From NCBI GenBank assembly GCA_956465555.1, contig OY101117.1, forward strand, positions 2,418,001 through 2,482,000: a stretch of 64,000 nucleotides of DNA, in the 5' to 3' direction. The DNA is from Nitzschia sp. pyKryTriq1 (lineage: Eukaryota > Bacillariophyta > Bacillariophyceae > Bacillariales > Bacillariaceae). The position numbers and the translations under genes are program-made. A model generated the notes under the pieces. It ran no database searches. It had not been told where the DNA came from and saw only the letters and a list, made by a program, of their open reading frames with translations. Shown piece after piece: positions 1 to 64,000 of the stretch. Position 1 is the stretch's first letter. Each line of letters starts with the position of its first letter.

Positions 1-526
1 CCGTAGAATACCCGACCTGGGCCAAACCGTCCGTTATTTTTTTGTTACGTAAAAAGAATACGAACAACATGCTGTACAGTCATCACTCAGTCAGTTGTTG
101 TTTGTTGGCACTATGTACACCTGCGGTACAAGTACACTACATACTTCGCCCGCGACGCGACGATGAAGAACGGGAAGCTGGAAGCTGGAAGGGATCAAGA
201 TTTTTTTCGTTTCATCTCATGATCTCATCTCATCATCTCATCTACAGTGTCGCTGCTACTAGTAGGTGCCAGACTACTTCGTATTGTCCCACCTCCACTT
301 CCACTAACTTGGTCGACAACTCTGTTGTTGTATCACATTCACTCTACATTCACTCGAGGAAGCAGAGAAAGCGCTTGTAACAAACAATCACGAAAAGGCC
401 TTTATTGCAAGGAAAGAAAGGCACAAGCCGCCGGGTCGGTCGAGCGAAGAAAATAGAGGCAGTGTCACGACAACTCAGTCTCGTTCTTCACATATATTGT
501 CAACCGGTGTTTGTTACAACATCAGC
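1..526. other. left-edge non-coding stretch / upstream region of the 666-aa gene
   Basis: No convincing coding region. The short open frames here have no recognisable domain. The stretch presumably holds the promoter and 5' UTR of the gene starting at 527; no clear TATA element was identified. CATCTCATCT-type repeats occur around 215-245. Confidence 0.4.
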
Positions 527-2527
527 ATGACGAACCGAGGCTTTACCGAGGCAGTGCCTCTTTCACTTAGCAGCATGGCGCACATGACCATGCCCTTGGA
601 AGATGGCGTACTGGATGGAGTCAAACAAGTCCTACAGCACACACTTTTGAGTTGCGTCAACTACGCTAGAGCGATTCATGCTCCACACAATTGGACCTTT
701 CGAGACTTGGGGACCACTCCATACGCCTGGGAAGCTCACGAGGGCGCCCATGATCCCAAGACTTTGCCGCCCAGTTTGGTAAAAGTTGGATTTAAGCATC
801 AGTATCATCGGACGGCCTTTATTTACCTCAAACCAGCGATCAAAGGAACTCCTACGCACGAAGAGGAATTGGCATGGACCGAAGATTGGTCGCAAGAAAA
901 GAGTATTCTGGGAAGAGTCAGTTTGTTATATACTACTACCGCTCTCATGACCAAGGAAGAGCTGGATGGCACTGAAAAGGATGATGACACGCCGAAATGT
1001 GTCCTCTATAAAGTCCTCGTAGAATACCGCTCCCTACCGGCCACAGGAAAGAAGGTGGCGGTTCAAGCGGAGGAGCTGTCCATGCTTAGCTTTGGAGGAA
1101 GTGTCGACGACGATGTCAAATATGGAGCTCTGGCCAGTTTGTATGATCCACATGCCAAGTACGTCTTGGAAATTTACAGCGTGCGGGGCAAAAAGTACAA
1201 ATTTGACCTGATGGATAGTACCCTCAGTGATGGAACCGTCCCGAGATTACCCTCTCGTAATGGCTCGGATGATCCCAACAGCACCGATCCCTTTGTCAAG
1301 TCCTTGTGCGTCACAGTTACGGATCACGATACTACAAAGTTTCAAGAAAAAGAGTATGCTATCACTCGAATCCATTTGACCATGGAAGGAAACCTACGAA
1401 CCAGACCAGAAGAGGTCCCGGGACCTCACTATATTGCCCGAGAAATCCAGGAGACCTTTTTGTGTATGAATCACTCCCCTCCGGGCATGGCGATGGCTAT
1501 TCCTTCCGGGCATGCGCTGCTGTTGGATCCTGAGGAGGCAGGAAAGGTCTATGTCAATGGGAGATATGTGACAACCTGGGGGAATGATCCTAGGATCGGA
1601 TCGCATTCCCCAGCCTTATTTGGTATGGATCTCCATTCGATCCCGTACTGGCAAGGTCGCATCTTTGACTACGACATACTGAAACGAAATTACGCTCAGT
1701 TATGGCAAGAAATCCTAATCGATGCTCGGTTAATGGGAATGAACATTGGAGGCAGACTTTTGAGCCGACTCATCACTGGAAAGGACCCGATCAAAGAAGA
1801 AGAAGAGGACGATGATGATGATACCAGCGACCTGGAGGTCGATGTTGAGGATGACGAGGAGGAAGAGGTGCAAGAAAGACCTCGTGTTAATACTGACATA
1901 GATTGTCTGGAATCTCAGGTGATGCAGTCCGCCAAATTCGATCCGGTTGGTATTTCCGCCAAGGCACTAGCGACTCGTTTCAAAATGGAATATTGTGAGG
2001 AAGGATTTCCCTGTCTTGCACATGAAATCGATTGGGTTAAGGATCGATTGCCGGGGCGGGTGCCGGTGGCAGTCTCACAGCGAACGATCAATATTTTGAG
2101 GAGAGGGGGCTATTTCGATACAAAACGCACATCCGACGAAGTCTGGTTTTCAGAAAGTCGTCCAGCAAAGGAGGGCACGACCGAAGAAGAAGTAGTCAAC
2201 AAGGCAGTCGATCTTTTGAAAGAAGCTGGTTGTACAGATGTAACGCCAAATGTCATCGTGTTTTTCTCGGGGCAAGGAATCACGGATCCGGTTCAGAAGA
2301 AAGGGCTTGTACGATTCAACCGATCTTTACGACAGTATCATGTCAATGAATACTTTTTACAAATGGACCTTGTGGAGCTCCAAGGAGAGCAGATGTCTAC
2401 GGACGAAGAAGAAACGAAAATGGACATTGCCGGTCTGGCGTTTTTGCTGGGCATGCACATTGCCCAGGAACACCCCGATGGCTCTGTCCTGTTGCGGTAT
2501 TTACTGAAGCACCGGAAAGACTCGTGA
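527..2527 (+). CDS. hypothetical protein, 666 aa, with acidic central linker
   Basis: Long intronless frame. The open frame extends 30 nt further upstream only through a TTG at 497, so the first ATG (527, preceded by ACATCAGC) is taken as the start. I do not recognise the family. Visible features: a folded-looking N-terminal two thirds rich in beta-type segments (for example YVLEIYSVRGKKYKFDL and VYVNGRYVTTWG), a very acidic low-complexity linker at about residues 420-455 (runs of D and E), and a C-terminal globular part of about 200 residues that contains AVSQRTINILRRGGYFD. There is no signal peptide, membrane segment or zinc-type cysteine pattern. It converges on the fusion gene at 2917. 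Length and steady codon use argue for a real gene; function is unknown. Confidence 0.8.
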   Translation: MTNRGFTEAVPLSLSSMAHMTMPLEDGVLDGVKQVLQHTLLSCVNYARAIHAPHNWTFRDLGTTPYAWEAHEGAHDPKTLPPSLVKVGFKHQYHRTAFIYLKPAIKGTPTHEEELAWTEDWSQEKSILGRVSLLYTTTALMTKEELDGTEKDDDTPKCVLYKVLVEYRSLPATGKKVAVQAEELSMLSFGGSVDDDVKYGALASLYDPHAKYVLEIYSVRGKKYKFDLMDSTLSDGTVPRLPSRNGSDDPNSTDPFVKSLCVTVTDHDTTKFQEKEYAITRIHLTMEGNLRTRPEEVPGPHYIAREIQETFLCMNHSPPGMAMAIPSGHALLLDPEEAGKVYVNGRYVTTWGNDPRIGSHSPALFGMDLHSIPYWQGRIFDYDILKRNYAQLWQEILIDARLMGMNIGGRLLSRLITGKDPIKEEEEDDDDDTSDLEVDVEDDEEEEVQERPRVNTDIDCLESQVMQSAKFDPVGISAKALATRFKMEYCEEGFPCLAHEIDWVKDRLPGRVPVAVSQRTINILRRGGYFDTKRTSDEVWFSESRPAKEGTTEEEVVNKAVDLLKEAGCTDVTPNVIVFFSGQGITDPVQKKGLVRFNRSLRQYHVNEYFLQMDLVELQGEQMSTDEEETKMDIAGLAFLLGMHIAQEHPDGSVLLRYLLKHRKDS

Positions 2528-2916
2528 TGATTCCCCTCGCCAGTTTACAGCTTTGGGAAATTTGTTGTTGGAATGGCGTAAACAATTTTGCGAAAATGCC
2601 TGATGGCATTTCGAGTACAGCAAACGCCACTATAGCGAGAGTTCAGTGCTTAAAGTTGGATTCAAATAGTAATAACCTGCAATGATGGCCGTGCCCTACT
2701 AACTGTGTTGAAGCATGTTTCTGCTGGTAGAACACCAGTACTGGGAGACCGGCAGAAGAAAAAGAGAAACTAGAGCTACTGTAGAGTTTGTCGATTCTGG
2801 CTGCAATCGATGTCGGACAAAGGAACTTGCAGCAACCGCCAAAAGTAGATATACTTCGTGCAAGAGAAGCCACAGCGACCAATCTCGATTCCTATTTTTA
2901 AATATTGTGCTTCCGT
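2528..2916. other. convergent 3' intergenic region
   Basis: About 390 bases between the stops of two convergent genes. It should contain both 3' UTRs and polyadenylation sites. No gene seen. Confidence 0.5.
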
Positions 2917-5900
2917 CTACTTCCCGCCTGGACGGGAAAGCATACAAGCATCACCATAGGAAAGGAATCGAAAGCCCCTTTTCTGCGCTTCCTCGTAAAT
3001 TGACTTGATTTTTTTGCCATCTTTTAGGAAAGCAGACACAAGAAGCATCAGAGTAGAATCAGGGGCGTGAAAATTAGTAACGAGGTGATCCACCAATTTG
3101 AAATCGTAGGATCCTGGAACAATCATGAGGGAGGTGCTGCCCGAGACATAATCGCTGTCGTCCACACCCTCGATTAAGGCGCTCAAGGCTGCGACCCGCG
3201 TTGCATTCTTTCCCTCTCCCACAGCCAGCGGCACCCATTCAAACTGCCCTAGCTGAATCGCCTGCGGGTCACAATCCAAGCCTCGTAGCCGCTTCACGCC
3301 AGACCAAAAAAGACTCTCTAGAGTTCGCGCAGATGTTGTGCCTACCACAACGAGATCCTTAGAAGATTTCAAGGCTTCAATGATCCGTTTAATCTCACTG
3401 ACAGAAACCGAAAACCTTTCAGCGTGCATCGAATGCTTTCGAGCGTCCTCCACCATCACCGGTTTGAACGTACCAGCTCCAACATGGAGAGAAAGGAAGC
3501 TGCAGTTTTGGGCGCCAATTTTAGCTAGAACATCATCGGTGAAATGCAGCCCTGCCGTCGGTGCAGCAACAGATCCACCCTGTGCGGCATACACATTATT
3601 GTACGCAACTTTGTCACTTTTTTCGGCATCACGATGGAAATAAGGGGGAATCGGAACTGTTCCAGCTGCATCGAGGAATTCTTGGACTGACAAATTACTG
3701 AGAACTCTGATGACACATTCAGTTCCGTTACCGCTACTCTTCTCGTCTTCGATCCAATCACTGAAAGATTGCAGCTGTTAGTTAAGGACGAGGGAATAGG
3801 ATCTACCCAGCCTTTATGCATGCCGCATTGGACTTACCCCTTGACCTCGACAACCTCCACTTTGCCTTTACCATCAATCTCGTCAAAGACGTCGCCACTT
3901 TTCAAATGACCAGTTCGTATCATCACGTGAAGATCAGTTTCGTCACATGGAGCTCCCAGATCTACCGAACCCATATCGAGAATCATCATCTCCGTTCGAG
4001 CTCCCCCAGGGCCTTTGACGAACAGTCTAGCGTCAACAACCCGGCTTTCGTTGAAAACAATATGGGAACCCTTAGTGAGATCAACGATGATATCTGCAAA
4101 GTTTGGATAGTGGGTTACATTGCCGTTGGAGCTGACACGCAGCAACTTAGAACTACCCCTTGGCGAAGCTGGATACTTTGCAATGGATTCATCGTTGAGC
4201 TCGTATGTGTGATCACTCATGCGAATATCGCTACTGTCTGCGACGGTGTCGATAGCACGAGCGGCGTCAAAGTCCTTCTCTGTGAGGACATTAGCTTCAA
4301 AAGTAAATAACTCCAGAGTCACCTCGACTCCGTTAACATAAGCATGCTCAAATTTCATATTGGCGTGGTGATCCATGATGGTGCTCATTTCGTCTACCTT
4401 TTCTGCAAATTGCAGAGCCTCTGTGTAACTTTTGAAATGATATGTTTTGGTAAGTGAAGCGGGCCGTTGGTTCCAACTTTTCTCGACAACTCCAGTGGCA
4501 TACATGCGATCCCATGCAGCTTGCACTACATTCTTGAATAGGCAAGCCTTGCTCAGAGGAACGACTCCACCGGGAAAGGAGCTGAACTGAGTGGCGTAGT
4601 GGCTGACATCGCCTGCGACGTCAGACACTAGACAGTCTTTCTCTTCCACAAAAGTGGCACCAATATTTATCAACACGCCATTGACCCATTTTGCTTTCAA
4701 AAGTCCAGGAAGGCCTGCGCAAGCAAACACAATGTCGGCGTCTTCTGTAAGTTGCTCTAGGGATTCAGCATTGACTTGCGAATGCGCAACTGTAACAATG
4801 CCCCCCTTTTCGCGCAACATATAAGCGATGGGAGAACCAACGATTGGACTGCAACCAACAACCAAACACTTTTTGTCCTTGACATCCACTTCATATTTTT
4901 TTAAGAGGGCCATGGTTGCATCAGGGGTGACTGGAGGATAAGCGTCCTTGTTGCCAATCTCACTTTGGCCGACAAAGTGGATACCGCCCACATCTTTCGC
5001 AATATCAATGGCATTGTAAACGCGTTTGGAATCAATGTGTTCTGGTAGTGGCCACATGAGTTGGATACCGTCATAATCCTTGAGAGCGTATATCTGACTG
5101 AGGAGTGCGTCCGTGGTAGTAGACATCTCCAGATTGATCTCCGAAACGTCAACACCATTGGCCTCCCCGGTGATAGTCTTGTCAAACCAACTGCTTGTAC
5201 AATTGTTATAGAGCTGAAGACGACGCTGAGCGTCTTTGTAACGCGATAGTTCACCAACCGTGATCACTGCGAGTGAAGGCCTTCGGCCGTAGGTATCGTG
5301 AAAGGCCGTAGCCGAAGCCTTGACGTCTTCTAAGATTTCCATGGCCAGCTGATTGCCGCAAAGCAGTTGAGCCGGTGGCTGCCACACAGACGCGTCAAGT
5401 CCGAATCTCGGTTCCACTTTTTGGTGGTCCAGTAACCACCTGGTGGCGTTCTCGAACCTATATGGAACAATGACTCCCAAGCGATCACCTGCTCTAGTCT
5501 CAGAAACAAAATCGTTGCACTGCTGCAGCATTTCCAACTGGAAGGCCTCCGAAGGATACCAATGATCATTCTCCTCATCGTCCAGCTTGAGCATTTTTCT
5601 AGCTTCCTCTACCATTTTAACACCATCTTCAGGGTTTCGAATGACAGTTTCCCACCCCTGAAAGGTTGCGTGTAAGAACGCCGAGACTACGCCACGGCGG
5701 TCCTGATCTTCAAGAGCTTCGTTGGCCACAAATAGAGTTTGTCCGTAGCCTAGCTTGGAGCCATTCAATCCCTCCATAGCTGCGACGACAGGCTCTTTGC
5801 CGTCAAGTTCACGACGAAGAGTCGGGACCTCTGTAGTAAGATACGCCTGAATACCGTCCAAGGCTCCAGACTTTAAGTCAGAGATCTTGGACGATCGAGG

Positions 5901-6428
5901 AGAGGCAATGACTTTCTTGTCCGGAAAGATACGCCGCATCAACTCAACTGTATCTTCATGAGCCCCAATGACGGCATCTTTTTCATGGACCTTGTCGGAG
6001 AGGGAGGCCACGCAAAGTGGGGAACGACGAAACATAGCTGCAACGGCCTTGACCTTCAAGTCTCGATTCTGGTACAGCGTCGGAATGAAAATGTTTTGCT
6101 CCACTGAACCGACGGTTACATGGTCTGGATTCGAATCCTGATGCCGACGCACTCCCTCGAGCTCCAAGCCAACGGGGCAAATAGGCAAGAAAGAGACGTC
6201 GAGACCGTTTTTGGTGTACAAGCCGTTCACAAGGGCACTGGCCACGCCTCCAAACTGAGGAGACATGTAGTAGTCAAGTTGGACTGCGACCGAATGCTTG
6301 GAGCGTCGGGTGCTGAGTAGAGCGCGGTTGTTGGTGTTGCTCCTGTTGCATCTTGCGAATGATGATGCCAACAACGAGCTGCTGAGATGATTCCTTTCTC
6401 GCAATTTCTGAACGATGGACTGCCTCAT
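2917..6428 (-). CDS. four-module fusion: THI5/NMT1-like + FolD-like + pterin-4a-carbinolamine dehydratase + QueA (1144 aa)
   Basis: Two exons, 6428-3838 and 3760-2917, join in phase across a 77-nt intron (GTAAGT...TTTCAG) that lies inside the QueA module. Residues 1-45 are rich in R, S, N and L, resembling a mitochondrial presequence. Residues ~48-345 resemble THI5/NMT1 and SsuA-type binding proteins. Residues ~347-645 are methylenetetrahydrofolate dehydrogenase/cyclohydrolase (FolD): a PPVTPDATMALL segment, GCSPIVGSP and FPGGVVPL. Residues ~660-730 are pterin carbinolamine dehydratase (SYTEALQF, DHH, LTEKDFDAA). Residues ~735-1144 are S-adenosylmethionine:tRNA ribosyltransferase-isomerase (QueA): VFNESRVVDARL, PTAGLHF, LHVGAGTF, GTTSART, LVTNFHAPDSTLMLLVSAF. 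QueA makes epoxyqueuosine in tRNA from preQ1-tRNA in bacteria. The FolD catalytic Lys is Gln401, and other key residues differ; the third PCD His is Phe710. The modules are clear; their combined role is unknown. Confidence 0.9.
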
Positions 6429-7117
6429 CGTTCAATCTTCCATACAAAGTAGAAAGGGATAGGACCTTGTAGAAAGATAACTTTACAACTGTGAGCTGCC
6501 GCCATGCAAAGGATCGTCATGCTGCTGCGTTTCTTTGTTGCCGATCGACGCCATTGCTTCCTGCATCATCATCCATGTATGGAAATGGATGGAGGCGGAT
6601 GGATAGAGCAAGCTGCAAGGGGCAAACTACCGGTACAAGTACTCATACAGGAACAGGATGATCATGTGATGGCACATGGCACGTGGGAAAGCGGGTTTAT
6701 CGTGCGTACAGTACAATAAGTACCAGTTGAAATGAAATACGACTTACTGAGTCCCTGATCTTGAGTCCCTAGTTTCCGTGCTGGCTTTGTGTTGACATTA
6801 CGAGTGGACATTTACATGTAAATCCTTCAGAGCAGCTTCGTCGACAAAGTGGCAATCCGCCCAATCAAACAGTTATGTGACAATGCAACCCACCGGAGTG
6901 GAGACTCTAGTAGACTCTACTGGTGGACCCAACAAACCCTGGAGCTAGACGAAGAAGGACAGGCGGCCGTGGTATCAGACCAGGAATCCCACGGGGAACA
7001 AGAAGAGTAGTTCTTAGTCTAAGAAGAACGCACTTAGTAGTCTAGTCTAAGTGCCGGCAAGCCTCTGGTGGGATTGATATCCCGTTCTAACCATGCTCAA
7101 TGGCACTGGAGACAGTT

Positions 7118-7139
7118 AACAACAACAACAACAACAACA
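7118..7139. repeat. (AAC)n microsatellite
   Basis: Uninterrupted AAC triplets, intergenic, about 30 bp before the GC-rich dispersed element. Confidence 0.8.
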
Positions 7140-7167
7140 TACCGGTAGGAAATGTACCGTAGACAGG

Positions 7168-7294
7168 TGGCCTTCTGATCGTCCGAGAGTGGTTTGGGCG
7201 GCGCTGGCAGCGCGTGGGCGGTATTACCGCGTCGTGTGCGTGTCTGGTGGCGCTGAAGCGCGTTGGAGTTTGGGGGATGCGCGCTGGGGGGCGC
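7168..7294. repeat. GC-rich dispersed element, copy 1
   Basis: Shares blocks in the same order with 61074-61191: TGGCCTTC, GTCCGAGA, GGGCG, CTGGCAGCGCGTG, GGTG, GGATG and GCGCTGGGGGGCGC. The GCGCTGGCAGCGC core is self-complementary. Both copies lie beside GTAC palindrome clusters and between an RGLE-family gene and its neighbour. Confidence 0.6.
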
Positions 7295-7352
7295 ATTATA
7301 ATAGGTCTACCGGTACTACTAGTGCAGAGCGGGCGCTGCGTTATTATTTCAC

Positions 7353-7376
7353 TGTACCGGTACCAGGTACGGTACT
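7353..7376. repeat. GTAC palindrome cluster
   Basis: Overlapping GTACC/GGTAC units (TGTACCGGTACCAGGTACGG). The same kind of cluster recurs in many intergenic gaps of this window. Confidence 0.6.
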
Positions 7377-7672
7377 TACGTATTGTAGCGCTATGGTAGA
7401 CTCCCCTATCACAGATACCATCGTTCTAAAAATTCGAACGAGAGTTCTTCTTCATATTGTACTTTTGATTGCGGCGGCGAAGTTTGCCAACGAAGGCGGG
7501 CTTTGACGGTTTTTCCGAGTCTTCGCGCGCGGGAATGACAATTTTTTTGATGCAACGCGCATGTCGTGCCTCATTCGAATACATGTGTATCGTTTACTAT
7601 GGGCGATTCGGAATTCCTCCCCACGTGGAATGCCGTACAAAAGGTATTTGCGTCAAAAATTTGGAGGGTTAA

Positions 7673-7680
7673 TGACGTCA
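7673..7680. promoter_or_regulatory. TGACGTCA (CRE-like bZIP site)
   Basis: A perfect 8-bp palindrome 221 bp upstream of the ATG at 7901. TGACGT elements are known bZIP-bound CO2/cAMP-response sites in diatoms; use here is inferred. Confidence 0.4.
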
Positions 7681-7900
7681 CTTTGAATTTTCAACTGACA
7701 ACTCCGCGCACTCCACGATGAAGCACGAACCCACGGGCTTCCCAAAAGTCCAGAAAAAGGACAAGTTTGGTTCTCTGGGGCTCTCTGAATCGCCACTTCA
7801 CACTTCAGCACATGTCACACAATCTGTAGCTTCCTCTTCCAAGAGTTTTGTTTCCGATTTGTAACCATACACCCAAGCAATACCATATTTTGTTTTCACG

Positions 7901-8623
7901 ATGCCTCCTTTGAATCGATTCCTCGAGGATCAGGAGAATAATGTTTGGCGTCACCAGACTAATCAATCTCAAGACGGCGAGAGGCGTGGTAGCTTCAACT
8001 CTGTGTTGGAAAGTCCGTTGAAGCACACACACCATGATGTGGAACAGGTGACGCCCACATCGGAGCGAAGAGTTCGATTCTCCGAAGAAAACCAAATTCA
8101 TCAAATAATATCCCGCGAAGACTATTCCGTGCAGGAGATTGATGAATGTTGGTACACGGCGAGCGAGTACGTGAGTTTCAGGCAGGATATTTGCATGACA
8201 GTATACCTTCACAAAATCGACCCAAACCGCATCGATGGTACCGAGTACACGATGAGAGGTGTAGAGCATCGCGTGGAAGGGGCATCGAGCCGACGGTATT
8301 CTATTCGATCTCGCGCAAAGTCTGCTGTTTTGGATGAGCAAGACTTCCAGGATGGCCTCGGTGAAGCCAGCGTGAACTACATTGCTGCTGCGTACAGCAG
8401 CGTGACGAAAGATGCCGTCTTTGAGGCACTCAACTTGGCTGCTCTCGATCAATTGGACATCTTTCGTTACCAAAACGAGGCGGCTTACGACGACATCTTC
8501 AATGATGATTGGATTAGTTCCATTTCAGCAACTAGTGATGCGATTGAAGTTGACGTGAGCTTTTCGGACGATGCGTCAGGCTTTGACGACTCTTGGCTTC
8601 GAGATATTTCAGTGAAAGCCTAG
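7901..8623 (+). CDS. RGLE-family protein, copy 1 (240 aa)
   Basis: Intronless frame from an ATG to TAG. It belongs to an unnamed family present eight times in this window. Shared landmarks in order: a basic-V-x-F motif (RRVRF, 56-60), an aromatic pair inside an E-rich segment (CWYTASEY, 83-90), the RGLE signature in the form RGVE (119-122), VLDEQ (143-147), and a C-terminal segment beginning NYIAAAYSS. The N-terminal 55 residues and C-terminal tail look disordered and acidic. There is no signal peptide or membrane segment, so it is probably soluble in cytosol or nucleus. Function is unknown. A perfect TGACGTCA lies 221 bp upstream. Confidence 0.85.
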   Translation: MPPLNRFLEDQENNVWRHQTNQSQDGERRGSFNSVLESPLKHTHHDVEQVTPTSERRVRFSEENQIHQIISREDYSVQEIDECWYTASEYVSFRQDICMTVYLHKIDPNRIDGTEYTMRGVEHRVEGASSRRYSIRSRAKSAVLDEQDFQDGLGEASVNYIAAAYSSVTKDAVFEALNLAALDQLDIFRYQNEAAYDDIFNDDWISSISATSDAIEVDVSFSDDASGFDDSWLRDISVKA

Positions 8624-8976
8624 TGGAGATTTTCATTTAGATTCCAATGGCAGCAACACGAGATCGCGACGGATATGGCTCAGCTTCTGAAAGGGTCCCA
8701 CTGGCGACAAATAATACGCCTTTCTACAGCAGGCCAGAGTCGAACGCGTGAAGAAGATAAGCATAACTACTTAGAGAAATATAGACTGTGTAATCCATCA
8801 CAACTTCTTCTTCTACGTTACAAAACCTCTTCCTTTTACAATTAATCCCTATTCCGACTGAATGTCATCGCAAACTAATGAACGCCGCAAGGTGAGTAGT
8901 CTACGAGTACTGGTCCCGTTTGCGAAGGGAACGGTCTTCCATCTCGTCTCCTATCCGCTGATACTACTACTACTAC

Positions 8977-9010
8977 TATATCGTAAAGGAGCGAAAAAGT
9001 GCACTGTCTA
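8977..9010. repeat. 34-nt dispersed repeat, copy 1
   Basis: Begins TATATCGTAAAG and ends TGTCTA. It matches 47093-47126 at 32 of 34 positions in the same orientation. Both copies are intergenic. Confidence 0.6.
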
Positions 9011-9666
9011 GTTCTACTAGAAAGGTGGTTGTTCCGAAAGAGAAAGGCTACTGCCGTACTATTGACGATCCTACCATGACCCTCAGGATGCTTTGATATT
9101 AATTCTCTCTACTCTAGAGCTAGAGCTACCGGTAGAGCTTGGATAGATGGAAGCACCACAAGAGAAGCATTAGTACTAGACCCCCATTATTATTTTTCGT
9201 CCACCACGCACTATACTACTTTTTCGAAAATCTAGCGAGCGTGGAGAGGAGCCGAACTTCCACATTTTTGGCGTGACCGCGCAGATGGTTTTGGCGAGCG
9301 AAATGACAGTCGAGCATGGCAGGCTCATTTCGAGCGCGCCCGCCCGCAGCGGCCCTGCTCCTCCATTGTCATTGGTCCATTTCCAATCGGAGTGCCGCGC
9401 GGTACGAGCACAAGTGTTTTACTGGAGCATCCGGGGATCCGTACATCGGCCAGACGCATCGCTTCCTTTAGTTGCAAGGGGGGTACCTTGATCGGACACT
9501 CAGTAGAGTTGTCGTTAGAGGTATCTTTAGTTGTAGTTTCCTCGGGGGAAACGTTGACGTTTCGGGGATCGGACTCGGGGTCCTGGTGATGCGCCACGTG
9601 GGCGGTGGTGAAAATGGGGTTTGCGACATGCCGTCTGGGAGCGTGGTACTGAGCGCGAAGTTCTCG

Positions 9667-9706
9667 CAAGTAAGCTCTTCGCAGTGCTCACAAGTAAGCT
9701 CTTCGC
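9667..9706. repeat. tandem pair of CAAGTAAGCTCTTCGC
   Basis: Two identical 16-bp units with a 24-bp period, at 9667-9682 and 9691-9706, followed directly by a GTACC motif. Confidence 0.7.
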
Positions 9707-10084
9707 GCGCTACGGTACCTGGTATGTAGGCGGACCCCTGGCACTACCGGTATGACTAGCTGGACTTGAGGTGTGTATATATAGGTTAAATAATAAGAGT
9801 CCCAAAACATCCTTCGGTCTCTTATTATAGCCAAAGGGCACTAGGAATAATTACCCAATACATTTTCTTACATCTTGGGCACAGATATACTGTCTATGTA
9901 TTTTTCAAAAGGTCATTCATGAGGTTTGTAAATATATATCGCTAAATACAACTATGTCCAAGGGATATATGTAATCGTAATATATATCGCAAGGTCGGGT
10001 CTTGGGTGTTGTTGGGAACGAAGCGAGTCGGAATCTCAGCCACAAGCAACAACGCTTTGTGGCTCGATTTTTTCTCTGTAGTCC

Positions 10085-10104
10085 TGTACCGGTACGTACC
10101 GGTT
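10085..10104. repeat. GTAC palindrome cluster
   Basis: TGTACCGGTACGTACCGGTT, about 100 bp upstream of the ATG at 10200. Confidence 0.6.
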
Positions 10105-10199
10105 GTGCGTACGAATCATCATCGGCCCCGTAATCGTTTTCTTCCGATTTCACAAAACCCTTGCTCAAGCAAGAAGATAGACAACCACTTCCAGCAACA

Positions 10200-11159
10200 A
10201 TGAAGATGTTTCACTCTAGTACTCAGATGGAAATCTCCATTCCTGAAGAAGTATCTCTTCGACTGAAGCCTCGACAAATAGAGACAAGCAATCCTGATGA
10301 CGACGATGATGCTTCGATCACTTCTGAAATTTCCTTAGATTTTTTGGCGAAGGAGCGCGAAGGAGAGAGAGCGGCTACCACTCAGTCGTCCGCTTCTAAT
10401 GCTTCTTGGAACCCTGATAGTTCTGACTATAGTTTAGATGTCTTGCTTCGACCAGCAGAGGATGGCGATCGATCGGCTTCAGATTCGGCAAAGGAAAGTC
10501 TGATGACATCGGACTACTCCCTAAACATCAGACTCTCGCGATCCCAGCATTCTCTCAAGGCATCCCAGCATTCTCTCAAAGGCACTCAATCGTCTTCTAG
10601 CATCGGTCTTGGTGCCTCACAGCATTCATTCGATACCTTTGCTACGTTTGGCACTACTCGCACCTCCAAGTCCGCGGACACTGAGCTAAGCGAGGAAACG
10701 GAAGAAAAGAAGGAAGAGGCTCCTCAGCGAAAAGTCAGCTTCTTTGCACGGGTCCGGATTATGCGAATAACTAATCGCAAAGACCTAAACAAGACTCAAA
10801 TCAAGCGCGTCTGGTACAGCCGTGACGAGTTCAAAGATATTCGAAAAGAGTGCTTCGATACGATCAAAGTTATGCAAGACGGTGATATCGTTGACGAAGA
10901 CGAAGGTTTCTGCACGTTGGGCCTCGAGTACAAAACCAAGGCAAACTACAAAGCACGTCAACGGAACAAATCAGAAGTGCGACAAGTCGTCTTTGAAGAG
11001 CAGACATTTCAACGTGAGAACGAGATGCCCGACCCGGATTGGATTGCTAGAGTTTCTCGGGAACAAAGCCGAATTTGTGTCGAAGGAGCTTGTGAGACAG
11101 CTCGAAAAGTAGAAGAAGAAATCAAGGAGTACTTGGGGCTCAGCGATCGGTACCATTGA
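10200..11159 (+). CDS. RGLE-family protein, copy 2 (319 aa)
   Basis: The frame extends upstream only through a TTG, so the ATG at 10200 (after CAGCAACA) is used. The N-terminal 175 residues are low-complexity, S- and D-rich, with three SQHS(L/F) units at about 115-145 (SQHSLKA, SQHSLKG, SQHSFDT). The family core follows: RKVSF (177-181), VWYSRDEF (204-211), the signature in the diverged form LGLE (240-243, Arg replaced by Leu), and VFEEQ (264-268). The tail is charged and helical. No signal or membrane segment. It is the longest disordered N-terminus in the family apart from copy 6; function unknown. It converges on copy 3, with 333 bp between stops. Confidence 0.85.
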   Translation: MKMFHSSTQMEISIPEEVSLRLKPRQIETSNPDDDDDASITSEISLDFLAKEREGERAATTQSSASNASWNPDSSDYSLDVLLRPAEDGDRSASDSAKESLMTSDYSLNIRLSRSQHSLKASQHSLKGTQSSSSIGLGASQHSFDTFATFGTTRTSKSADTELSEETEEKKEEAPQRKVSFFARVRIMRITNRKDLNKTQIKRVWYSRDEFKDIRKECFDTIKVMQDGDIVDEDEGFCTLGLEYKTKANYKARQRNKSEVRQVVFEEQTFQRENEMPDPDWIARVSREQSRICVEGACETARKVEEEIKEYLGLSDRYH

Positions 11160-11492
11160 GGGGGTCCCCTCTCTGTTATAGGGAATTGGGTTGTTATAAT
11201 AAATGATAATATTGTAAAATTCTTTTGAATGCAAGTCTATGCGCTGCAGGTGATTATCTCACGTCTACGTGCAAATAATATACAATAGCTGCGCAGCCTT
11301 CACAGCTCGAGAGGCGTTCCTATAGTATCAGGTAGACTTTCATGCTCAACGAGATGTCTTGTTACACCGCATTCCTGGTGTAGGACATACAGTATGATGT
11401 ACCGGAGTAGTTTATAGTGCATAGTGTCCTTGTACCCGGTAATTTTAAAAGAGAGAGAAGCTAGTAGTTCGATTCTTTACTTTGTACAGTTG
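11160..11492. other. convergent 3' intergenic region
   Basis: Gap between the stops of RGLE copies 2 and 3. AT-rich; no gene seen. Confidence 0.5.
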
Positions 11493-12125
11493 TTATTCGA
11501 TAGCAGAAAGCGTGGAGTACGTTCCCAAAAGGTAATTCATGGCATCCTGTGCATCTTCTCTCGCGAGATTCTGCGCTTTTGTAACGGCAGGCTGCGAACA
11601 GTCTCGATACACTTTAGCCACAGTACAATCGTCCCACGATCCTTGCTGGCTTACTTGGTGAGCGATCTGATGCAGGATCAGCTGCTGAACGAAATGGTTG
11701 GATTCCGCTCGGGCGACAAGGCTATCCATATTGTTCAATCCCCGAGCGCAGAGAAGGTCATCGTCCACCAAATGCTTGTCTGTTTCGCTATTCATCACGG
11801 CTTCGGTTAACTCGATCTCGGTGAAAACTTCAGCATAGTCGTCTTCGCTCAGCCACATCTCACCCAGCTCTTCTGGGGACAGATCCGATCGACAAGGAAC
11901 TCTCGTGACTTCATTATCATCGGAAAATCTCACTCGACCATTCCTCCTTCTCGTCACGGAAGATGGTGTTTCCTTCGTAAGAGTGCTCTTCGCGGGTGTG
12001 TATAACAGTTCGTCTTCAGAGACTACTCCAAGGCTTGAATTGCTGACATCAAGGCTGCATGAAGATTCATGCAAATGGCCAACGTCGCGGGGGCTGGAGA
12101 GTTGGGGATAGCTGAAAGGTGCCAT
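11493..12125 (-). CDS. RGLE-family protein, copy 3 (210 aa)
   Basis: Intronless frame from an ATG at 12125. Family landmarks: GRVRF (63-67), an acidic S/P-E-E-L segment then MWLSEDDY (90-97), signature ARGLN (127-131, final Glu replaced by Asn), and VQQLILHQIAHQ where other members have VLDEQ. The C-terminal part (TVAKVYRDCSQPAVTKAQ, then A-rich helix) matches the other copies. No targeting or membrane segment. Its convergent position next to copy 2 suggests a local inverted duplication, but the two are strongly diverged. Confidence 0.85.
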   Translation of the reverse strand: MAPFSYPQLSSPRDVGHLHESSCSLDVSNSSLGVVSEDELLYTPAKSTLTKETPSSVTRRRNGRVRFSDDNEVTRVPCRSDLSPEELGEMWLSEDDYAEVFTEIELTEAVMNSETDKHLVDDDLLCARGLNNMDSLVARAESNHFVQQLILHQIAHQVSQQGSWDDCTVAKVYRDCSQPAVTKAQNLAREDAQDAMNYLLGTYSTLSAIE

Positions 12126-13021
12126 GGTTATTACTGTTTCTTCTTGGCAAAGGTTACAACGATAAGAGCATGATTGTGTGTACGGTACGAGTATTGAAGA
12201 GGCAAGTGACTCGTAGACAAAAGCGAGAGAAAAGGGCTGTGTTCGTCTGTTTGCGCGGTGCGAGTGGTCGGTGGCCTACAGGTACCGGTAAGCGACAATT
12301 TCTTCTTGTTCCTCATCTTGACGCGCTGGCCTTCGAAAATCATCAGAACCACCAGGCATTGTTGTGATTGGTTCATCGCATACGATGACAAAAGAAGACT
12401 TCAACACAATCTCTTAGGGCTGTTATATGGCTTGAACTTGAAGAATGGGTTCCTTGAAACGTTGCGTTTTTGGCTGAGGTCCCCCCCCGCGCGCCGCCCG
12501 GCGGCGGTGTCTGCGACGGCGGCGGATGCTCGCAAAACCAAGAACTCCTGACGAACCCGGACTTCTCCTCAACCGTCTGTTCTGTGATGTTTATCGATCC
12601 GTGTTCACTACTTTACTGTACGTAAAGAGCCGGAACTTTACCCATTCGTACCGATGATTGTTTAAGGGGATCGAGCGGAAGCGCGAACGAGCGAACCACA
12701 AGTTCAAGTGCTTCTATCCGCACATACAAATCAAAGCAAACCAAACCAAACCAATAAGCAAGAACCAATAAGAACGTCCATGCGCGCGCTCCGACCAGCT
12801 CGGGCGCAACGGAACCCTTGCCTCACATTTTTTTATTTCGTTGTATGCATCCTGTTCAAGAAATGGACCCCTCCTCCCTCCATGCTACTGACTTTTATTA
12901 GCCAGTTATACATAGCTCTACTTACTATCTAGCTACTATCTACTCACTACCTAGCTTGTATTAGAGAGTATTTAGCTACTACAGTATTCAATTGGAGGAT
13001 ATATGAGAAACGGAAAGTCTT
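12126..13021. other. intergenic region between RGLE copy 3 and Iml1
   Basis: About 0.9 kb holding the upstream region of copy 3 and the 3' flank of the Iml1 gene. A C/G-rich run lies near 12480-12530. No supported gene. Confidence 0.5.
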
Positions 13022-16000
13022 TCAATTTTGTCTCGGTTCTTCGGATGAAATGGACGCAACGAACCTGGCGAAGTGCCGCAACAACGAGAGCGCCGTTTCG
13101 CGAAACTTATTTTCTTTGCTTGCATGACGATAGTTTTCAATACCGACCAAGATGGACCAGCCTTGTCGGTCACGAAGATCTCTGACGAACAACGCACCAG
13201 ATCTGTGTACATATTGTCGTGACGGTATACCCCTGACTTTCCCGTTGCGGTATTTCGGGAAGTCAAATTCGTGACTTCTCTCTATCAAGTCCACAACCTG
13301 CCCGTTTGTGAAACGAATACCGTCATCAAGGAAATCCATCTTCTTCAATTCATCGCACAGTTTATCGGCTTTTTCTTTGCTCCTAGATGGAAAGAAGGTC
13401 GGCACCGCAAACTAGAAACACGAGAAAGCACAGTGAGTTTGAGTCGCAAGTCTCTAAGGCACGGAAGACTGCGTGCATTACTCACCGTGTGGAGGAACAA
13501 GTCCCTCGATATTGTGGTTTGTGGAAAACTGATCAAATGTAATCCAAACTGTGTGCATCGTCGGTGGAACAGCTGCACTTGGGTCTCAACCTTAGCGGAA
13601 CTTGCGACGAGCCAGTTGAACATGATTCTATAAGAGCTTCTTGTGTCAAAAGTTGCACCCAGAGCGACTTCCATCCATTCAAAAGGATCGCGCTTACCCC
13701 TACGCAGTGGAATTATGAATTTGATCATATAGTCCTCCGATGGGCGTCGAACTTTGAAAATTTCATCGCTAGTGACTACCTGTTCGTCTGCGTTTTTGAC
13801 AATACGCACATTCAAAGGGGATTCGTGTGCATCCTTCTCTCGAAGTTTTCCCAGGTAGTCCAGTAACCTTTGAAATCGCGTGACGTATTCTTGTTCCGCT
13901 TCTTGATCTTTGAAATTTTCTGGTATAAGACCAAACATCACACGCCGGAATCTCATTCCAACTTCCAGTTGTCGATCTTCCTCTTCGCATATCAGATTGT
14001 CAACTTTGTTCCACTTGTAGGGGTCGGCGTACTTCTTGAATGTCTGCACTGACTCGGCGTATCCCTGGAACCGAAGCATTGGAACATGAGATACTGCACG
14101 CCATCAATGGCGACAAAAGATCGAAACCTCCAACCAAACATACCTCGGCAACTCTGGAATATACCATGAACCTATACGTGTAAATGTTCATGGGATCATT
14201 CTGAGCGCTTTTCCTGTTGTAATGAACAATTTCAATAGTGTCCGAACTTGGATCATAACTAAGGACCTGGATTCTAAAGAAGGAAAGGTTAGCCATTCGC
14301 AGCGCAAATCTAGCCAAAATTCGAACCAGCTTACCTGTGTCCCATCGAAAGGTAATGCTTGATCGTCCCGGTGGTATCGTGTTTGATGGTGGGCAAAGAA
14401 GGGACAAACTGATCCCGACGACTGCTTGAAGGCCGCGTTTTGCCCTTACTTCGACCTATGTTTTGGCGTGCAATGGAAAAGGGTGAGCTGCCATGACAAG
14501 CAATGTGTTGTGTTTGCACCTCAAGAAGACCGCATGTCTTACCGATTCTTTGGGGTTCAGGGCGATTCTCACTATCCGTCACTGCTACATTGGTCACGAT
14601 CTGGTAATCCTGAGCTACTCGTTGACGAACCATTTCCATCAGCAGCTCTGCGTGCGTGGAGTAATGTTTGTTCTCGATCCCACCAAGCGTTATTGTATAT
14701 GGATTGAACTGAAACGTCCCCTCGTCTCTGAGTTCTTGTGGTGAAGGGAAATAATCGACAGAAAGTGGAAGAATAGCTGGCGCGGTAAGACTGTTCCATA
14801 TTGGCCCCGAATGTCGCTTGAATTCGACCTCTCCGGATGGGAACACGTGGCTCCATCGTCTCCGATTATGAGATCTCTTAGCCAGGACTTCGTCCTCATC
14901 GCTCTGACGGAAGGGATTGCATGCCTTTTGCTGGCGCATCGCATGTTTACTCGCTCCGCTTCTTTCTCGAGCGCCAGATTTTCTTGGACTATTGCCGCTA
15001 TTTCTTGTATTCGTTGGGCTCATCGTTCGACTTGAGGGTCTTTGTTTGGCGATAGCGCTACCGGTACTTGGAGGACTACTTGGACGGATGTCCTTGTTTG
15101 TAGGTCGCGTTGATCGTCGTGGAGTCCTTATACCACTGCCCTGAGGGCTAGTCCCAAGGACCACTGTGGCTCCCCTGTTTCCTGATACAGGGGAGTTCTT
15201 TGAGCTCAATCGAGTCCCAGATGATGGCGGGCTTCTAGCAATTGGGCGAATAAGATGTCTCGCGCCATCCGCGAGCGGAAAGGGACTCCTCGACTGTAAA
15301 AAATTTAAGAAAATACGTGCAAATAAAAGTTACAAAAGGAAAGAAGAAACTCCACTTACCATCGGATTATGTAGGCCTCCGTACTCGTAGTTGCTCGCAG
15401 AGAAGATGCCAGTTAGACCTAGTGTATCTCGAGAGAGAGGCGTGTTGCTTTCCATCGCAAGTGATCGGCGTGACGCGTGGCCAGGTCCCCGTTCTCCTTT
15501 AAGAATGTTCGGCGGATCACCGACATTTTGATGCTGACTGGTAAGACTAAGCATCGACGGATATAGCATGGGCGACGCTGCCCTTGTAGTTCTATCTTGA
15601 AATTGCGCCAAATTGGGGAAAATCGGAGATTGTGCTCGGGTTCTATCTTTGCTCCCTCCACTTCGCCCTTGGTTCGGGAGAAAACTTCCGCTTGCTCGTC
15701 GGGTTAGAAGCGTATTCGGCTGCCCTTCTAAAGGGGTGGCGCTGCTGTATTGAGAAAGGGCAGCCTCGAGGCCTCCTCCTGGCATGTTTGTACCGCGTTT
15801 GGTAGATGCTATAGTGACTTCAGATTCGACATGCTGCATTGACTCGGGTCGAATTACATTGATGTCTCCCATTACTGGGACCTTTGTGCTCGCGGGTGCC
15901 CAGACATGTTCATCATAACTATCCATGAGCTTTCGCAGCGTTTCAAGGTGCTTTGCTTGCTTTGATTGTTGTGATGTCGTTGTATCATTATCCGCCTGGT

Positions 16001-19000
16001 TCCAGTCAGGGTCTTCATCCCCCGAGGCTTGCCCTCCAGAGGCGTTGTCGGTGCCAACTGACGTGTAGTCATCACCCATTCCAGAGTCACCTTCGGTCAG
16101 CAAAGCGGGGTTCAACCTGTCAAATTCGAGGGATGGTGATCGTTGAATTTGGAAGGCTGTTTTGGCTACTAGTGGGGAATCATAGTGGTCCCATAAGACT
16201 CTATCGTAGGACATTCCGAACACGCTTGAAACATGACTCATAAAGCTGGAGGCATGGGATCCGCTCTCGCTATCAGGGTCTTTGTCCCCTTTTGACTCAC
16301 TGGGTGATCGTCTAGATGTTGGACTATCACTTCGCAGTGCTTTGGGCTTAGGTCTGACAGGAAATTCATTGAAATGTATGGTCCCCCATTCCCTGAGCGG
16401 CATTTGCTTGGTGTGATCTGTGGTGAACTCTCTCTTAGACTCCTCAAAAGGGACACCCGCTGCCCTAGCCTTTTCTTTTTCTTCCACAAAATCGTGAAGT
16501 TTCAAGATCGATACTAGGGCAGATGGCAATCGCATTCCTGATATTCTTGGTCGGCATGCTTCAAGAATATCCCGAAAGTATCTCCCCGAGATGAGTTGTC
16601 GTTCCTGTTGAGATTTTGCCTTGCCGGGTGTTGCGGCCTTGTTACCCAAGGCCGAAAAGGTCGATGCCGGTGCTGTTGGTCTGAAGAGAGGGGAGTCCAT
16701 GAGGGCACCGCTGACGGTATCAGACTTTCGGCGTAGAAAGCCATTGGAGCCTAGTTGGAAGGCGTCTAAACCGTTTTGTTTCACCGTAGGTGACACCATG
16801 TCTTCGCGGTGAATGTGATCGCCGAGCTGATTTTCCTCGCGGTCGTAGTCAATGAAAGATAGATGCATCCAATGAGGCACCTCTACAAGACGAAATTCAG
16901 TGTGAGACTACACTTCTGTTTTGTTCCAGCTACAAATTACATACGACTCAGATAAGAGCGTTGACGTACCATAGTATGTTTCACTTGTATCCACGCCTTG
17001 GATCTCCACGTTCTTAAACTCATTCTGCCATGAAAGGTGGTTGAGATAATATTCACTGCTAACTGGAACCACGTGCATCAGCAATAACTTACATTGTAGA
17101 GAAAGAATGGCGCGATGTGGAGTGGGGGGAGTCCCAGACTGAGCATGTCACTGCCGATCCCATTGTCCATCATGCGTTGGTAGGTGATACTCGCAAGTCC
17201 TTTGTCTACTTCAAAGACTCCACCTCCCGGAGAAACCACAACGATTGAATTGCCAGTTCGATAGAGATCACGGTCCAAAAAGTGATATTGCATAATGTTA
17301 AGAGTCACATTGACGGCTTCCAACACGTTGCCTTGGCTTGCACTAGAAGGCCTTCGATTGGTCAAATTCCATCCCACCTCCATAGGGTACTTGACGAATT
17401 CCTCCTTGATTCGAACGATAAGACTTTCCCACTCTGTACAGGTTTCATTCTCAATTATGGGCTTGTAATGATCCTGGAAGAAAATGCGCTCGTGAGAAAA
17501 AATAATTGACAACATTCCTCACATATTATGAATACTTGCGCCCCTCCTCTTACCTCGTAGGTTCGACCGTACACGTCGCGACAATTCAATGGAGATTTTT
17601 GACCACCGCCCACAAAGGTGCGGCTGAAGAAGACGACTGTCAAGGAATGCGTCACTTCTAGTGCCTTCCACTTTTCGAACAATTTATACAGAAATCGAAT
17701 CCACTTGTCGAAGTAGATCTCACAAATGCTTTCTGGCTGCCCCTTGTGGTCGTAGGGCGATGCATAATCCCACATTTCACTGGACAGTTGAACCAACCAG
17801 TATATACGAGCAGACCGACTCCGAAATGTAATCATGGTCTTTTCTGTAATGATTCCCGATTTGGCGGCATCATTGCCATGCCTAATCTCCAGTGCGTGCG
17901 CCTTAATCTGACGCATATTTTCGGACAATCGCTGTCCTTCGTAAATCCAACTCCCCTGTAATGCCAGTTGAAACAAATGCATATCTCCTCGACTGATGAA
18001 TTGATCTTTGATTGTCATCACAACAAAGTCGGCACTAACCGCTTTGAGGACTTCTTCCTCATCATGAGGATCGATCTTGTGCACTGTGACCATGTCGTAG
18101 CTCGATAGAGAATATAGATCGGCCACTTGACGCAACATGGATATTTGCGTCCGAGTGTTTCCTTTGAGGGACGTCAAAGTCTTATCCGTGACCAATAAGA
18201 CAAAAGAAAGGCGTAATTTATGAGTCGTGCTGACTTTGGACCAAGCATCTCCCCCCACATATCCTCCATGATCGACCATCATGTCTTCATCTATACTATC
18301 CGCATGCTGAATTCCCGCTTCAATAATGTCGAGATTATGCGTATCCATGGTCATGTCAGATATATCACGCCTATGTCGTACAAGTTTAGGAGATTGCTGG
18401 CCAAGCATGGACCCTCCAGCGGCAGAGGCAACACGTCGATGAATCAAGGGGGGCTTGGACAATGGAGTGCTGCTGGAAGAAGCACCAAGTTTGCTAGCAG
18501 AAGCAGTTGTTGCAGCTAGGGGCCCAGGTACATCCGCCGTATTCGCTCTCGATCTAGGAAAGACAGGAGGTAGAGAGGGTTGCATAGACACTGTCTTGGC
18601 TTGTGGCGTTGGTGGATGTTCCGTGCTAGTGCTATCTACCTCAGCAGCACTTACTACAGCACCCTCCACTATAACACTGGGCTGATCTACCTTGCTGTTG
18701 TTGTTGTTGTTGTTGTTGTTGGTACTTTTCACAATGTTCTCAGGAGAAGAGGACGCCGCGCCACCTCCATTTTTATTAGAGGCAGCCAGCGACGTGGCCT
18801 CGTTGTTTTCATCATCACCTTCCGATGGATCCCCCACGGAATATGCCAAAGAATCGGCACGGGGTCTCAACAAAGTGGAACTTTCGGAAGAATTGTTCAC
18901 GACCTCGGGGCCTCCAGTAGTATTTGCACTACCAACGACAAAAGATACATTGGAAGCACTGGTAGGAGCAGGGAACTCGACTTGCACACTCGTAGCCGAC

Positions 19001-19437
19001 GCAGGATTCTGGGTGCTACTAGCTCCACTTGGAGATGTTCGCTGGTGGCTGTTCTTTCGGAAGGTCGACGCTGGAGACATACCGGTAATCGATACTGGAC
19101 TACTCTTGAGCATAGCTTGTTCTTTCGGAAGTGGATCCCATACACGAATCTCAATCATGTCACCCACTGACAGTCCTTGGTGCGCCGAGGATGCAGAGGT
19201 GGTGTTTCCCGAGACGGTGGACGCTCCAGTGGTAGTACCAGAACTCCTTCCTGCTCCATTGGGATCATCCACCTTGTTGCGGGCAGCATTATTTGCAGTG
19301 GTAACTGCGGTTTTCTGCGACGATGTTGCCACGTCGGATGGGACCGCCGAGTTGAAAAGGTCTTCATGAATGCAAAGTTCCGTCCCATCAAAGGTGAACG
19401 CATCGTGGATATTGAGCGACAGCAAGCCCGACTTCAT
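13022..19437 (-). CDS. Iml1/DEPDC5-like GATOR1 subunit, 1966 aa, 8 exons
   Basis: Exons: 19437-17554, 17473-17093, 17024-16970, 16882-15360, 15293-14335, 14273-14144, 14064-13486 and 13411-13022. All junctions are GT-AG and in phase. The family is the Rag-binding GATOR1 subunit that restrains TORC1 at the lysosome or vacuole when amino acids are scarce. Recognisable parts: the Iml1 N-terminal domain (FVLLVTDKTLTSLKGNTRTQ; HLFQLALQGSWIYEGQRLS; SEMWDYASPYDHKG; FLYKLFEKWK), a second block (VVVSPGGGVFEVDKGL; MLSLGLPPLHIAPFFLYN), VPHWMHLSFIDYD at exon 4, YLSMGHRIQVLSYDP across exons 5/6, YADPYKWNKVDNLI, and the C-terminal VQLFHRRCTQFGLHLISFP with FVHRSG-like YVHRSGALFVR. Long S/T/N-rich insertions (including an 8-Asn run near residue 240) separate them. 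The DEP domain expected before the C-terminal block was not seen. Confidence 0.9.
18696..18722. repeat. (GTT)n trinucleotide run inside Iml1 exon 1
   Basis: Encodes an eight-Asn run in a disordered region of the Iml1-like protein. Confidence 0.8.
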
Positions 19438-19992
19438 TGTTTTGCTACTAGACTCCCTTGCTGCCTTTCATCGAAAATCTATGAAATATATGAGGCCAAC
19501 TTCTGACCAACGTTATGAATACTGTAGTGCGGACCGAATAGATTGGAGATGATGCCACTACAAGTGCATTCTGCTCAACCATCCACCACCACCATGGTCG
19601 ATGAAACGAAAGCGACGAAAGATCTCGCATCTCGCACATACATAATATGTATGTCGATCATCACGGAGATCTCGTCGCGAGCTTCTCAGACGGAAACTCG
19701 TGGTCGAAGCAGTCGATTCTTCTATCTCAATCGAATTAGTCGCTTTTCAGTTTTGCGCGTTGGCCAGTGAGCGTCCTTCCGTCGGCGGTCCTCACGTGGG
19801 AACCATCGGTTTTCCTTCAGCTCCAGCAAGAAGCGCGCAAAACATTGAGATCGACGCAGATGCGAACCGGTACGGTAGGCAACATGTTGCACTCACTATG
19901 CACACTTGTTCTTTGGTTCGAAGACAACCTCATTGTTCAGTGACTGCTGCTTATCTCATCTTCATAAACTCTTTGATACAGTACCTGGTACC
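19438..19992. promoter_or_regulatory. divergent promoter region, Iml1 / RLP24
   Basis: About 555 bp between two divergent starts. No separate gene is supported; the open frames here have no family features. It probably carries both promoters. Confidence 0.4.
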
Positions 19993-20535
19993 ATGAGAAT
20001 TGAAAAGTGCTACTTCTGCTCTTCCCCGTGTTATCCCGGACATGGAATGGTCTTTGTGAGAAACGATTCCAAGCAATTCCGATTTTGTCGGTCTAAATGT
20101 CATCGCAATTTCAATAAGAAGCGAAACCCACGTAAGGTGGCCTGGACCAAGGCCTATCGCAAGACTCGGGGCAAGGAAATGGCTGTTGATAGCACCTTTG
20201 ACTTTGAGAAGAGACGCAGTAGACCTGTCAAGTACGATCGTGATTTGATGGGCAAGACTATCCTGGCGATGAAGCGCGTCGACGAGATCCGACAAGAACG
20301 AGAGCAACGATTCTTTGATAATCGTATGCAAGATGCTAAGGCAGAAAAGAAGAAACAAGCTCGAGTGGAAATTGAGAAGTCGATTGACTTGCTGGCACCG
20401 GCTGTAGCGACTCGAGAAGAAGTTATGCGAAATGTCATTGACTCGGCCAAACAACGAATTGCGGCAAGGAAGAAGTCGTCAGCGAGTCGCTTGGCTGCCA
20501 GTAGGGCAGCAGATAGTGTCATGCAAGAAGACTAA
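19993..20535 (+). CDS. RLP24: ribosome biogenesis protein RLP24 (L24e-like), 180 aa
   Basis: The ATG at 19993 (after TACC) is chosen because the family begins M-R-(I/V)-(E/Y)-K-C; the upstream open frame is spurious. The L24e zinc motif is present: C6-x2-C9 and C32-x3-C36 ([10 protein letters not shown]), followed by [13 protein letters not shown] typical of RLP24/RSL24D1. The C-terminal half is a long basic helix ([17 protein letters not shown]). RLP24 joins pre-60S particles in the nucleolus, recruits the AAA-ATPase Drg1/Afg2 and is later replaced by eL24 in the cytoplasm. Length is usual for the family. It is divergent from the Iml1 gene. The 3' flank holds a (TCA)n run. Confidence 0.95.
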
Positions 20536-21149
20536 GCATCGTAACTATTGGGAAGGTGCCATGGGCTGTCTGCCCGGATATTTCTGAATTTATCATCATC
20601 ATCATCATCATCATGTGGAACATCATTGACAAATAATATCCGTGTCAAGATTCAGTAGTTCACTTGCTCAACGAATGAATCAGCCATTTACAAAGATAGC
20701 AGTAACGTCATCTAGCACGTCCTTTACTCATGAAAAAGATGAAATTACGTATAATTCCTATGGAACTCCCAATTGATTCCGAATTGTTCCTTTAAAGACT
20801 GGCCATGCAGTTGTAAATTTCAATCTCGGAACATTGATTGCAGCATAGCAGTTGTCCTTGGTAGCGCGCCACTTCCTCATCTAGGTAAGGACATGTGCTA
20901 TGAAGCATTCGATGCCATTCGAACAGTGTCCTGAGCACAACGTTAGATCACCGTTGCACTATCGAAGCAAGTTGGCTGGTGGGGACAGAGGGGGGAGGTT
21001 TCCAACCCGCTGTGCACCTGTCAACCATATAAAGTTGTACCATGCAGGCCAATGCCACACATTCGGTGCTTTGATTGCACTGTCTAAGGATACCAATATT
21101 GCTTTCGAGCATTGGAACCCGATTCAACGCTGATAGGTATTGTTGCTGC
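20536..21149. other. intergenic region after RLP24
   Basis: No supported gene. The upstream half of an RGLE core, which the fragment at 21150-21491 would need, was looked for here and not found. Confidence 0.4.
20592..20614. repeat. (TCA)n microsatellite in RLP24 3' flank
   Basis: Seven consecutive TCA units about 57 bp after the RLP24 stop. Confidence 0.8.
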
Positions 21150-21491
21150 TGTTCCTTGTCTTGGGGGTATTCCAGCATTCGAAATGAATGTCTATTTACA
21201 GTCAAGTGCCTCTCGTCATTAGAAAACATGAATTTTTTTCTCACGGGGGACGAGGACAAATATTGCGGTCGAGGGCTCGAAAACAAGACTCCAAGTGGAC
21301 AAAAGCGCAGAGCAGTGGCGAAATCAGCGTCGAGACAGGCAGTCATCGATGAGCAATGGAGTCAGTGGTATGGTGGAGTATATGACGAGAAGGCCCTCGC
21401 GGCAAAGTACGCTGCGTGTACCAAGTCATCAGAGCGGTTGGCTCGAATTTGGGGCCTAAAAGATGCAGTTACAGTGAAACGAATGAAATAG
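21150..21491 (+). pseudogene. 5'-truncated RGLE-family fragment (copy 4)
   Basis: The frame matches the C-terminal part of the family member at 22240: ECLFTVKCL corresponds to DCLFTLCCL, then CGRGLENK (signature RGLE), VIDEQWSQ corresponds to VLQEQWSQ, then LAAKYAACTKSS. The similarity begins upstream of the only in-frame ATG (21228), and the basic-V-x-F motif is absent. If translated from 21228 it would be an 87-aa stub. I read it as a truncated tandem duplicate of the next gene, although an unseen upstream exon is possible. Confidence 0.6.
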
Positions 21492-22239
21492 ATTTTTTGG
21501 TTTAAATAAACGAATGTACTGGTATGTAGTATAATAGCACTCCCAGCAGGCCTCTACGTTTCTAGCGCTTCGCTCTGAAGAAGTAAATGAATAATAGGTT
21601 TTCGTCCCTTTGCGGCTCTTTTGGTTTGGCTTTTGGTTTTGGTTTTGCTTGTGGCTGCATTTGGTGGCCTCGATACATCGGCTTCTCTCGACCATACTAT
21701 ATAGAGAGGTTAAAAGCCATCATAGGCGGTAGTTTCGCATAGTGCATATAACTATTAATCCATGTGTTCAAATTCAAATTCGAGGACAAGCTGTTGGATC
21801 GATGTTTCGATGTTACTAGTCGAACTTCAAAAAAAGATACGGCAGCAGTCGGAGTTGATTCCCGGATGAGGATTTTATTTCGCCTGAATCCAACGGAATT
21901 GCTTGCGCCATAAAAACGAACAACGCGTCGGTTCGGAGTCGAGCACAACGCAAGGCGAGCCATCTCTTCTATTAAGCCCGAGAGAGGAGGCCGAAGAAAA
22001 TTCGTTCCGATACCAAGACACTCATCGGTCATCCGCGCTATCTCAAATCCTTGCCGTACTACTACTACTACTAGCTCTAGAGGCGCAACGAAAGGAACTA
22101 AGTCTTTGATCATTCGGTGGGATTCGAGGCAGAACTTTTCCAGAACACTTTCAGTCATCTGAAAACTGGAGCTTTCTTACATATCCGGAAGAAAAGATAA
22201 CATTTCGACTAAGCAACACCAACAATACCCCAACGTATC
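21492..22239. other. intergenic region between RGLE copies 4 and 5
   Basis: About 750 bp. A minus-strand open frame over 21697-22158 lacks family features and codon regularity. No supported gene. Confidence 0.4.
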
Positions 22240-23058
22240 ATGCCAGCCCGCACTTTTTTCTCACAGGATAGTTTCGAAAGGGACCCCTCTTGGAAGTTAA
22301 ACATTACCGATGAATCGTCGACGTATCTACTTGAAGATGAGAACTTCATCCTCGGCAGCAGCAGAGCGGCCGAAATACGAGGCGGCTTCCTCGAGGAGAC
22401 AGGAGAGCAAGAATCAGAAGAAGGAGAATCATTTTTTTCTTCTTCGTCTTCAAGCAACAGCTCTTTCTGCACTTTTGATCTACCGCCACCACAAGGACCA
22501 GCACCTGATGTCATCCCTCGGCCAAAGAAGACAAGCGTCAACAAGAGAGTTCATTTTGCACCTCGGACGAAAATCGTGTACATCGAAAAAGTCAGGGCTG
22601 AAGAGAAAAAGCACCTGTGGTTTTCGCCACTAGAAATGATTCTTATAAAGAAGGATTGCCTCTTCACCCTGTGTTGTCTCTCAAATGAACGCTTGATGGC
22701 CTCCATGAAGGGATTGGTTGCTTCAACTCGCTTCTCCACTCGTGGGTTGGAGGGCCATTCAGGGAACGAGCAGTGTTGCCGATCTGAAATGAAGCGAGAG
22801 GCGTGGAATGCCGTCTTGCAAGAGCAATGGTCCCAAAGAAATCACCACAGCAAGGCTGAGAAACTAGTCAAGAACGGAAGAGCCTCATGTCACCGTAGGA
22901 GTTCTGCAAGGGTGTGCAATGGTAGAATTGTTCACCTAGCTTGTGTTCTGGATCAAGAGGCAATCGCACAAAACTACATGAAGACCAGTTTTGATTCCAA
23001 ACAAGAAGCCGTGCTTCGGGGATTGCAGGATGAACGGGAAGCAAAGATGCTGAGGTGA
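22240..23058 (+). CDS. RGLE-family protein, copy 5 (272 aa)
   Basis: Intronless frame from an ATG. The N-terminal 100 residues are acidic and Ser-rich (including an SSSSSSNSS run), then KRVHF (102-106), LWFSPLEM (126-133), TRGLE (167-171) and VLQEQWSQ (192-199). Between VLQEQ and the distal segment (VLDQEAIAQNYMKTS) there is an extra basic stretch of about 35 residues not seen in other copies; it could be an unspliced intron read in frame or a true insertion. Adjacent to the truncated copy 4, with which it shares the most specific residues, so a tandem pair. Confidence 0.8.
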   Translation: MPARTFFSQDSFERDPSWKLNITDESSTYLLEDENFILGSSRAAEIRGGFLEETGEQESEEGESFFSSSSSSNSSFCTFDLPPPQGPAPDVIPRPKKTSVNKRVHFAPRTKIVYIEKVRAEEKKHLWFSPLEMILIKKDCLFTLCCLSNERLMASMKGLVASTRFSTRGLEGHSGNEQCCRSEMKREAWNAVLQEQWSQRNHHSKAEKLVKNGRASCHRRSSARVCNGRIVHLACVLDQEAIAQNYMKTSFDSKQEAVLRGLQDEREAKMLR

Positions 23059-23584
23059 AAATGCCATTCTTTATGGTAGAAAGAAGTTGCTTCTTGACGC
23101 CCTCTGTTCCAGTGACTGGTTGCCAAGCAAGGTGCCATCAATCCTGCACAACACAGTAGACTACTCGTACATAGATGTTGAACAACAAGTTTTAGATTCT
23201 TTATTCTTTTGATCTCAAACCGGCTCCCATACCACTTGCAGTATTCGTAAAAGCAGCACTTTTGCGAATGAATGATGACGTATCCAGTTCCGACTCATTC
23301 GAGCAATTTTTCTTGCTCAAAAAATCGGCTTTGCCAACGGAACCACGAACAATAAGAGTGACGATGAGGAGTCGTCATGCGTCAAGAACAATGAAGAAAC
23401 ATAGGATGCAGGATGCATCAGATGCTCGTAGTCTAAAGAGTATTCTTTGTCTCCATCGTCGTCATTCATTCACCAATTCTCGATCTCTACAAACACGCAC
23501 TGGGGAGACAGCGTCAACACAAGATAATATATTGGACGAAAGAAAGGAGACGTCTTCCTTGACCAAGCATTATTTGAAACCAAA
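23059..23584. other. intergenic region upstream of the metallo-hydrolase
   Basis: An S/R-rich open frame of 106 codons (ATG 23268) ends at 23588, its TGA overlapping the ATG at 23585. It could be a uORF or chance; no domain seen. Confidence 0.35.
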
Positions 23585-24352
23585 ATGAGACGGATATCCT
23601 CGCGCATTCCCATCAAGGGTAGAGGTTATACCCTGGCTTCCATGGCATGTGGCCCACTGGCTTGCAATACATTCGCCATCATCTGTGAAGCGACGAAACA
23701 ATCAATCGTCATTGATCCTGCTACTCACGAACCATCTGAATTCGAGGCTCTTCAAGAACACCTAGATGGCACTGACGTCAAACATCTTCTACTAACGCAT
23801 GGGCACCCCGATCATGTGGCGGGAGTTCTGGATGCAGTTCGTGCCTGGCCTCATGCAACGCTCAACATTCACCCTTTGGACATGGAGAATTATGCTTCAG
23901 CTGCCGAACTAGCGCCACGATTTGGCTTAAGTGTTCCGTATAACTTACCAGAACCAACCGATGCATTGACGGATCGTCAAATCATCCGCGTGGGACAATC
24001 TATTGAGCTTGAGGTGTTGCACACTCCAGGTCATGCGCCAGGACATGTCGCTTTTATTGATAAAAGAACGTCTCCCACGGCCGAAAATGAGGGTTCTGTG
24101 ATTGTAGGAGGCGATCTATTGTTTAGAGGGTCCGTGGGTCGCACTGACTTTCCAAATGCTTCTATCGAAGACCTCTTTGCTAGTTTGAAACGGCTTTACA
24201 TAGAGAACGATGATGAATCCATCGTCTTGACAGGCCACACCTCCCCGACATTCCTCAAGGTGGAACGGGAGAAGAATCCATTCGTAGCATCGGCCCTTCA
24301 ACGCCCAGAGGATTTTTTTCTCGAGGCCAAGGATCGAAACGGATGGGCGTGA
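23585..24352 (+). CDS. metallo-beta-lactamase-fold hydrolase, glyoxalase II/GloB-like (255 aa)
   Basis: Metal ligands are in family order: H72-G-H74-P-D76-H77, then TPGH (H150, with a second H at 154), D177 in GGDLLF, and H218 in LTGHTSPT. The GRTDFP segment after the GDLLF motif is typical of GloB-type hydrolases that act on thioesters such as lactoylglutathione. The N-terminal CGPLACNTF matches the start of the fold, so little is missing. Whether it is a true glyoxalase II, a persulfide dioxygenase or another thioesterase cannot be decided; the C-terminal glutathione-binding helices of canonical glyoxalase II are short or absent. ATG at 23585; an internal Met20 is an alternative. Confidence 0.85.
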   Translation: MRRISSRIPIKGRGYTLASMACGPLACNTFAIICEATKQSIVIDPATHEPSEFEALQEHLDGTDVKHLLLTHGHPDHVAGVLDAVRAWPHATLNIHPLDMENYASAAELAPRFGLSVPYNLPEPTDALTDRQIIRVGQSIELEVLHTPGHAPGHVAFIDKRTSPTAENEGSVIVGGDLLFRGSVGRTDFPNASIEDLFASLKRLYIENDDESIVLTGHTSPTFLKVEREKNPFVASALQRPEDFFLEAKDRNGWA

Positions 24353-24428
24353 AAGATACTTACAGCATCGTCAAGACGGTAGGAGCCAATTATAACGAAC
24401 ATTTATACAGTTACAAGAAAAAATACAT

Positions 24429-27400
24429 TCACGGATCGTCGGCACTTGCCGGACGAATCCGTGATACAAGCAATGAAACCGCAGGCTGATGTCGGAGCAG
24501 AGATGCGGTAATCTCAAGTTGTAGCGATGGATCGGACTTGTGCTTAAAGGTACGAACCAAGCAGCGATCGTCAAACTTCTTTCTCGACGATAGCACCAGA
24601 AGCTCTGAATGCATATCACTCACCACCTTGTGCAAAACATCTACTTGGAGATAATCTTTAGCAGTGTTTTGGAAGCGGCGATTTCCAAAACGATTCATGC
24701 TTTGCTGGCAGCATATCATATAGCCAACTTTCTCCCTTCCAGGAGCCAGACTCTCAAACACCTCTAGGTAGTCACATACACTCCTAGCGAACGTTTCCTC
24801 TTCGGCTGAAGTACCACCGGCAACGGTGCGCATGATCTGATCAAAACCCTCCCTTTCATAAACATCAAAGGCAAACAGAGTGCTGGTAGTGCTATGGGCA
24901 GAAACTTCGTCCGACGTCAGGAACGGATCCTCCTCCGTCGGCTCGGACAGCTCTGTCAAGCCTCGACTTGCGGATATGCGCCTGGCGTTGGAATTCTCTC
25001 CCGTGATGATGCTGAAATCGGAAACTTTGTTGTTATCATCGTCATGGAAGTCGAGGTTGCTATCGTCAATTTTCGTAACAAACGCTGGGAAAATAGACAA
25101 CGGACACACCAGATGAGAAATAGGGCCCCATTTCGCAGAAAGCCACGCTGGAAGAAATCACTTACATTCGACGAAAAACGCCGTGATCACATTCAGCATA
25201 ATGAATACAGCGCAGCATATTGTAGCGACGAAAAATGGATAGACAATATAAGGGCTGGAACACCGGTTCGCATAGAGGAACACCTGGGCAATCGCGTGCC
25301 AGTCGTTGACCACGAGTACATTGAAAATGGTCACCAATCCTTCGACGTAAGAATTGAAGTTGTTCAAGTAGTACAAGTGAGTCAAATTATCGTTGGTTGC
25401 AAGCTTGACTGTATCAATGGCGCCGCCCCACAACGCAATCCCGAGGCTCACAAAGATGTGGACTATGGTTGCCACCAATAAAAGTGGTCCTGCCATTGCT
25501 GGTAGTACATCCGTGCTCCGCCTAACAATATCCCGAAACATGGGAAAGAATCGCATCATTCGGATGGTGTCGATTGCCCTTCCCACCAACAGATAGTTGA
25601 TCGATCCTTCGTCTCCAACCAAGTATTGGACAATCCCAAAGCACGAAATAAGCGCGCCGATCAAAGCGAGCCCATCAAATGCAGGATTCAGCCTGGTAAT
25701 TGGCGTGAAATTCGCGATTCTTGTAGGATTGAAACGGACCGCTAGCTCAAACATCCCGAGAAAAGTGATCACAGACCCTCCAGACACAGTGATGGTATCG
25801 AACCAATCCGCAGAAAAAGCGGATGTCAAAAGAATCACGTAGGCAAAATTCAACAGCGCCACCAGCACGGCGATCAATTCAATTCCCATGGCAAAGCTTG
25901 TATTGCTTCGAGCGGTTCGAATGGATGCGTTTAATGCTTGTCGAATTTTTGTACGGAATGTGGGGTAGTCAATAGCGTGCTGGTCGGTTGGATCCAAAAT
26001 GTCCATCAAAGCCTTGATCTGCAAGAATCATCGTAAGATATCAGACGTGGCTGGTTACAATCCACCGCCTGCGATTTTTCTCATCTTCCTCCTCCTTACC
26101 TTGAGCGCATTGTAGTGCGGACGAACAATCTGCAACGTCTTTCTGACGCTAGATGCACTGATGTATTCAGAGCTTTCTTCTCGGAGCAACACCACAAATG
26201 CTCGCCGGATCGCTTCTTCTCTATCCATTGCCGCTCTTTGATGAATCTCCGTTGCGGCGTGGATATAAGTCTGGAAGACCACCGATAGAACAAGCGAATG
26301 CAAATAGAAGACACTCACAATTATGAAGAAAACAAAGAAAATAGCATTTGATCTTGAAACCTCATACATTGGCATCCATAGACTTGGGTTGGTAACAGTG
26401 GTCGATACTGAAGAAAAAGTCGTGTGAGGTGTGAGTGAGGTGTCTCCTTAGCTTTCAACATGCATGAGCAGACAATCTGACAAAGCAAGAAACAATAGAA
26501 TCCTTACGTTCAAACAGGGATAGCCACGACGAGGACAAATCTTTGAAGCTTTCATGGTTGTGATACAGCTGGGAGCCCACCGCAGCAAAGGCTAAAATCA
26601 GCAGCATTTCGATCATAATCACACGGGCCACAATATTTGTTATCCTCGAAAGTCCTTCTAAAGCATGCCGAGCTTTCAGACTGACGTAAAAGAAGACCAC
26701 TGGCTTGAAAATGGAGGATACCAGAGCTGGAACTTCAGCCTGTGGATCGGGAGGGAAAATGAACCAAATCCAACTCTCCAGACCAAGAACTAGGAGGAAT
26801 AAAACGAGGGGCCGGTTCAAGCGTCTTTCGGAATGATATTCATCTCTTGAAAGTTCAAGGGCATACAATTGCTCCCTCATCCAAACCTCAATAAAAAAGA
26901 ATATTATTGCGTATGTGTGCATCAGCGCCGTCACGAGTCGACTCTGGGAGTGTGCAAGGAAAAGAACAATGATCGGAAGGTTGATGCCAAAGAGTCGCCA
27001 TATCCACGAGAACTGTATTCTGTAGATGCACAGTTGCCATGGTGTGATAGTTTCAAACCTCGGAGAAAGTGTAGGGGGGCGACTGGCTTCGTAGTCCATG
27101 AGAAAAAAGGCTGCCACCGTGGCCGCAGTGCTTTTACTTTTGAGAGTTGTGGAGCGCGGTTTGGATGACTCGGCCTTTTCTCTAATAATACCGGCATCAC
27201 CAGAATCCCCACCACCACTACCGTAGGCGCCCTGCATTTTCATTTCTGATGGTTGGATCAAAGGAGCTCTTTCCCGCTGGTCTGATGATACATCATTATT
27301 ATGAAACACCTCATGCGACAACGAAGTGTGTGGATATTCCATGGTTCCCCATGACGGTTGTGATCGATGCTTGCTACTTCCATTCGGTGTCGCCGATTTG

Positions 27401-28077
27401 TGGTGGGCGTTGACATCCGGAGACCGAAAGGAATATGCCAAATTCGTCACCCAAGCCTTCAATGTGGGTTTCTTGCTATTGTTGTTGTTATTGTTGGATG
27501 GTGATGAGGCGTGATGGTGACCGTGACCGTGGTGGTGGTTCACTGGAGCGTCTACTGGTGGAGCCAGACTGTCGTCAATTTCGGCAGCATCTAAAGGCTG
27601 GTTGAACGAAACCGAATTCGATCCATCGAAGCTATATTTCAGCACTCTAGAGGACTTGCTACCATTTCCCCTCAAATTACGAAAGGCGGATTCACCCGAG
27701 GAGCTTCTGTCGTTACCACTGCCAAGAAGATTTCTCGGTCCACCCGTCGAGGCATCAGGCATAAAATAGTGATCTTCCCGTTCTTCACCACTGGTATCCG
27801 AATAATAGAAAACGCTGTCCTGATTCCCAGAGAGATCATCCATTGATACATCGGAAACGTTGGAAGTTAGCGAGGTAGAGCGACCTTCCATTTTCGAGTT
27901 GTTTGGAACGAACGGGGGGTGGTAATTCGGCGGTAAGGGGGCATGATATGGATGGGGAGAGGCTTGCCCGCGCAACGCAGGAGTTGTGTCTTCCGGAGAA
28001 GAGGCGAGCGGTCTTTCCTGCTGCTGATCGAAGCGCTGCTGCTTCCGCGGTCGGTTGGTTTTCCGCGACGACGGCAT
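24429..28077 (-). CDS. two-pore channel (TPC-like cation channel), 1128 aa, 4 exons
   Basis: Exons 28077-26508, 26407-26100, 26018-25166 and 25084-24429, all GT-AG and in phase. TPCs are endolysosomal or vacuolar cation channels with two six-helix repeats. Residues 1-320 are a Ser/His/Asn-rich disordered extension. Repeat I follows, its filter SLFELSTTVTNPSLW spanning the first intron and matching the TPC pattern (T/S)-T-x-x-N-P-x-x-x-M-P-x-Y. A degenerate EF-hand-like linker (ILDPTDQHAIDYPTF) precedes repeat II. S4 of repeat II carries a regular series of Arg (R773, R779, R782, R788), and filter II reads VVNDWH (862-867). The repeat I S4-like helix has fewer charges. Head-to-head with a shorter paralogue at 30793, sharing the first three intron positions and phases. 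Ion preference is not known. Confidence 0.9.
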
Positions 28078-29399
28078 TATAGCAAATGGGATTATCGATT
28101 AATCAACAGCGGCGCGTTGAGAAGCGGTAATCAAGTAATGACACCCGTCTACGATCCAGAAGCGCCTGTAAGTAATTCAGGAAAATTACCCCCACTCAGA
28201 GCGCCGCCGAACAAACTGGACACCAGGCTCCCCACTCCGTGCCTCTGGGTATCCTGAAATTTGATAGCTTTCAAGACTGCAATGGGGATGGCAAAGAAGA
28301 CCCTTTGTGATTACGAGATTGCTAGCTAGCAGTGAAGACTACTACTGCTTGATTGATTGATAGCAATGTACTGTAGCGAGAGGAAAAATGGAACCAGAAG
28401 TTCGTCAGGAAATAGCGGCAGAAAATGAGAGCCGGCCATCAACGACATCAACTTCTCTTTGTCCGCAGAGACCTACTCTGCGACACCTGTACGTGGAATT
28501 TGTACGGAGAAGGAATAGGGCGATTTGATTTTGTCCTTGTCGTAGACAAGAACTGGAACAAACTGGAACTACCAGTACAAGTACCTGGTACTGTACCAGA
28601 ACCATCTACCGGTACGTACCTGGTACTGTGATACGAGTATCGATCGGAATGAAGAGCATGGCGCGCCAAAATCAGTCATTGTTCGTTGGACCAATTATGC
28701 CTTATTCATGTGTGATGGTCGGGCGGGCGTGTAGATTGTTCTTTTGGTCGAAGGAGTCGGAAGTCCTTCAGTTTTGCATGGAATCTGGAATTACACTTTG
28801 TGTCTTCTGCATTGGCATCATCGTTTGTGGATCGACACCACCCAGCCACCAAACAATATTTTTCGTCTGGCCTCCGCCAGAGATACTTCTTTTCGCTTCA
28901 CTAATCTTTCCTACTTCTTTCGTCAGTAGAAATTCTACGAGAACGATCACCGAGGAGCCGCTCGGAGGCGGTGCCCTGCGGATTTCCCGCGGTATCGTAA
29001 CACACCCGCTCGACTGAGTATTTGCCAGTCCATTTCTTACGGAGGTGAGTTGACCATGGTGGTCCACCTGTTTTCGTTTCGACGGGTTGGAGCCATGCAA
29101 CAATTGTTATCGGAGTACATGGATGCTTGTAGGAACGAAGCCCTGTGAAAATTGGTTGGATAGAGGTCTTGAGTGGTCATGGTGCAGAAGTGCTGGCCAA
29201 ACACGCGGTGCCAGTGCTACTGCTGCTGCGATGCTGCTGCTGCTTCTACGGACTGTTTGCATCCAACGAGACGTGGGTCCGATTCTGTCCTCGCAACGTG
29301 CGACATTTCAATTTGTTTCTCACCTTCTTCTCTGTACTTTCGTTCTTTTTTCTTTCAGATTATCGTTTTGACTTTCGTGCACAAATAATCTATCCCACA
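28078..29399. other. divergent intergenic region, TPC-A / RPS27
   Basis: About 1.3 kb with no supported gene. It includes a dense GTAC palindrome cluster at 28571-28630. A CTTTCAG at about 29351-29358 may be a 3' splice site of a 5'-UTR intron of RPS27. Confidence 0.45.
28571..28630. repeat. GTAC palindrome cluster
   Basis: Sixty bases made largely of ACCAGTAC, GTACCTGGTAC, TGTACCAG and ACCGGTACGTACC units, able to form several hairpins. Confidence 0.65.
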
Positions 29400-29648
29400 A
29401 TGCCTGTCGATCTTTTGAACCCTTCCCCCGAACTCGAGCTCCGCACTCACAAGCTGAAGCGACTCGTACAATCTCCAAACTCTTTCTTCATGGATATCAA
29501 GTGCCCGGGATGCTTCCAAATTACCACAGTCTTCAGCCACGCCCAGTCGGTTGTGCTGTGCGGGAATTGTAATATCATGCTTTGCCAACCAACAGGTGGT
29601 AAGGCTCGTCTCACAGAGGGATGCTCCTACCGAAAGAAGGTGGATTAA
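29400..29648 (+). CDS. RPS27: 40S ribosomal protein S27 (eS27), 82 aa
   Basis: The ATG at 29400 (after CCACA) gives the usual [11 protein letters not shown] start; the open frame continues upstream without an ATG that fits. The C4 zinc finger is complete: C35-P-G-C38 and C54-G-N-C57. [15 protein letters not shown] is the conserved C-terminus. Length matches eukaryotic eS27 (84 in human). It is a small-subunit protein of the cytosolic ribosome. It lies between the two two-pore channel paralogues, on the same strand as the second. Confidence 0.96.
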
Positions 29649-30792
29649 AAGCAAAAGCAAATAAACTAAGCAAATACTACCTCCCCTCAGTTATCTCTGT
29701 GGTATCATGCCGTGCAGGCGACGTCCTTCTCCCGACGGGGTGTGCCACTCGATAGTACACCAATTGGGGATGATGTTCGGTATGATTGTACGAGTATGGA
29801 CTAGATAGTTGGCGAGCACTCGCATGGAATAGTTGTATTAGATCCTCTATGAAATACCGTTTGTTTTCTTCTTCGTTCTACTTACTTTCTATTTCCCTGG
29901 TAGAAAGACTCTTTGTTGGTGGCACTATTTGAAGTCCGTCAACGAGAGCTACATGCTCTTGCGCGCTCGTAAAAGTAGCAGCATAGCAAGAAAGCAAATA
30001 AAGACAGTCAGAAGTAGTATCCATAGGACTGAAATCGTACGTTCAGTCAATGGTACTAGTATAACGTATCGTTTAGCTTGTGAAGTGGATAATAGGAAAA
30101 GTAATATGAACAAGAACATCGGGACATGTGGACGCCTTCCGACAACCAATTGTTGTTGTTGATGATGATGATGCGTCTCGCTGCTGGTGGTTTCTCATGG
30201 CTATGTACACACGAGAAATAATAATACTATTTACAATCCATTTCAATCATCCTCATTTCGCATCATATCCGCCGTATCATAGCTCAATTATATATTATTT
30301 GGAAAAGTCGTCCATCTTCCCTACTTGTTGTTGTAGGAGACGTCTTCTCGCTAGTACTAGTAGTACGGTAGCTACTGAGAGATGACAGAGGGACTGCGAC
30401 TGGTACCCAGTACCAGTACTGTACCAGTACCAGGTAGACTATACCTGGTATCAGGAACCAGGTAATAGTAGGTCCCGGTACTTTTGGTCATGAATTTTAA
30501 CCAGTCACGAAAAGTTAACTGCCTGTTAACGTTCCTGTATTACCAACGGATAAAAATAAATAATGAGCAGGGTCGTCATCGCGAGTCGCGCCGCGAGAAG
30601 TCGCGATAAAAAATTAAAAAAAATAATGACAGCACAAAACATTCTTCATTCTTCTGTCTTCTGTCCATTTTTAATCCAAATCAGTATTACACACCTCACT
30701 TGTTTGTATGCAATTAATACGATGATCTTTCGTTGCTCTACTAGAATCCAATAATCTCTGACAAGAGACTTAAACTCGATAGATATCCCGTC
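29649..30792. other. intergenic region, RPS27 to TPC-B
   Basis: About 1.1 kb, AT-rich, with a GTAC palindrome cluster at 30401-30480. No supported gene. Confidence 0.45.
30401..30480. repeat. GTAC palindrome cluster
   Basis: Repeated GGTAC, CCAGTAC, TGTACCAG and ACCAGGTA units, about 310 bp upstream of the TPC-B start. Confidence 0.65.
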
Positions 30793-33700
30793 ATGCTATC
30801 GTCTCGAGGCTCAAGCGCTGACCAAGAGACGAGCAATTGGCTTCTTCCAGATTGGTCTTGGTTTGCAACTGAACGTTTACTCGGAAATGAACACAGGAAC
30901 GAAGACAACCCCAATACTGACGACATTCCTTTGACCAGAGAACAAGCGTCAACGATCGCCTCGTGTTATCTCCTGGACTACGAAGCAGGAAGGCCGCCTA
31001 CATTGCCCGTTCAATTTCGCACGATATCCGACTACCAGCTCAAGTTATACAAAGTGGAGTTTTCGACTTGGTGGCGATGGCTGGGACTCTACCCCGCGAC
31101 TTTGTTCATGTTCGTCGCCTACTTTCAAAGCAGGATTTGGACAACAGTCTTACACGTCCACGCAGTGGTGATCTTTCTTATCGACCTTTATTTGAGGCAT
31201 GGCCTCTTCAGCAGTGATTGGTTCATTGACGAGCATCGGAAAACAGAGCGTCTTATTTCAAGGGCGATGCTTGCCTTTCTAATTCTTCTCGGTTTCCAGA
31301 GCTGGCTTTGGTTCCTTTGGGCACATCCCGAAACACACTTTTCCACTATATTGGCATCACTCTTCAAGCCGTTGACTTTCTTTTATTTGAGTAGAAGGGC
31401 TCGGGACGCCCTGGAGGCACTGATCAAAATTGGAAAGATTCTTGCTCGCGTTGTTATCATCGAGCTCTTCTTGATCCTGACTTTTGCTGCCGTGGCCTGC
31501 CGTTTATACGGCAACGATGATGGCTTTGGAAATCTTGCAGTATCTTGGCTGTCGCTCTTTCAACGTAAGAGAAGCTGCGCGTTCATTTCATCGCGTTAAT
31601 CAATCATAAAAGTCTCACTCACCTTCGCCTGTCGGATCTCCCACTACAGTGTCTACCACAGTTGTGAATCCAAGTCTCTGGATGTCGACATACTCCAATG
31701 GGCGTGTTAACGCCATCTTTTTTGTGATTTTCATCATCGTATGTGTTTTCTACCTGCATTCCTTGATACTGTCTGTGGTTTTCCAAGTCTTCGTCCAGGC
31801 GGCGACAGAAGTGCACCATAGATCGGCTGTGGACAAAGAGGATGCAATTCGATATGCCTTTCTAGTTTTGTCGTCATTGGATGGACCCAATCAACCCAAA
31901 GGCCAAGTGCACGTTGATCTGATTCGAGATACATTAACGATGACAAGGCCGCACTATGGAGAAATGAAGGTAGGTTTCGTTCAGAGCAAGAGGTCTTTCG
32001 CAGATCAGCACGAAGCCTAACAAGTTCCGTCTGCAGATCAACATCCTAATGGAACTAGTGGACCCGCTGAAGAGTGGATCACTGGATTATAGCACGTTTC
32101 GAGCAACACTGCGAGAGACTCTGAGCTCATCTGTTCGTTCGTCAAGGAACCCTTCGATTTTTGGACATGCAATTGAGATTCTTTCAATTGCTGTGACGTT
32201 CGTCAACTTCCTTTTCGTCACCTTGTTGACGTCCAATTTTGAAGCTGCTTGGTTCATTAGGAGCATGGTGGTGGTCGGCTCTCTCATTACACTATTTTGC
32301 ATCCTCGAATTGGGGATGAGATGCAACATTTGTTCAATGACGTACTATCCAATGACTCGTCTCAATGCCGTATTTGATGGGTTCGCTGCAACAGGGGCGA
32401 TCATTTCATGCTATGGGATATTCGCTTATCTTGCTGGAAACAATGGAAATGCCCTGGACTATCTCTTCACCGGAAGGGCGATCGATATGATTCGAACGAT
32501 GCGATTTTTCCCGATGTTTCGAGACGTAGTCGAGCGGTCCGTCAATGTGTTGCCGGCGCTAGCAGGTCCTGTCTTCCTTGTGTTAACAACAATTCACGTC
32601 TTTGTTTATTTGGGAATGTTTCTTTGGGGTGGTCACATCGATGTTGATGAATTGAGCGAAAACGAGTACCTCCAGCCTCTGTACTATCTCAACAACTTCA
32701 ACAGTTACTCGGAAGGTCTTGTCACAATTTTCAACGTGCTGGTCATCAACGACTGGCATGAAATTGCGAAAGTCTTCCTCTATGCCGATCGCAACTCCCA
32801 ATCCTACGTTGTATACCCCTACTTTGTCATTGTGGTGCTCATCGCTGTATGTATCATGTTGAATGTGATCACAGCGTTCTTTGTTGAAAGTAAGTATCCT
32901 AGCTGCACCTTCGTTCAAGAAGATGCTGGACCTATCACCTCACTTCAATTTCTCATCTACCTTAGCCTTTGTAACTCGTTTGAGCAAGAATGACATTGAA
33001 AACGACGGTGTCATCAATCTCCAAAAACCTCAGGCGGAATTCAATATTGCGACTCCCAAGCAACCCTCCAAATCTAATATGTTTAGCCGAGAATTTTCTT
33101 GGGCATCATTCGTTGGCGATGATCCAACTCCGGTCAACACAGATATAGCTTCCAGGAGTTCCGATTCTCGTGAAATTGTTCAGTTTGACGTCTTTGAAAG
33201 GCACGGATTCGATCGAATAATGAAGTCTGTGGCCAATACGACTAGTGATCAAGAAGAGATTGCGAAGTGCATTTGTGATACGTTGGAGGCAGTGGCTCAC
33301 TTGTCCTTCGATCGGTAAGAGACTGATACTCTTGGAATGAGCGTTGTCCGTATTTGCCTCTGACCGCGTTCGTATTTTTGTCTCGTTCAGCAACGAAGTA
33401 GAATTTCTCGTCTGTTGTCGGCCTAGCATGAGCCAGTTCCATACAGCACAATTCCGTACAATTGTTTCAGAGTTCTTGGATGACTACTCTCTGCACTGTG
33501 TGATTGGAGATCTGACAACCAAATTGGCAAGCGCCAATCCGGAATCGGAATCATCGAACAGGCTGGTGCGCCAATACCTCCATCCTTCGGAACCCTCCAA
33601 AGTATTGGATCTGTCAGCGATGATCCTCCCCCACGTGCAAGATCTTTCACTTTTCATCGCTCGCCGACGAACAAGCTCACAGCCAAACATTACGATGTAG
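30793..33700 (+). CDS. two-pore channel paralogue, 867 aa, 5 exons
   Basis: Exons 30793-31564, 31650-31969, 32037-32889, 32966-33314 and 33391-33700, all GT-AG and in phase; the third is 853 nt, the same as in the paralogue at 24429. Filter I is SLFQLSTTVVNPSLW, split by an intron at the same codon and phase; filter II is VINDWH. S4 of repeat II is FTGRAIDMIRTMRFFPMF, nearly identical to the paralogue. The linker DPLKSGSLDYSTF is EF-hand-like but lacks some ligands. The long disordered N-terminus of the paralogue is missing, and a last intron (SFDR|NEV) is extra. Probably an endomembrane cation channel; expression and partner usage unknown. Confidence 0.9.
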
Positions 33701-33835
33701 TCTACGCACTCGTGGGATCCATAGCAAGATTATATTGCTATGATACGAAGCTAATGTAGACAAGAACACATATCGCTTTGCAAAATTGTATCATTACGTG
33801 CTGATGATTCCGTCTTTGCACTGGACTCACTCCAC

Positions 33836-35227
33836 TCACTCATTGCGTCGTCGATGGTGGCTGCTTGCCTTCAGTTCGTCCACCATGGCCTTTCGCATGG
33901 ATCGAGCGCTAAAGATATCCTGCAACATGGATCCGACACTGCTGGAGATGGCAGCCACATTGGAGCTTGCCATTGCCGCCACGGAGGAAGAGGTGTTGGC
34001 AGCGACAGTGACGATACTATTAGTAGTAGCGGTCTCTTTTTCCTCAAAGTAGCCCCTGCTCTCTATAGACTTCAATAGAGCCTGTCGCTTTGTTCTAGCC
34101 GAAAAGTGGTTTTGTAATTGGGTAGTGAAGACATCAGCGGTTGCACAGCCCTCATGGGCATCTTCAGCGTGGCCGCTACTCGAGGAGGATGAATCATCGT
34201 CCTCTGGTATGGTACTGTCCGATGACTGGCTGCTACTACTGGTAGACGCCAGAGACGGAACATCATCTGCTCCCTTGCTGCTACCGGAAGCCCCTCGCGT
34301 TGAAAAGTACTGGCGGAGCTGACTTGCCAGGGCACTGCCACTAGGCTTTTCGTAAACCTTTCGGCGACGCTCCATGGCACTTTCGTTGTAAACGAATCTT
34401 TCAATATCATGCAGCAGGGCAGCCTTGTTCGGACGAAGGTACAAGATATCTTTCAGTCGATCTACGACTCCGGGCGCAACGGCATTCACCGGGGATACTG
34501 GAGCAGACGTAGTAGGCTGAGCTTCTGCTCGAGCCTTCACATCTTGAGAGGAAGACTCATCACCGATCGCATGCTGGTAGGCGCACACCTCTTCCGCGTC
34601 CTTCAGCGCCACTTCATGAGCCTCTTGCGCGCAGGGAATGGTGAAGTAGGTGTAGACCTCCATGATGGCCTCTTCGTCCAGAACGTTCTCATCCCACTGG
34701 ATGGCCTGCTCATCCAGTACCGCAGCAATCGACTCGAACTTGTGTTCCCGTCGCACGTTGCTACCGTCCCGTGTCTTTCCCTCCAAGCCACGGGGGCACT
34801 CGTTCTCCAACTCCGCCTCAGTGAGAGAGCCTTTCATCATCTTGCGGACGGTAGCTATGCATCTTTCCCGGATGTCCAAATAGTCTTCTGGTTGGATCCA
34901 CGTGGCAACGATTTGCTGGTCGCTCAAGTCGTTCAAATGAGGGATCCTCCTATTGTGCACTACTTTGTTGAATTTCACCTTTCTTCTCCGCCGTCTCTGG
35001 TTGGGGCTGAGGCGCAACGGGGATGTACCAGAAGTCTTTTTTGCCTTTTGATGTAATTGTTGTTTACTAGAAGGTGAAACGAAAGGAGTGGGAGATTTGA
35101 ATGCGTCGAGTTCATCTAGGGACAGCTTTGGTTTGACGTGTTCTGGCGTCTTGTGAGACTCTGGGACGGATCTAGTTGATTCTTCTAATACAACCGAAGC
35201 ATCGGGTGTGGCAGCTGATGGTAGCAT
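33836..35227 (-). CDS. RGLE-family protein, copy 6, with C-terminal repeat domain (463 aa)
   Basis: Single exon. The family core spans about residues 78-215: RRRRKVKF (79-86), TWIQPEDY (109-116), PRGLE (145-149), VLDEQ (170-174), then EEAIMEVYTYF and an Ala-rich helix. The highly basic QRRRRRKVK run could act as a nuclear signal. Unlike the other copies it continues for about 240 residues in which a short motif recurs: LKDILYLRPNKAALLHDIER, LRQYFSTRG, LQNHFSARTKRQALLKSIES and LQDIFSARSMRKAMVDELKA. Acidic Ser-rich linkers separate these. Function unknown. Confidence 0.85.
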   Translation of the reverse strand: MLPSAATPDASVVLEESTRSVPESHKTPEHVKPKLSLDELDAFKSPTPFVSPSSKQQLHQKAKKTSGTSPLRLSPNQRRRRRKVKFNKVVHNRRIPHLNDLSDQQIVATWIQPEDYLDIRERCIATVRKMMKGSLTEAELENECPRGLEGKTRDGSNVRREHKFESIAAVLDEQAIQWDENVLDEEAIMEVYTYFTIPCAQEAHEVALKDAEEVCAYQHAIGDESSSQDVKARAEAQPTTSAPVSPVNAVAPGVVDRLKDILYLRPNKAALLHDIERFVYNESAMERRRKVYEKPSGSALASQLRQYFSTRGASGSSKGADDVPSLASTSSSSQSSDSTIPEDDDSSSSSSGHAEDAHEGCATADVFTTQLQNHFSARTKRQALLKSIESRGYFEEKETATTNSIVTVAANTSSSVAAMASSNVAAISSSVGSMLQDIFSARSMRKAMVDELKASSHHRRRNE

Positions 35228-36119
35228 TGTTTGTATTTTGCCTGTACGCAGTACTCCGCACTTGTACTCTACGTGCAGTCTACAGCTAACTGAAGAAAGG
35301 GAACAAACGGTGCAAGTAGGAAGGAGGTCCTTGTAGGAAGAAAACGTGTTGTCGTCTATGATGATGACAATGATGATGATATCAATCGAGAGTGAATAGT
35401 AGAGAAAAGTTCGTCTCGCGTCGGGTCTCGGTGGTTTCCTATTTTATCGACTGCCACGATGATGAGAGGAGATTTGGCGGTCGCTGGATTTTCATATTCA
35501 CGAAGAGAAAGAAATATTTATGGTCGGTGGCCCACCCGGGAGGGTTGCCTTAAATGACCCATACGTGAAAGGTCATTCGCGCGGAAAAGCGCCAGAACCA
35601 GATTTATGGCTATGACCTTCACTCGTGACAGCAGAAGACAATGACCTGTCCAATTATGGTGTCTGTTCGTGAAGCTCTTGTTGAATATCAAATGACCGAT
35701 TCGTCTACTTATGATCTTCAGAATTTAATATCTTGATACTACTTGCAAGCAATTGGTTTTGTTAAGTAAGCACTGCAGGGGACACATGCCCGGTCGCGGT
35801 GCGAAGCCACCCCCCACCTGCTTGCTTGCGCTCATTATTTTGATGATTCTAAATAAGACATCGAGACCAGTTTCGAGATCGAGAGTACTTGTAGTCAGTC
35901 AGTCGAGAGCGTTCATCCCTAAAAAAAATGCACCCACTTTCTGCCTATCATACTTCCGTAGATTAAGCAGATTAGACTGAGCATTCATAGACCTAGCAGG
36001 GGATTATAAGAAGAGAGGAACATCATCTGTCTCGCCAGCAGCAACTGGAGCATACCGTAGAGGAAAGGCTCCAGGTACTAATAAGTCTAGAAAGAACAAC
36101 AATGCTAGAATATGTATAT
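35228..36119. other. intergenic region between RGLE copy 6 and the mTERF fusion gene
   Basis: About 0.9 kb holding the upstream region of copy 6 and the 3' flank of the mTERF gene. A GATGATGACAATGATGAT stretch lies near 35357-35380. No supported gene. Confidence 0.45.
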
Positions 36120-39063
36120 TCACAATGCATTGATTTCTCGATCAAATTGCCATTTTGCGGCAGTTCTGGCAAGTTTTCTCCCCTTTCGTATTTGAGAATC
36201 TTCTCTGGTCCACGCTAGTTCCGATTCATGACGAAAACGAATCATGAGACTCTTGGCGACTGGCTTTGTTCTCTCTCCCAGAGCAGGGGTCGCAAGCATT
36301 TGATTCCTCATTCGGTAGTATGTTCTTGCGAGGGGATAGAGAATGTCAGAATGGACTCTCCACAAGGGTTCGGGACCCTCATAGACAAAATCCTTGGCGC
36401 GGCTATAAGAACCCCATTGCAATAGAGCTACTGGATCGCCCAGAAGCTCCCAAATGTAATTTGAATCTGTGATGACGTCCACTTCAACATCCAAATCGGT
36501 AAAAGTTGGGTCTAATGCCAGAAGCTCAAGCACCACACGAAAAGCACTTCGACAAACAAAAAGCCCGCAGCGGTTTCGCGACGGCTTCGACGCTGGGAAA
36601 GTTGACAACACAGTTCCACCATGGTAGTTCGTTCCATTTTCACTCGGTGGAATGACCTGGTACGGAATTGACTTCTCGATTGCTATTTTCAGCAACTTCC
36701 CGGCGGCGTGATTGTCAGCCAATTGCGGAAAGTACATCAACAAGCCACCCGCAGTCGTTCTGGTACGCCTCTTGGCTGGATACACACCAGATGAAACAAA
36801 AACTGATAGGTTGATTCCCGAAGAATTTTTTCCGATTGTACTCCTAGATGATTGTTCGTCAGAATAAAGCGCCGAATCTTGCAGAATAGCTCCAAGACAA
36901 AGGCTCTTGTCACCTTGGTCTGGGATGACACGCTTTCGCGGATCCTTTCCAGATGATTCAACGAAATCCACATTAGAATCCGACCGTGTGTCCACGTCTG
37001 GTATTTCTGGTACCGAGCCGTATATATACTTCCTGCCATTGTACTGCCTACCGGTCTTGAGAATGTGGTACATATTAGCTCGACTAGTTCCAGCGGACAA
37101 CGCAGCCGCCTGCACGTCGGGCCATGTCTGAACGACGCTACCATCGGACGCAATCTCCAATACTGATTTCAGACGGCGAGTGAGGGGTTTCTGTGTATTC
37201 CCGGATTCCCCAACGGCACTTCTGCGACCAGGCGAAAAGGCTTCCACAAATGTGACATTTCGAAATTTGAACATTCCCACTCTCTTTGCCAGTTTAGGAT
37301 TGCTGTAAACAAGAAGTGACGGATTCTCTTGTACCACTTGTGAAACAATCGCCTTGTCGCCATCAGCAGCACCTTCGAGCACCCTGAGTTTTGGCTCCAG
37401 GGAAGTTACGACACTTTGCATCAAAATCTGTGGAGACGACATCACCATTTGCTTTAACGAGGATTGGTTCAAGCCCAAGCGATGGACCAGAAAATCAATT
37501 TTCGGCTCTAAATTGGTCTTCCAATTGCTTGTCAGAAGTTGCGTAGAACGCATTAGCACATGGCCCAGTTCTTCCGCTGACAGATCACATCTTTCCCGTA
37601 AGCCCATTACACGTGGCTTCAAACTCTTCTCCAGGGACAACCCAAGAACGTACGGTGAGGCCACAACGGCCTTCGTCAGGTTTTGACCAGATAGACCAGC
37701 CTTGCTTGTCAAGAATTCGATTTTGGGCTCCAAATTTCTTTCCAGGCTATATTGGAGTATACTCGGGACCCGCTTGATGACCTTGTGGATTTCAGAAGGG
37801 GATAGATGTACTGCAAGAGAAATCGAACCTATGATGAGTAGACCACCCCTCTTGACTGACAAAAATATAACATTCAAAGGCCCACTTACATCTTTGACGA
37901 AGAAAATCGGCCCGTGAACGAGCTTTCACCTCGGAAATACCAAGGACTGAGGGACAGCCAACGGCAAGATCTTTTAGGCCACGAGAAGATAAGCCAAGGC
38001 TCGACTGGAGAGCATCAGAATGCTTTTGTAGCAACCTAACATTGTAGGAGCTCAAAGGTGGATGTACCTTCATCATGTTGAGGATCTCGGAAGGAGGTAG
38101 CCGAAGTCTCGCCTGCAAATAGTCTATTGAAGACTTGGACAATGAGCTGGAACGATGGAAAGTTTCCCAAGTCCGTTCTAGCTCACACGATATGACAGAT
38201 GTGGAAAAGGCCTGCAAGACGAGATCGCACTGATTCCATGACACTCCAAGCATTTTCAAGTATGCGAAACTTGCAGCATCCTCGTCGCATTCACGATCTA
38301 GCCAGCCGTCCAAACTATTTCTTGCTTCGTTGAGTTGTTGCACGGAAACTCCCAAAGCACCAAAAAAATAAGTCGAGGGAGGTCTTTTTATTAGTGCCGC
38401 CACAGGACTCGCAGGCAACAAATGCGTAAGTGCTAATATCGCAGATGTAACCTGTTTCTCCGAGAACCCCGCCCCATAACCCTCAAAGAAGATCTTGGGG
38501 ACGTCCAGGTCCTTCTTGACTTCGGGAATCGGAGCCAACAAAAAGCGAATCCGTTCAAAAACAAGATCATGCTCCTCTTCAGGGAAAAAGCTTGTAAACG
38601 GAGAGCCAAGAATGGTGCTTAATTTTTCAATGACGGCGTGAAGCGACGTTGTCGGGAATGCAGATGGAATGGTTGCCGGAATCATCTCTCCAGGCGGAAA
38701 TCTCTCACAAGCGTCTTGGTAATCGTCTGGTCCCTCTAAACCAAGACCCATCACTGTTTCCAACCCGGGCAAGTTTCTGGTTGCTACGCGTTGGGCATTT
38801 GGGTATTTTTCTTCAGCTTCGTCCAGAAATAAAAAGCTTTCGAGGACATGCGTGTAGTTCTGGCCATCAAACACTGCAACCACGTGGCGGTGGAAATTTG
38901 GGGAGTAGAAACAGACGACTTGTCGCTTAACTGATGTCGCAAACAGAGCGCCCGCGACTGATGGTTTTGTGCGTGTTCTGTAGGGAGCTAAGAAGAATGT
39001 CTGTGCAGAAACAAAGAAGAAGGAGGCAAAAACGAAAAGTCTGTGGTGGAGATGTTGGGACAT
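36120..39063 (-). CDS. mTERF-repeat protein with NUMOD1-like and RNase H-like C-terminal modules (954 aa)
   Basis: Two exons, 39063-37890 and 37810-36120, joined in phase across a 79-nt intron. The N-terminus (LFVFASFFFVSAQTFFLAP) looks like a signal peptide with an A-Q/F junction, so plastid import through the ER is possible. mTERF helices recur through about residues 300-560, seen as repeated L-x-P(S/E)E-I-x-x-(V/M) and LEPK(I/L)xFL units; this family binds organellar nucleic acid. Residues ~617-656 (SVVQTWPDVQAAALSAG, then YHILKTGRQYNGRKYIYG) resemble a NUMOD1 DNA-binding helix-turn-helix. Residues ~724-885 resemble an RNase H fold, with VDVITDSNYIWELLG matching the V-x-T-D-S strand (Asp840); the first catalytic Asp and the Glu are not evident, so activity is doubtful. 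Confidence 0.8.
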
Positions 39064-40574
39064 TGTGCAGTCCCAAGTTCCAAGTTGACAGATTTGTTTT
39101 TGCAGCGAAGCTCCCGAGGCAACTTAAAAGAAGCGGTCGAGTTCATCAGACCTCCTTGAATATCATAGTGGCCGAGAGCTTCCTTGGAAATACATTGCCA
39201 CCATTGTCTGCGACAGTATTAGGTTGTGGTTGTTGCAATGCAGTCCTACTTCCTACTGTACCGGTGGAGTACAGTATCATGCGGCAAAAATCTTTCTCTA
39301 TTTGACTTATCATACAGTACATTTTGAGGGATATCTGTTATGTTTTAAAAAAGGTGGATTTCTCTCCCCATTTGCTCCGGTCCAAATCTTACCGCTACTC
39401 GGGTATCGGGAGGTTTTGGACGAAGGAAGGACGAGAGGAGCCATTCGACCACAATCTCGGAGAGAATCTCCTCTCCGGGAAAACGGCTGTCAGACGCCAT
39501 GTCAGACGCCCAAGTGCAAGTGATAACTATGAAACTGTCAACCGATAAGCAAGAAATGTCAATGGAGAAACTGCACCCCAAGAACAATGGATACTTAAAG
39601 GAATCGAGACACCTAGTGTCAAGATCCAAAAGATCCAACAAACACAAGATCCAAGCAAAAAGTGACGGAGTGAGGTGAAAACGAGATCACCTCACAATTC
39701 TCATCAGAAGTCTGCAGAAGTCTGCTGTTCCGCACCGCCGACTACTTTGCTGCAAGAAACAAATATACCTTACTTCTTTTTAACTCCCGCCCACCCGCCC
39801 TGGGGGATATTGTGTCAGGCGAGGAGCTTCTTGGTGGATTCCGCGAGGGAGCGGCGAATTTGCCAAACCTACGAAGAATCTGCCAGGAGGCAAGTCTACC
39901 AACTTTCCTCGGTGGCCTGCGTGGGCATGAGGACCTATACTCTAGCCACCAATAGCAACAATCGTACCTTTCCTATCTATCTAACCCCCCATTCGTTCCC
40001 CTTTTCTCACGATCGTCGCGCCAGACTACTAGACAAGAACAACTTGCTGTTGGCGACGATGGTGTTCAACCACCTTGCACACACTTTCCTGGAGCCTTAT
40101 AGCCCCTACCAAATATGCACAAATGTAGATTTAATTTAGAGTGTTTCACAGAGGTGGCAAGAAACCAACAGCATTGGTGTATAGCACACTCCATAAGAAG
40201 GAGGAGACGCGGATAATGCCTGGACCTCAGAGTATTTATGCCTCTTAGAGCAATAAAGAGATTACTCAAGGACGGTACATGATCTGACACAATGTGGAAT
40301 CCAGCAGTGTTCAGGGATGAAATGAACATGTGGATCATGGTGTGTGAGAATACAGAGGTTTGAGTCCTATCAAAATAGTCTCCTCCGGAGCCTGCCTCGC
40401 TTCCACCAAGATACTGGTACTGTACGGTAGCTTTCGTTCCATCCGATTGGATCTCCATTTGGGACTGTTTCTGTACATCGCGAATCCAATTCACGACATT
40501 CCGTATTCCGTAGCCAGAAGTCCCAGTCCGTCCGTCCCCCGTCACTACTTCAACCTCTGCTCGGCGGCTCGATG

Positions 40575-40667
40575 TCGGTATCCTGTATCCTGGTATCTGG
40601 TACTACAGTTATTGTACCGTACTTGTACACCAGTACTGGTCTGTACAGGTACGGCACTTACTGGTAG
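40575..40667. repeat. GTAC palindrome cluster
   Basis: Units such as GGTATC, TGTACCGTAC, ACCAGTACTGGT and TGTACAGGTACGG over about 90 bp. Confidence 0.6.
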
Positions 40668-40837
40668 GCCGGAAAGAGAATCAACCATGCATGATGCTAT
40701 GTAGTTTGATTATTGGAAGCTATCATACAAGCCCACATTAATTAGGGAAGGGCGTGTTGGCGTTTTGTTTGTCGTGCGTTTCTCGAAGAATAGAACATTG
40801 TACTGTATTTGCGCGTTCTATTATTCGTACGCACGAA

Positions 40838-40940
40838 TAGTACTGGTACCGGTACTACTTCTTGCACGAACCTTGCACGGGCACGCACGAAAGGTGGGTC
40901 GGTACCGTGCGTACGTACACGTACTACCGGTACCGGTATG
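40838..40940. repeat. GTAC palindrome cluster
   Basis: TACTGGTACCGGTACTAC, then GGTACCGTGCGTACGTACAC and ACCGGTACCGGTATG, separated by GCACGAA units (GCACGAACCTTGCACGGGCACGCACGAAAG). Confidence 0.6.
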
Positions 40941-41178
40941 TAGTGGCGGGTGGTTGAAGCAAGGTTGAAGAACTAGTACTTTGAGGATACTAATAAATTA
41001 TTTAAGGTTTCACTTTTCCGCTGGATGTTCATTATTTATGCAGAACAATCCCCTTAAATGATTGGGCTCTATGATTCGGCATAAGTGTCCAGCGCAAATC
41101 CTTTTCTGTAACAGAATTCGCCAATTCCGGCCTCTTCTTCCAACAACAAAAATTATTAGAAACCCTACCTTCGTTCAT

Positions 41179-41313
41179 TGCAACGACTCGTAGTTACGGG
41201 ATTCAATTCGTGATTTAAAGTAGATGAAATTAAAAGAAGTGAGACTATTTTTCTGGGGTGTTTTGAGAGATGAATCTTTTGGTAATCGTAAGGTAGTCGT
41301 GAAGTGTCAGGGG
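41179..41313. repeat. 135-bp direct repeat, copy 1
   Basis: Identical as read to 41691-41825, offset exactly 512 bp, same orientation. It contains the 3' end of a gag-like frame. Confidence 0.9.
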
Positions 41314-41607
41314 GTCGTCTTCAAGATGCATTTGAAATTTGTTAAAAAGTCGGGGACCAGTAGTCCACGACATGACTCGTCGAGCCTTCTCGAACGAGTT
41401 AATGAAGTGTAGATATTCCATGTTGGTAGCCTCCACGCGGAGCTTTGGGACTTCGATTGTGGTCTTCTCGGTCTCCTCGTTGACGGTACGAGTGACGGAA
41501 TGTTTGACCATGTCGAGAGATTTGGGGGAGAAATCCTTTTTGAAGGGGAGGACTCCTTGGGCTCGAGGAACACGGTTTCCTCGACGATTGTTACCTGCAC
41601 GCAACAT
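41245..41607 (-). mobile_element. gag-like retroelement remnant (120-codon frame)
   Basis: ATG at 41607. The product is basic at the N-terminus (CCHC knuckle absent), then reads FINSFEKARRVMSWTTGP and FNKFQMHLEDDPLTLHDYL. A spaced F...F pattern followed by W-T-T-G-P and a charged L-D-D-P helix resembles capsid-type segments of LTR retroelement gag proteins. No protease, reverse transcriptase or integrase accompanies it, so it is a fragment. The last 20-odd residues fall inside the 135-bp repeat and are duplicated at 41757. Confidence 0.45.
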
Positions 41608-41690
41608 AGCGGCGACTTCTCGTAGGCAAAGTAGTTAGTAGTATTGGTCGTTCGAAAGGGTGTACGATATTGTCGAACTTCTGATCAGAA

Positions 41691-41825
41691 TGCAACGACT
41701 CGTAGTTACGGGATTCAATTCGTGATTTAAAGTAGATGAAATTAAAAGAAGTGAGACTATTTTTCTGGGGTGTTTTGAGAGATGAATCTTTTGGTAATCG
41801 TAAGGTAGTCGTGAAGTGTCAGGGG
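41691..41825. repeat. 135-bp direct repeat, copy 2
   Basis: Second identical copy. It duplicates the C-terminal codons of the gag-like frame, here joined to unrelated upstream sequence. Confidence 0.9.
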
Positions 41826-41956
41826 CACGAACGACTTATCATAAATGTAGTGGTGATGGCGATCTTGGATGTCTTGTGAAGTTTGTGAAGTAAGGATCGT
41901 CTCTAGTTGATATGCATTGGTCATTGACGGCGGTGTCACGACTAGTAGGAACGCTA

Positions 41957-42013
41957 TGACGTCACGCAGTGTCAGGATGACGTCGAGGGAGGGACGGACG
42001 GACCGATGACGTC
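41957..42013. promoter_or_regulatory. three TGACGTC elements upstream of RGLE copy 7
   Basis: TGACGTCA at 41957, TGACGTCG at 41978 and TGACGTCG at 42007: starts 21 and 29 bp apart, about two and three helical turns. They end about 205 bp before the ATG at 42219. This is the type of spaced bZIP array described for CO2-responsive diatom promoters; the role here is inferred. Confidence 0.45.
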
Positions 42014-42218
42014 GACAGGACACTGCATTCATCCATTTTACTCTCGCTCCGCCTCCACCATCATCGCCACAACATCACGCACGCATGCTGCACAGCTCCA
42101 AAACCGGATTCTACAATCCCGTAAACGCGTTGTTGATGAAAAAACAAACACACACGACACAAGACACAAAACACAAGACCACACTCCAAAGTACCAACTG
42201 CTCATAAACTTATTAAAG

Positions 42219-42749
42219 ATGCCCCCACTAGGAGAATGTATACTAGATAAGGACTTGGTCCTTTTTAACGACGAGAGCAGCAACTCTTTCTCGTCAACTT
42301 TGACGACTCACCTTCGCCTCGACAAGAAGCCTAGCGTTTCCTTCTCTGAAACGGTGCTTGTTGGAACGACTTTAAATATCAACGACATGACCGTGGAAGA
42401 GTATCAAAGCTACTGGATGGACAGCCATGAGTTCATAATCCGGTCTCGTTCTGCCGATATTTCGTCTGAACTCTACGAAGTTATGGGGAAGACCCATCAG
42501 GCAGACGATGGCACGTGTTACAGAGGTCTTGAAGCCCGGACCACGGCGGCCATCGACCGCTACACCGAGAAGTATTTCGAAATGATAACTGCGGTTCTCG
42601 ACGAGCAAGACGTTCAAAGATCACTTGATTTCGTGGACGATGAACGGATTGCAACAGCATGTCGCTCCAGGACATTCTTGTGCCAACAAGAAGCCTTGTT
42701 GCGAGCCAAGGAGGACGAACTCGCCGCGGTGGCAAGTGACTTGAGATAA
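42219..42749 (+). CDS. RGLE-family protein, copy 7 (176 aa)
   Basis: The frame is open from an ATG at 42006, but those 71 codons are low-complexity (THDTRHKTQDHT) and lie on the TGACGTC array; the ATG at 42219 (AAAG before it) starts MPPL, as in copy 1, and is preferred. Family landmarks: PSVSF (38-42), SYWMDSHEF (64-72), YRGLE (101-105), VLDEQ (126-130), then IATACRSRTF and a helical tail. No targeting or membrane segment. Function unknown. Confidence 0.85.
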   Translation: MPPLGECILDKDLVLFNDESSNSFSSTLTTHLRLDKKPSVSFSETVLVGTTLNINDMTVEEYQSYWMDSHEFIIRSRSADISSELYEVMGKTHQADDGTCYRGLEARTTAAIDRYTEKYFEMITAVLDEQDVQRSLDFVDDERIATACRSRTFLCQQEALLRAKEDELAAVASDLR

Positions 42750-43103
42750 CAAAACATGTATGTATACAGAACTGGTCAACAAGTCGTCGCGAAAATCCTA
42801 TTAGCTGTGGCCGTCAAAGCAGATAATTCGGCATTCTCTTCCAGAATCTGGACAATGGAAGTCCACTCTTTGGATTCTGAAACTACTCGTGCTAATTGTC
42901 TCTCATCGAAATCTCTAGCTAGAAGGTCAAGTTCTATTGCACGATAATAATATGTAACAAAGAGTAGCCGAGCTTACACCACCGGTATCGTACTATCTGG
43001 AAGCTTCGTCCAAGTAAATTGTTTCTTTTCAGTATGTCTCTCATCGAATATGAACATAGCTACAACACTCCTCGAAACTTATCACTATTTGGTGGATCAT
43101 GAC
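42750..43103. other. convergent 3' intergenic region
   Basis: Gap between stops of RGLE copy 7 and the sulfotransferase. A weak plus frame (42756-42947) has no support. Confidence 0.4.
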
Positions 43104-44411
43104 TCAAACAGACGCATAGAAAGTCTTCCAGGTGGTTGCGTTTGCCAAAAGTACCGCCGTGGCATTGACTGTACAAAGGCTTTTTGAAAACCTCCAAAAT
43201 GGTTCAGTGTGATCCTTAGCGTCAACGCTGCCTATGATATTTTCTTCCAGAGCCATCGAATAAGCCAACAAGGACTCCAGGAGTGACCGAGAGGGACAGT
43301 CCTGAGGAAAGTCCAGAGGAGAAACTTTCAAAACGTTCTGGACAAAGTTTCGGGTAGAGCGCGCCCTTTGGCCGCGTGGAGCCTGGCGCATCCAGCCCCA
43401 CTGCAGCGCTTGTACATTGAGATAGTCATATACTAAATCGTCTCCAGGGGATTGACGACTCTGTGGAATCGGCTGGTAACTGGAACATGTGTTCCTGGCG
43501 TCCAGGACTTTACATACGAAGGCTTGCACCACGTCGGGCGTCTGATGCATGTTCATCACATACCAGTCCCAGTTTGCAGGCAATTGCGTTTGTCGTATGG
43601 TATCGACAAATGGATACGGAGGAATCATCGTTCCTTGAAGGACCCCCGCCAGAACGTCTTCCAGGGTTATTGGTTTTTCGGGAACCAGAGGCCATGGCTC
43701 TTTTCTTGACTGGAGGCGCATTTGAAAAGCATGCTGGTTGAAGGAACTTGGTAACCATTCAAAGAATCGTCGATACGTGAGTATGACTGTCACATTCCAT
43801 CCAACAAGAGCCAAATCCATGGCCGACCAGAATCGCTCTCGTTCTGTGGCGTCACTATGGTTCAAGGATCCCAAATCCGAAATGCCTTCCTTCGAGAGCA
43901 CCATGTCGTAACCCTTTTTTCGATTTACCTCCCACTCACTAGTTAGTTTCTCCCAGCACTGCGGATCACCTGTACATAAATGTATGTTTCGAATGCGTTG
44001 ATCTTGTGCCCTACTATTCACACGGAACGGACAGAAACGCTCATCCACCTTTCCCAGAAACAGGATGGAATCTTTGCGTTTCAGTTCCTCTTGATACTTA
44101 TAAAGTGCACATTGAATGGAGGTAGTAGCTGGTTTGTGTGGTCCAATGTGAAGAAAAAACCTTGGCATTCTTCTCTTGGACGGAGACACTAGCTTGGCTA
44201 GGACGGCGGTGTCATTGTAGAGAAGAGAATCGTCACGCATCGTATTCTGCTTATTTTCCAAGAATTTATTCGGAAGAAAGAACACATTCGAAAATGATAG
44301 CATTGCCATCAAAACGAACAAAACAACAAGACCTGATTGTGTGGACCGAATTTTCCGCAGGTCACAACATTTCACAATAATGCTAATAGTGGCTCTGCGA
44401 CTGCGAAACAT
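43104..44411 (-). CDS. type II membrane sulfotransferase-like protein (435 aa)
   Basis: Single exon from an ATG. A cytosolic basic tail of about 26 residues is followed by one membrane helix (27-46, GLVVLFVLMAMLSFSNVFFL), the topology of Golgi enzymes. HIGPHKPATTSIQ (88-100) matches the PAPS 5'-phosphosulfate loop (G-P-H-K-x-x-T-T-x-x-Q), and VTVILTYRRFFEWLPSSFNQ fits the 3'-phosphate segment (R-x-x-x-x-x-x-S-x-x-x-Q). Such enzymes move sulfate from PAPS to sugars or tyrosines in the secretory pathway; the acceptor here is unknown. Several potential N-glycosylation sites (NHS, NVT, NAT) are present. Divergent from the thiolase gene. Confidence 0.75.
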   Translation of the reverse strand: MFRSRRATISIIVKCCDLRKIRSTQSGLVVLFVLMAMLSFSNVFFLPNKFLENKQNTMRDDSLLYNDTAVLAKLVSPSKRRMPRFFLHIGPHKPATTSIQCALYKYQEELKRKDSILFLGKVDERFCPFRVNSRAQDQRIRNIHLCTGDPQCWEKLTSEWEVNRKKGYDMVLSKEGISDLGSLNHSDATERERFWSAMDLALVGWNVTVILTYRRFFEWLPSSFNQHAFQMRLQSRKEPWPLVPEKPITLEDVLAGVLQGTMIPPYPFVDTIRQTQLPANWDWYVMNMHQTPDVVQAFVCKVLDARNTCSSYQPIPQSRQSPGDDLVYDYLNVQALQWGWMRQAPRGQRARSTRNFVQNVLKVSPLDFPQDCPSRSLLESLLAYSMALEENIIGSVDAKDHTEPFWRFSKSLCTVNATAVLLANATTWKTFYASV

Positions 44412-44445
44412 TCCTCCGTATTATCCTCGTCCTCACTGGTCGTCA

Positions 44446-44474
44446 GATGATGATGATGATGACGATGATGATGA
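44446..44474. repeat. (GAT)n microsatellite
   Basis: GAT repeats with one GAC, in the 5' flank of the sulfotransferase gene. Confidence 0.75.
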
Positions 44475-44715
44475 GCCCAGTAAGAACGTGATCGGCATTC
44501 GTTCACACGCCCAACGCGATCTTGACACTACTCGTAACTCGCAAGATTTCCTCCTCGTCCTCCCCATCCAATCATGAGTAAAAATTCCCTCTTTTGAACA
44601 CCAATTGGCAAAATGGTGCCAGCAACCAAGATATCAGGCACACCAGGAAGAAGTGGTGATAGTGTAACCCAGAGGTCGTCTCTGTACCGTAGTCTTCTCT
44701 CTCTCTCTTCTCTCT

Positions 44716-44786
44716 ACAGTAGTACCGGTACTAACTACCAGTAGTAGCTCTACCAGCTACCGGTACAGTACCAGGTGACAGTACAA
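44716..44786. repeat. GTAC palindrome cluster
   Basis: ACAGTAGTACCGGTACTA, ACCAGCTACCGGTACAGTA and CCAGGTGACAGTACAAG units. Confidence 0.6.
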
Positions 44787-45156
44787 GTAGAGCGGCGATT
44801 AGCATATGTACTGTATTTACAGTATTGACCGCTGAGTGGCCGGTGTGCTGTGATCGAATGAGTCCATAATGTTCAAACACGAATAATGTTTCATCTTTTC
44901 CATTCGTGGGAAATGACGAAAAAAGGGAAGATGACGCTTTCGAAAAGATGTCAACAAAATAAGGATTGCATTCTTCGCACCTGCATCCGCCAATCTCGTT
45001 TCTCAACCGCCCAACAACGACGACGACGAGCGACGACGCTCCTCCTTTCTCACATTCTCCACTTTTTCTGGACACAGTCAAGTTTGAAGTTTACTCTTGC
45101 ATACAGGCAGTAAATAAATAAAAGCCTACATTACTACTTGCAAACAATTGACCAGC

Positions 45157-46628
45157 ATGCTTCCCTCCATGTTAACACGCCAAGCTGCCTTCAAGTCGTC
45201 CGTCGTGGGCCGCCAGTTTTCGTCGGCTGCCGCCAAGACGAAGAATCGAAATGTCGTCGTCGTCGGTGGCGTCCGCCTTCCGTTCGCACAAACGTCGACG
45301 ATTTATCAGGACGAAATGGCGGTGGATCTGCAACGCCTAGCCATTACAGGTTTGTTGACTCAAACGGCTGTGCCCAAGGAAGTTATTGACTATGTCATCT
45401 GTGGTAATGTCATTCAAGAAGTTCGCACTAGTAACATTGCTCGCGAAGCAGCCATCAATGCTGGGCTGCCCTACTCTGTTTCGGCGCACACAATTGCTCA
45501 AGCGTGTATTTCGGCAAACGCCGCTATTGCCACTGGTGCCCAGCAAATCATGACGGGGCACGCTGATGTGGTCATGGCAGGTGGCTGTGAGACCTTTTCA
45601 GATGTTCCCATTCGCCTTACTCGTCCGATTCGACAAAAGTTGATCACGATGAACAAGGCCATGAAAAAGGGAGGTCCACTTGGTGCTATTCAGCACATGC
45701 TCAAGGGCTTGAAGATGAAAGATCTGGCTCTGGAAACCCCTGCCATTGCCAACTACACCACTGGTGAGGTCATGGGTGTCAGCTCGGACAAACTCAGCGC
45801 AAAGTTTGGAGTGTCCCGACAGGAACAAGATGAATTCACAGTGCGAAGTCACACACTCGCCCAAAAGGCACACGACTCGGGATTCTATAAGGATGAAATC
45901 ATTCCCTACAAAGGAAACACGGCTGAAAACGGCATCAAGGGGGATTCGACCATGGAATCCGTCGGCAAGCTCAAGCCAGCCTTTATCAAACCACACGGAA
46001 CTCACACTGCTGCCAACTCCAGCTTTTTGACTGACGGTGCGGCAATGAGTCTTTTGATGAGCGAGGAGAAAGCACTCGAACTGGGATACAAACCGTGGGC
46101 CTATGTTCGCGATTGGTCCTTCCGATCCTGCGATCCCTGGGATGAACTGCTTTTGGGACCCACCTACTGCACCGCTGACATCATGCAGCGCAACAACCTG
46201 ACCTTGTCGGATATGGGTGTATTGGAAATCCACGAAGGTAAGCACTTTCCGATCGATCGGTCTGCCATGTTTGAACGATGAACGCTGAAAACATCTCACC
46301 ACACTATTATTTGCTTCGTGCTGTACCACTGCTTCTCTTGCTCTCAGCGTTTGCCGGTCAAATTCTCTCGAATTTGGTCGCCATGGGCAGTGACAAATTT
46401 GCGGAAGAAAAGCTTGGCGGAAAGAAGATTGGAGATGTTGATATGGACAAGATGAACACAAAGGGAGGGTCACTGTCGATTGGGCACCCCTTTGGAGCAA
46501 CTGGATCGCGCTTGGTCACAACTGCGTCACGCCGTCTTCAGCAAGAAGGAGAACGATTTGCATTGTTGGCGGCTTGCGCCGATGGCGGTGCGGGACACGC
46601 TTGCTTGTTGGAGCGATATGATAACTAG
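45157..46628 (+). CDS. HADHB: trifunctional enzyme beta subunit / 3-ketoacyl-CoA thiolase (453 aa, 2 exons)
   Basis: Exons 45157-46237 and 46348-46628, joined in phase across a 110-nt intron. The frame is open to 45148 only through a TTG; the ATG at 45157 is the start. Residues 1-28 (R/S/A/Q-rich, no acid) look like a mitochondrial presequence. Thiolase catalytic residues are in place: Cys117 in QACISANAA, HEAFAGQIL across the splice, His407 in GHPFGATGS and Cys437 in CADGGAG. The HEAF form (rather than NEAF) and the loop after it match the HADHB beta subunit of the mitochondrial trifunctional protein, which does the last step of long-chain beta-oxidation. The alpha subunit is not in this window. 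Length is usual. Confidence 0.93.
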
Positions 46629-47727
46629 ACACTACATTCTACCGATGTTGTCTTTGGCAATACCAGAGGGCGGAGGGCTCGACTCATCACTGCATGGACG
46701 AGTACTTTTTTATTTTATAGCATTGCATCCATCCTGGAGTAGTAGACCAGCTTTCAATTTCATGGGTCAACGAGTATTTACCAATTCCACGTAGAGCAAG
46801 CGAAGTGAATGTCACCCGAGCTAGTAGATTGTAACATAATATGTTCTACGTGAGACTCCTCGGTACAACTAAAGAAACTGTGTGGACGCAACAAGCTGCT
46901 CCTCCTAATTAAAAATAGCATCGTCTGACCTGATTGCTTCCTTGTCGGGTGAACGCAAGTATAGTATGTCCTGTTGGTGCTATAGTGCTCTACTAGTACA
47001 GTAGAGAGACCATCTCTGTCCCTCTCATGTCTGTAAACGTATGTGTAGATATGTATACTGTACATGCATAATAGGCTCTACTAGTTTACTAGTATATCGT
47101 AAAGCAGCGAAAAAGTGCGCTGTCTAATTTAGTTACTACCCTCATAGTACTGCTACTACAGCAAGAAGAAGAAGAACAAACCACGAAAGAACAATCATGC
47201 AAGTAGTACTAGTACACTACTAGTACTTCTGAAGACAGCCGACAAATACCTGTCCCCTGGACGACTACTACTACATCGCCCCTCTCTCTCCCTCTCCCTC
47301 TACAAGTAGAGGTTTCGCCTACATCTCAATCGTCATGATGTGTTAGTAGGCGAATGTTAGACGATGGCGGCACTAATACTAGCTAGTAGTAGTACTAGGT
47401 TTGTATTGTGGTTCGATCTATTCTGCGCACCTCGATGATGGATTGTGCTCATGGGGGATCGGCCGCCGACTTCTCCATTTCAAATCGGGGTCAGCTGTAC
47501 CGGACGATTGATCCCTTCGTCGGAATTTCAAGTAGAGTGTGATGCAGCACACAGTACAGTGCTGGTACTGTCTGAACGAGAGAGTCGAGGGGGCAGACTT
47601 AGAGATCCCCATCCTGCAAGCACAACGCAACCCCCAACGAATCTAGCTCCACTACGCAACATGCTTCAATCTATGTCGATAATCCAGTGGCTGCTTTTGA
47701 TTTATTCTTAGTGTTAGGGGTAGTCGT
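46629..47727. other. convergent intergenic region, HADHB / RPL8
   Basis: About 1.1 kb with no supported gene. It holds the second copy of the 34-nt dispersed repeat (47093-47126) and many CTAGTA/TAGTAC words. Confidence 0.45.
47093..47126. repeat. 34-nt dispersed repeat, copy 2
   Basis: Matches 8977-9010 at 32 of 34 positions, same orientation. Confidence 0.6.
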
Positions 47728-48639
47728 TTAGTCCTTATCTTGCGCCGTTTTCTTAACACCTCGAAGACGTCCAGTCCGGCGGGCACCAATCAAACCAACC
47801 TTGCGACCAGCTGGGCGGTCCTTGGCAACACACGAAGAGTGACCAATGTGCTGGTGGTTACCTCCTCCGTGAGGATGCTCCACGGGATTTTTGGCAACAC
47901 CACGAATCTTGGGCCAGCAGTTTCGCTTCACGGAGTATTTGTGGTAGGCGCGCCCAGCCTTCAACAAGGGCTTGTCAGTACGGCCTCCACCGGCAACAAT
48001 ACCGATTTGGGCACGGACAGTCGAGGGCACAGTCTTCTTACCACCCGACGGCAGTCGCAGACGAGTAGTTCCCTTTTCTTCGTCGTGGGTGACGACAATG
48101 GCGAAGGCTCCAGAGCATCGTGCAAAGGCTCCGCGGTCTCCACGCTCAGACTCAATGTTGCAGACGATGGTACCCTCGGGGACAACGTTCAAAGGCAAGA
48201 CGTTTCCCACTGAAAGAGTGGCCTTCTTTCCGCAGTAAACGAATTGACCAGTGTACATACCCTCAGTACAGAGGAACAACTCCGTATCACGCTGGTATCG
48301 GTAGGCATTCAAAAATTGGACCTTGGCCACAGGGGCTCCTCGGCCAGGATCGTGAAGGATTTCCTTGACGACACCGCGAATGTAACCTTGCTTCTCAGCA
48401 TAGTCCAATGCTCGCAGCTTGACAGCACCCTTTCGGGTCCTGACGTGAGCCTTGAAGACGGTGGACTTACCCTTGCGTTGGGCCTGAAATCATCGATAGC
48501 GAAACGGTAGCAGCGACACAAACACCGAAAGAAAAACGAAACGAGTCAAACGAAAAGCACTGGGTAAGAATCATGCTTGAACGACTAGAAATATCTCACT
48601 ATGGCTACAGGAGGGACTTACTTGGACGTATTTACCCAT
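47728..48639 (-). CDS. RPL8: 60S ribosomal protein L8 (uL2), 257 aa, 2 exons
   Basis: Exon 1 (48639-48622) codes only MGKYVQ; exon 2 is 48483-47728, after a 138-nt intron, giving [16 protein letters not shown] and so on. The uL2 hallmark is intact: [16 protein letters not shown], with the histidine needed near the peptidyl-transferase centre. [14 protein letters not shown] and [20 protein letters not shown] are typical. It is a core protein of the cytosolic large subunit. The minute first exon with an intron just after it is common in ribosomal protein genes. It shares a 504-bp divergent promoter region with the primase gene. Confidence 0.97.
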
Positions 48640-49143
48640 GGTGAAACAGGTATCGACAGAAAGAAGTCGTTGTGCAAGAGCAACAACAACAAGAGTTGGG
48701 CGACGATGGTGGGCGGTAGCAGCGGTGGTCTTCCAACAAACTGCAAAGCATGGTGTGCGGAGACGACGAGGTGAGGCTACGAAGCTTCTGTACTGACGAC
48801 CACGTAAAGGAAATTTCGAGTAAGAGGTAAAGGAGGAATAAGTCAATCGGGTCAATTTTTGGAGAAAAGTCGAGTTAGTCGTCAATCATCCGTACGTTTG
48901 TTTGTCATATTTGGTGATTGTGGTGACCGTGTGACATCGTTCGAACGAGAACGCGCCGAAAAGTTGTCTGTCTCCGCCTTGTATCTTGCGGTCGGCCCTG
49001 GGTCGGCTACGTACCGGTAGCAATGACACGCGAACGAGAGCGGCAACAACAGAAGCTGTCGCCTTGGTAGCAAGTTCATTGTTTGCCCTCTGTACTTCCT
49101 TTATTGTTACCCTACAGTACAGTTTTCAGTCCTCTCTCCCACC
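48640..49143. promoter_or_regulatory. divergent promoter region, RPL8 / PRIM2
   Basis: 504 bp between the ATGs. No gene is supported in it. The 3' part on the plus side is pyrimidine-rich just before ACC-ATG at 49144. Confidence 0.45.
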
Positions 49144-50679
49144 ATGAATGTCGTCAAATCGAAATCATCGCGTGCGAATGCTTTGCCTAGAGTCAAGAGC
49201 GAAGTCCAGCCTGCCAAGGTCAATCTGTACCAGGAGATTCCAAACCTCGAAGTCAGTCTCGACGATTTTGAGGAGTTTGCTCTCGATCGTCTCAAGGTAC
49301 GAGCCATGGGCTACGTTGTTCCGCAACCTGATTGCTTATTTCAATTCACTGAGCTGACCACTCTTCGATTCTTCATTCTAATATTAATTTAGGTCTTGAA
49401 AATGTTCGAGCAGTTGAAACTTCGTCACGTCGACCAGTCTCAGTACAAGAAGCATCTCGACCCCTTGCTGGCTAGGATCAACAAGAATTCTACCAAGGAT
49501 TGGATCTCTCACTTTGTCTTGAGACTCGCCTACTGTCGCACGGAAGACTTGCGTCGTTGGTTCTTGGCCCAGGAAGTCGCTCTACTCAAGTGGCGCCTCG
49601 GTCACTCGGCGGCTGGATCGACCACTCAAGCGTTGGCAGATGTCTTGCCGGAAGCCAAGCTGATTCCTCAAAAGGAACTAGAAGCTTCCAAGTTGATGCC
49701 TCTTATCTTGGCGTCTACACCCAATATCAAGATTGATACTATGATTTATCAGGTTCCCTTTACCCACGCTTTGGACTTGGTGCAACATCGTCAAGTCTAC
49801 GTGCGACGAGGAATGGCGTACATTCCAGAGTCGAAACTCGTCCATTTGGTGACGGCTCGTTTTCGTGCTTCCTTGTCCCGGCAGCTGGTCCTGCTAAGTG
49901 CCGTTCCTACTACACCAGGTTTGCAGCGTACTCAGGGTTTTTTGAAGAATGTCGCCACAGTCCATGCCATCAAGGACCAGTTCCAGACCGACGGGGAGAA
50001 TCTCACGGACTTGAATGCCAGCAATGTCCCGGCACATGTCAAGCACATGCCTCTGTGCATGGCGCAATTGCAAATGGCGCTCCAGAAAGAAAAGCACTTG
50101 AAGCATTGGGGCCGACTTCAGTACGGTCTATTCCTCAAAGGAGCTGGGTTGTCGTTGGAGGATGCCTTGACGTATTTTGAAAGAATGTTTGTGGGCAAGG
50201 GATTCTCGAAAGAGTACGCCTACAACTGGAGACACATGTACGGAAAGGAAGGAAAGCGAGCCAACTATCCCCCGTATTCTTGCGCTAAGGTGATCAACAG
50301 TAATGCACCCAATGCCAATGAACATCATGGATGTCCCTTCAAACATGGAACCGTGCAAGAAGTTACTACTTTGTTGGGTCGTTTGGGAGTCAATCCGCAG
50401 CAACAAAAGGGGATTATTGCGCAACAACAATCACACAACTATCAGCTGGCCTGTGTCGAGCACTTTAAGGTTACCCACCCACTCGCGGAAAGCAATCCGA
50501 ACGTTCAAACAGACAATCTGGGCAATCACCCGAATGCATGGTTCCACGCCAGTGTAGCCTACGAAAAGGCGACCGGTAGTGGTGAGAGCAGCAACAAAGA
50601 TGGACCCCTTGCCATGACTACTTCTCCTGCTGGCAAAGAACTGGAAACTGCCAAGGGTGCCACGTCTGTCTCTCCCTAG
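49144..50679 (+). CDS. PRIM2: DNA primase large subunit (479 aa, 2 exons)
   Basis: Exons 49144-49296 and 49393-50679, in phase over a 96-nt intron (GTACGA...TTTAG). The N-terminal part (NLYQEIPNLEVSLDDFEEFALDRLKVLK) and WISHFVLRLAYCRTEDLRRWFLAQE are typical of PRIM2/Pri2. The four cysteines that hold the iron-sulfur cluster are in place: C273 (MPLCMAQL), C348 (YSCAKVI), C365 (HGCPFK) and C405 (LACVEHF). LKHWGRLQYGLFLKGAGLSLEDAL is the family motif in the C-terminal domain. It pairs with the catalytic subunit to start RNA primers with DNA polymerase alpha. The last 50 residues are low-complexity. Confidence 0.95.
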
Positions 50680-50848
50680 TAGAGCGATTGGAGATAGAGA
50701 GGAAGTGGACAATGTAGCCTTCCAGCGGCAGGGCATCTTGGGCAGGCTTTTGCGAAATAACTGTACTCTAGGGATGTGCAACCTTGAAATTTTTTGAGAC
50801 CAACGATAGTCTGCAAAAGCTACCTTGACAAACATCTAAAACGATATA

Positions 50849-52459
50849 CTATTGAGCACTTTTTATGCTGTGATCATTCGAGTACTGCCAGATTCCTTCC
50901 CACTCATTACCAATGAGATCTTTCAGCTGTCTATTGTACGGTCCAAAGATACGTTCCAGTAGCGCACGAACAGAGTCAGACATGGGCTCAACGCGATCGT
51001 AAGCGTGTTTGTGATGTTCTTCAAAAGTTTCCGGCAGTTCGTGTGGGAGATTCAAAAAATCCAACACTTTGAGGTAAGTACTCTCTGTGTCCGCTTTCAT
51101 GTCCTCCGACTTCAGAACGAGCCATCGGAGAGGCTGATTCTTCGCCTTGTACGCTTCGATCCAGTGCCGCAGTTGAATGGCATACAAACTTCGACCGATG
51201 GGCATTTCAGTGCCCAATTTCGTGTACACTTTCCAAGCCTCGCTTTCCTTCGCCGAGCCATAATATAGCTCACGTTCGCTGTCCGTGGCATTCTCTTGCA
51301 ACAATACGCCCAACTCTAGAAGAGTATCGTAGTCCCTCTGGATATATTCGTCGAACGTTTTTCCAAGTCGAATAGATGATATAGTGATGTTCTTGGTGTG
51401 ACTTGCGCCCATATTATACTGACTATACGCTCGACTGATCGGTTCACGCAACAAGACCAGTAGCCGGGCCCAGGGACAGAGGCACAAAATTCGGTATGGA
51501 ACGCGATCACTTTTGGGCAAATACATGGGGGTAGCATCCAGTACGTGCATGTTTGGATGTAATCTTAGATCATCAATCCCGGAGCGATTCATAGCACTTT
51601 TAATGTGTTGTAAGTAGTGACTTCGTGCTCGTTCTTGGTCAATGCCCTCAAAGTCATTGTTGTAATAATCCATCCGCTCGGATAGGAAGTGCAATTCTTT
51701 GCGGGTTGGAACAATTTGGCTATGTGAGTACAGATAGGTGGCCAGAGCAGAAGAGCCCGCCTTTTGGGCTCCTATAATCAAAGCGTAGGGCGCCCGGTAG
51801 TGCCATTCTTCCAATTTCTGACTGGATGGTATACATGTGTGGTTGTCCATCTGTGGCCACCGACTGGTCGGGATGGCCTTAAATGCCATATTTGGGTACT
51901 TGTGTTTGATGTTTCTCACAAATGGAATACTAGACGCATTGAACCCGCGATACATTTCTTCTCTGGTAAGGTCTTCGCGATATTTTGGCAATTTCTTCCC
52001 TTTTTTGGCCCCCTTGAGTGTTCTGCTCCCCCCACCGGTGGAGTGTCTAGAAAATACCGGTACTGTGATGCCACCACCAAGATTTTTCAATTCCTTCCCA
52101 GCCATGCCTGATACAACCTGATCCTCGCGCTGCTCCAAGCCGGACGCGTATCGAAACCCCTCGTGCTTTTTGCCTTGCTTTGTTTTACTGGCCTCGAGAA
52201 TGTCTGGCAGTTCGAGAGATAGCTCCAGTGAAAGATGGTTATCCCGAAGTCGCCAATGAAAATGGAATATTTGAAGGACTGCAAAGAGGAATGATAGCAA
52301 AAGAAGTCCAGCTAAACGACAACTGCTGCGAGTGCTAGTGGTGCGGGCCGCATGCCGATGGGCAGCGCTTTTACTATCGGCCCCCTTCAGTCCGTTGACC
52401 TCAGTGACCGGACGACTCGTCGCCGTCGTCGTCGTCCCCGCTGATATCGACCCGTTCAT
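50849..52459 (-). CDS. type II membrane sulfotransferase, heparan/carbohydrate-type (536 aa)
   Basis: The frame is open from 52468 only through a TTG; the ATG at 52459 is the start. A basic cytosolic tail precedes one membrane helix (~49-67, LAGLLLLSFLFAVLQIFHF). The PAPS 5' loop is IIGAQKAGSSAL (228-239), with Lys233; the 3'-phosphate segment is LVLLREPISRAYSQYNM (R-x-P-x-x-R-x-x-S-x-Y). The LLNRI-type C-terminal pattern and KHAYDRVEPMSDSVRALLERIF fit the Sulfotransfer_1 fold. It is likely Golgi-resident and acts on a polysaccharide; the acceptor is unknown. This is a different subfamily from the sulfotransferase at 43104. No introns. Confidence 0.85.
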   Translation of the reverse strand: MNGSISAGTTTTATSRPVTEVNGLKGADSKSAAHRHAARTTSTRSSCRLAGLLLLSFLFAVLQIFHFHWRLRDNHLSLELSLELPDILEASKTKQGKKHEGFRYASGLEQREDQVVSGMAGKELKNLGGGITVPVFSRHSTGGGSRTLKGAKKGKKLPKYREDLTREEMYRGFNASSIPFVRNIKHKYPNMAFKAIPTSRWPQMDNHTCIPSSQKLEEWHYRAPYALIIGAQKAGSSALATYLYSHSQIVPTRKELHFLSERMDYYNNDFEGIDQERARSHYLQHIKSAMNRSGIDDLRLHPNMHVLDATPMYLPKSDRVPYRILCLCPWARLLVLLREPISRAYSQYNMGASHTKNITISSIRLGKTFDEYIQRDYDTLLELGVLLQENATDSERELYYGSAKESEAWKVYTKLGTEMPIGRSLYAIQLRHWIEAYKAKNQPLRWLVLKSEDMKADTESTYLKVLDFLNLPHELPETFEEHHKHAYDRVEPMSDSVRALLERIFGPYNRQLKDLIGNEWEGIWQYSNDHSIKSAQ

Positions 52460-52985
52460 GGCGGACAAGAGAAATTGATAGCGCCAGATGTACTCGTAGA
52501 CGAACCCAGCCCCAACCCCTACTCGTAGACGTACTTGCTATATGATAGCTTGTTGGAAGGTGGGAAAGTCGTCACTTGAACAAGACGAAAACACTTTCAA
52601 AACTTTGGCGCGAGAGAGGGCTTGAAGCTTGAAAAAAAGCGAAGACGAGTAGTTACAGTATAAAAGAGCGCATCCAGCAATCGTACAGTACTCATAGTAC
52701 CTGGTACCAGTACAACTACCTTGAGAGGATCGGACCTCGAACGACCGTTAAGTACATAAAATTTATTCATACATGTATATAAAACATTTCCAAAAATCCC
52801 CGTCTTGACACATTACTTTTTGGAGCACAAGATACAAGATGATTGATGCGGTTGCATAACTTTTGCATTCGGCTATGATGAAGTATTGATGAACATCAAA
52901 TCAAAAAGTTATTCAATGGCATTGTCTTCCTTTGTTGTCAACATTCGAGTCATCGAACGAAGTCCCCCCAAAAAGTGAACTTCTG
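52460..52985. other. intergenic region upstream of the second sulfotransferase
   Basis: Promoter side of the sulfotransferase. A GTAC palindrome cluster lies at 52682-52716 (GTACAGTACTCATAGTACCT). No gene supported. Confidence 0.45.
52682..52716. repeat. GTAC palindrome cluster
   Basis: GTACAGTAC and AGTACCTGGTACCAGTAC units. Confidence 0.6.
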
Positions 52986-53370
52986 ATCTGCGCATTGCAA
53001 TACACACGGTCTACGCGACTCGTACGACCAAATATGATTCGCACTTTCCAAGTCCAGCACATTTCAAGTCCAAGACATGGACGACGAAGACCCTCTAGCA
53101 GGAATCCTCGTCAACGCAGTAGCCTTCGCAGTAAGAGCTACCGTCCACACCACAACTCAAGGAGCAACCCCAATGCAACTCGTGTTCGGACGAGACGCTA
53201 TTATGAACATCCAATTCGAAGCAAATTGGAAACTGATCAAGGATCGCAAACAGAAACTTATCAAACAAAACAACGCGCGAGAGAACTCGAAGCGAATTCC
53301 CCATAACTACCAAGTCGGGGACGAAATCCTCATAAAACAGGATCAAAACACAAAATTCGGAACTGTTTGT
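52986..53370 (+). mobile_element. LTR-retroelement integrase C-terminal remnant, frameshifted
   Basis: The frame from 53077 reads AFAVRATVHTTTQGATPMQL, then VFGRD and HNYQVGDEILIK, typical of the end of the integrase in Ty3-type diatom retroelements. The preceding 90 bases, in another frame (NMIRTFQVQ), continue the same protein; a short imperfect duplication (TTTCCAAGTCCA / TTTCAAGTCCAA) at 53045-53072 shifts the frame. Only about 120 codons remain. The sequence past 53370 is T- and G-rich and may be an LTR end. Not functional. Confidence 0.7.
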
Positions 53371-53581
53371 GGGTCCCTTTCTTGTGTTGTGCTGTCTCGT
53401 CACTCTCTTGTGTTTCTGCTGTCTTGTGTTTTATTTCTGGTCGGAGGGAGGGAGAACCGAGAGAGCGAGCGAAGGTTCTCCCCGGACGACGGACAGACAT
53501 GTGTCCGGTTGACGTACGGACAAGGAGCGCTGATATGTAACCCCTCCTAAATAAAAAAAAGTGTTAAGTGATGAAGATACA
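53371..53581. other. junction of retroelement and Crypton-like remnants
   Basis: About 210 bp with TTGTG/CTTGTG repeats and GAGGGAGGGAGAAC, ending in CCCCTCCTAAATAAAAAAAAG. This may be LTR sequence of the retroelement abutting the recombinase frame. No gene. Confidence 0.3.
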
Positions 53582-54535
53582 TTATATATGCCGTGATCGA
53601 GCATCGCCAGCCTCACCTTCGGGAATTTGCGTAATCATGAGGAATAAGGGATGCACATCTTCCTGCTTCTTCACGGTGAGACCCATGAAATCACTGAGTT
53701 CCGCTTTGTACAGTGATTCCGCGCGCAAAATACCAGCAGTAGTAAAGAGAAAAACAAAGCGATTTCGAAGCCAACCAGCAGCCCCCCTTGCACGTTCCAT
53801 GGCTCGTCGCCACAGTTCGTTCTCAACGCTGTCAAATTTCTCTACTGCCTGATAAGGGGCGAACTCTTTATTTACCTTTTCCGCGCAGTTCTCCCTATCC
53901 TGCCTGGCCTTGCGCTTTTCAACCTGTTTCACCAATTTCCTCGTATCCAAGGTCCAGATCATTTCCCAAGGCAAATTTGTCCAATCCTTGGCTACATGCT
54001 CGTGGTGTATGCGTTTGATAAAGGCCTGGTACTGTTGTACAGCACTTTTACCAAGGCCATTCTCTGGCTGGGGGATAGGAGTAGCCCCAGTAGAGTCAGC
54101 AGCTGCTGCACGGTAGTGCACTAAATACTCCTGGAGCACACGGTCGTAGTCAACTGGGTCAAAATTGGGCTGCAGGCGAGTCTTTTTTGAACGAAAGACT
54201 TGGTAAAACATAAAAGAATATACTTTTTCTTTCGTCAAACTAGTGGGAAAGGCAATATTTTCTGGCTGTGTGTGATCACAATAAGCCTGCCACTCCTTGC
54301 AAACTCTTTTGTAGATTTCTTTAGTAGAACCAGGCAAGGTCTGCTCCGTCACAACATGTGCAATTTCTTGCAGACGAACTTGTTGTTCTATTACTAGTGG
54401 ATGGGGAGGCATTTCAGCAGCGGGACTAGCTACAGTACTGGTACCTTGTGGAGAGGCTAGTGGAGATGGAGAGTACATACCGGCACTACTACCTCTACTC
54501 CCTGGTGATGAAAAGGCTAGTTGGCGACTCGTCAT
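53582..54535 (-). mobile_element. Crypton-type tyrosine-recombinase fragment (317 codons)
   Basis: The frame extends to 54670 only from a GTG; the first ATG is 54535. After a Ser-rich N-terminus, about residues 50-300 are helical and end in FVFLFTTAGILRAESLYKAE then LSDFMGL, matching the first catalytic-Arg segment (L-R-x-x-x-L) of Crypton/Ndc10-type tyrosine recombinases. The part that should carry the H-x-x-R and the catalytic Tyr is missing: the frame stops after IPEGEAGDARSRHI, where the retroelement remnant begins. I read it as a Crypton copy cut short by a later insertion or deletion. Alternative: an exon of a larger gene, since AAGGTGAGG at the end is a possible splice donor. Confidence 0.6.
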
Positions 54536-54737
54536 TTTTATTGTTGTGTCATCGTCGCTGGTTCTCCTTTTCTGGGATTGGATTGAAGTTTCGGTTGTCC
54601 CCCAAAGATGGCTCGAAGCACGCCCGCCACATTGGGAAATCCGAGTCGCCACGTGTCTCCAATGAATCACATATGCCTCATCAACGTTGCTGGTTGGCGC
54701 TGAAAAGATTATTCAGGTCTGTACTTCGCTCGTAGAG

Positions 54738-54806
54738 GTTTAATAAGTAAGAATATTGGCCTCTCGCATGCTGTTTTGATGTTAAATAAGTAGTATTATT
54801 GGCCTC
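54738..54806. repeat. imperfect direct repeat pair, 26 nt, 43-bp period
   Basis: GTT(T/A)AATAAGTA...ATTGGCCTC occurs at 54738-54763 and 54781-54806 (22 of 26 match), beside the Crypton-like fragment; a candidate element end. Confidence 0.5.
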
Positions 54807-55313
54807 AAAATTTTGCCGGAGTGGCAAAACTGGCAAAAAAAATTTGCCGGGGCGATTCTTAAGTACGTATCATATTGCCTTCAAGATGCGAAATAGCCTT
54901 TACTACTTATTGATCCAATACCACTACAGCACAGGTACTGTCTACCGTAGTCAGTAGACTTCCAGACTGTACAGTACAGTAATGGTACATACGTGTAGTG
55001 ATACCCACGTACGGACCGACCCCTCCACATAAGTCAAAAGTCATAACCACGAACAGCTCAAAATGCCTGCAGAAATGCTTCGTAGAATGTGTACCAGAAC
55101 CGATGAAAACAAAACCACCAGAGGACCAAGGAAGATGTCCGAGGAATTCTTCTGCGCTTTACGAGTATTCCTCCTCGCCGCCGCCGCCATTCCTCTTCGC
55201 TCATTTCCACAACGTGCGTTTTTTTCCTGAACAGCACACAACCTTCGACTGCATCTCCGGCGGTTCTCACCGCGCCCCACACTTCCTTTTTACCTCATAC
55301 CGGTACTGGGCTT

Positions 55314-55347
55314 GACACACAACACAACACAACACAACACAACACAA
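55314..55347. repeat. (AACAC)n microsatellite
   Basis: Six or more AACAC/ACACA units in the 5' flank, 10 bp before the ATG at 55358. Confidence 0.8.
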
Positions 55348-55357
55348 TACCTCTACA

Positions 55358-55894
55358 ATGGTGAAACGAACCCTACTAGTAGATAACAATGTCCAACCCA
55401 TCGGTGTGCCTGCCAACAAGAAAGGCTTCAAAAGGCGACGGACCGATGAGTTCTTGGAAAAGACCTCCAATTTTGATAGTGCCATGAGGACATGTCGGTT
55501 CTTCGAGACACATCTTGCCCAAGACAATAATACCCTATCTTCATCATCCTCGTCACCATCGACGGATTCGATCCGGACTAGCCTGAGGCAATCCATGCTA
55601 ACTTTTGAATTGGAGCACCGATCCTATTGCTCGGTGATGAGAGAAGAAGCCCGAAGCGCCATTCAGTTACAAGAGTCATTCCGGTGTCTCTCGTCTGGAA
55701 TCGATTCTGAGGACGATTCTTCGAGGCCGTGCTTGAATCGACACAACGATAGCGCTCGTCCTCCTCCGTTGAGTATGTTGAATCTAGGACCCGAAGTCAA
55801 TCATTTTCTGAAGCAAAGCATCTCTGCCTTTGCTGGAGTCCCATCGAGCAACGACTTGCAAGACTGGCAAAGCTTGGATTCGCTGTTACGATGA
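55358..55894 (+). CDS. hypothetical protein, 178 aa
   Basis: Intronless frame from an ATG. I do not recognise a family. The N-terminus has a basic KKGFKRRRTDEF stretch that could be a nuclear signal. The middle is Ser-rich (SSSSSSPSTDS), followed by an amphipathic helix (SIRTSLRQSMLTFELEHRSY). The C-terminus is globular-looking (NHFLKQSISAFAG, LQDWQSLDSLLR). No membrane or zinc motif. Codon use is even; probably real. Confidence 0.6.
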   Translation: MVKRTLLVDNNVQPIGVPANKKGFKRRRTDEFLEKTSNFDSAMRTCRFFETHLAQDNNTLSSSSSSPSTDSIRTSLRQSMLTFELEHRSYCSVMREEARSAIQLQESFRCLSSGIDSEDDSSRPCLNRHNDSARPPPLSMLNLGPEVNHFLKQSISAFAGVPSSNDLQDWQSLDSLLR

Positions 55895-56485
55895 TGGTGA
55901 TGATGATGATTACTATGATGTCCTTCCTGTTTGCAACGATATGCTACTTGCCGACTCATATATGGTGCAATGCATGCTATCCTGTCTACCCCAAGTTCTA
56001 AACAGAGCCAAGTACACTAACTCTACGAACGAAGGGTGCTTTCTTGTTGCCCTTAGCTGATGATGTATTACACAACCGGTAGTCGTAGTCGTAACTGGAA
56101 ATAAGATTCATTTGATTTTCCACTACTGGATCTTCAAAGTTTCTTCCTCTGCCCTTGGAGTGTTTGTCCTGTTGACATGAGAGCATAGAGGATTGAAGCT
56201 AGTAACAGATGATGAGGATAAGAGATAATGTGTGCAACAATACAGTAATAGCGATCAGATGGTTCAATACAGCGATATCAAAACTGGAATCGGACGAGTC
56301 GGTGCGAAAGAATGCGCGCTAAAATAACCGCTTTGACGATCGATGGACGATGATGGGGCGTGTGATCTGGTTGGGGGAAGAGATGACGAGCAAAGAATGC
56401 GTAATGCGTATCATACCACCAGACCGACTCCACTCTCTAGAGTCTATCCTATCGTCACCGCCGCTCTCTATGCTTGATTTTCAGA
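55895..56485. other. intergenic region upstream of the TrmO-like gene
   Basis: About 590 bp. A GATGAT run follows the preceding stop. No gene supported. Confidence 0.4.
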
Positions 56486-57976
56486 ATGACAACCAAAAGG
56501 ATACGATCAAAAATGATAATCCTTCGGTTGTGTGAGTGGATATCAATCGCATCGACGGCATCCGCTTGGTTGAGTTGCCCATGGCCAAGAATAACTACCA
56601 TAAAGAGAGATCCTCTCTGTCGATTACCAATCTTGCAAGTGAGACCGTACGTTTTTCTCGGGGATAGTGATAGTGAGCAACCATCGAACCAACGACGGAT
56701 AAGAAGCTATTCTATGGCACCTCGAGAAGAATTGAAAGGTGGAAGGGTGCAACCTATCAATGGAACAATCGATGGTACGAACACGAGAAACCTTGATCAT
56801 CCTATTGAGCGAGAGCAGATGTTACGAGATGAGTCTTCTAGCCCATCTGGAGAGGCCGAGTCAATAAGACCTCAGCCGTCTTCGTCTTGTTCTGCATCGG
56901 CCAAATCACGGAACCAGCATAAAAATCATCGAACAACTTCCAACAAGAGAACTTCTCGTTCCAGCAAAATTCAATCAGGTAGGTCAACAACATTGACAGA
57001 TAACAATCAAGCTCTCATGGACGAAGGTCTCATAGTGAAGCCAATTGGAGTCGTACGATCGATTTATCGACTCTGTGTGGGGACACCTCGCCAGGGACTG
57101 CTCGCCCCCAACGCCCGTGGCTGTATCGACTTGTTCACACTTGGCAATTCATCCCCTGTTAGCTCCGTCGAAGGCTTGGAGTCATATTCGCACATTTGGG
57201 TGGTATTCATTTTTCATCTAAATACGCAGTCCGAAAATGCATCCCGAAGAATCAAGTCCAAGATCACTCCTCCAGCACTGGGAGGACAGAAAGTCGGCAT
57301 ATTTGCAACACGTGCCCCACACCGTTTCAATCCCATCGGAATGACTCTCTGCAAGCTTGATCGTATCGAAAGAATAGACAAAAGGAATGTCAAACTTCAT
57401 ATTTCGGGCATGGATTTGGTGGATGGCACACCCGTTCTCGATATCAAGCCCTATGTACCAGTGTACGATTCAGTGACACCCATGGGAAAGGTGGTGTCCG
57501 AGGATGTTCGTGTCCCAGACTGGGTAGAAGGAGGACTGTTGTTGAAACGATCAATCATCGTGACGAACGCCGCTCGAGAAGAGCTGGAGGGGATACTCCA
57601 AAAGGACACGAGTGCGTTGGAATTCTACGGTCCTGATCATGGTGAGGCAACTGTGGAAGAGACGATCGAGGCTACTTTAGAGTGCATACGGCAGGTTCTC
57701 AGGATGGATGTTCGATCTTCGTATCAAACGAAAAAATCTCGTGCTGGAAAGTTCAAGGCAGAGCGATCCACTCGCCTTAAGGTGGATGATGCTTCCGAAA
57801 TCTCAGACGAGGAGGGCGAAGCCGACGACCAGGAAGCAGCGCATTGTACCCAACAATTGGACAATTTATTGATCCATTTCAATGTTGAGGAACATAGTCC
57901 GAGAGGATCCACATCGGAGAACAGTGGTGCTGAAGACACTCTGTGCGTCACATCCATCAAGCTCCTTGAAAAGTGA
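56486..57976 (+). CDS. TrmO-like tRNA (t6A37 N6-methyltransferase) family protein with plastid-type presequence (496 aa)
   Basis: The frame starts at 56474 with TTG; the ATG at 56486 is used. Residues 183-335 are TrmO/UPF0066 (YaeB): IVKPIGVVRSIYRLCVGTPR, ARGCIDLF, LESYSHIWVVFIFHLN, GIFATRAPHRFNPIGM and DLVDGTPVLDIKPYVPVYD. TrmO uses SAM to methylate t6A37 in tRNA-Thr of bacteria and some eukaryotes. The N-terminus has a hydrophobic segment ending STASA then WLSCPW, like a diatom bipartite plastid signal with W at +1, so an organelle role is likely. About residues 25-160 align with the presequence and linker of the next gene (serine acetyltransferase). An acidic tail of about 100 residues is extra. 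Single exon. Confidence 0.85.
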   Translation: MTTKRIRSKMIILRLCEWISIASTASAWLSCPWPRITTIKRDPLCRLPILQVRPYVFLGDSDSEQPSNQRRIRSYSMAPREELKGGRVQPINGTIDGTNTRNLDHPIEREQMLRDESSSPSGEAESIRPQPSSSCSASAKSRNQHKNHRTTSNKRTSRSSKIQSGRSTTLTDNNQALMDEGLIVKPIGVVRSIYRLCVGTPRQGLLAPNARGCIDLFTLGNSSPVSSVEGLESYSHIWVVFIFHLNTQSENASRRIKSKITPPALGGQKVGIFATRAPHRFNPIGMTLCKLDRIERIDKRNVKLHISGMDLVDGTPVLDIKPYVPVYDSVTPMGKVVSEDVRVPDWVEGGLLLKRSIIVTNAAREELEGILQKDTSALEFYGPDHGEATVEETIEATLECIRQVLRMDVRSSYQTKKSRAGKFKAERSTRLKVDDASEISDEEGEADDQEAAHCTQQLDNLLIHFNVEEHSPRGSTSENSGAEDTLCVTSIKLLEK

Positions 57977-58486
57977 TTGGCGACTATATTAGTTGAGAGA
58001 ATTGAGCGTGGGTAAGTTCTCGACAAACATGAGTATACAACGAATACAAGAGGGGCTGAATGAAAATCATCATTCTCTCGGCGTCTCTTTTCAGTGGAAT
58101 CAATCAAAGTATCGGGTCTACTAAAGTCGAAAGTCGGAACACGAAAGACTCTAGCTGTTATAATATTCTAGAGAGATAGAACTACTTCGTAGCAGTAGCT
58201 GGTACAGTGCTCGTAGAGTAGAGAGATTGTAAACTACGGAGCTGAAGCGAAAACAGCTGTGAGCACTCGGAGTAGTCGACAGCGCTTATCCTCTCTCTCA
58301 ATATCTATCCGATTTTGCGAATGACGTCTCGCATCGCGACGATCGCAATATCGCATCATCGCGGATGATATTGAATTGTGTTTGAGGTCATTAGTATTAT
58401 CCATTGTCGACGTAACTTTAGAGACGGAAAGACATTATTTTGTTCCTATTGCTTTTGTGACCAACTGTTGAAAAACTATATTCATA
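57977..58486. other. intergenic region, TrmO-like to serine acetyltransferase
   Basis: About 510 bp; no supported gene. TCTCGCATCGCGACGATCGC near 58325 is a dense CG-rich word. Confidence 0.4.
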
Positions 58487-60046
58487 ATGTTTGAAATGGG
58501 ACACTCAAGGACGCGAAGTTTCCTCTTTTGTTTTCTTGTTTTCACGAGCACCTCTGCCTGGTTGACCAGGTCGCCCTGGCGGACAACGACCCATCACCGA
58601 CAAGTCTTCACACCTCCAATTCACCAGATTCAACCTTCCAATATCCTGGATGACGACGAAGAACCTACTGAACCTACTAGTCGGAGAAATCAAGATGAAA
58701 GTAATGCATCGCCTCCCCCGCCTCGACAGCCACCGCGAACGTCATCATACAACTTGGGAGTCGGCAGAAATCTTCCAGTGACAGGCGATATAAGTACCGA
58801 TGGCAGCGATAGTAGGACGCCCAAGGAACTTTATTGGAACATTATTGAGCCAGTAGACAAGCCCGAGATATCATTGCGTCCCAAGTCTACGAGTACAGAA
58901 AAGTACGACGCATCCTCGCTAGCCAAATCAAAAACTCAAAGAAAGTCAAAAATTGATGGTGCAGCCGCCGCGGCAGCAGCTGTCACATCCGCTGGTAAGC
59001 TTCGGCGAGTGCGAAAAATGGTAGCTAGAAGTCAAGAGGATGCTTCGTTGCGAGGAGCTATTTGGCATGAGGAACACTATGTCGACGATGACATCCCCAA
59101 CCTAGTTGAGAAAGCAGAGCCCCTGGCAGCGAGCCTAGCAAATTCGAGCAGCGAAGAGCCTTTTGCACCGCAAAAACCACAACTTTTTTACCCGGATATC
59201 GACTTGAGCATCCCCGACGAAATTTATTCGGAGAAAACAGATGCCGTTTGGGATTTGATGCGGTGGGAGGCATTCCAAGAGGCCAAGAGAGAACCCCTTC
59301 TCGTGAGCTTTTTGTATTCTTCCATTCTCAATCACAAATGTCTTGAGTCGAGTTTGGCGTTCTTGTTGGCCAACCAACTTTCTAGTCCGGCGATGATCTC
59401 GACTCAGATTCAGTCCCTCATCCTGGAGGCTTTGGAGACAGACGAATCGATCGGTCGCAAACTTCGTGCAGATATCATGGCAGTCCGGGATCGAGATCCA
59501 GCCTGCACCTGCTTGCCAGATGTCTTTCTCTACTTTAAAGGTTTCCATGCCCTGCAAACTTATCGTGTTGCCAATGTCTTGTGGAAGGCTGGGAAGCAAA
59601 TTTTGGCACATTATCTTCAATCGCAGATGAGTCAGACATTTCAAATCGATATTCACCCGAATGCAACGCTCGGGTCTGGAATAATGCTGGATCATGGCAC
59701 AGGCATTGTCATCGGAGAGACGGCACGAGTGGGAAACAACTGTAGTATTCTTCACCACGTAACGCTCGGGGGGTCAGGCAAAAGAGGAATTGATAGGCAC
59801 CCCAAGGTTGGAGAAGGTGTCTTGCTGGGGGCAGGGGCAAGTGTGTTGGGAAATGTTCGTATCGGGGATGGCTGTCAAGTGGGCGCAGGCACTTTAGTTA
59901 TCACCGATCTGCCACCTCATTCGGTTGCAGTGGGAGTGCCAGCCAAGATTATCGGAAGTTTTATCGATGTCACGGAACAGCCATCTATCGGCATGAATCA
60001 AATGATGGACAAAAAGATTGTTACTTTTCAGTCTGATGGAATTTAG
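58487..60046 (+). CDS. serine O-acetyltransferase, plastid-targeted (519 aa)
   Basis: Single exon from an ATG. Residues 1-24 form a signal-like stretch (RSFLFCFLVFTSTSA) with W at the junction (TSTSA-WLTRSPW), as in diatom plastid presequences. A disordered linker of about 200 residues follows. The SAT domain begins near 245 (VWDLMRWEAFQEAKREPLL), and the left-handed beta-helix runs about 385-500: IHPNATLGSGIMLDHGTGIV with the catalytic pair D402-H403, then GETARVGNNCSILHHVTLGG and GKR. PHSVAVGVPAKIIG ends the core. SAT makes O-acetylserine from serine and acetyl-CoA for cysteine synthesis. The linker and presequence resemble those of the preceding TrmO-like gene. Confidence 0.93.
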   Translation: MFEMGHSRTRSFLFCFLVFTSTSAWLTRSPWRTTTHHRQVFTPPIHQIQPSNILDDDEEPTEPTSRRNQDESNASPPPPRQPPRTSSYNLGVGRNLPVTGDISTDGSDSRTPKELYWNIIEPVDKPEISLRPKSTSTEKYDASSLAKSKTQRKSKIDGAAAAAAAVTSAGKLRRVRKMVARSQEDASLRGAIWHEEHYVDDDIPNLVEKAEPLAASLANSSSEEPFAPQKPQLFYPDIDLSIPDEIYSEKTDAVWDLMRWEAFQEAKREPLLVSFLYSSILNHKCLESSLAFLLANQLSSPAMISTQIQSLILEALETDESIGRKLRADIMAVRDRDPACTCLPDVFLYFKGFHALQTYRVANVLWKAGKQILAHYLQSQMSQTFQIDIHPNATLGSGIMLDHGTGIVIGETARVGNNCSILHHVTLGGSGKRGIDRHPKVGEGVLLGAGASVLGNVRIGDGCQVGAGTLVITDLPPHSVAVGVPAKIIGSFIDVTEQPSIGMNQMMDKKIVTFQSDGI

Positions 60047-60145
60047 TAGAACATCCTCCACTTTTTCTTGAGATGTACGTACAACCCCTAGTACGAGTAT
60101 GTATTTTTTATTACCGAATAGATCCAGTACTGTACAACGTGGGTT

Positions 60146-60730
60146 CTATCTTACATCTTTGCCGAAAAACGATTGCAAGAATCCTTTCCTCCTGGGCCTT
60201 GGTTTGCCTTTGGCGCTTGAATTCTCAGTCATGTCGGCGAGATACAGCGCTGCATCCCTAGCGTCGTCGGTAGCGCTTTCAATGGACCTGGTGATGCAGG
60301 AGTGGCTTAACTGTCGGTATATAGGGGCTAGGATCTCTGGGTCGCTTCCGCTTCTCTCCTGCGCGTCAAGTACACATCGTACAACATTGTCAATCTTTTG
60401 CTTCCGCTGTTTTACTTGAGAATCCTCGATGATTTCCAAGCCCCGGGTCGTTATCGTGTTTGTATCTTTGATTTTTGTGTTGCTCATTCTCCGAGCTAGG
60501 CTCAAGGCTTCTTTCTTAATGAAGAAATACTCTCCGGTACTGTACCAGCGGGCCTGCAGCTCCTCCTCGTCAATCTGCACTTCCACCACATCAGGTGGTT
60601 CTTCTCTGAACGCGACCAAGGAATTCTTCTCTTGATCAGCAGCCCCCACTCCCTGACCCCTTTGATTCATGACAGAAAGAGATGGCTCATCATTATCATC
60701 TATTCGGTGCTCTTCATTCGCCACTGCCAT
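60146..60730 (-). CDS. RGLE-family protein, copy 8 (194 aa)
   Basis: Intronless frame from an ATG. The family core is diverged at the front (SLVAFREEP at 37-45 in place of the basic-V-x-F motif), then EEELQARWYSTGEY (55-68), TRGLE (95-99), VLDAQ (120-124) and a C-terminal IYRQLSHSCITRSIESATDD helix region close to copy 3. The tail is basic (KGKPRPRRKG). Upstream lie a GTAC cluster and the second copy of the GC-rich dispersed element. It converges on the serine acetyltransferase, with about 100 bp between stops. Function unknown. Confidence 0.85.
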   Translation of the reverse strand: MAVANEEHRIDDNDEPSLSVMNQRGQGVGAADQEKNSLVAFREEPPDVVEVQIDEEELQARWYSTGEYFFIKKEALSLARRMSNTKIKDTNTITTRGLEIIEDSQVKQRKQKIDNVVRCVLDAQERSGSDPEILAPIYRQLSHSCITRSIESATDDARDAALYLADMTENSSAKGKPRPRRKGFLQSFFGKDVR

Positions 60731-61015
60731 TATTATTATTTTATCTGCGGGGTCAGTGAAGTCTTTCTCTCGCTTGAGAATCCCTGAAGGCGTCGAGAGT
60801 CGATTCCCTGTCTGAAGAAGTCTACGAAAGTCGAAGATTACTTTGTCTCACTGCATCGCTTTCCCCACTTCCCGTTCACTTATTTCGAGGACCAAATACT
60901 GTATTATCTTGTAGCTGTCTATTGTTGAACGAACGATAAGAGATGAATGAATGAATAGTCGATGATTCTTCTTCCCAACAGTGTGGCTTCGCAATCCGCA
61001 AACTTCACACTTGTG

Positions 61016-61062
61016 TGGTACCGTACTCGTACCGGTTAAGTACCTGGTACGGTACCCCAGCG
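61016..61062. repeat. GTAC palindrome cluster
   Basis: TGGTACCGTACTCGTACCGG, then GTACCTGGTACGGTACC. Confidence 0.6.
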
Positions 61063-61073
61063 TGCAGTACAAG

Positions 61074-61191
61074 TGGCCTTCAGTTTGTCCGAGATTGACG
61101 TGGGCGCTGGCAGCGCGTGTAAACTTGGGGTGTGATACGCTTGGCAGCCACGAGGCGGGATTCTTTTCGGAGGATGAGCGCTGGGGGGCGC
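61074..61191. repeat. GC-rich dispersed element, copy 2
   Basis: Same ordered blocks as 7168-7294; here the palindromic core reads GCGCTGGCAGCGC and the element ends GCGCTGGGGGGCGC. It is slightly shorter, by small gaps. A TGACGT lies inside at about 61096. Confidence 0.6.
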
Positions 61192-61205
61192 GCGCACGTA
61201 TGTAC

Positions 61206-61240
61206 AGGATTTTAGCGGTACCTGGTACAGTACTGGTAGC
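61206..61240. repeat. GTAC palindrome cluster
   Basis: GCGGTACCTGGTACAGTACT followed by GGTAG. Confidence 0.6.
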
Positions 61241-61492
61241 ATACTCTAGCTAGAGGAAGTTGAGAACCGAAAAAAGTCTTAAAAAGTCTTAAAAAAACTG
61301 AACGTAAAATGTGGATTCTGTTACTTAAAAGCCGAGGGTTTAAGCAAAAGTCTCCTAAAGTCTTACCTAGAGTTGAACGTAAAATAGCATCTTATTACTT
61401 TTAAAAGAATGTTGTGTAAGCTACCTAAGAGTAGAGAACATTTTTCCCTTTTCTAATGGATTCCACTGTTTTGCCGCAGTCCTGTCTGGTGG

Positions 61493-61864
61493 TCATGATG
61501 AAGTTAATCCTGTACTGTCTCCCTTTGGCAGTTTTCCACTGGGGCAGTGGGCTAATTTGCATTGCGCCCGGCACTTCCCCGTAGTATGACCCATCCCGGT
61601 AACCCCTACCAAGACGAAATCCCCTTGGGTTTTCGCCAAGGTGATGTTATGGACGAATTTCACCTCTCCTTCTTTCGTGGCCACCAGCATCGCAGCATCT
61701 CCTCCTGCCGCCGCCACTTCAAGCTTCATCATATTGGTCATCATCTCGTTGGTCGCATCAAGGTTGTTGAGTTGTTTTTCGATTTTCGCCTTCGCCCACG
61801 ATCCCTCTTTTTGGATTCGCTCCTGGAGGTAGTCTCCCCACTTCGGGTTGGTAGTAGACGCCAT
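61493..61864 (-). CDS. hypothetical small protein, 123 aa
   Basis: Frame from an ATG (61864). The first half is helical (WGDYLQERIQKEGSWAKAKI, then MTNMMKLEVAAAGGDAAML); the second half has GVTGMGHTTGKCRAQCKLAHC, with several Cys and His that could bind a metal. I do not recognise the family. It could be a real small gene or a transposon-derived piece (the C/H cluster is loosely like a gag zinc knuckle). Codon use is reasonable but length gives little weight. Confidence 0.45.
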   Translation of the reverse strand: MASTTNPKWGDYLQERIQKEGSWAKAKIEKQLNNLDATNEMMTNMMKLEVAAAGGDAAMLVATKEGEVKFVHNITLAKTQGDFVLVGVTGMGHTTGKCRAQCKLAHCPSGKLPKGDSTGLTSS

Positions 61865-62580
61865 TGAAAGGTTTGTAAAGTGTGCTTTTTAAACTATTCT
61901 TACTGGTAACTCGAAGACGAAGCGATGTTCGTTTGATCGATGATCTTGTGTGATCATCGGTCGTCTCTCGTCGGTCGGTTGGATATTGTTGTTTGGCGCA
62001 CTCTGGTCGACTTCTGGTCTGTCCATCTCTCGTTGGGGGTGCGAACGATACTCACAATCAGATAGACCACCATGACAGGTGGTCGATTGCCAACATCACG
62101 GTGTGAGGACCCATGTGCGGTCCTACCTACACAACAATTAATCAGTTTCTCAGACCCAAGCGGTGTGCAAGCTGTTGCGTCCGAAATGGAACCGGATTTG
62201 CAAGAATTGAGGCGGCGGGCGGCGACTCACATCATGAATGAATGAATGACGACGACTGCGACTCCTCATCCTCGTATTTACTCTGGTACTGTACGACTAC
62301 TTATTCCCACCAACAACTACTAGTAGAGTACAGTGCGAGTAGCCCTAAAAGCGCTACTGGTACTCTACTACTACTCTAGTCTACCGAGTACTCGTAGATG
62401 GATCGTTCCAGCTACTGCTACTAGACTATGAAGTACGTATACTATATCTACTTGCTAACAAGTAGGTAGTCCACTTCAGTCCATTACGACGTTCCTGGCA
62501 TACTATCGTGCAAACTCACCCCAATCCGAAACAATCCCCGTCCTTTCAGTTGTGGTACGCAGTACTGATTGTATAACCTA
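61865..62580. other. intergenic region before the kinase gene
   Basis: About 0.7 kb. TACTACTAGTAG-type words near 62315-62430. No supported gene. Confidence 0.4.
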
Positions 62581-64000
62581 CTACTCGTCGTCATCGGGTA
62601 CAGGAGGGAAGAACGGCGCGTCTAGCAACTTGTCTCTTCCCTTGGGTAAATCAATTGACTCAAACCAAGGATGATTCAGGATATCGCTCATGTTCACGCT
62701 TCCGAGTCTTCTCTGGGGATCCTTGATGAGTAATTTCGATATTAGGTCCTTGACTTCATCAGAAAAATCTTCTGCAAGCGGTTCCGGATCGTTGTGCGTG
62801 ATGTCTTCCAGCAACTGCATGTCTGATATGCCGTCATAGTAGAAAGGATTCTCGCCGCTAACCATCTCGTAGACAACGACGCCGAAAGCCCACCAGTCCA
62901 CTGGGAAACCATGACCTTCGTTGCTGATGATTTCTGGACAAGTGTAATTCGGAGTGCCGCAGAATGTAAAAGTCTGCCCATCGGGAATATGTTTCGCGAA
63001 TCCAAAATCAACAAGGACGGGGTAGCCTGTTTCATCAATCATGACGTTTTCGGGTTTGAGGTCGCGATAGCAAATCTTCTGGCGGTGCATATATCGCAAC
63101 GTATCAGCGATAAGGGCTCCATAGAATTTCGCGTTTTCTTCCGGGATCCCGGATTCCCATTCACCGTCATCCCCTTCTCGATGCAGAACGTTCCACAATT
63201 CCACTCCACGGATAACCCCCATCAACAAATAGATGTGATGATCGTCTTCAAATTTGTGGACGAATTCGCAAATGAATGGGTGGCAGAACTTTGAGAGAAT
63301 CTCGCATTCACGTTCAATAGCTTCAGCTACCGAGATTGTCATCCCAGAAGCTTCCCGCATGACATCTTCTTTTGCTTGAATCTTAAGGGCGAAATTTTGA
63401 TCCTTCAACTCTTCTATCTTGGGTGTGACCTTCCAAACCTCCCCATATTGTCCCTCGCCCAGCACCGATTGGCGGTTGAAGGATGCCAGACTCAGTCGAG
63501 TCTCGTGGAGGAACGAATGCTGCATAGACGTTCGGCGCGAGCTCATCTGGCTCATCATTTTTCCAACACATTCTTCCTCTTTATCTTCATGTGCACCAAG
63601 GTTGAAACTGTCTTCTCGTTGAAAGTCGTTGTCAAGATCGTATTTCTTATCATCCGCATTGTCATCACCGTCACCATCTTCTTCCATCATCTTTTTGAGT
63701 GTCGCAGCCCCCATGAGCCGGTTCATGGCCATGACCTTGCGAGTCGCTTGTTTCCAGACTGCATGGAGTTTGGTCTGATTTTGTAGAACATAACGGAAGG
63801 TGATTTGATCTACGCGGAACAGCCGGGTCGGAGAGGCTGCTCGAACGGACGCTTTTCGGGGGCAAGAGTAGAGAAGCCCCTGTTCTCCAAAACTCTTCCC
63901 CGATTCGGCACTGCCAACTTTGTTACCATTCACCTCGAAATCGACTTCTCCACTGCCAATGATATAAAAGTAGATTGGGGTGGTCTCTTCCCCTTGTTCA
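62581..64000 (-). CDS. cGMP-dependent-type protein kinase (cNMP-binding domain + AGC kinase), 3' part
   Basis: The frame is open to the right edge, so the N-terminus lies outside the window. The visible part starts in a cyclic-nucleotide-binding domain (YFYIIGSGEVDF, then FGEQGLLYSCPRKASVRA, the phosphate-binding cassette pattern F-G-E-x-x-L-L...R-x-A-x-V). An acidic linker of about 70 residues follows, then an AGC-type kinase: LGEGQYGEVWKV, FALKIQ (ATP Lys), YRDLKPEN, DFGFAKHI, FCGTPNYTCPEI and WWAFGVVVYEMVSG. The C-terminal tail has HPWFESIDL then DAPFFPP, like PKG. It probably phosphorylates Ser/Thr in response to cGMP or cAMP; which nucleotide cannot be read here. No introns seen in the visible part. 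Confidence 0.9.
   Translation of the reverse strand, partial: EQGEETTPIYFYIIGSGEVDFEVNGNKVGSAESGKSFGEQGLLYSCPRKASVRAASPTRLFRVDQITFRYVLQNQTKLHAVWKQATRKVMAMNRLMGAATLKKMMEEDGDGDDNADDKKYDLDNDFQREDSFNLGAHEDKEEECVGKMMSQMSSRRTSMQHSFLHETRLSLASFNRQSVLGEGQYGEVWKVTPKIEELKDQNFALKIQAKEDVMREASGMTISVAEAIERECEILSKFCHPFICEFVHKFEDDHHIYLLMGVIRGVELWNVLHREGDDGEWESGIPEENAKFYGALIADTLRYMHRQKICYRDLKPENVMIDETGYPVLVDFGFAKHIPDGQTFTFCGTPNYTCPEIISNEGHGFPVDWWAFGVVVYEMVSGENPFYYDGISDMQLLEDITHNDPEPLAEDFSDEVKDLISKLLIKDPQRRLGSVNMSDILNHPWFESIDLPKGRDKLLDAPFFPPVPDDDE

Follow-up and report, generated by a model that had tools for sequence, protein, structure and literature searches.

A single gene of the diatom Nitzschia sp. pyKryTriq1 joins four enzyme-type modules in one chain, namely an NMT1/THI5-like domain, a two-domain FolD, a PCD and a QueA, and this four-module fusion is real. 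The gene encodes one predicted nucleus-encoded protein that is probably imported into an organelle, and in sequence its QueA part is similar to a second, longer type of QueA from Bacteroidota. A eukaryotic QueA is in itself known already; the four-module order with a second-type-like QueA is an unusual fusion. We read the protein as an organellar SAM ribosyl-transferase that would act before QueH and would carry N-terminal binding modules, and we give this reading as a whole a probability of roughly 40%.

One gene with a single intron encodes all four modules

Within the window, that is, the whole 64,000-nucleotide stretch of DNA analysed, the gene consists of two exons (Table 1). Its only intron has GT-AG borders, with a GTAAGT start, a CTAAC branch-like site (CTTAACTAAC) and a TTTCAG end, and its length of 77 nt is no multiple of 3. 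Codon 864 is split by the intron, and the exon junction reads in frame after splicing (..VEVKG^DWIEDE..), giving a coding sequence of 3435 nt that translates into 1144 aa plus a stop. The earlier note had described one reading frame with one clean intron, which these features confirm; the four module types that it had placed in this order from N- to C-terminus were borne out by five Pfam matches, all five above curated cut-offs.

Two separate genes, or an artefact of assembly or annotation, could in principle mimic such a protein, an explanation that we regard as highly improbable. We found no evidence supporting it, and exon 1 by itself, an open frame of 864 codons up to the next stop, spans the NMT1, FolD and PCD modules together with the start of QueA. 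The window contains no Ns, and the course of GC3 over the gene is gradual (0.67 for the 43 N-terminal residues, followed by 0.55, 0.50, 0.47, 0.48 and 0.48), so that an assembly join inside the frame, which the earlier note had named as a way for the fusion to fail, is unlikely. The gene is also a single locus on a 3.61-Mb contig of a 40.65-Mb genome assembled in 20 contigs.

Import into an organelle is suggested by a basic N-terminus with a weak hydrophobic core. In a crude charge and hydropathy calculation, the first 40 residues carry a net charge of +6, the first acidic residue stands at position 11, and there is no strong hydrophobic signal-peptide core (maximum 11-residue hydropathy 1.25, against 2.35 in the frame of a third TGT, L005, of the same genome). 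Signal-peptide-like starts were seen in that L005 frame and in the genome's FolD frame (L012).

Table 1 Features of the fusion gene, in window positions
Feature	Position	Strand	Basis or detail
Whole gene, 1144 aa	2917..6428	minus	exons 6428..3838 and 3760..2917
Exon 1	6428..3838	minus	
Exon 2	3760..2917	minus	
Single intron, 77 nt, within the QueA domain	3761..3837	minus	GTAAGT...CTTAACTAAC...TTTCAG
Presumed organelle-targeting peptide, residues 1-43	6300..6428	minus	crude calculation
NMT1/THI5-like (periplasmic-binding-protein type) module, residues 44-350	5379..6299	minus	PF09084
FolD-like module, catalytic residues lost, residues 351-642	4503..5378	minus	PF00763, PF02882
PCD/DCoH-like module, HH kept, third His = Phe, residues 643-732	4233..4502	minus	PF01329, alignment
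QueA-family domain, first part (exon 1), residues 733-864	3838..4232	minus	PF02547
QueA-family domain, rest (exon 2), residues 864-1144, including second-type insert SLFWSG...W.P	2917..3760	minus	PF02547

The N-terminal modules look like adaptors

Both FolD domains are recognised in the fusion, THF_DHG_CYH at residues 357-480 (47.3 bits, cut-off 32.8) and THF_DHG_CYH_C at residues 493-638 (108.4 bits, cut-off 27), with 34% of residues identical to the separate FolD of this genome. The critical residues of FolD, given in human numbering in the available part of PMC6443876, are Tyr52-xxx-Lys56, Gln100 and Asp125. In the fusion, Gln100 is replaced by Met and Asp125 by Gly in all three alignment modes, an insertion breaks the Tyr-x3-Lys (YxxxK) spacing and the Arg173 position holds Cys; the same residues are intact in six of six FolD reference rows. 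Such losses are not unique to the fusion, since another FolD-like gene in this genome, the divergent L015, likewise departs at Lys56, Gln100 and Asp125.

The Pterin_4a family (PF01329) matches residues 650-728 with 49.2 bits (cut-off 26). Pterin-4a-carbinolamine dehydratase has three active-site histidines. The fusion shares the family match and the HH motif with PCD/DCoH, but its third His, which is retained in the genome's own PCD (L016) and in a bacterial PCD, is replaced by Phe. Separate, intact FolD and PCD genes lie elsewhere in the genome. Because residues required for the known reactions are lost, the FolD and PCD modules of the fusion are probably no working folate or pterin enzymes.

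The NMT1 match (PF09084, residues 177-267, 31.4 bits, cut-off 20.5) is the weakest of the five and is confined to positions 128-214 of the 216-position profile. Compared with the PDB, the module gave weak matches to a solute-binding protein (4nmy, E 0.0017) and a pyrimidine-binding protein (3ix1, E 0.0018), and no relative appeared among plasmid records; an AlphaFold2 model computed without an alignment was unusable (mean pLDDT 35). Fungal Thi5 carries a CCCFC motif, which is absent from the fusion protein, whose residues 1-350 hold four Cys. What stands of the THI5-like module proposed in the earlier note is a match to a binding-protein superfamily (PF09084), and nothing speaks for HMP-P synthase activity. 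A genome-wide search with the NMT1 family returned no match and missed even the fusion gene, hence it is uninformative on paralogues. The NMT1-, FolD- and PCD-like modules, their named reactions lost or never held, look like adaptors.

These losses bear on the view that a QueA-type enzyme performing the canonical Q step was fused accidentally with a folate/pterin gene in decay, with the N-terminal modules drifting and without function in Q. Lost catalytic residues in FolD and PCD and a weak NMT1 match are what such a passive fusion would leave behind; the frame, however, is open across all modules, and the 108 bits of the FolD NAD(P) domain and 49 bits of PCD suggest selection on structure. 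We judge passive fusion to be improbable.

The QueA domain resembles a second QueA type of Bacteroidota

Residues 738-1138 match Queuosine_synth (PF02547) with 273.6 bits against a cut-off of 25, and apart from the fusion no PF02547 gene was found in the genome. The QueA domain of the fusion stays below both general NCBI QueA cut-offs (TIGR00113/NF001140), at 265.3 against 267.45 bits, a narrow miss, and 292.5 against 324, and also misses a third, narrower NCBI model (189.8 against 588 bits). Since the Parabacteroides protein of the second type passes both of the general models, they do not tell the two QueA types apart.

To compare the types, we aligned 83 second-type rows (80 genome loci and 3 plasmid proteins) with 17 canonical rows (4 plasmid proteins and 13 others). 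At 19 type-diagnostic columns the fusion matches the second type in 12, canonical QueA in none and neither in 7; with gap columns left out, it matches the second type in 7 of 13 and canonical QueA again in none. Near-universal residues, defined as those that fill a column in 95% or more of the 100 bacterial QueA-family rows, number 67, and the fusion keeps 61 of them, which by sequence makes it probable that the chemistry and the active site are intact; two of the six differing positions are adjacent and turn YQTVY into YNNVY. Between the motifs GTTSxRTxES and TNFH the fusion and the second type share an insert, SL(Y/F)W.G ... W.P, and they have a RFLSYGD ending in common; the Tyr that follows W.P in second-type rows is Leu in the fusion. 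With canonical QueA (TIGR00113) the fusion shares the fold family and most near-universal residues, whereas the insert is absent there and identity to the 17 sampled proteins is 23-36%.

Phylogenetic trees part canonical QueA from the second type plus the fusion with a support of 100/100 in a first tree (37 of the 83 second-type rows) and 99 in a second (12 of the 83 rows and 69 rows from 69 of 82 later loci; the other 13 had no matching frame above 360 aa and were left out). In both trees the fusion attaches at the base of the second-type side on a long branch. Holding the fusion with the canonical rows was not rejected by the AU test (p 0.455), which on an unrooted tree corresponds to a stem position; this weakens the nesting and leaves the residue evidence unaffected. 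The name QueA given in the earlier note holds at the level of the family, and as a label of function it is unproven, the domain resembling the second, longer type.

The second type occurs beside ordinary QueA in bacteria

The five best matches in plasmid records, all from Bacteroidota, were about 400-425 aa long and 36-39% identical to the fusion, compared with 32% for E. coli QueA. Three of the five carry the annotation S-adenosylmethionine:tRNA ribosyltransferase-isomerase but no gene name queA, and two are unannotated. In a genome collection, the best 80 of at least 587 relatives belonged, by their record titles, to Bacteroidota and one Ignavibacteria. Overall, the second QueA of Bacteroidota (e.g., WP_010182051, a protein named S-adenosylmethionine:tRNA ribosyltransferase-isomerase) provided the best bacterial matches to the fusion, at about 35-42% identity and with the insert and signature residues in common; it is a stand-alone protein without NMT1, FolD or PCD, whereas the fusion forms a long basal branch.

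These results indicate that a second QueA type exists alongside the ordinary one: both were present in 25 of the 25 Bacteroidota and Ignavibacteria genomes examined, which were taken from among those behind the best second-type loci. There, PF02547 scored 355-471 bits for ordinary QueA (two copies in G003) and 309-342 bits for the second type (split into 239 and 77 in G007). Since each of these 25 genomes holds an ordinary QueA as well, the role of the second type in them is probably a different one. In an even sample of the phylum, searched at an E limit of 1e-60, a second-type match was found in at least 82 of 395 genomes, at 342-700 bits, and the other matches listed reached at most 241.

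Gene neighbourhoods of the second type (80 and 82 loci) point to no pathway. The commonest neighbour was a DUF2027-annotated kind of protein (24 of 80 loci; a near neighbour in 23 of 79), a phosphatase-like protein lay near the gene in 19 of 79, and no neighbour family exceeded 16 among the later 82 loci. A PCD-QueA operon as forerunner of the fusion was considered and dropped: tblastn with two PCD queries found PCD in 1 of the 162 second-type loci, with flanks of between 1.5 and 8 kb, in part shortened by contig ends. In one Bacteroidota MAG (L061), a stand-alone PCD gene directly follows the second-type QueA. A literature search on QueA paralogs retrieved no paper on the second type.

Queuosine genes of the same genome and a candidate organellar step

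The genome holds one copy of QueH (196 bits), with the CC, CxxC and CxC clusters present. The known substrate of QueH is epoxyqueuosine in tRNA, and we know of no other. The real local step in Q synthesis that the earlier note had offered as one of two options gains support from this single-copy gene. Six-frame searches of the genome gave no match to the QueG domain PF08331, to the preQ0/preQ1 transporter YhhQ, to QueC or to QueF, the models matching 7, 9, 12 and 8 of 14 control genomes, respectively. Such searches ignore introns and can miss split genes, and the NMT1 search missed the fusion gene, so these absences are provisional. On this provisional view, the genome would have late Q steps without detectable preQ1 synthesis (QueC, QueF).

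The TGT family is present in three kinds, QTRT1-like, QTRT2-like and the third TGT (L005), in addition to shorter fragments. Two genes that score equally and lie close to contig ends (C4 and C2) are read as QTRT1 because one of them (L003) has the eukaryotic Val/Gly pair at the Cys158/Val233 positions. Against the NCBI Tgt cut-off of 306.75, L005 scores 360 bits and the QTRT1-like frame 307.1, just over it; identity to E. coli Tgt is 38% for L005, whose frame ends about 20 residues before the E. coli Tgt end, and 41% for the QTRT1-like frame. Calling L005 bacterial-like is our reading of its sequence; by identity it stands no nearer to E. coli Tgt than the QTRT1-like frame does. According to the available part of PMC3660597, a Val233-to-Gly exchange in Zymomonas Tgt makes the pocket larger for queuine, and a Cys158-to-Val exchange reduces the affinity for preQ1. 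In all three alignment modes both positions of L005 are Leu, neither the preQ1 pair nor the queuine Val/Gly pair; a reading of the pocket as a sign of queuine use was rejected, the Val233 position being Leu and not Gly. Which base such TGTs use is a question that the available text of PMC12301720 raises for Chloropicon too. With no preQ1-type pocket in L005 and Val/Gly in the QTRT1-like gene, no clear preQ1-type TGT was found in the genome.

A different reaction for the whole second QueA family would accommodate several of these results. SAM would be cleaved and a ribosyl-derived group placed on another acceptor (a base, a tRNA position or a small molecule), which the pterin- and binding-protein-like modules would hold or deliver. 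Coexistence with ordinary QueA in every genome examined, the spread and score gap of the second type across the phylum sample, an insert and signature peculiar to it (SLYW.G...Q.W.P; RFLSYGD), most of which the fusion also has, and the lack of a clear preQ1-type TGT all lean this way; QueH in the same genome, the near-universal residues common to both QueA types and gene neighbourhoods that indicate no other pathway lean the other way. We regard such a change of reaction as possible, if rather doubtful. A more specific form is unlikely in our estimate: the second type would be a separate family with its own SAM-ribosyl reaction, here in one chain with three retired pterin-, folate- and thiamine-type folds that present the acceptor, and its product, a new modified nucleoside or base in organellar tRNA, would then be reduced by QueH.

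In the organellar Q step that we prefer, the C-terminal third would be a ribosyltransferase-isomerase that uses SAM, belongs to the QueA superfamily and stands nearest to the second-QueA lineage of Bacteroidota. The ribosyl group that it takes from SAM would be moved to a 7-deazaguanine in the wobble position of a tRNA of the organelle and rearranged there, and the epoxy-type product would then be reduced by the genome's single QueH. As neither QueC nor QueF was detected, preQ1 or another 7-deazaguanine would be taken from outside. The NMT1-, FolD- and PCD-like modules may serve as small-molecule- or tRNA-binding, dimerising adaptors, their folds holding the enzyme in a dimer or complex. Gene structure, domain order, the QueA lineage signal, catalytic-residue loss and the presence of QueH and TGT are observed; import, substrate, order of action and the adaptor role are what we infer from them. 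The conserved QueA residues, the sole PF02547 gene, QueH and the third TGT support this step, as do the lost FolD and PCD residues beside separate genes for both, the absence of QueC and QueF matches, and a published mitochondrial QueA route in algae. The strongest objection to it is the coexistence of the second type with ordinary QueA in all 25 genomes. Also against it are the lack of a clear preQ1-type TGT to feed a QueA and of a YhhQ match, the missed NCBI QueA cut-offs, the change to YNNVY and a targeting call that comes from a crude calculation.

Precedents and a testable system

The usual view is that eukaryotes only salvage queuine. The description of QueA as essentially bacterial in the earlier note needs amending, as mitochondrial BL-TGT, QueA and QueG have been published for Chloropicon and Galdieria (PMC12301720, available part). 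That route and the Nitzschia genome are alike, as far as the same text goes, in having a nuclear extra TGT, a QueA-family protein and an epoxyqueuosine-reducing step, and in preQ1 being taken up rather than made, which for the fusion genome is a proposal. They differ in that QueA of Chloropicon and Galdieria has its own gene-table entry and the reductase is QueG, whereas here a second-type-like QueA forms the tail of a four-module chain and the reductase is QueH; YhhQ, listed there for some Chloropicon isolates, was not found in the fusion genome.

With a QueA-family enzyme, QueH and an extra TGT in one genome, Q chemistry that starts from a precursor in organelles can be tested directly. Because the only QueA found in this genome is second-type-like, it is also a clean place to learn what the second type does.

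The four-module order was not described among the literature matches listed, in a search outside of which most subscription papers lie. The known FolD fusion, in the available text of PMC11064299, is with FTHFS in opisthokonts, and the words queuosine and NMT1 are absent from the main text of that FolD-evolution paper, as far as available. No relatives of the fusion were found in viral contigs. In a comparison with phages, the exon-1 protein matched 54 records, and the ten matches listed covered the FolD part only.

Further TGT-family, FolD-like and PCD genes

The third TGT of the fusion's genome (G000), which accompanies QTRT1-like and QTRT2-like genes, has leucine at both specificity positions of its pocket (Cys158 and Val233 in Zymomonas Tgt). 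Its frame starts with a signal-peptide-like stretch, MRICVSQRKALLVMGSLSLFLLSISESSSF, and the enzyme is possibly plastid-targeted, whereas the N-terminus of the QueA fusion has no such core. Two QTRT1-like genes scored equally in the TGT family search of G000 and sit on two different contigs, each no more than about 25 kb from a contig end, which suggests a recent duplication between chromosome ends. Four short TGT-like stretches align to almost the same part of the profile (positions of about 197-251), and each has an internal TGA; they may be exons belonging to additional TGT-like genes, or decayed copies.

Two divergent FolD-like genes of G000 lack the usual Gln-Leu-Pro-Leu-Pro motif and resemble monofunctional NAD-type methylene-THF dehydrogenase. 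Among the 162 second-type QueA loci, a neighboring PCD gene was found once, directly downstream of QueA in L061. The window holding the QueA fusion also encodes a further tRNA-modification family, TrmO.

Locations of the additional genes and gene-like stretches
Feature	Location	Strand
Third TGT (L005)	G000:C4:1089162-1090346	
QTRT1-like gene (L003)	G000:C4:3374581-3375516	
QTRT1-like gene (L004)	G000:C2:22408-23343	
Short TGT-like stretch	G000:C4:1180566	
Short TGT-like stretch	G000:C8:1600751	
Short TGT-like stretch	G000:C1:1692086	
Short TGT-like stretch	G000:C1:3596187	
Divergent FolD-like gene (L015)	G000:C3:1753105	
Divergent FolD-like gene (L014)	G000:C14:757305	
Stand-alone PCD gene	L061 (Bacteroidota MAG), 4834-5145	
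Protein with a TrmO N-terminal domain (tRNA methyltransferase O)	window 56474-57976	+
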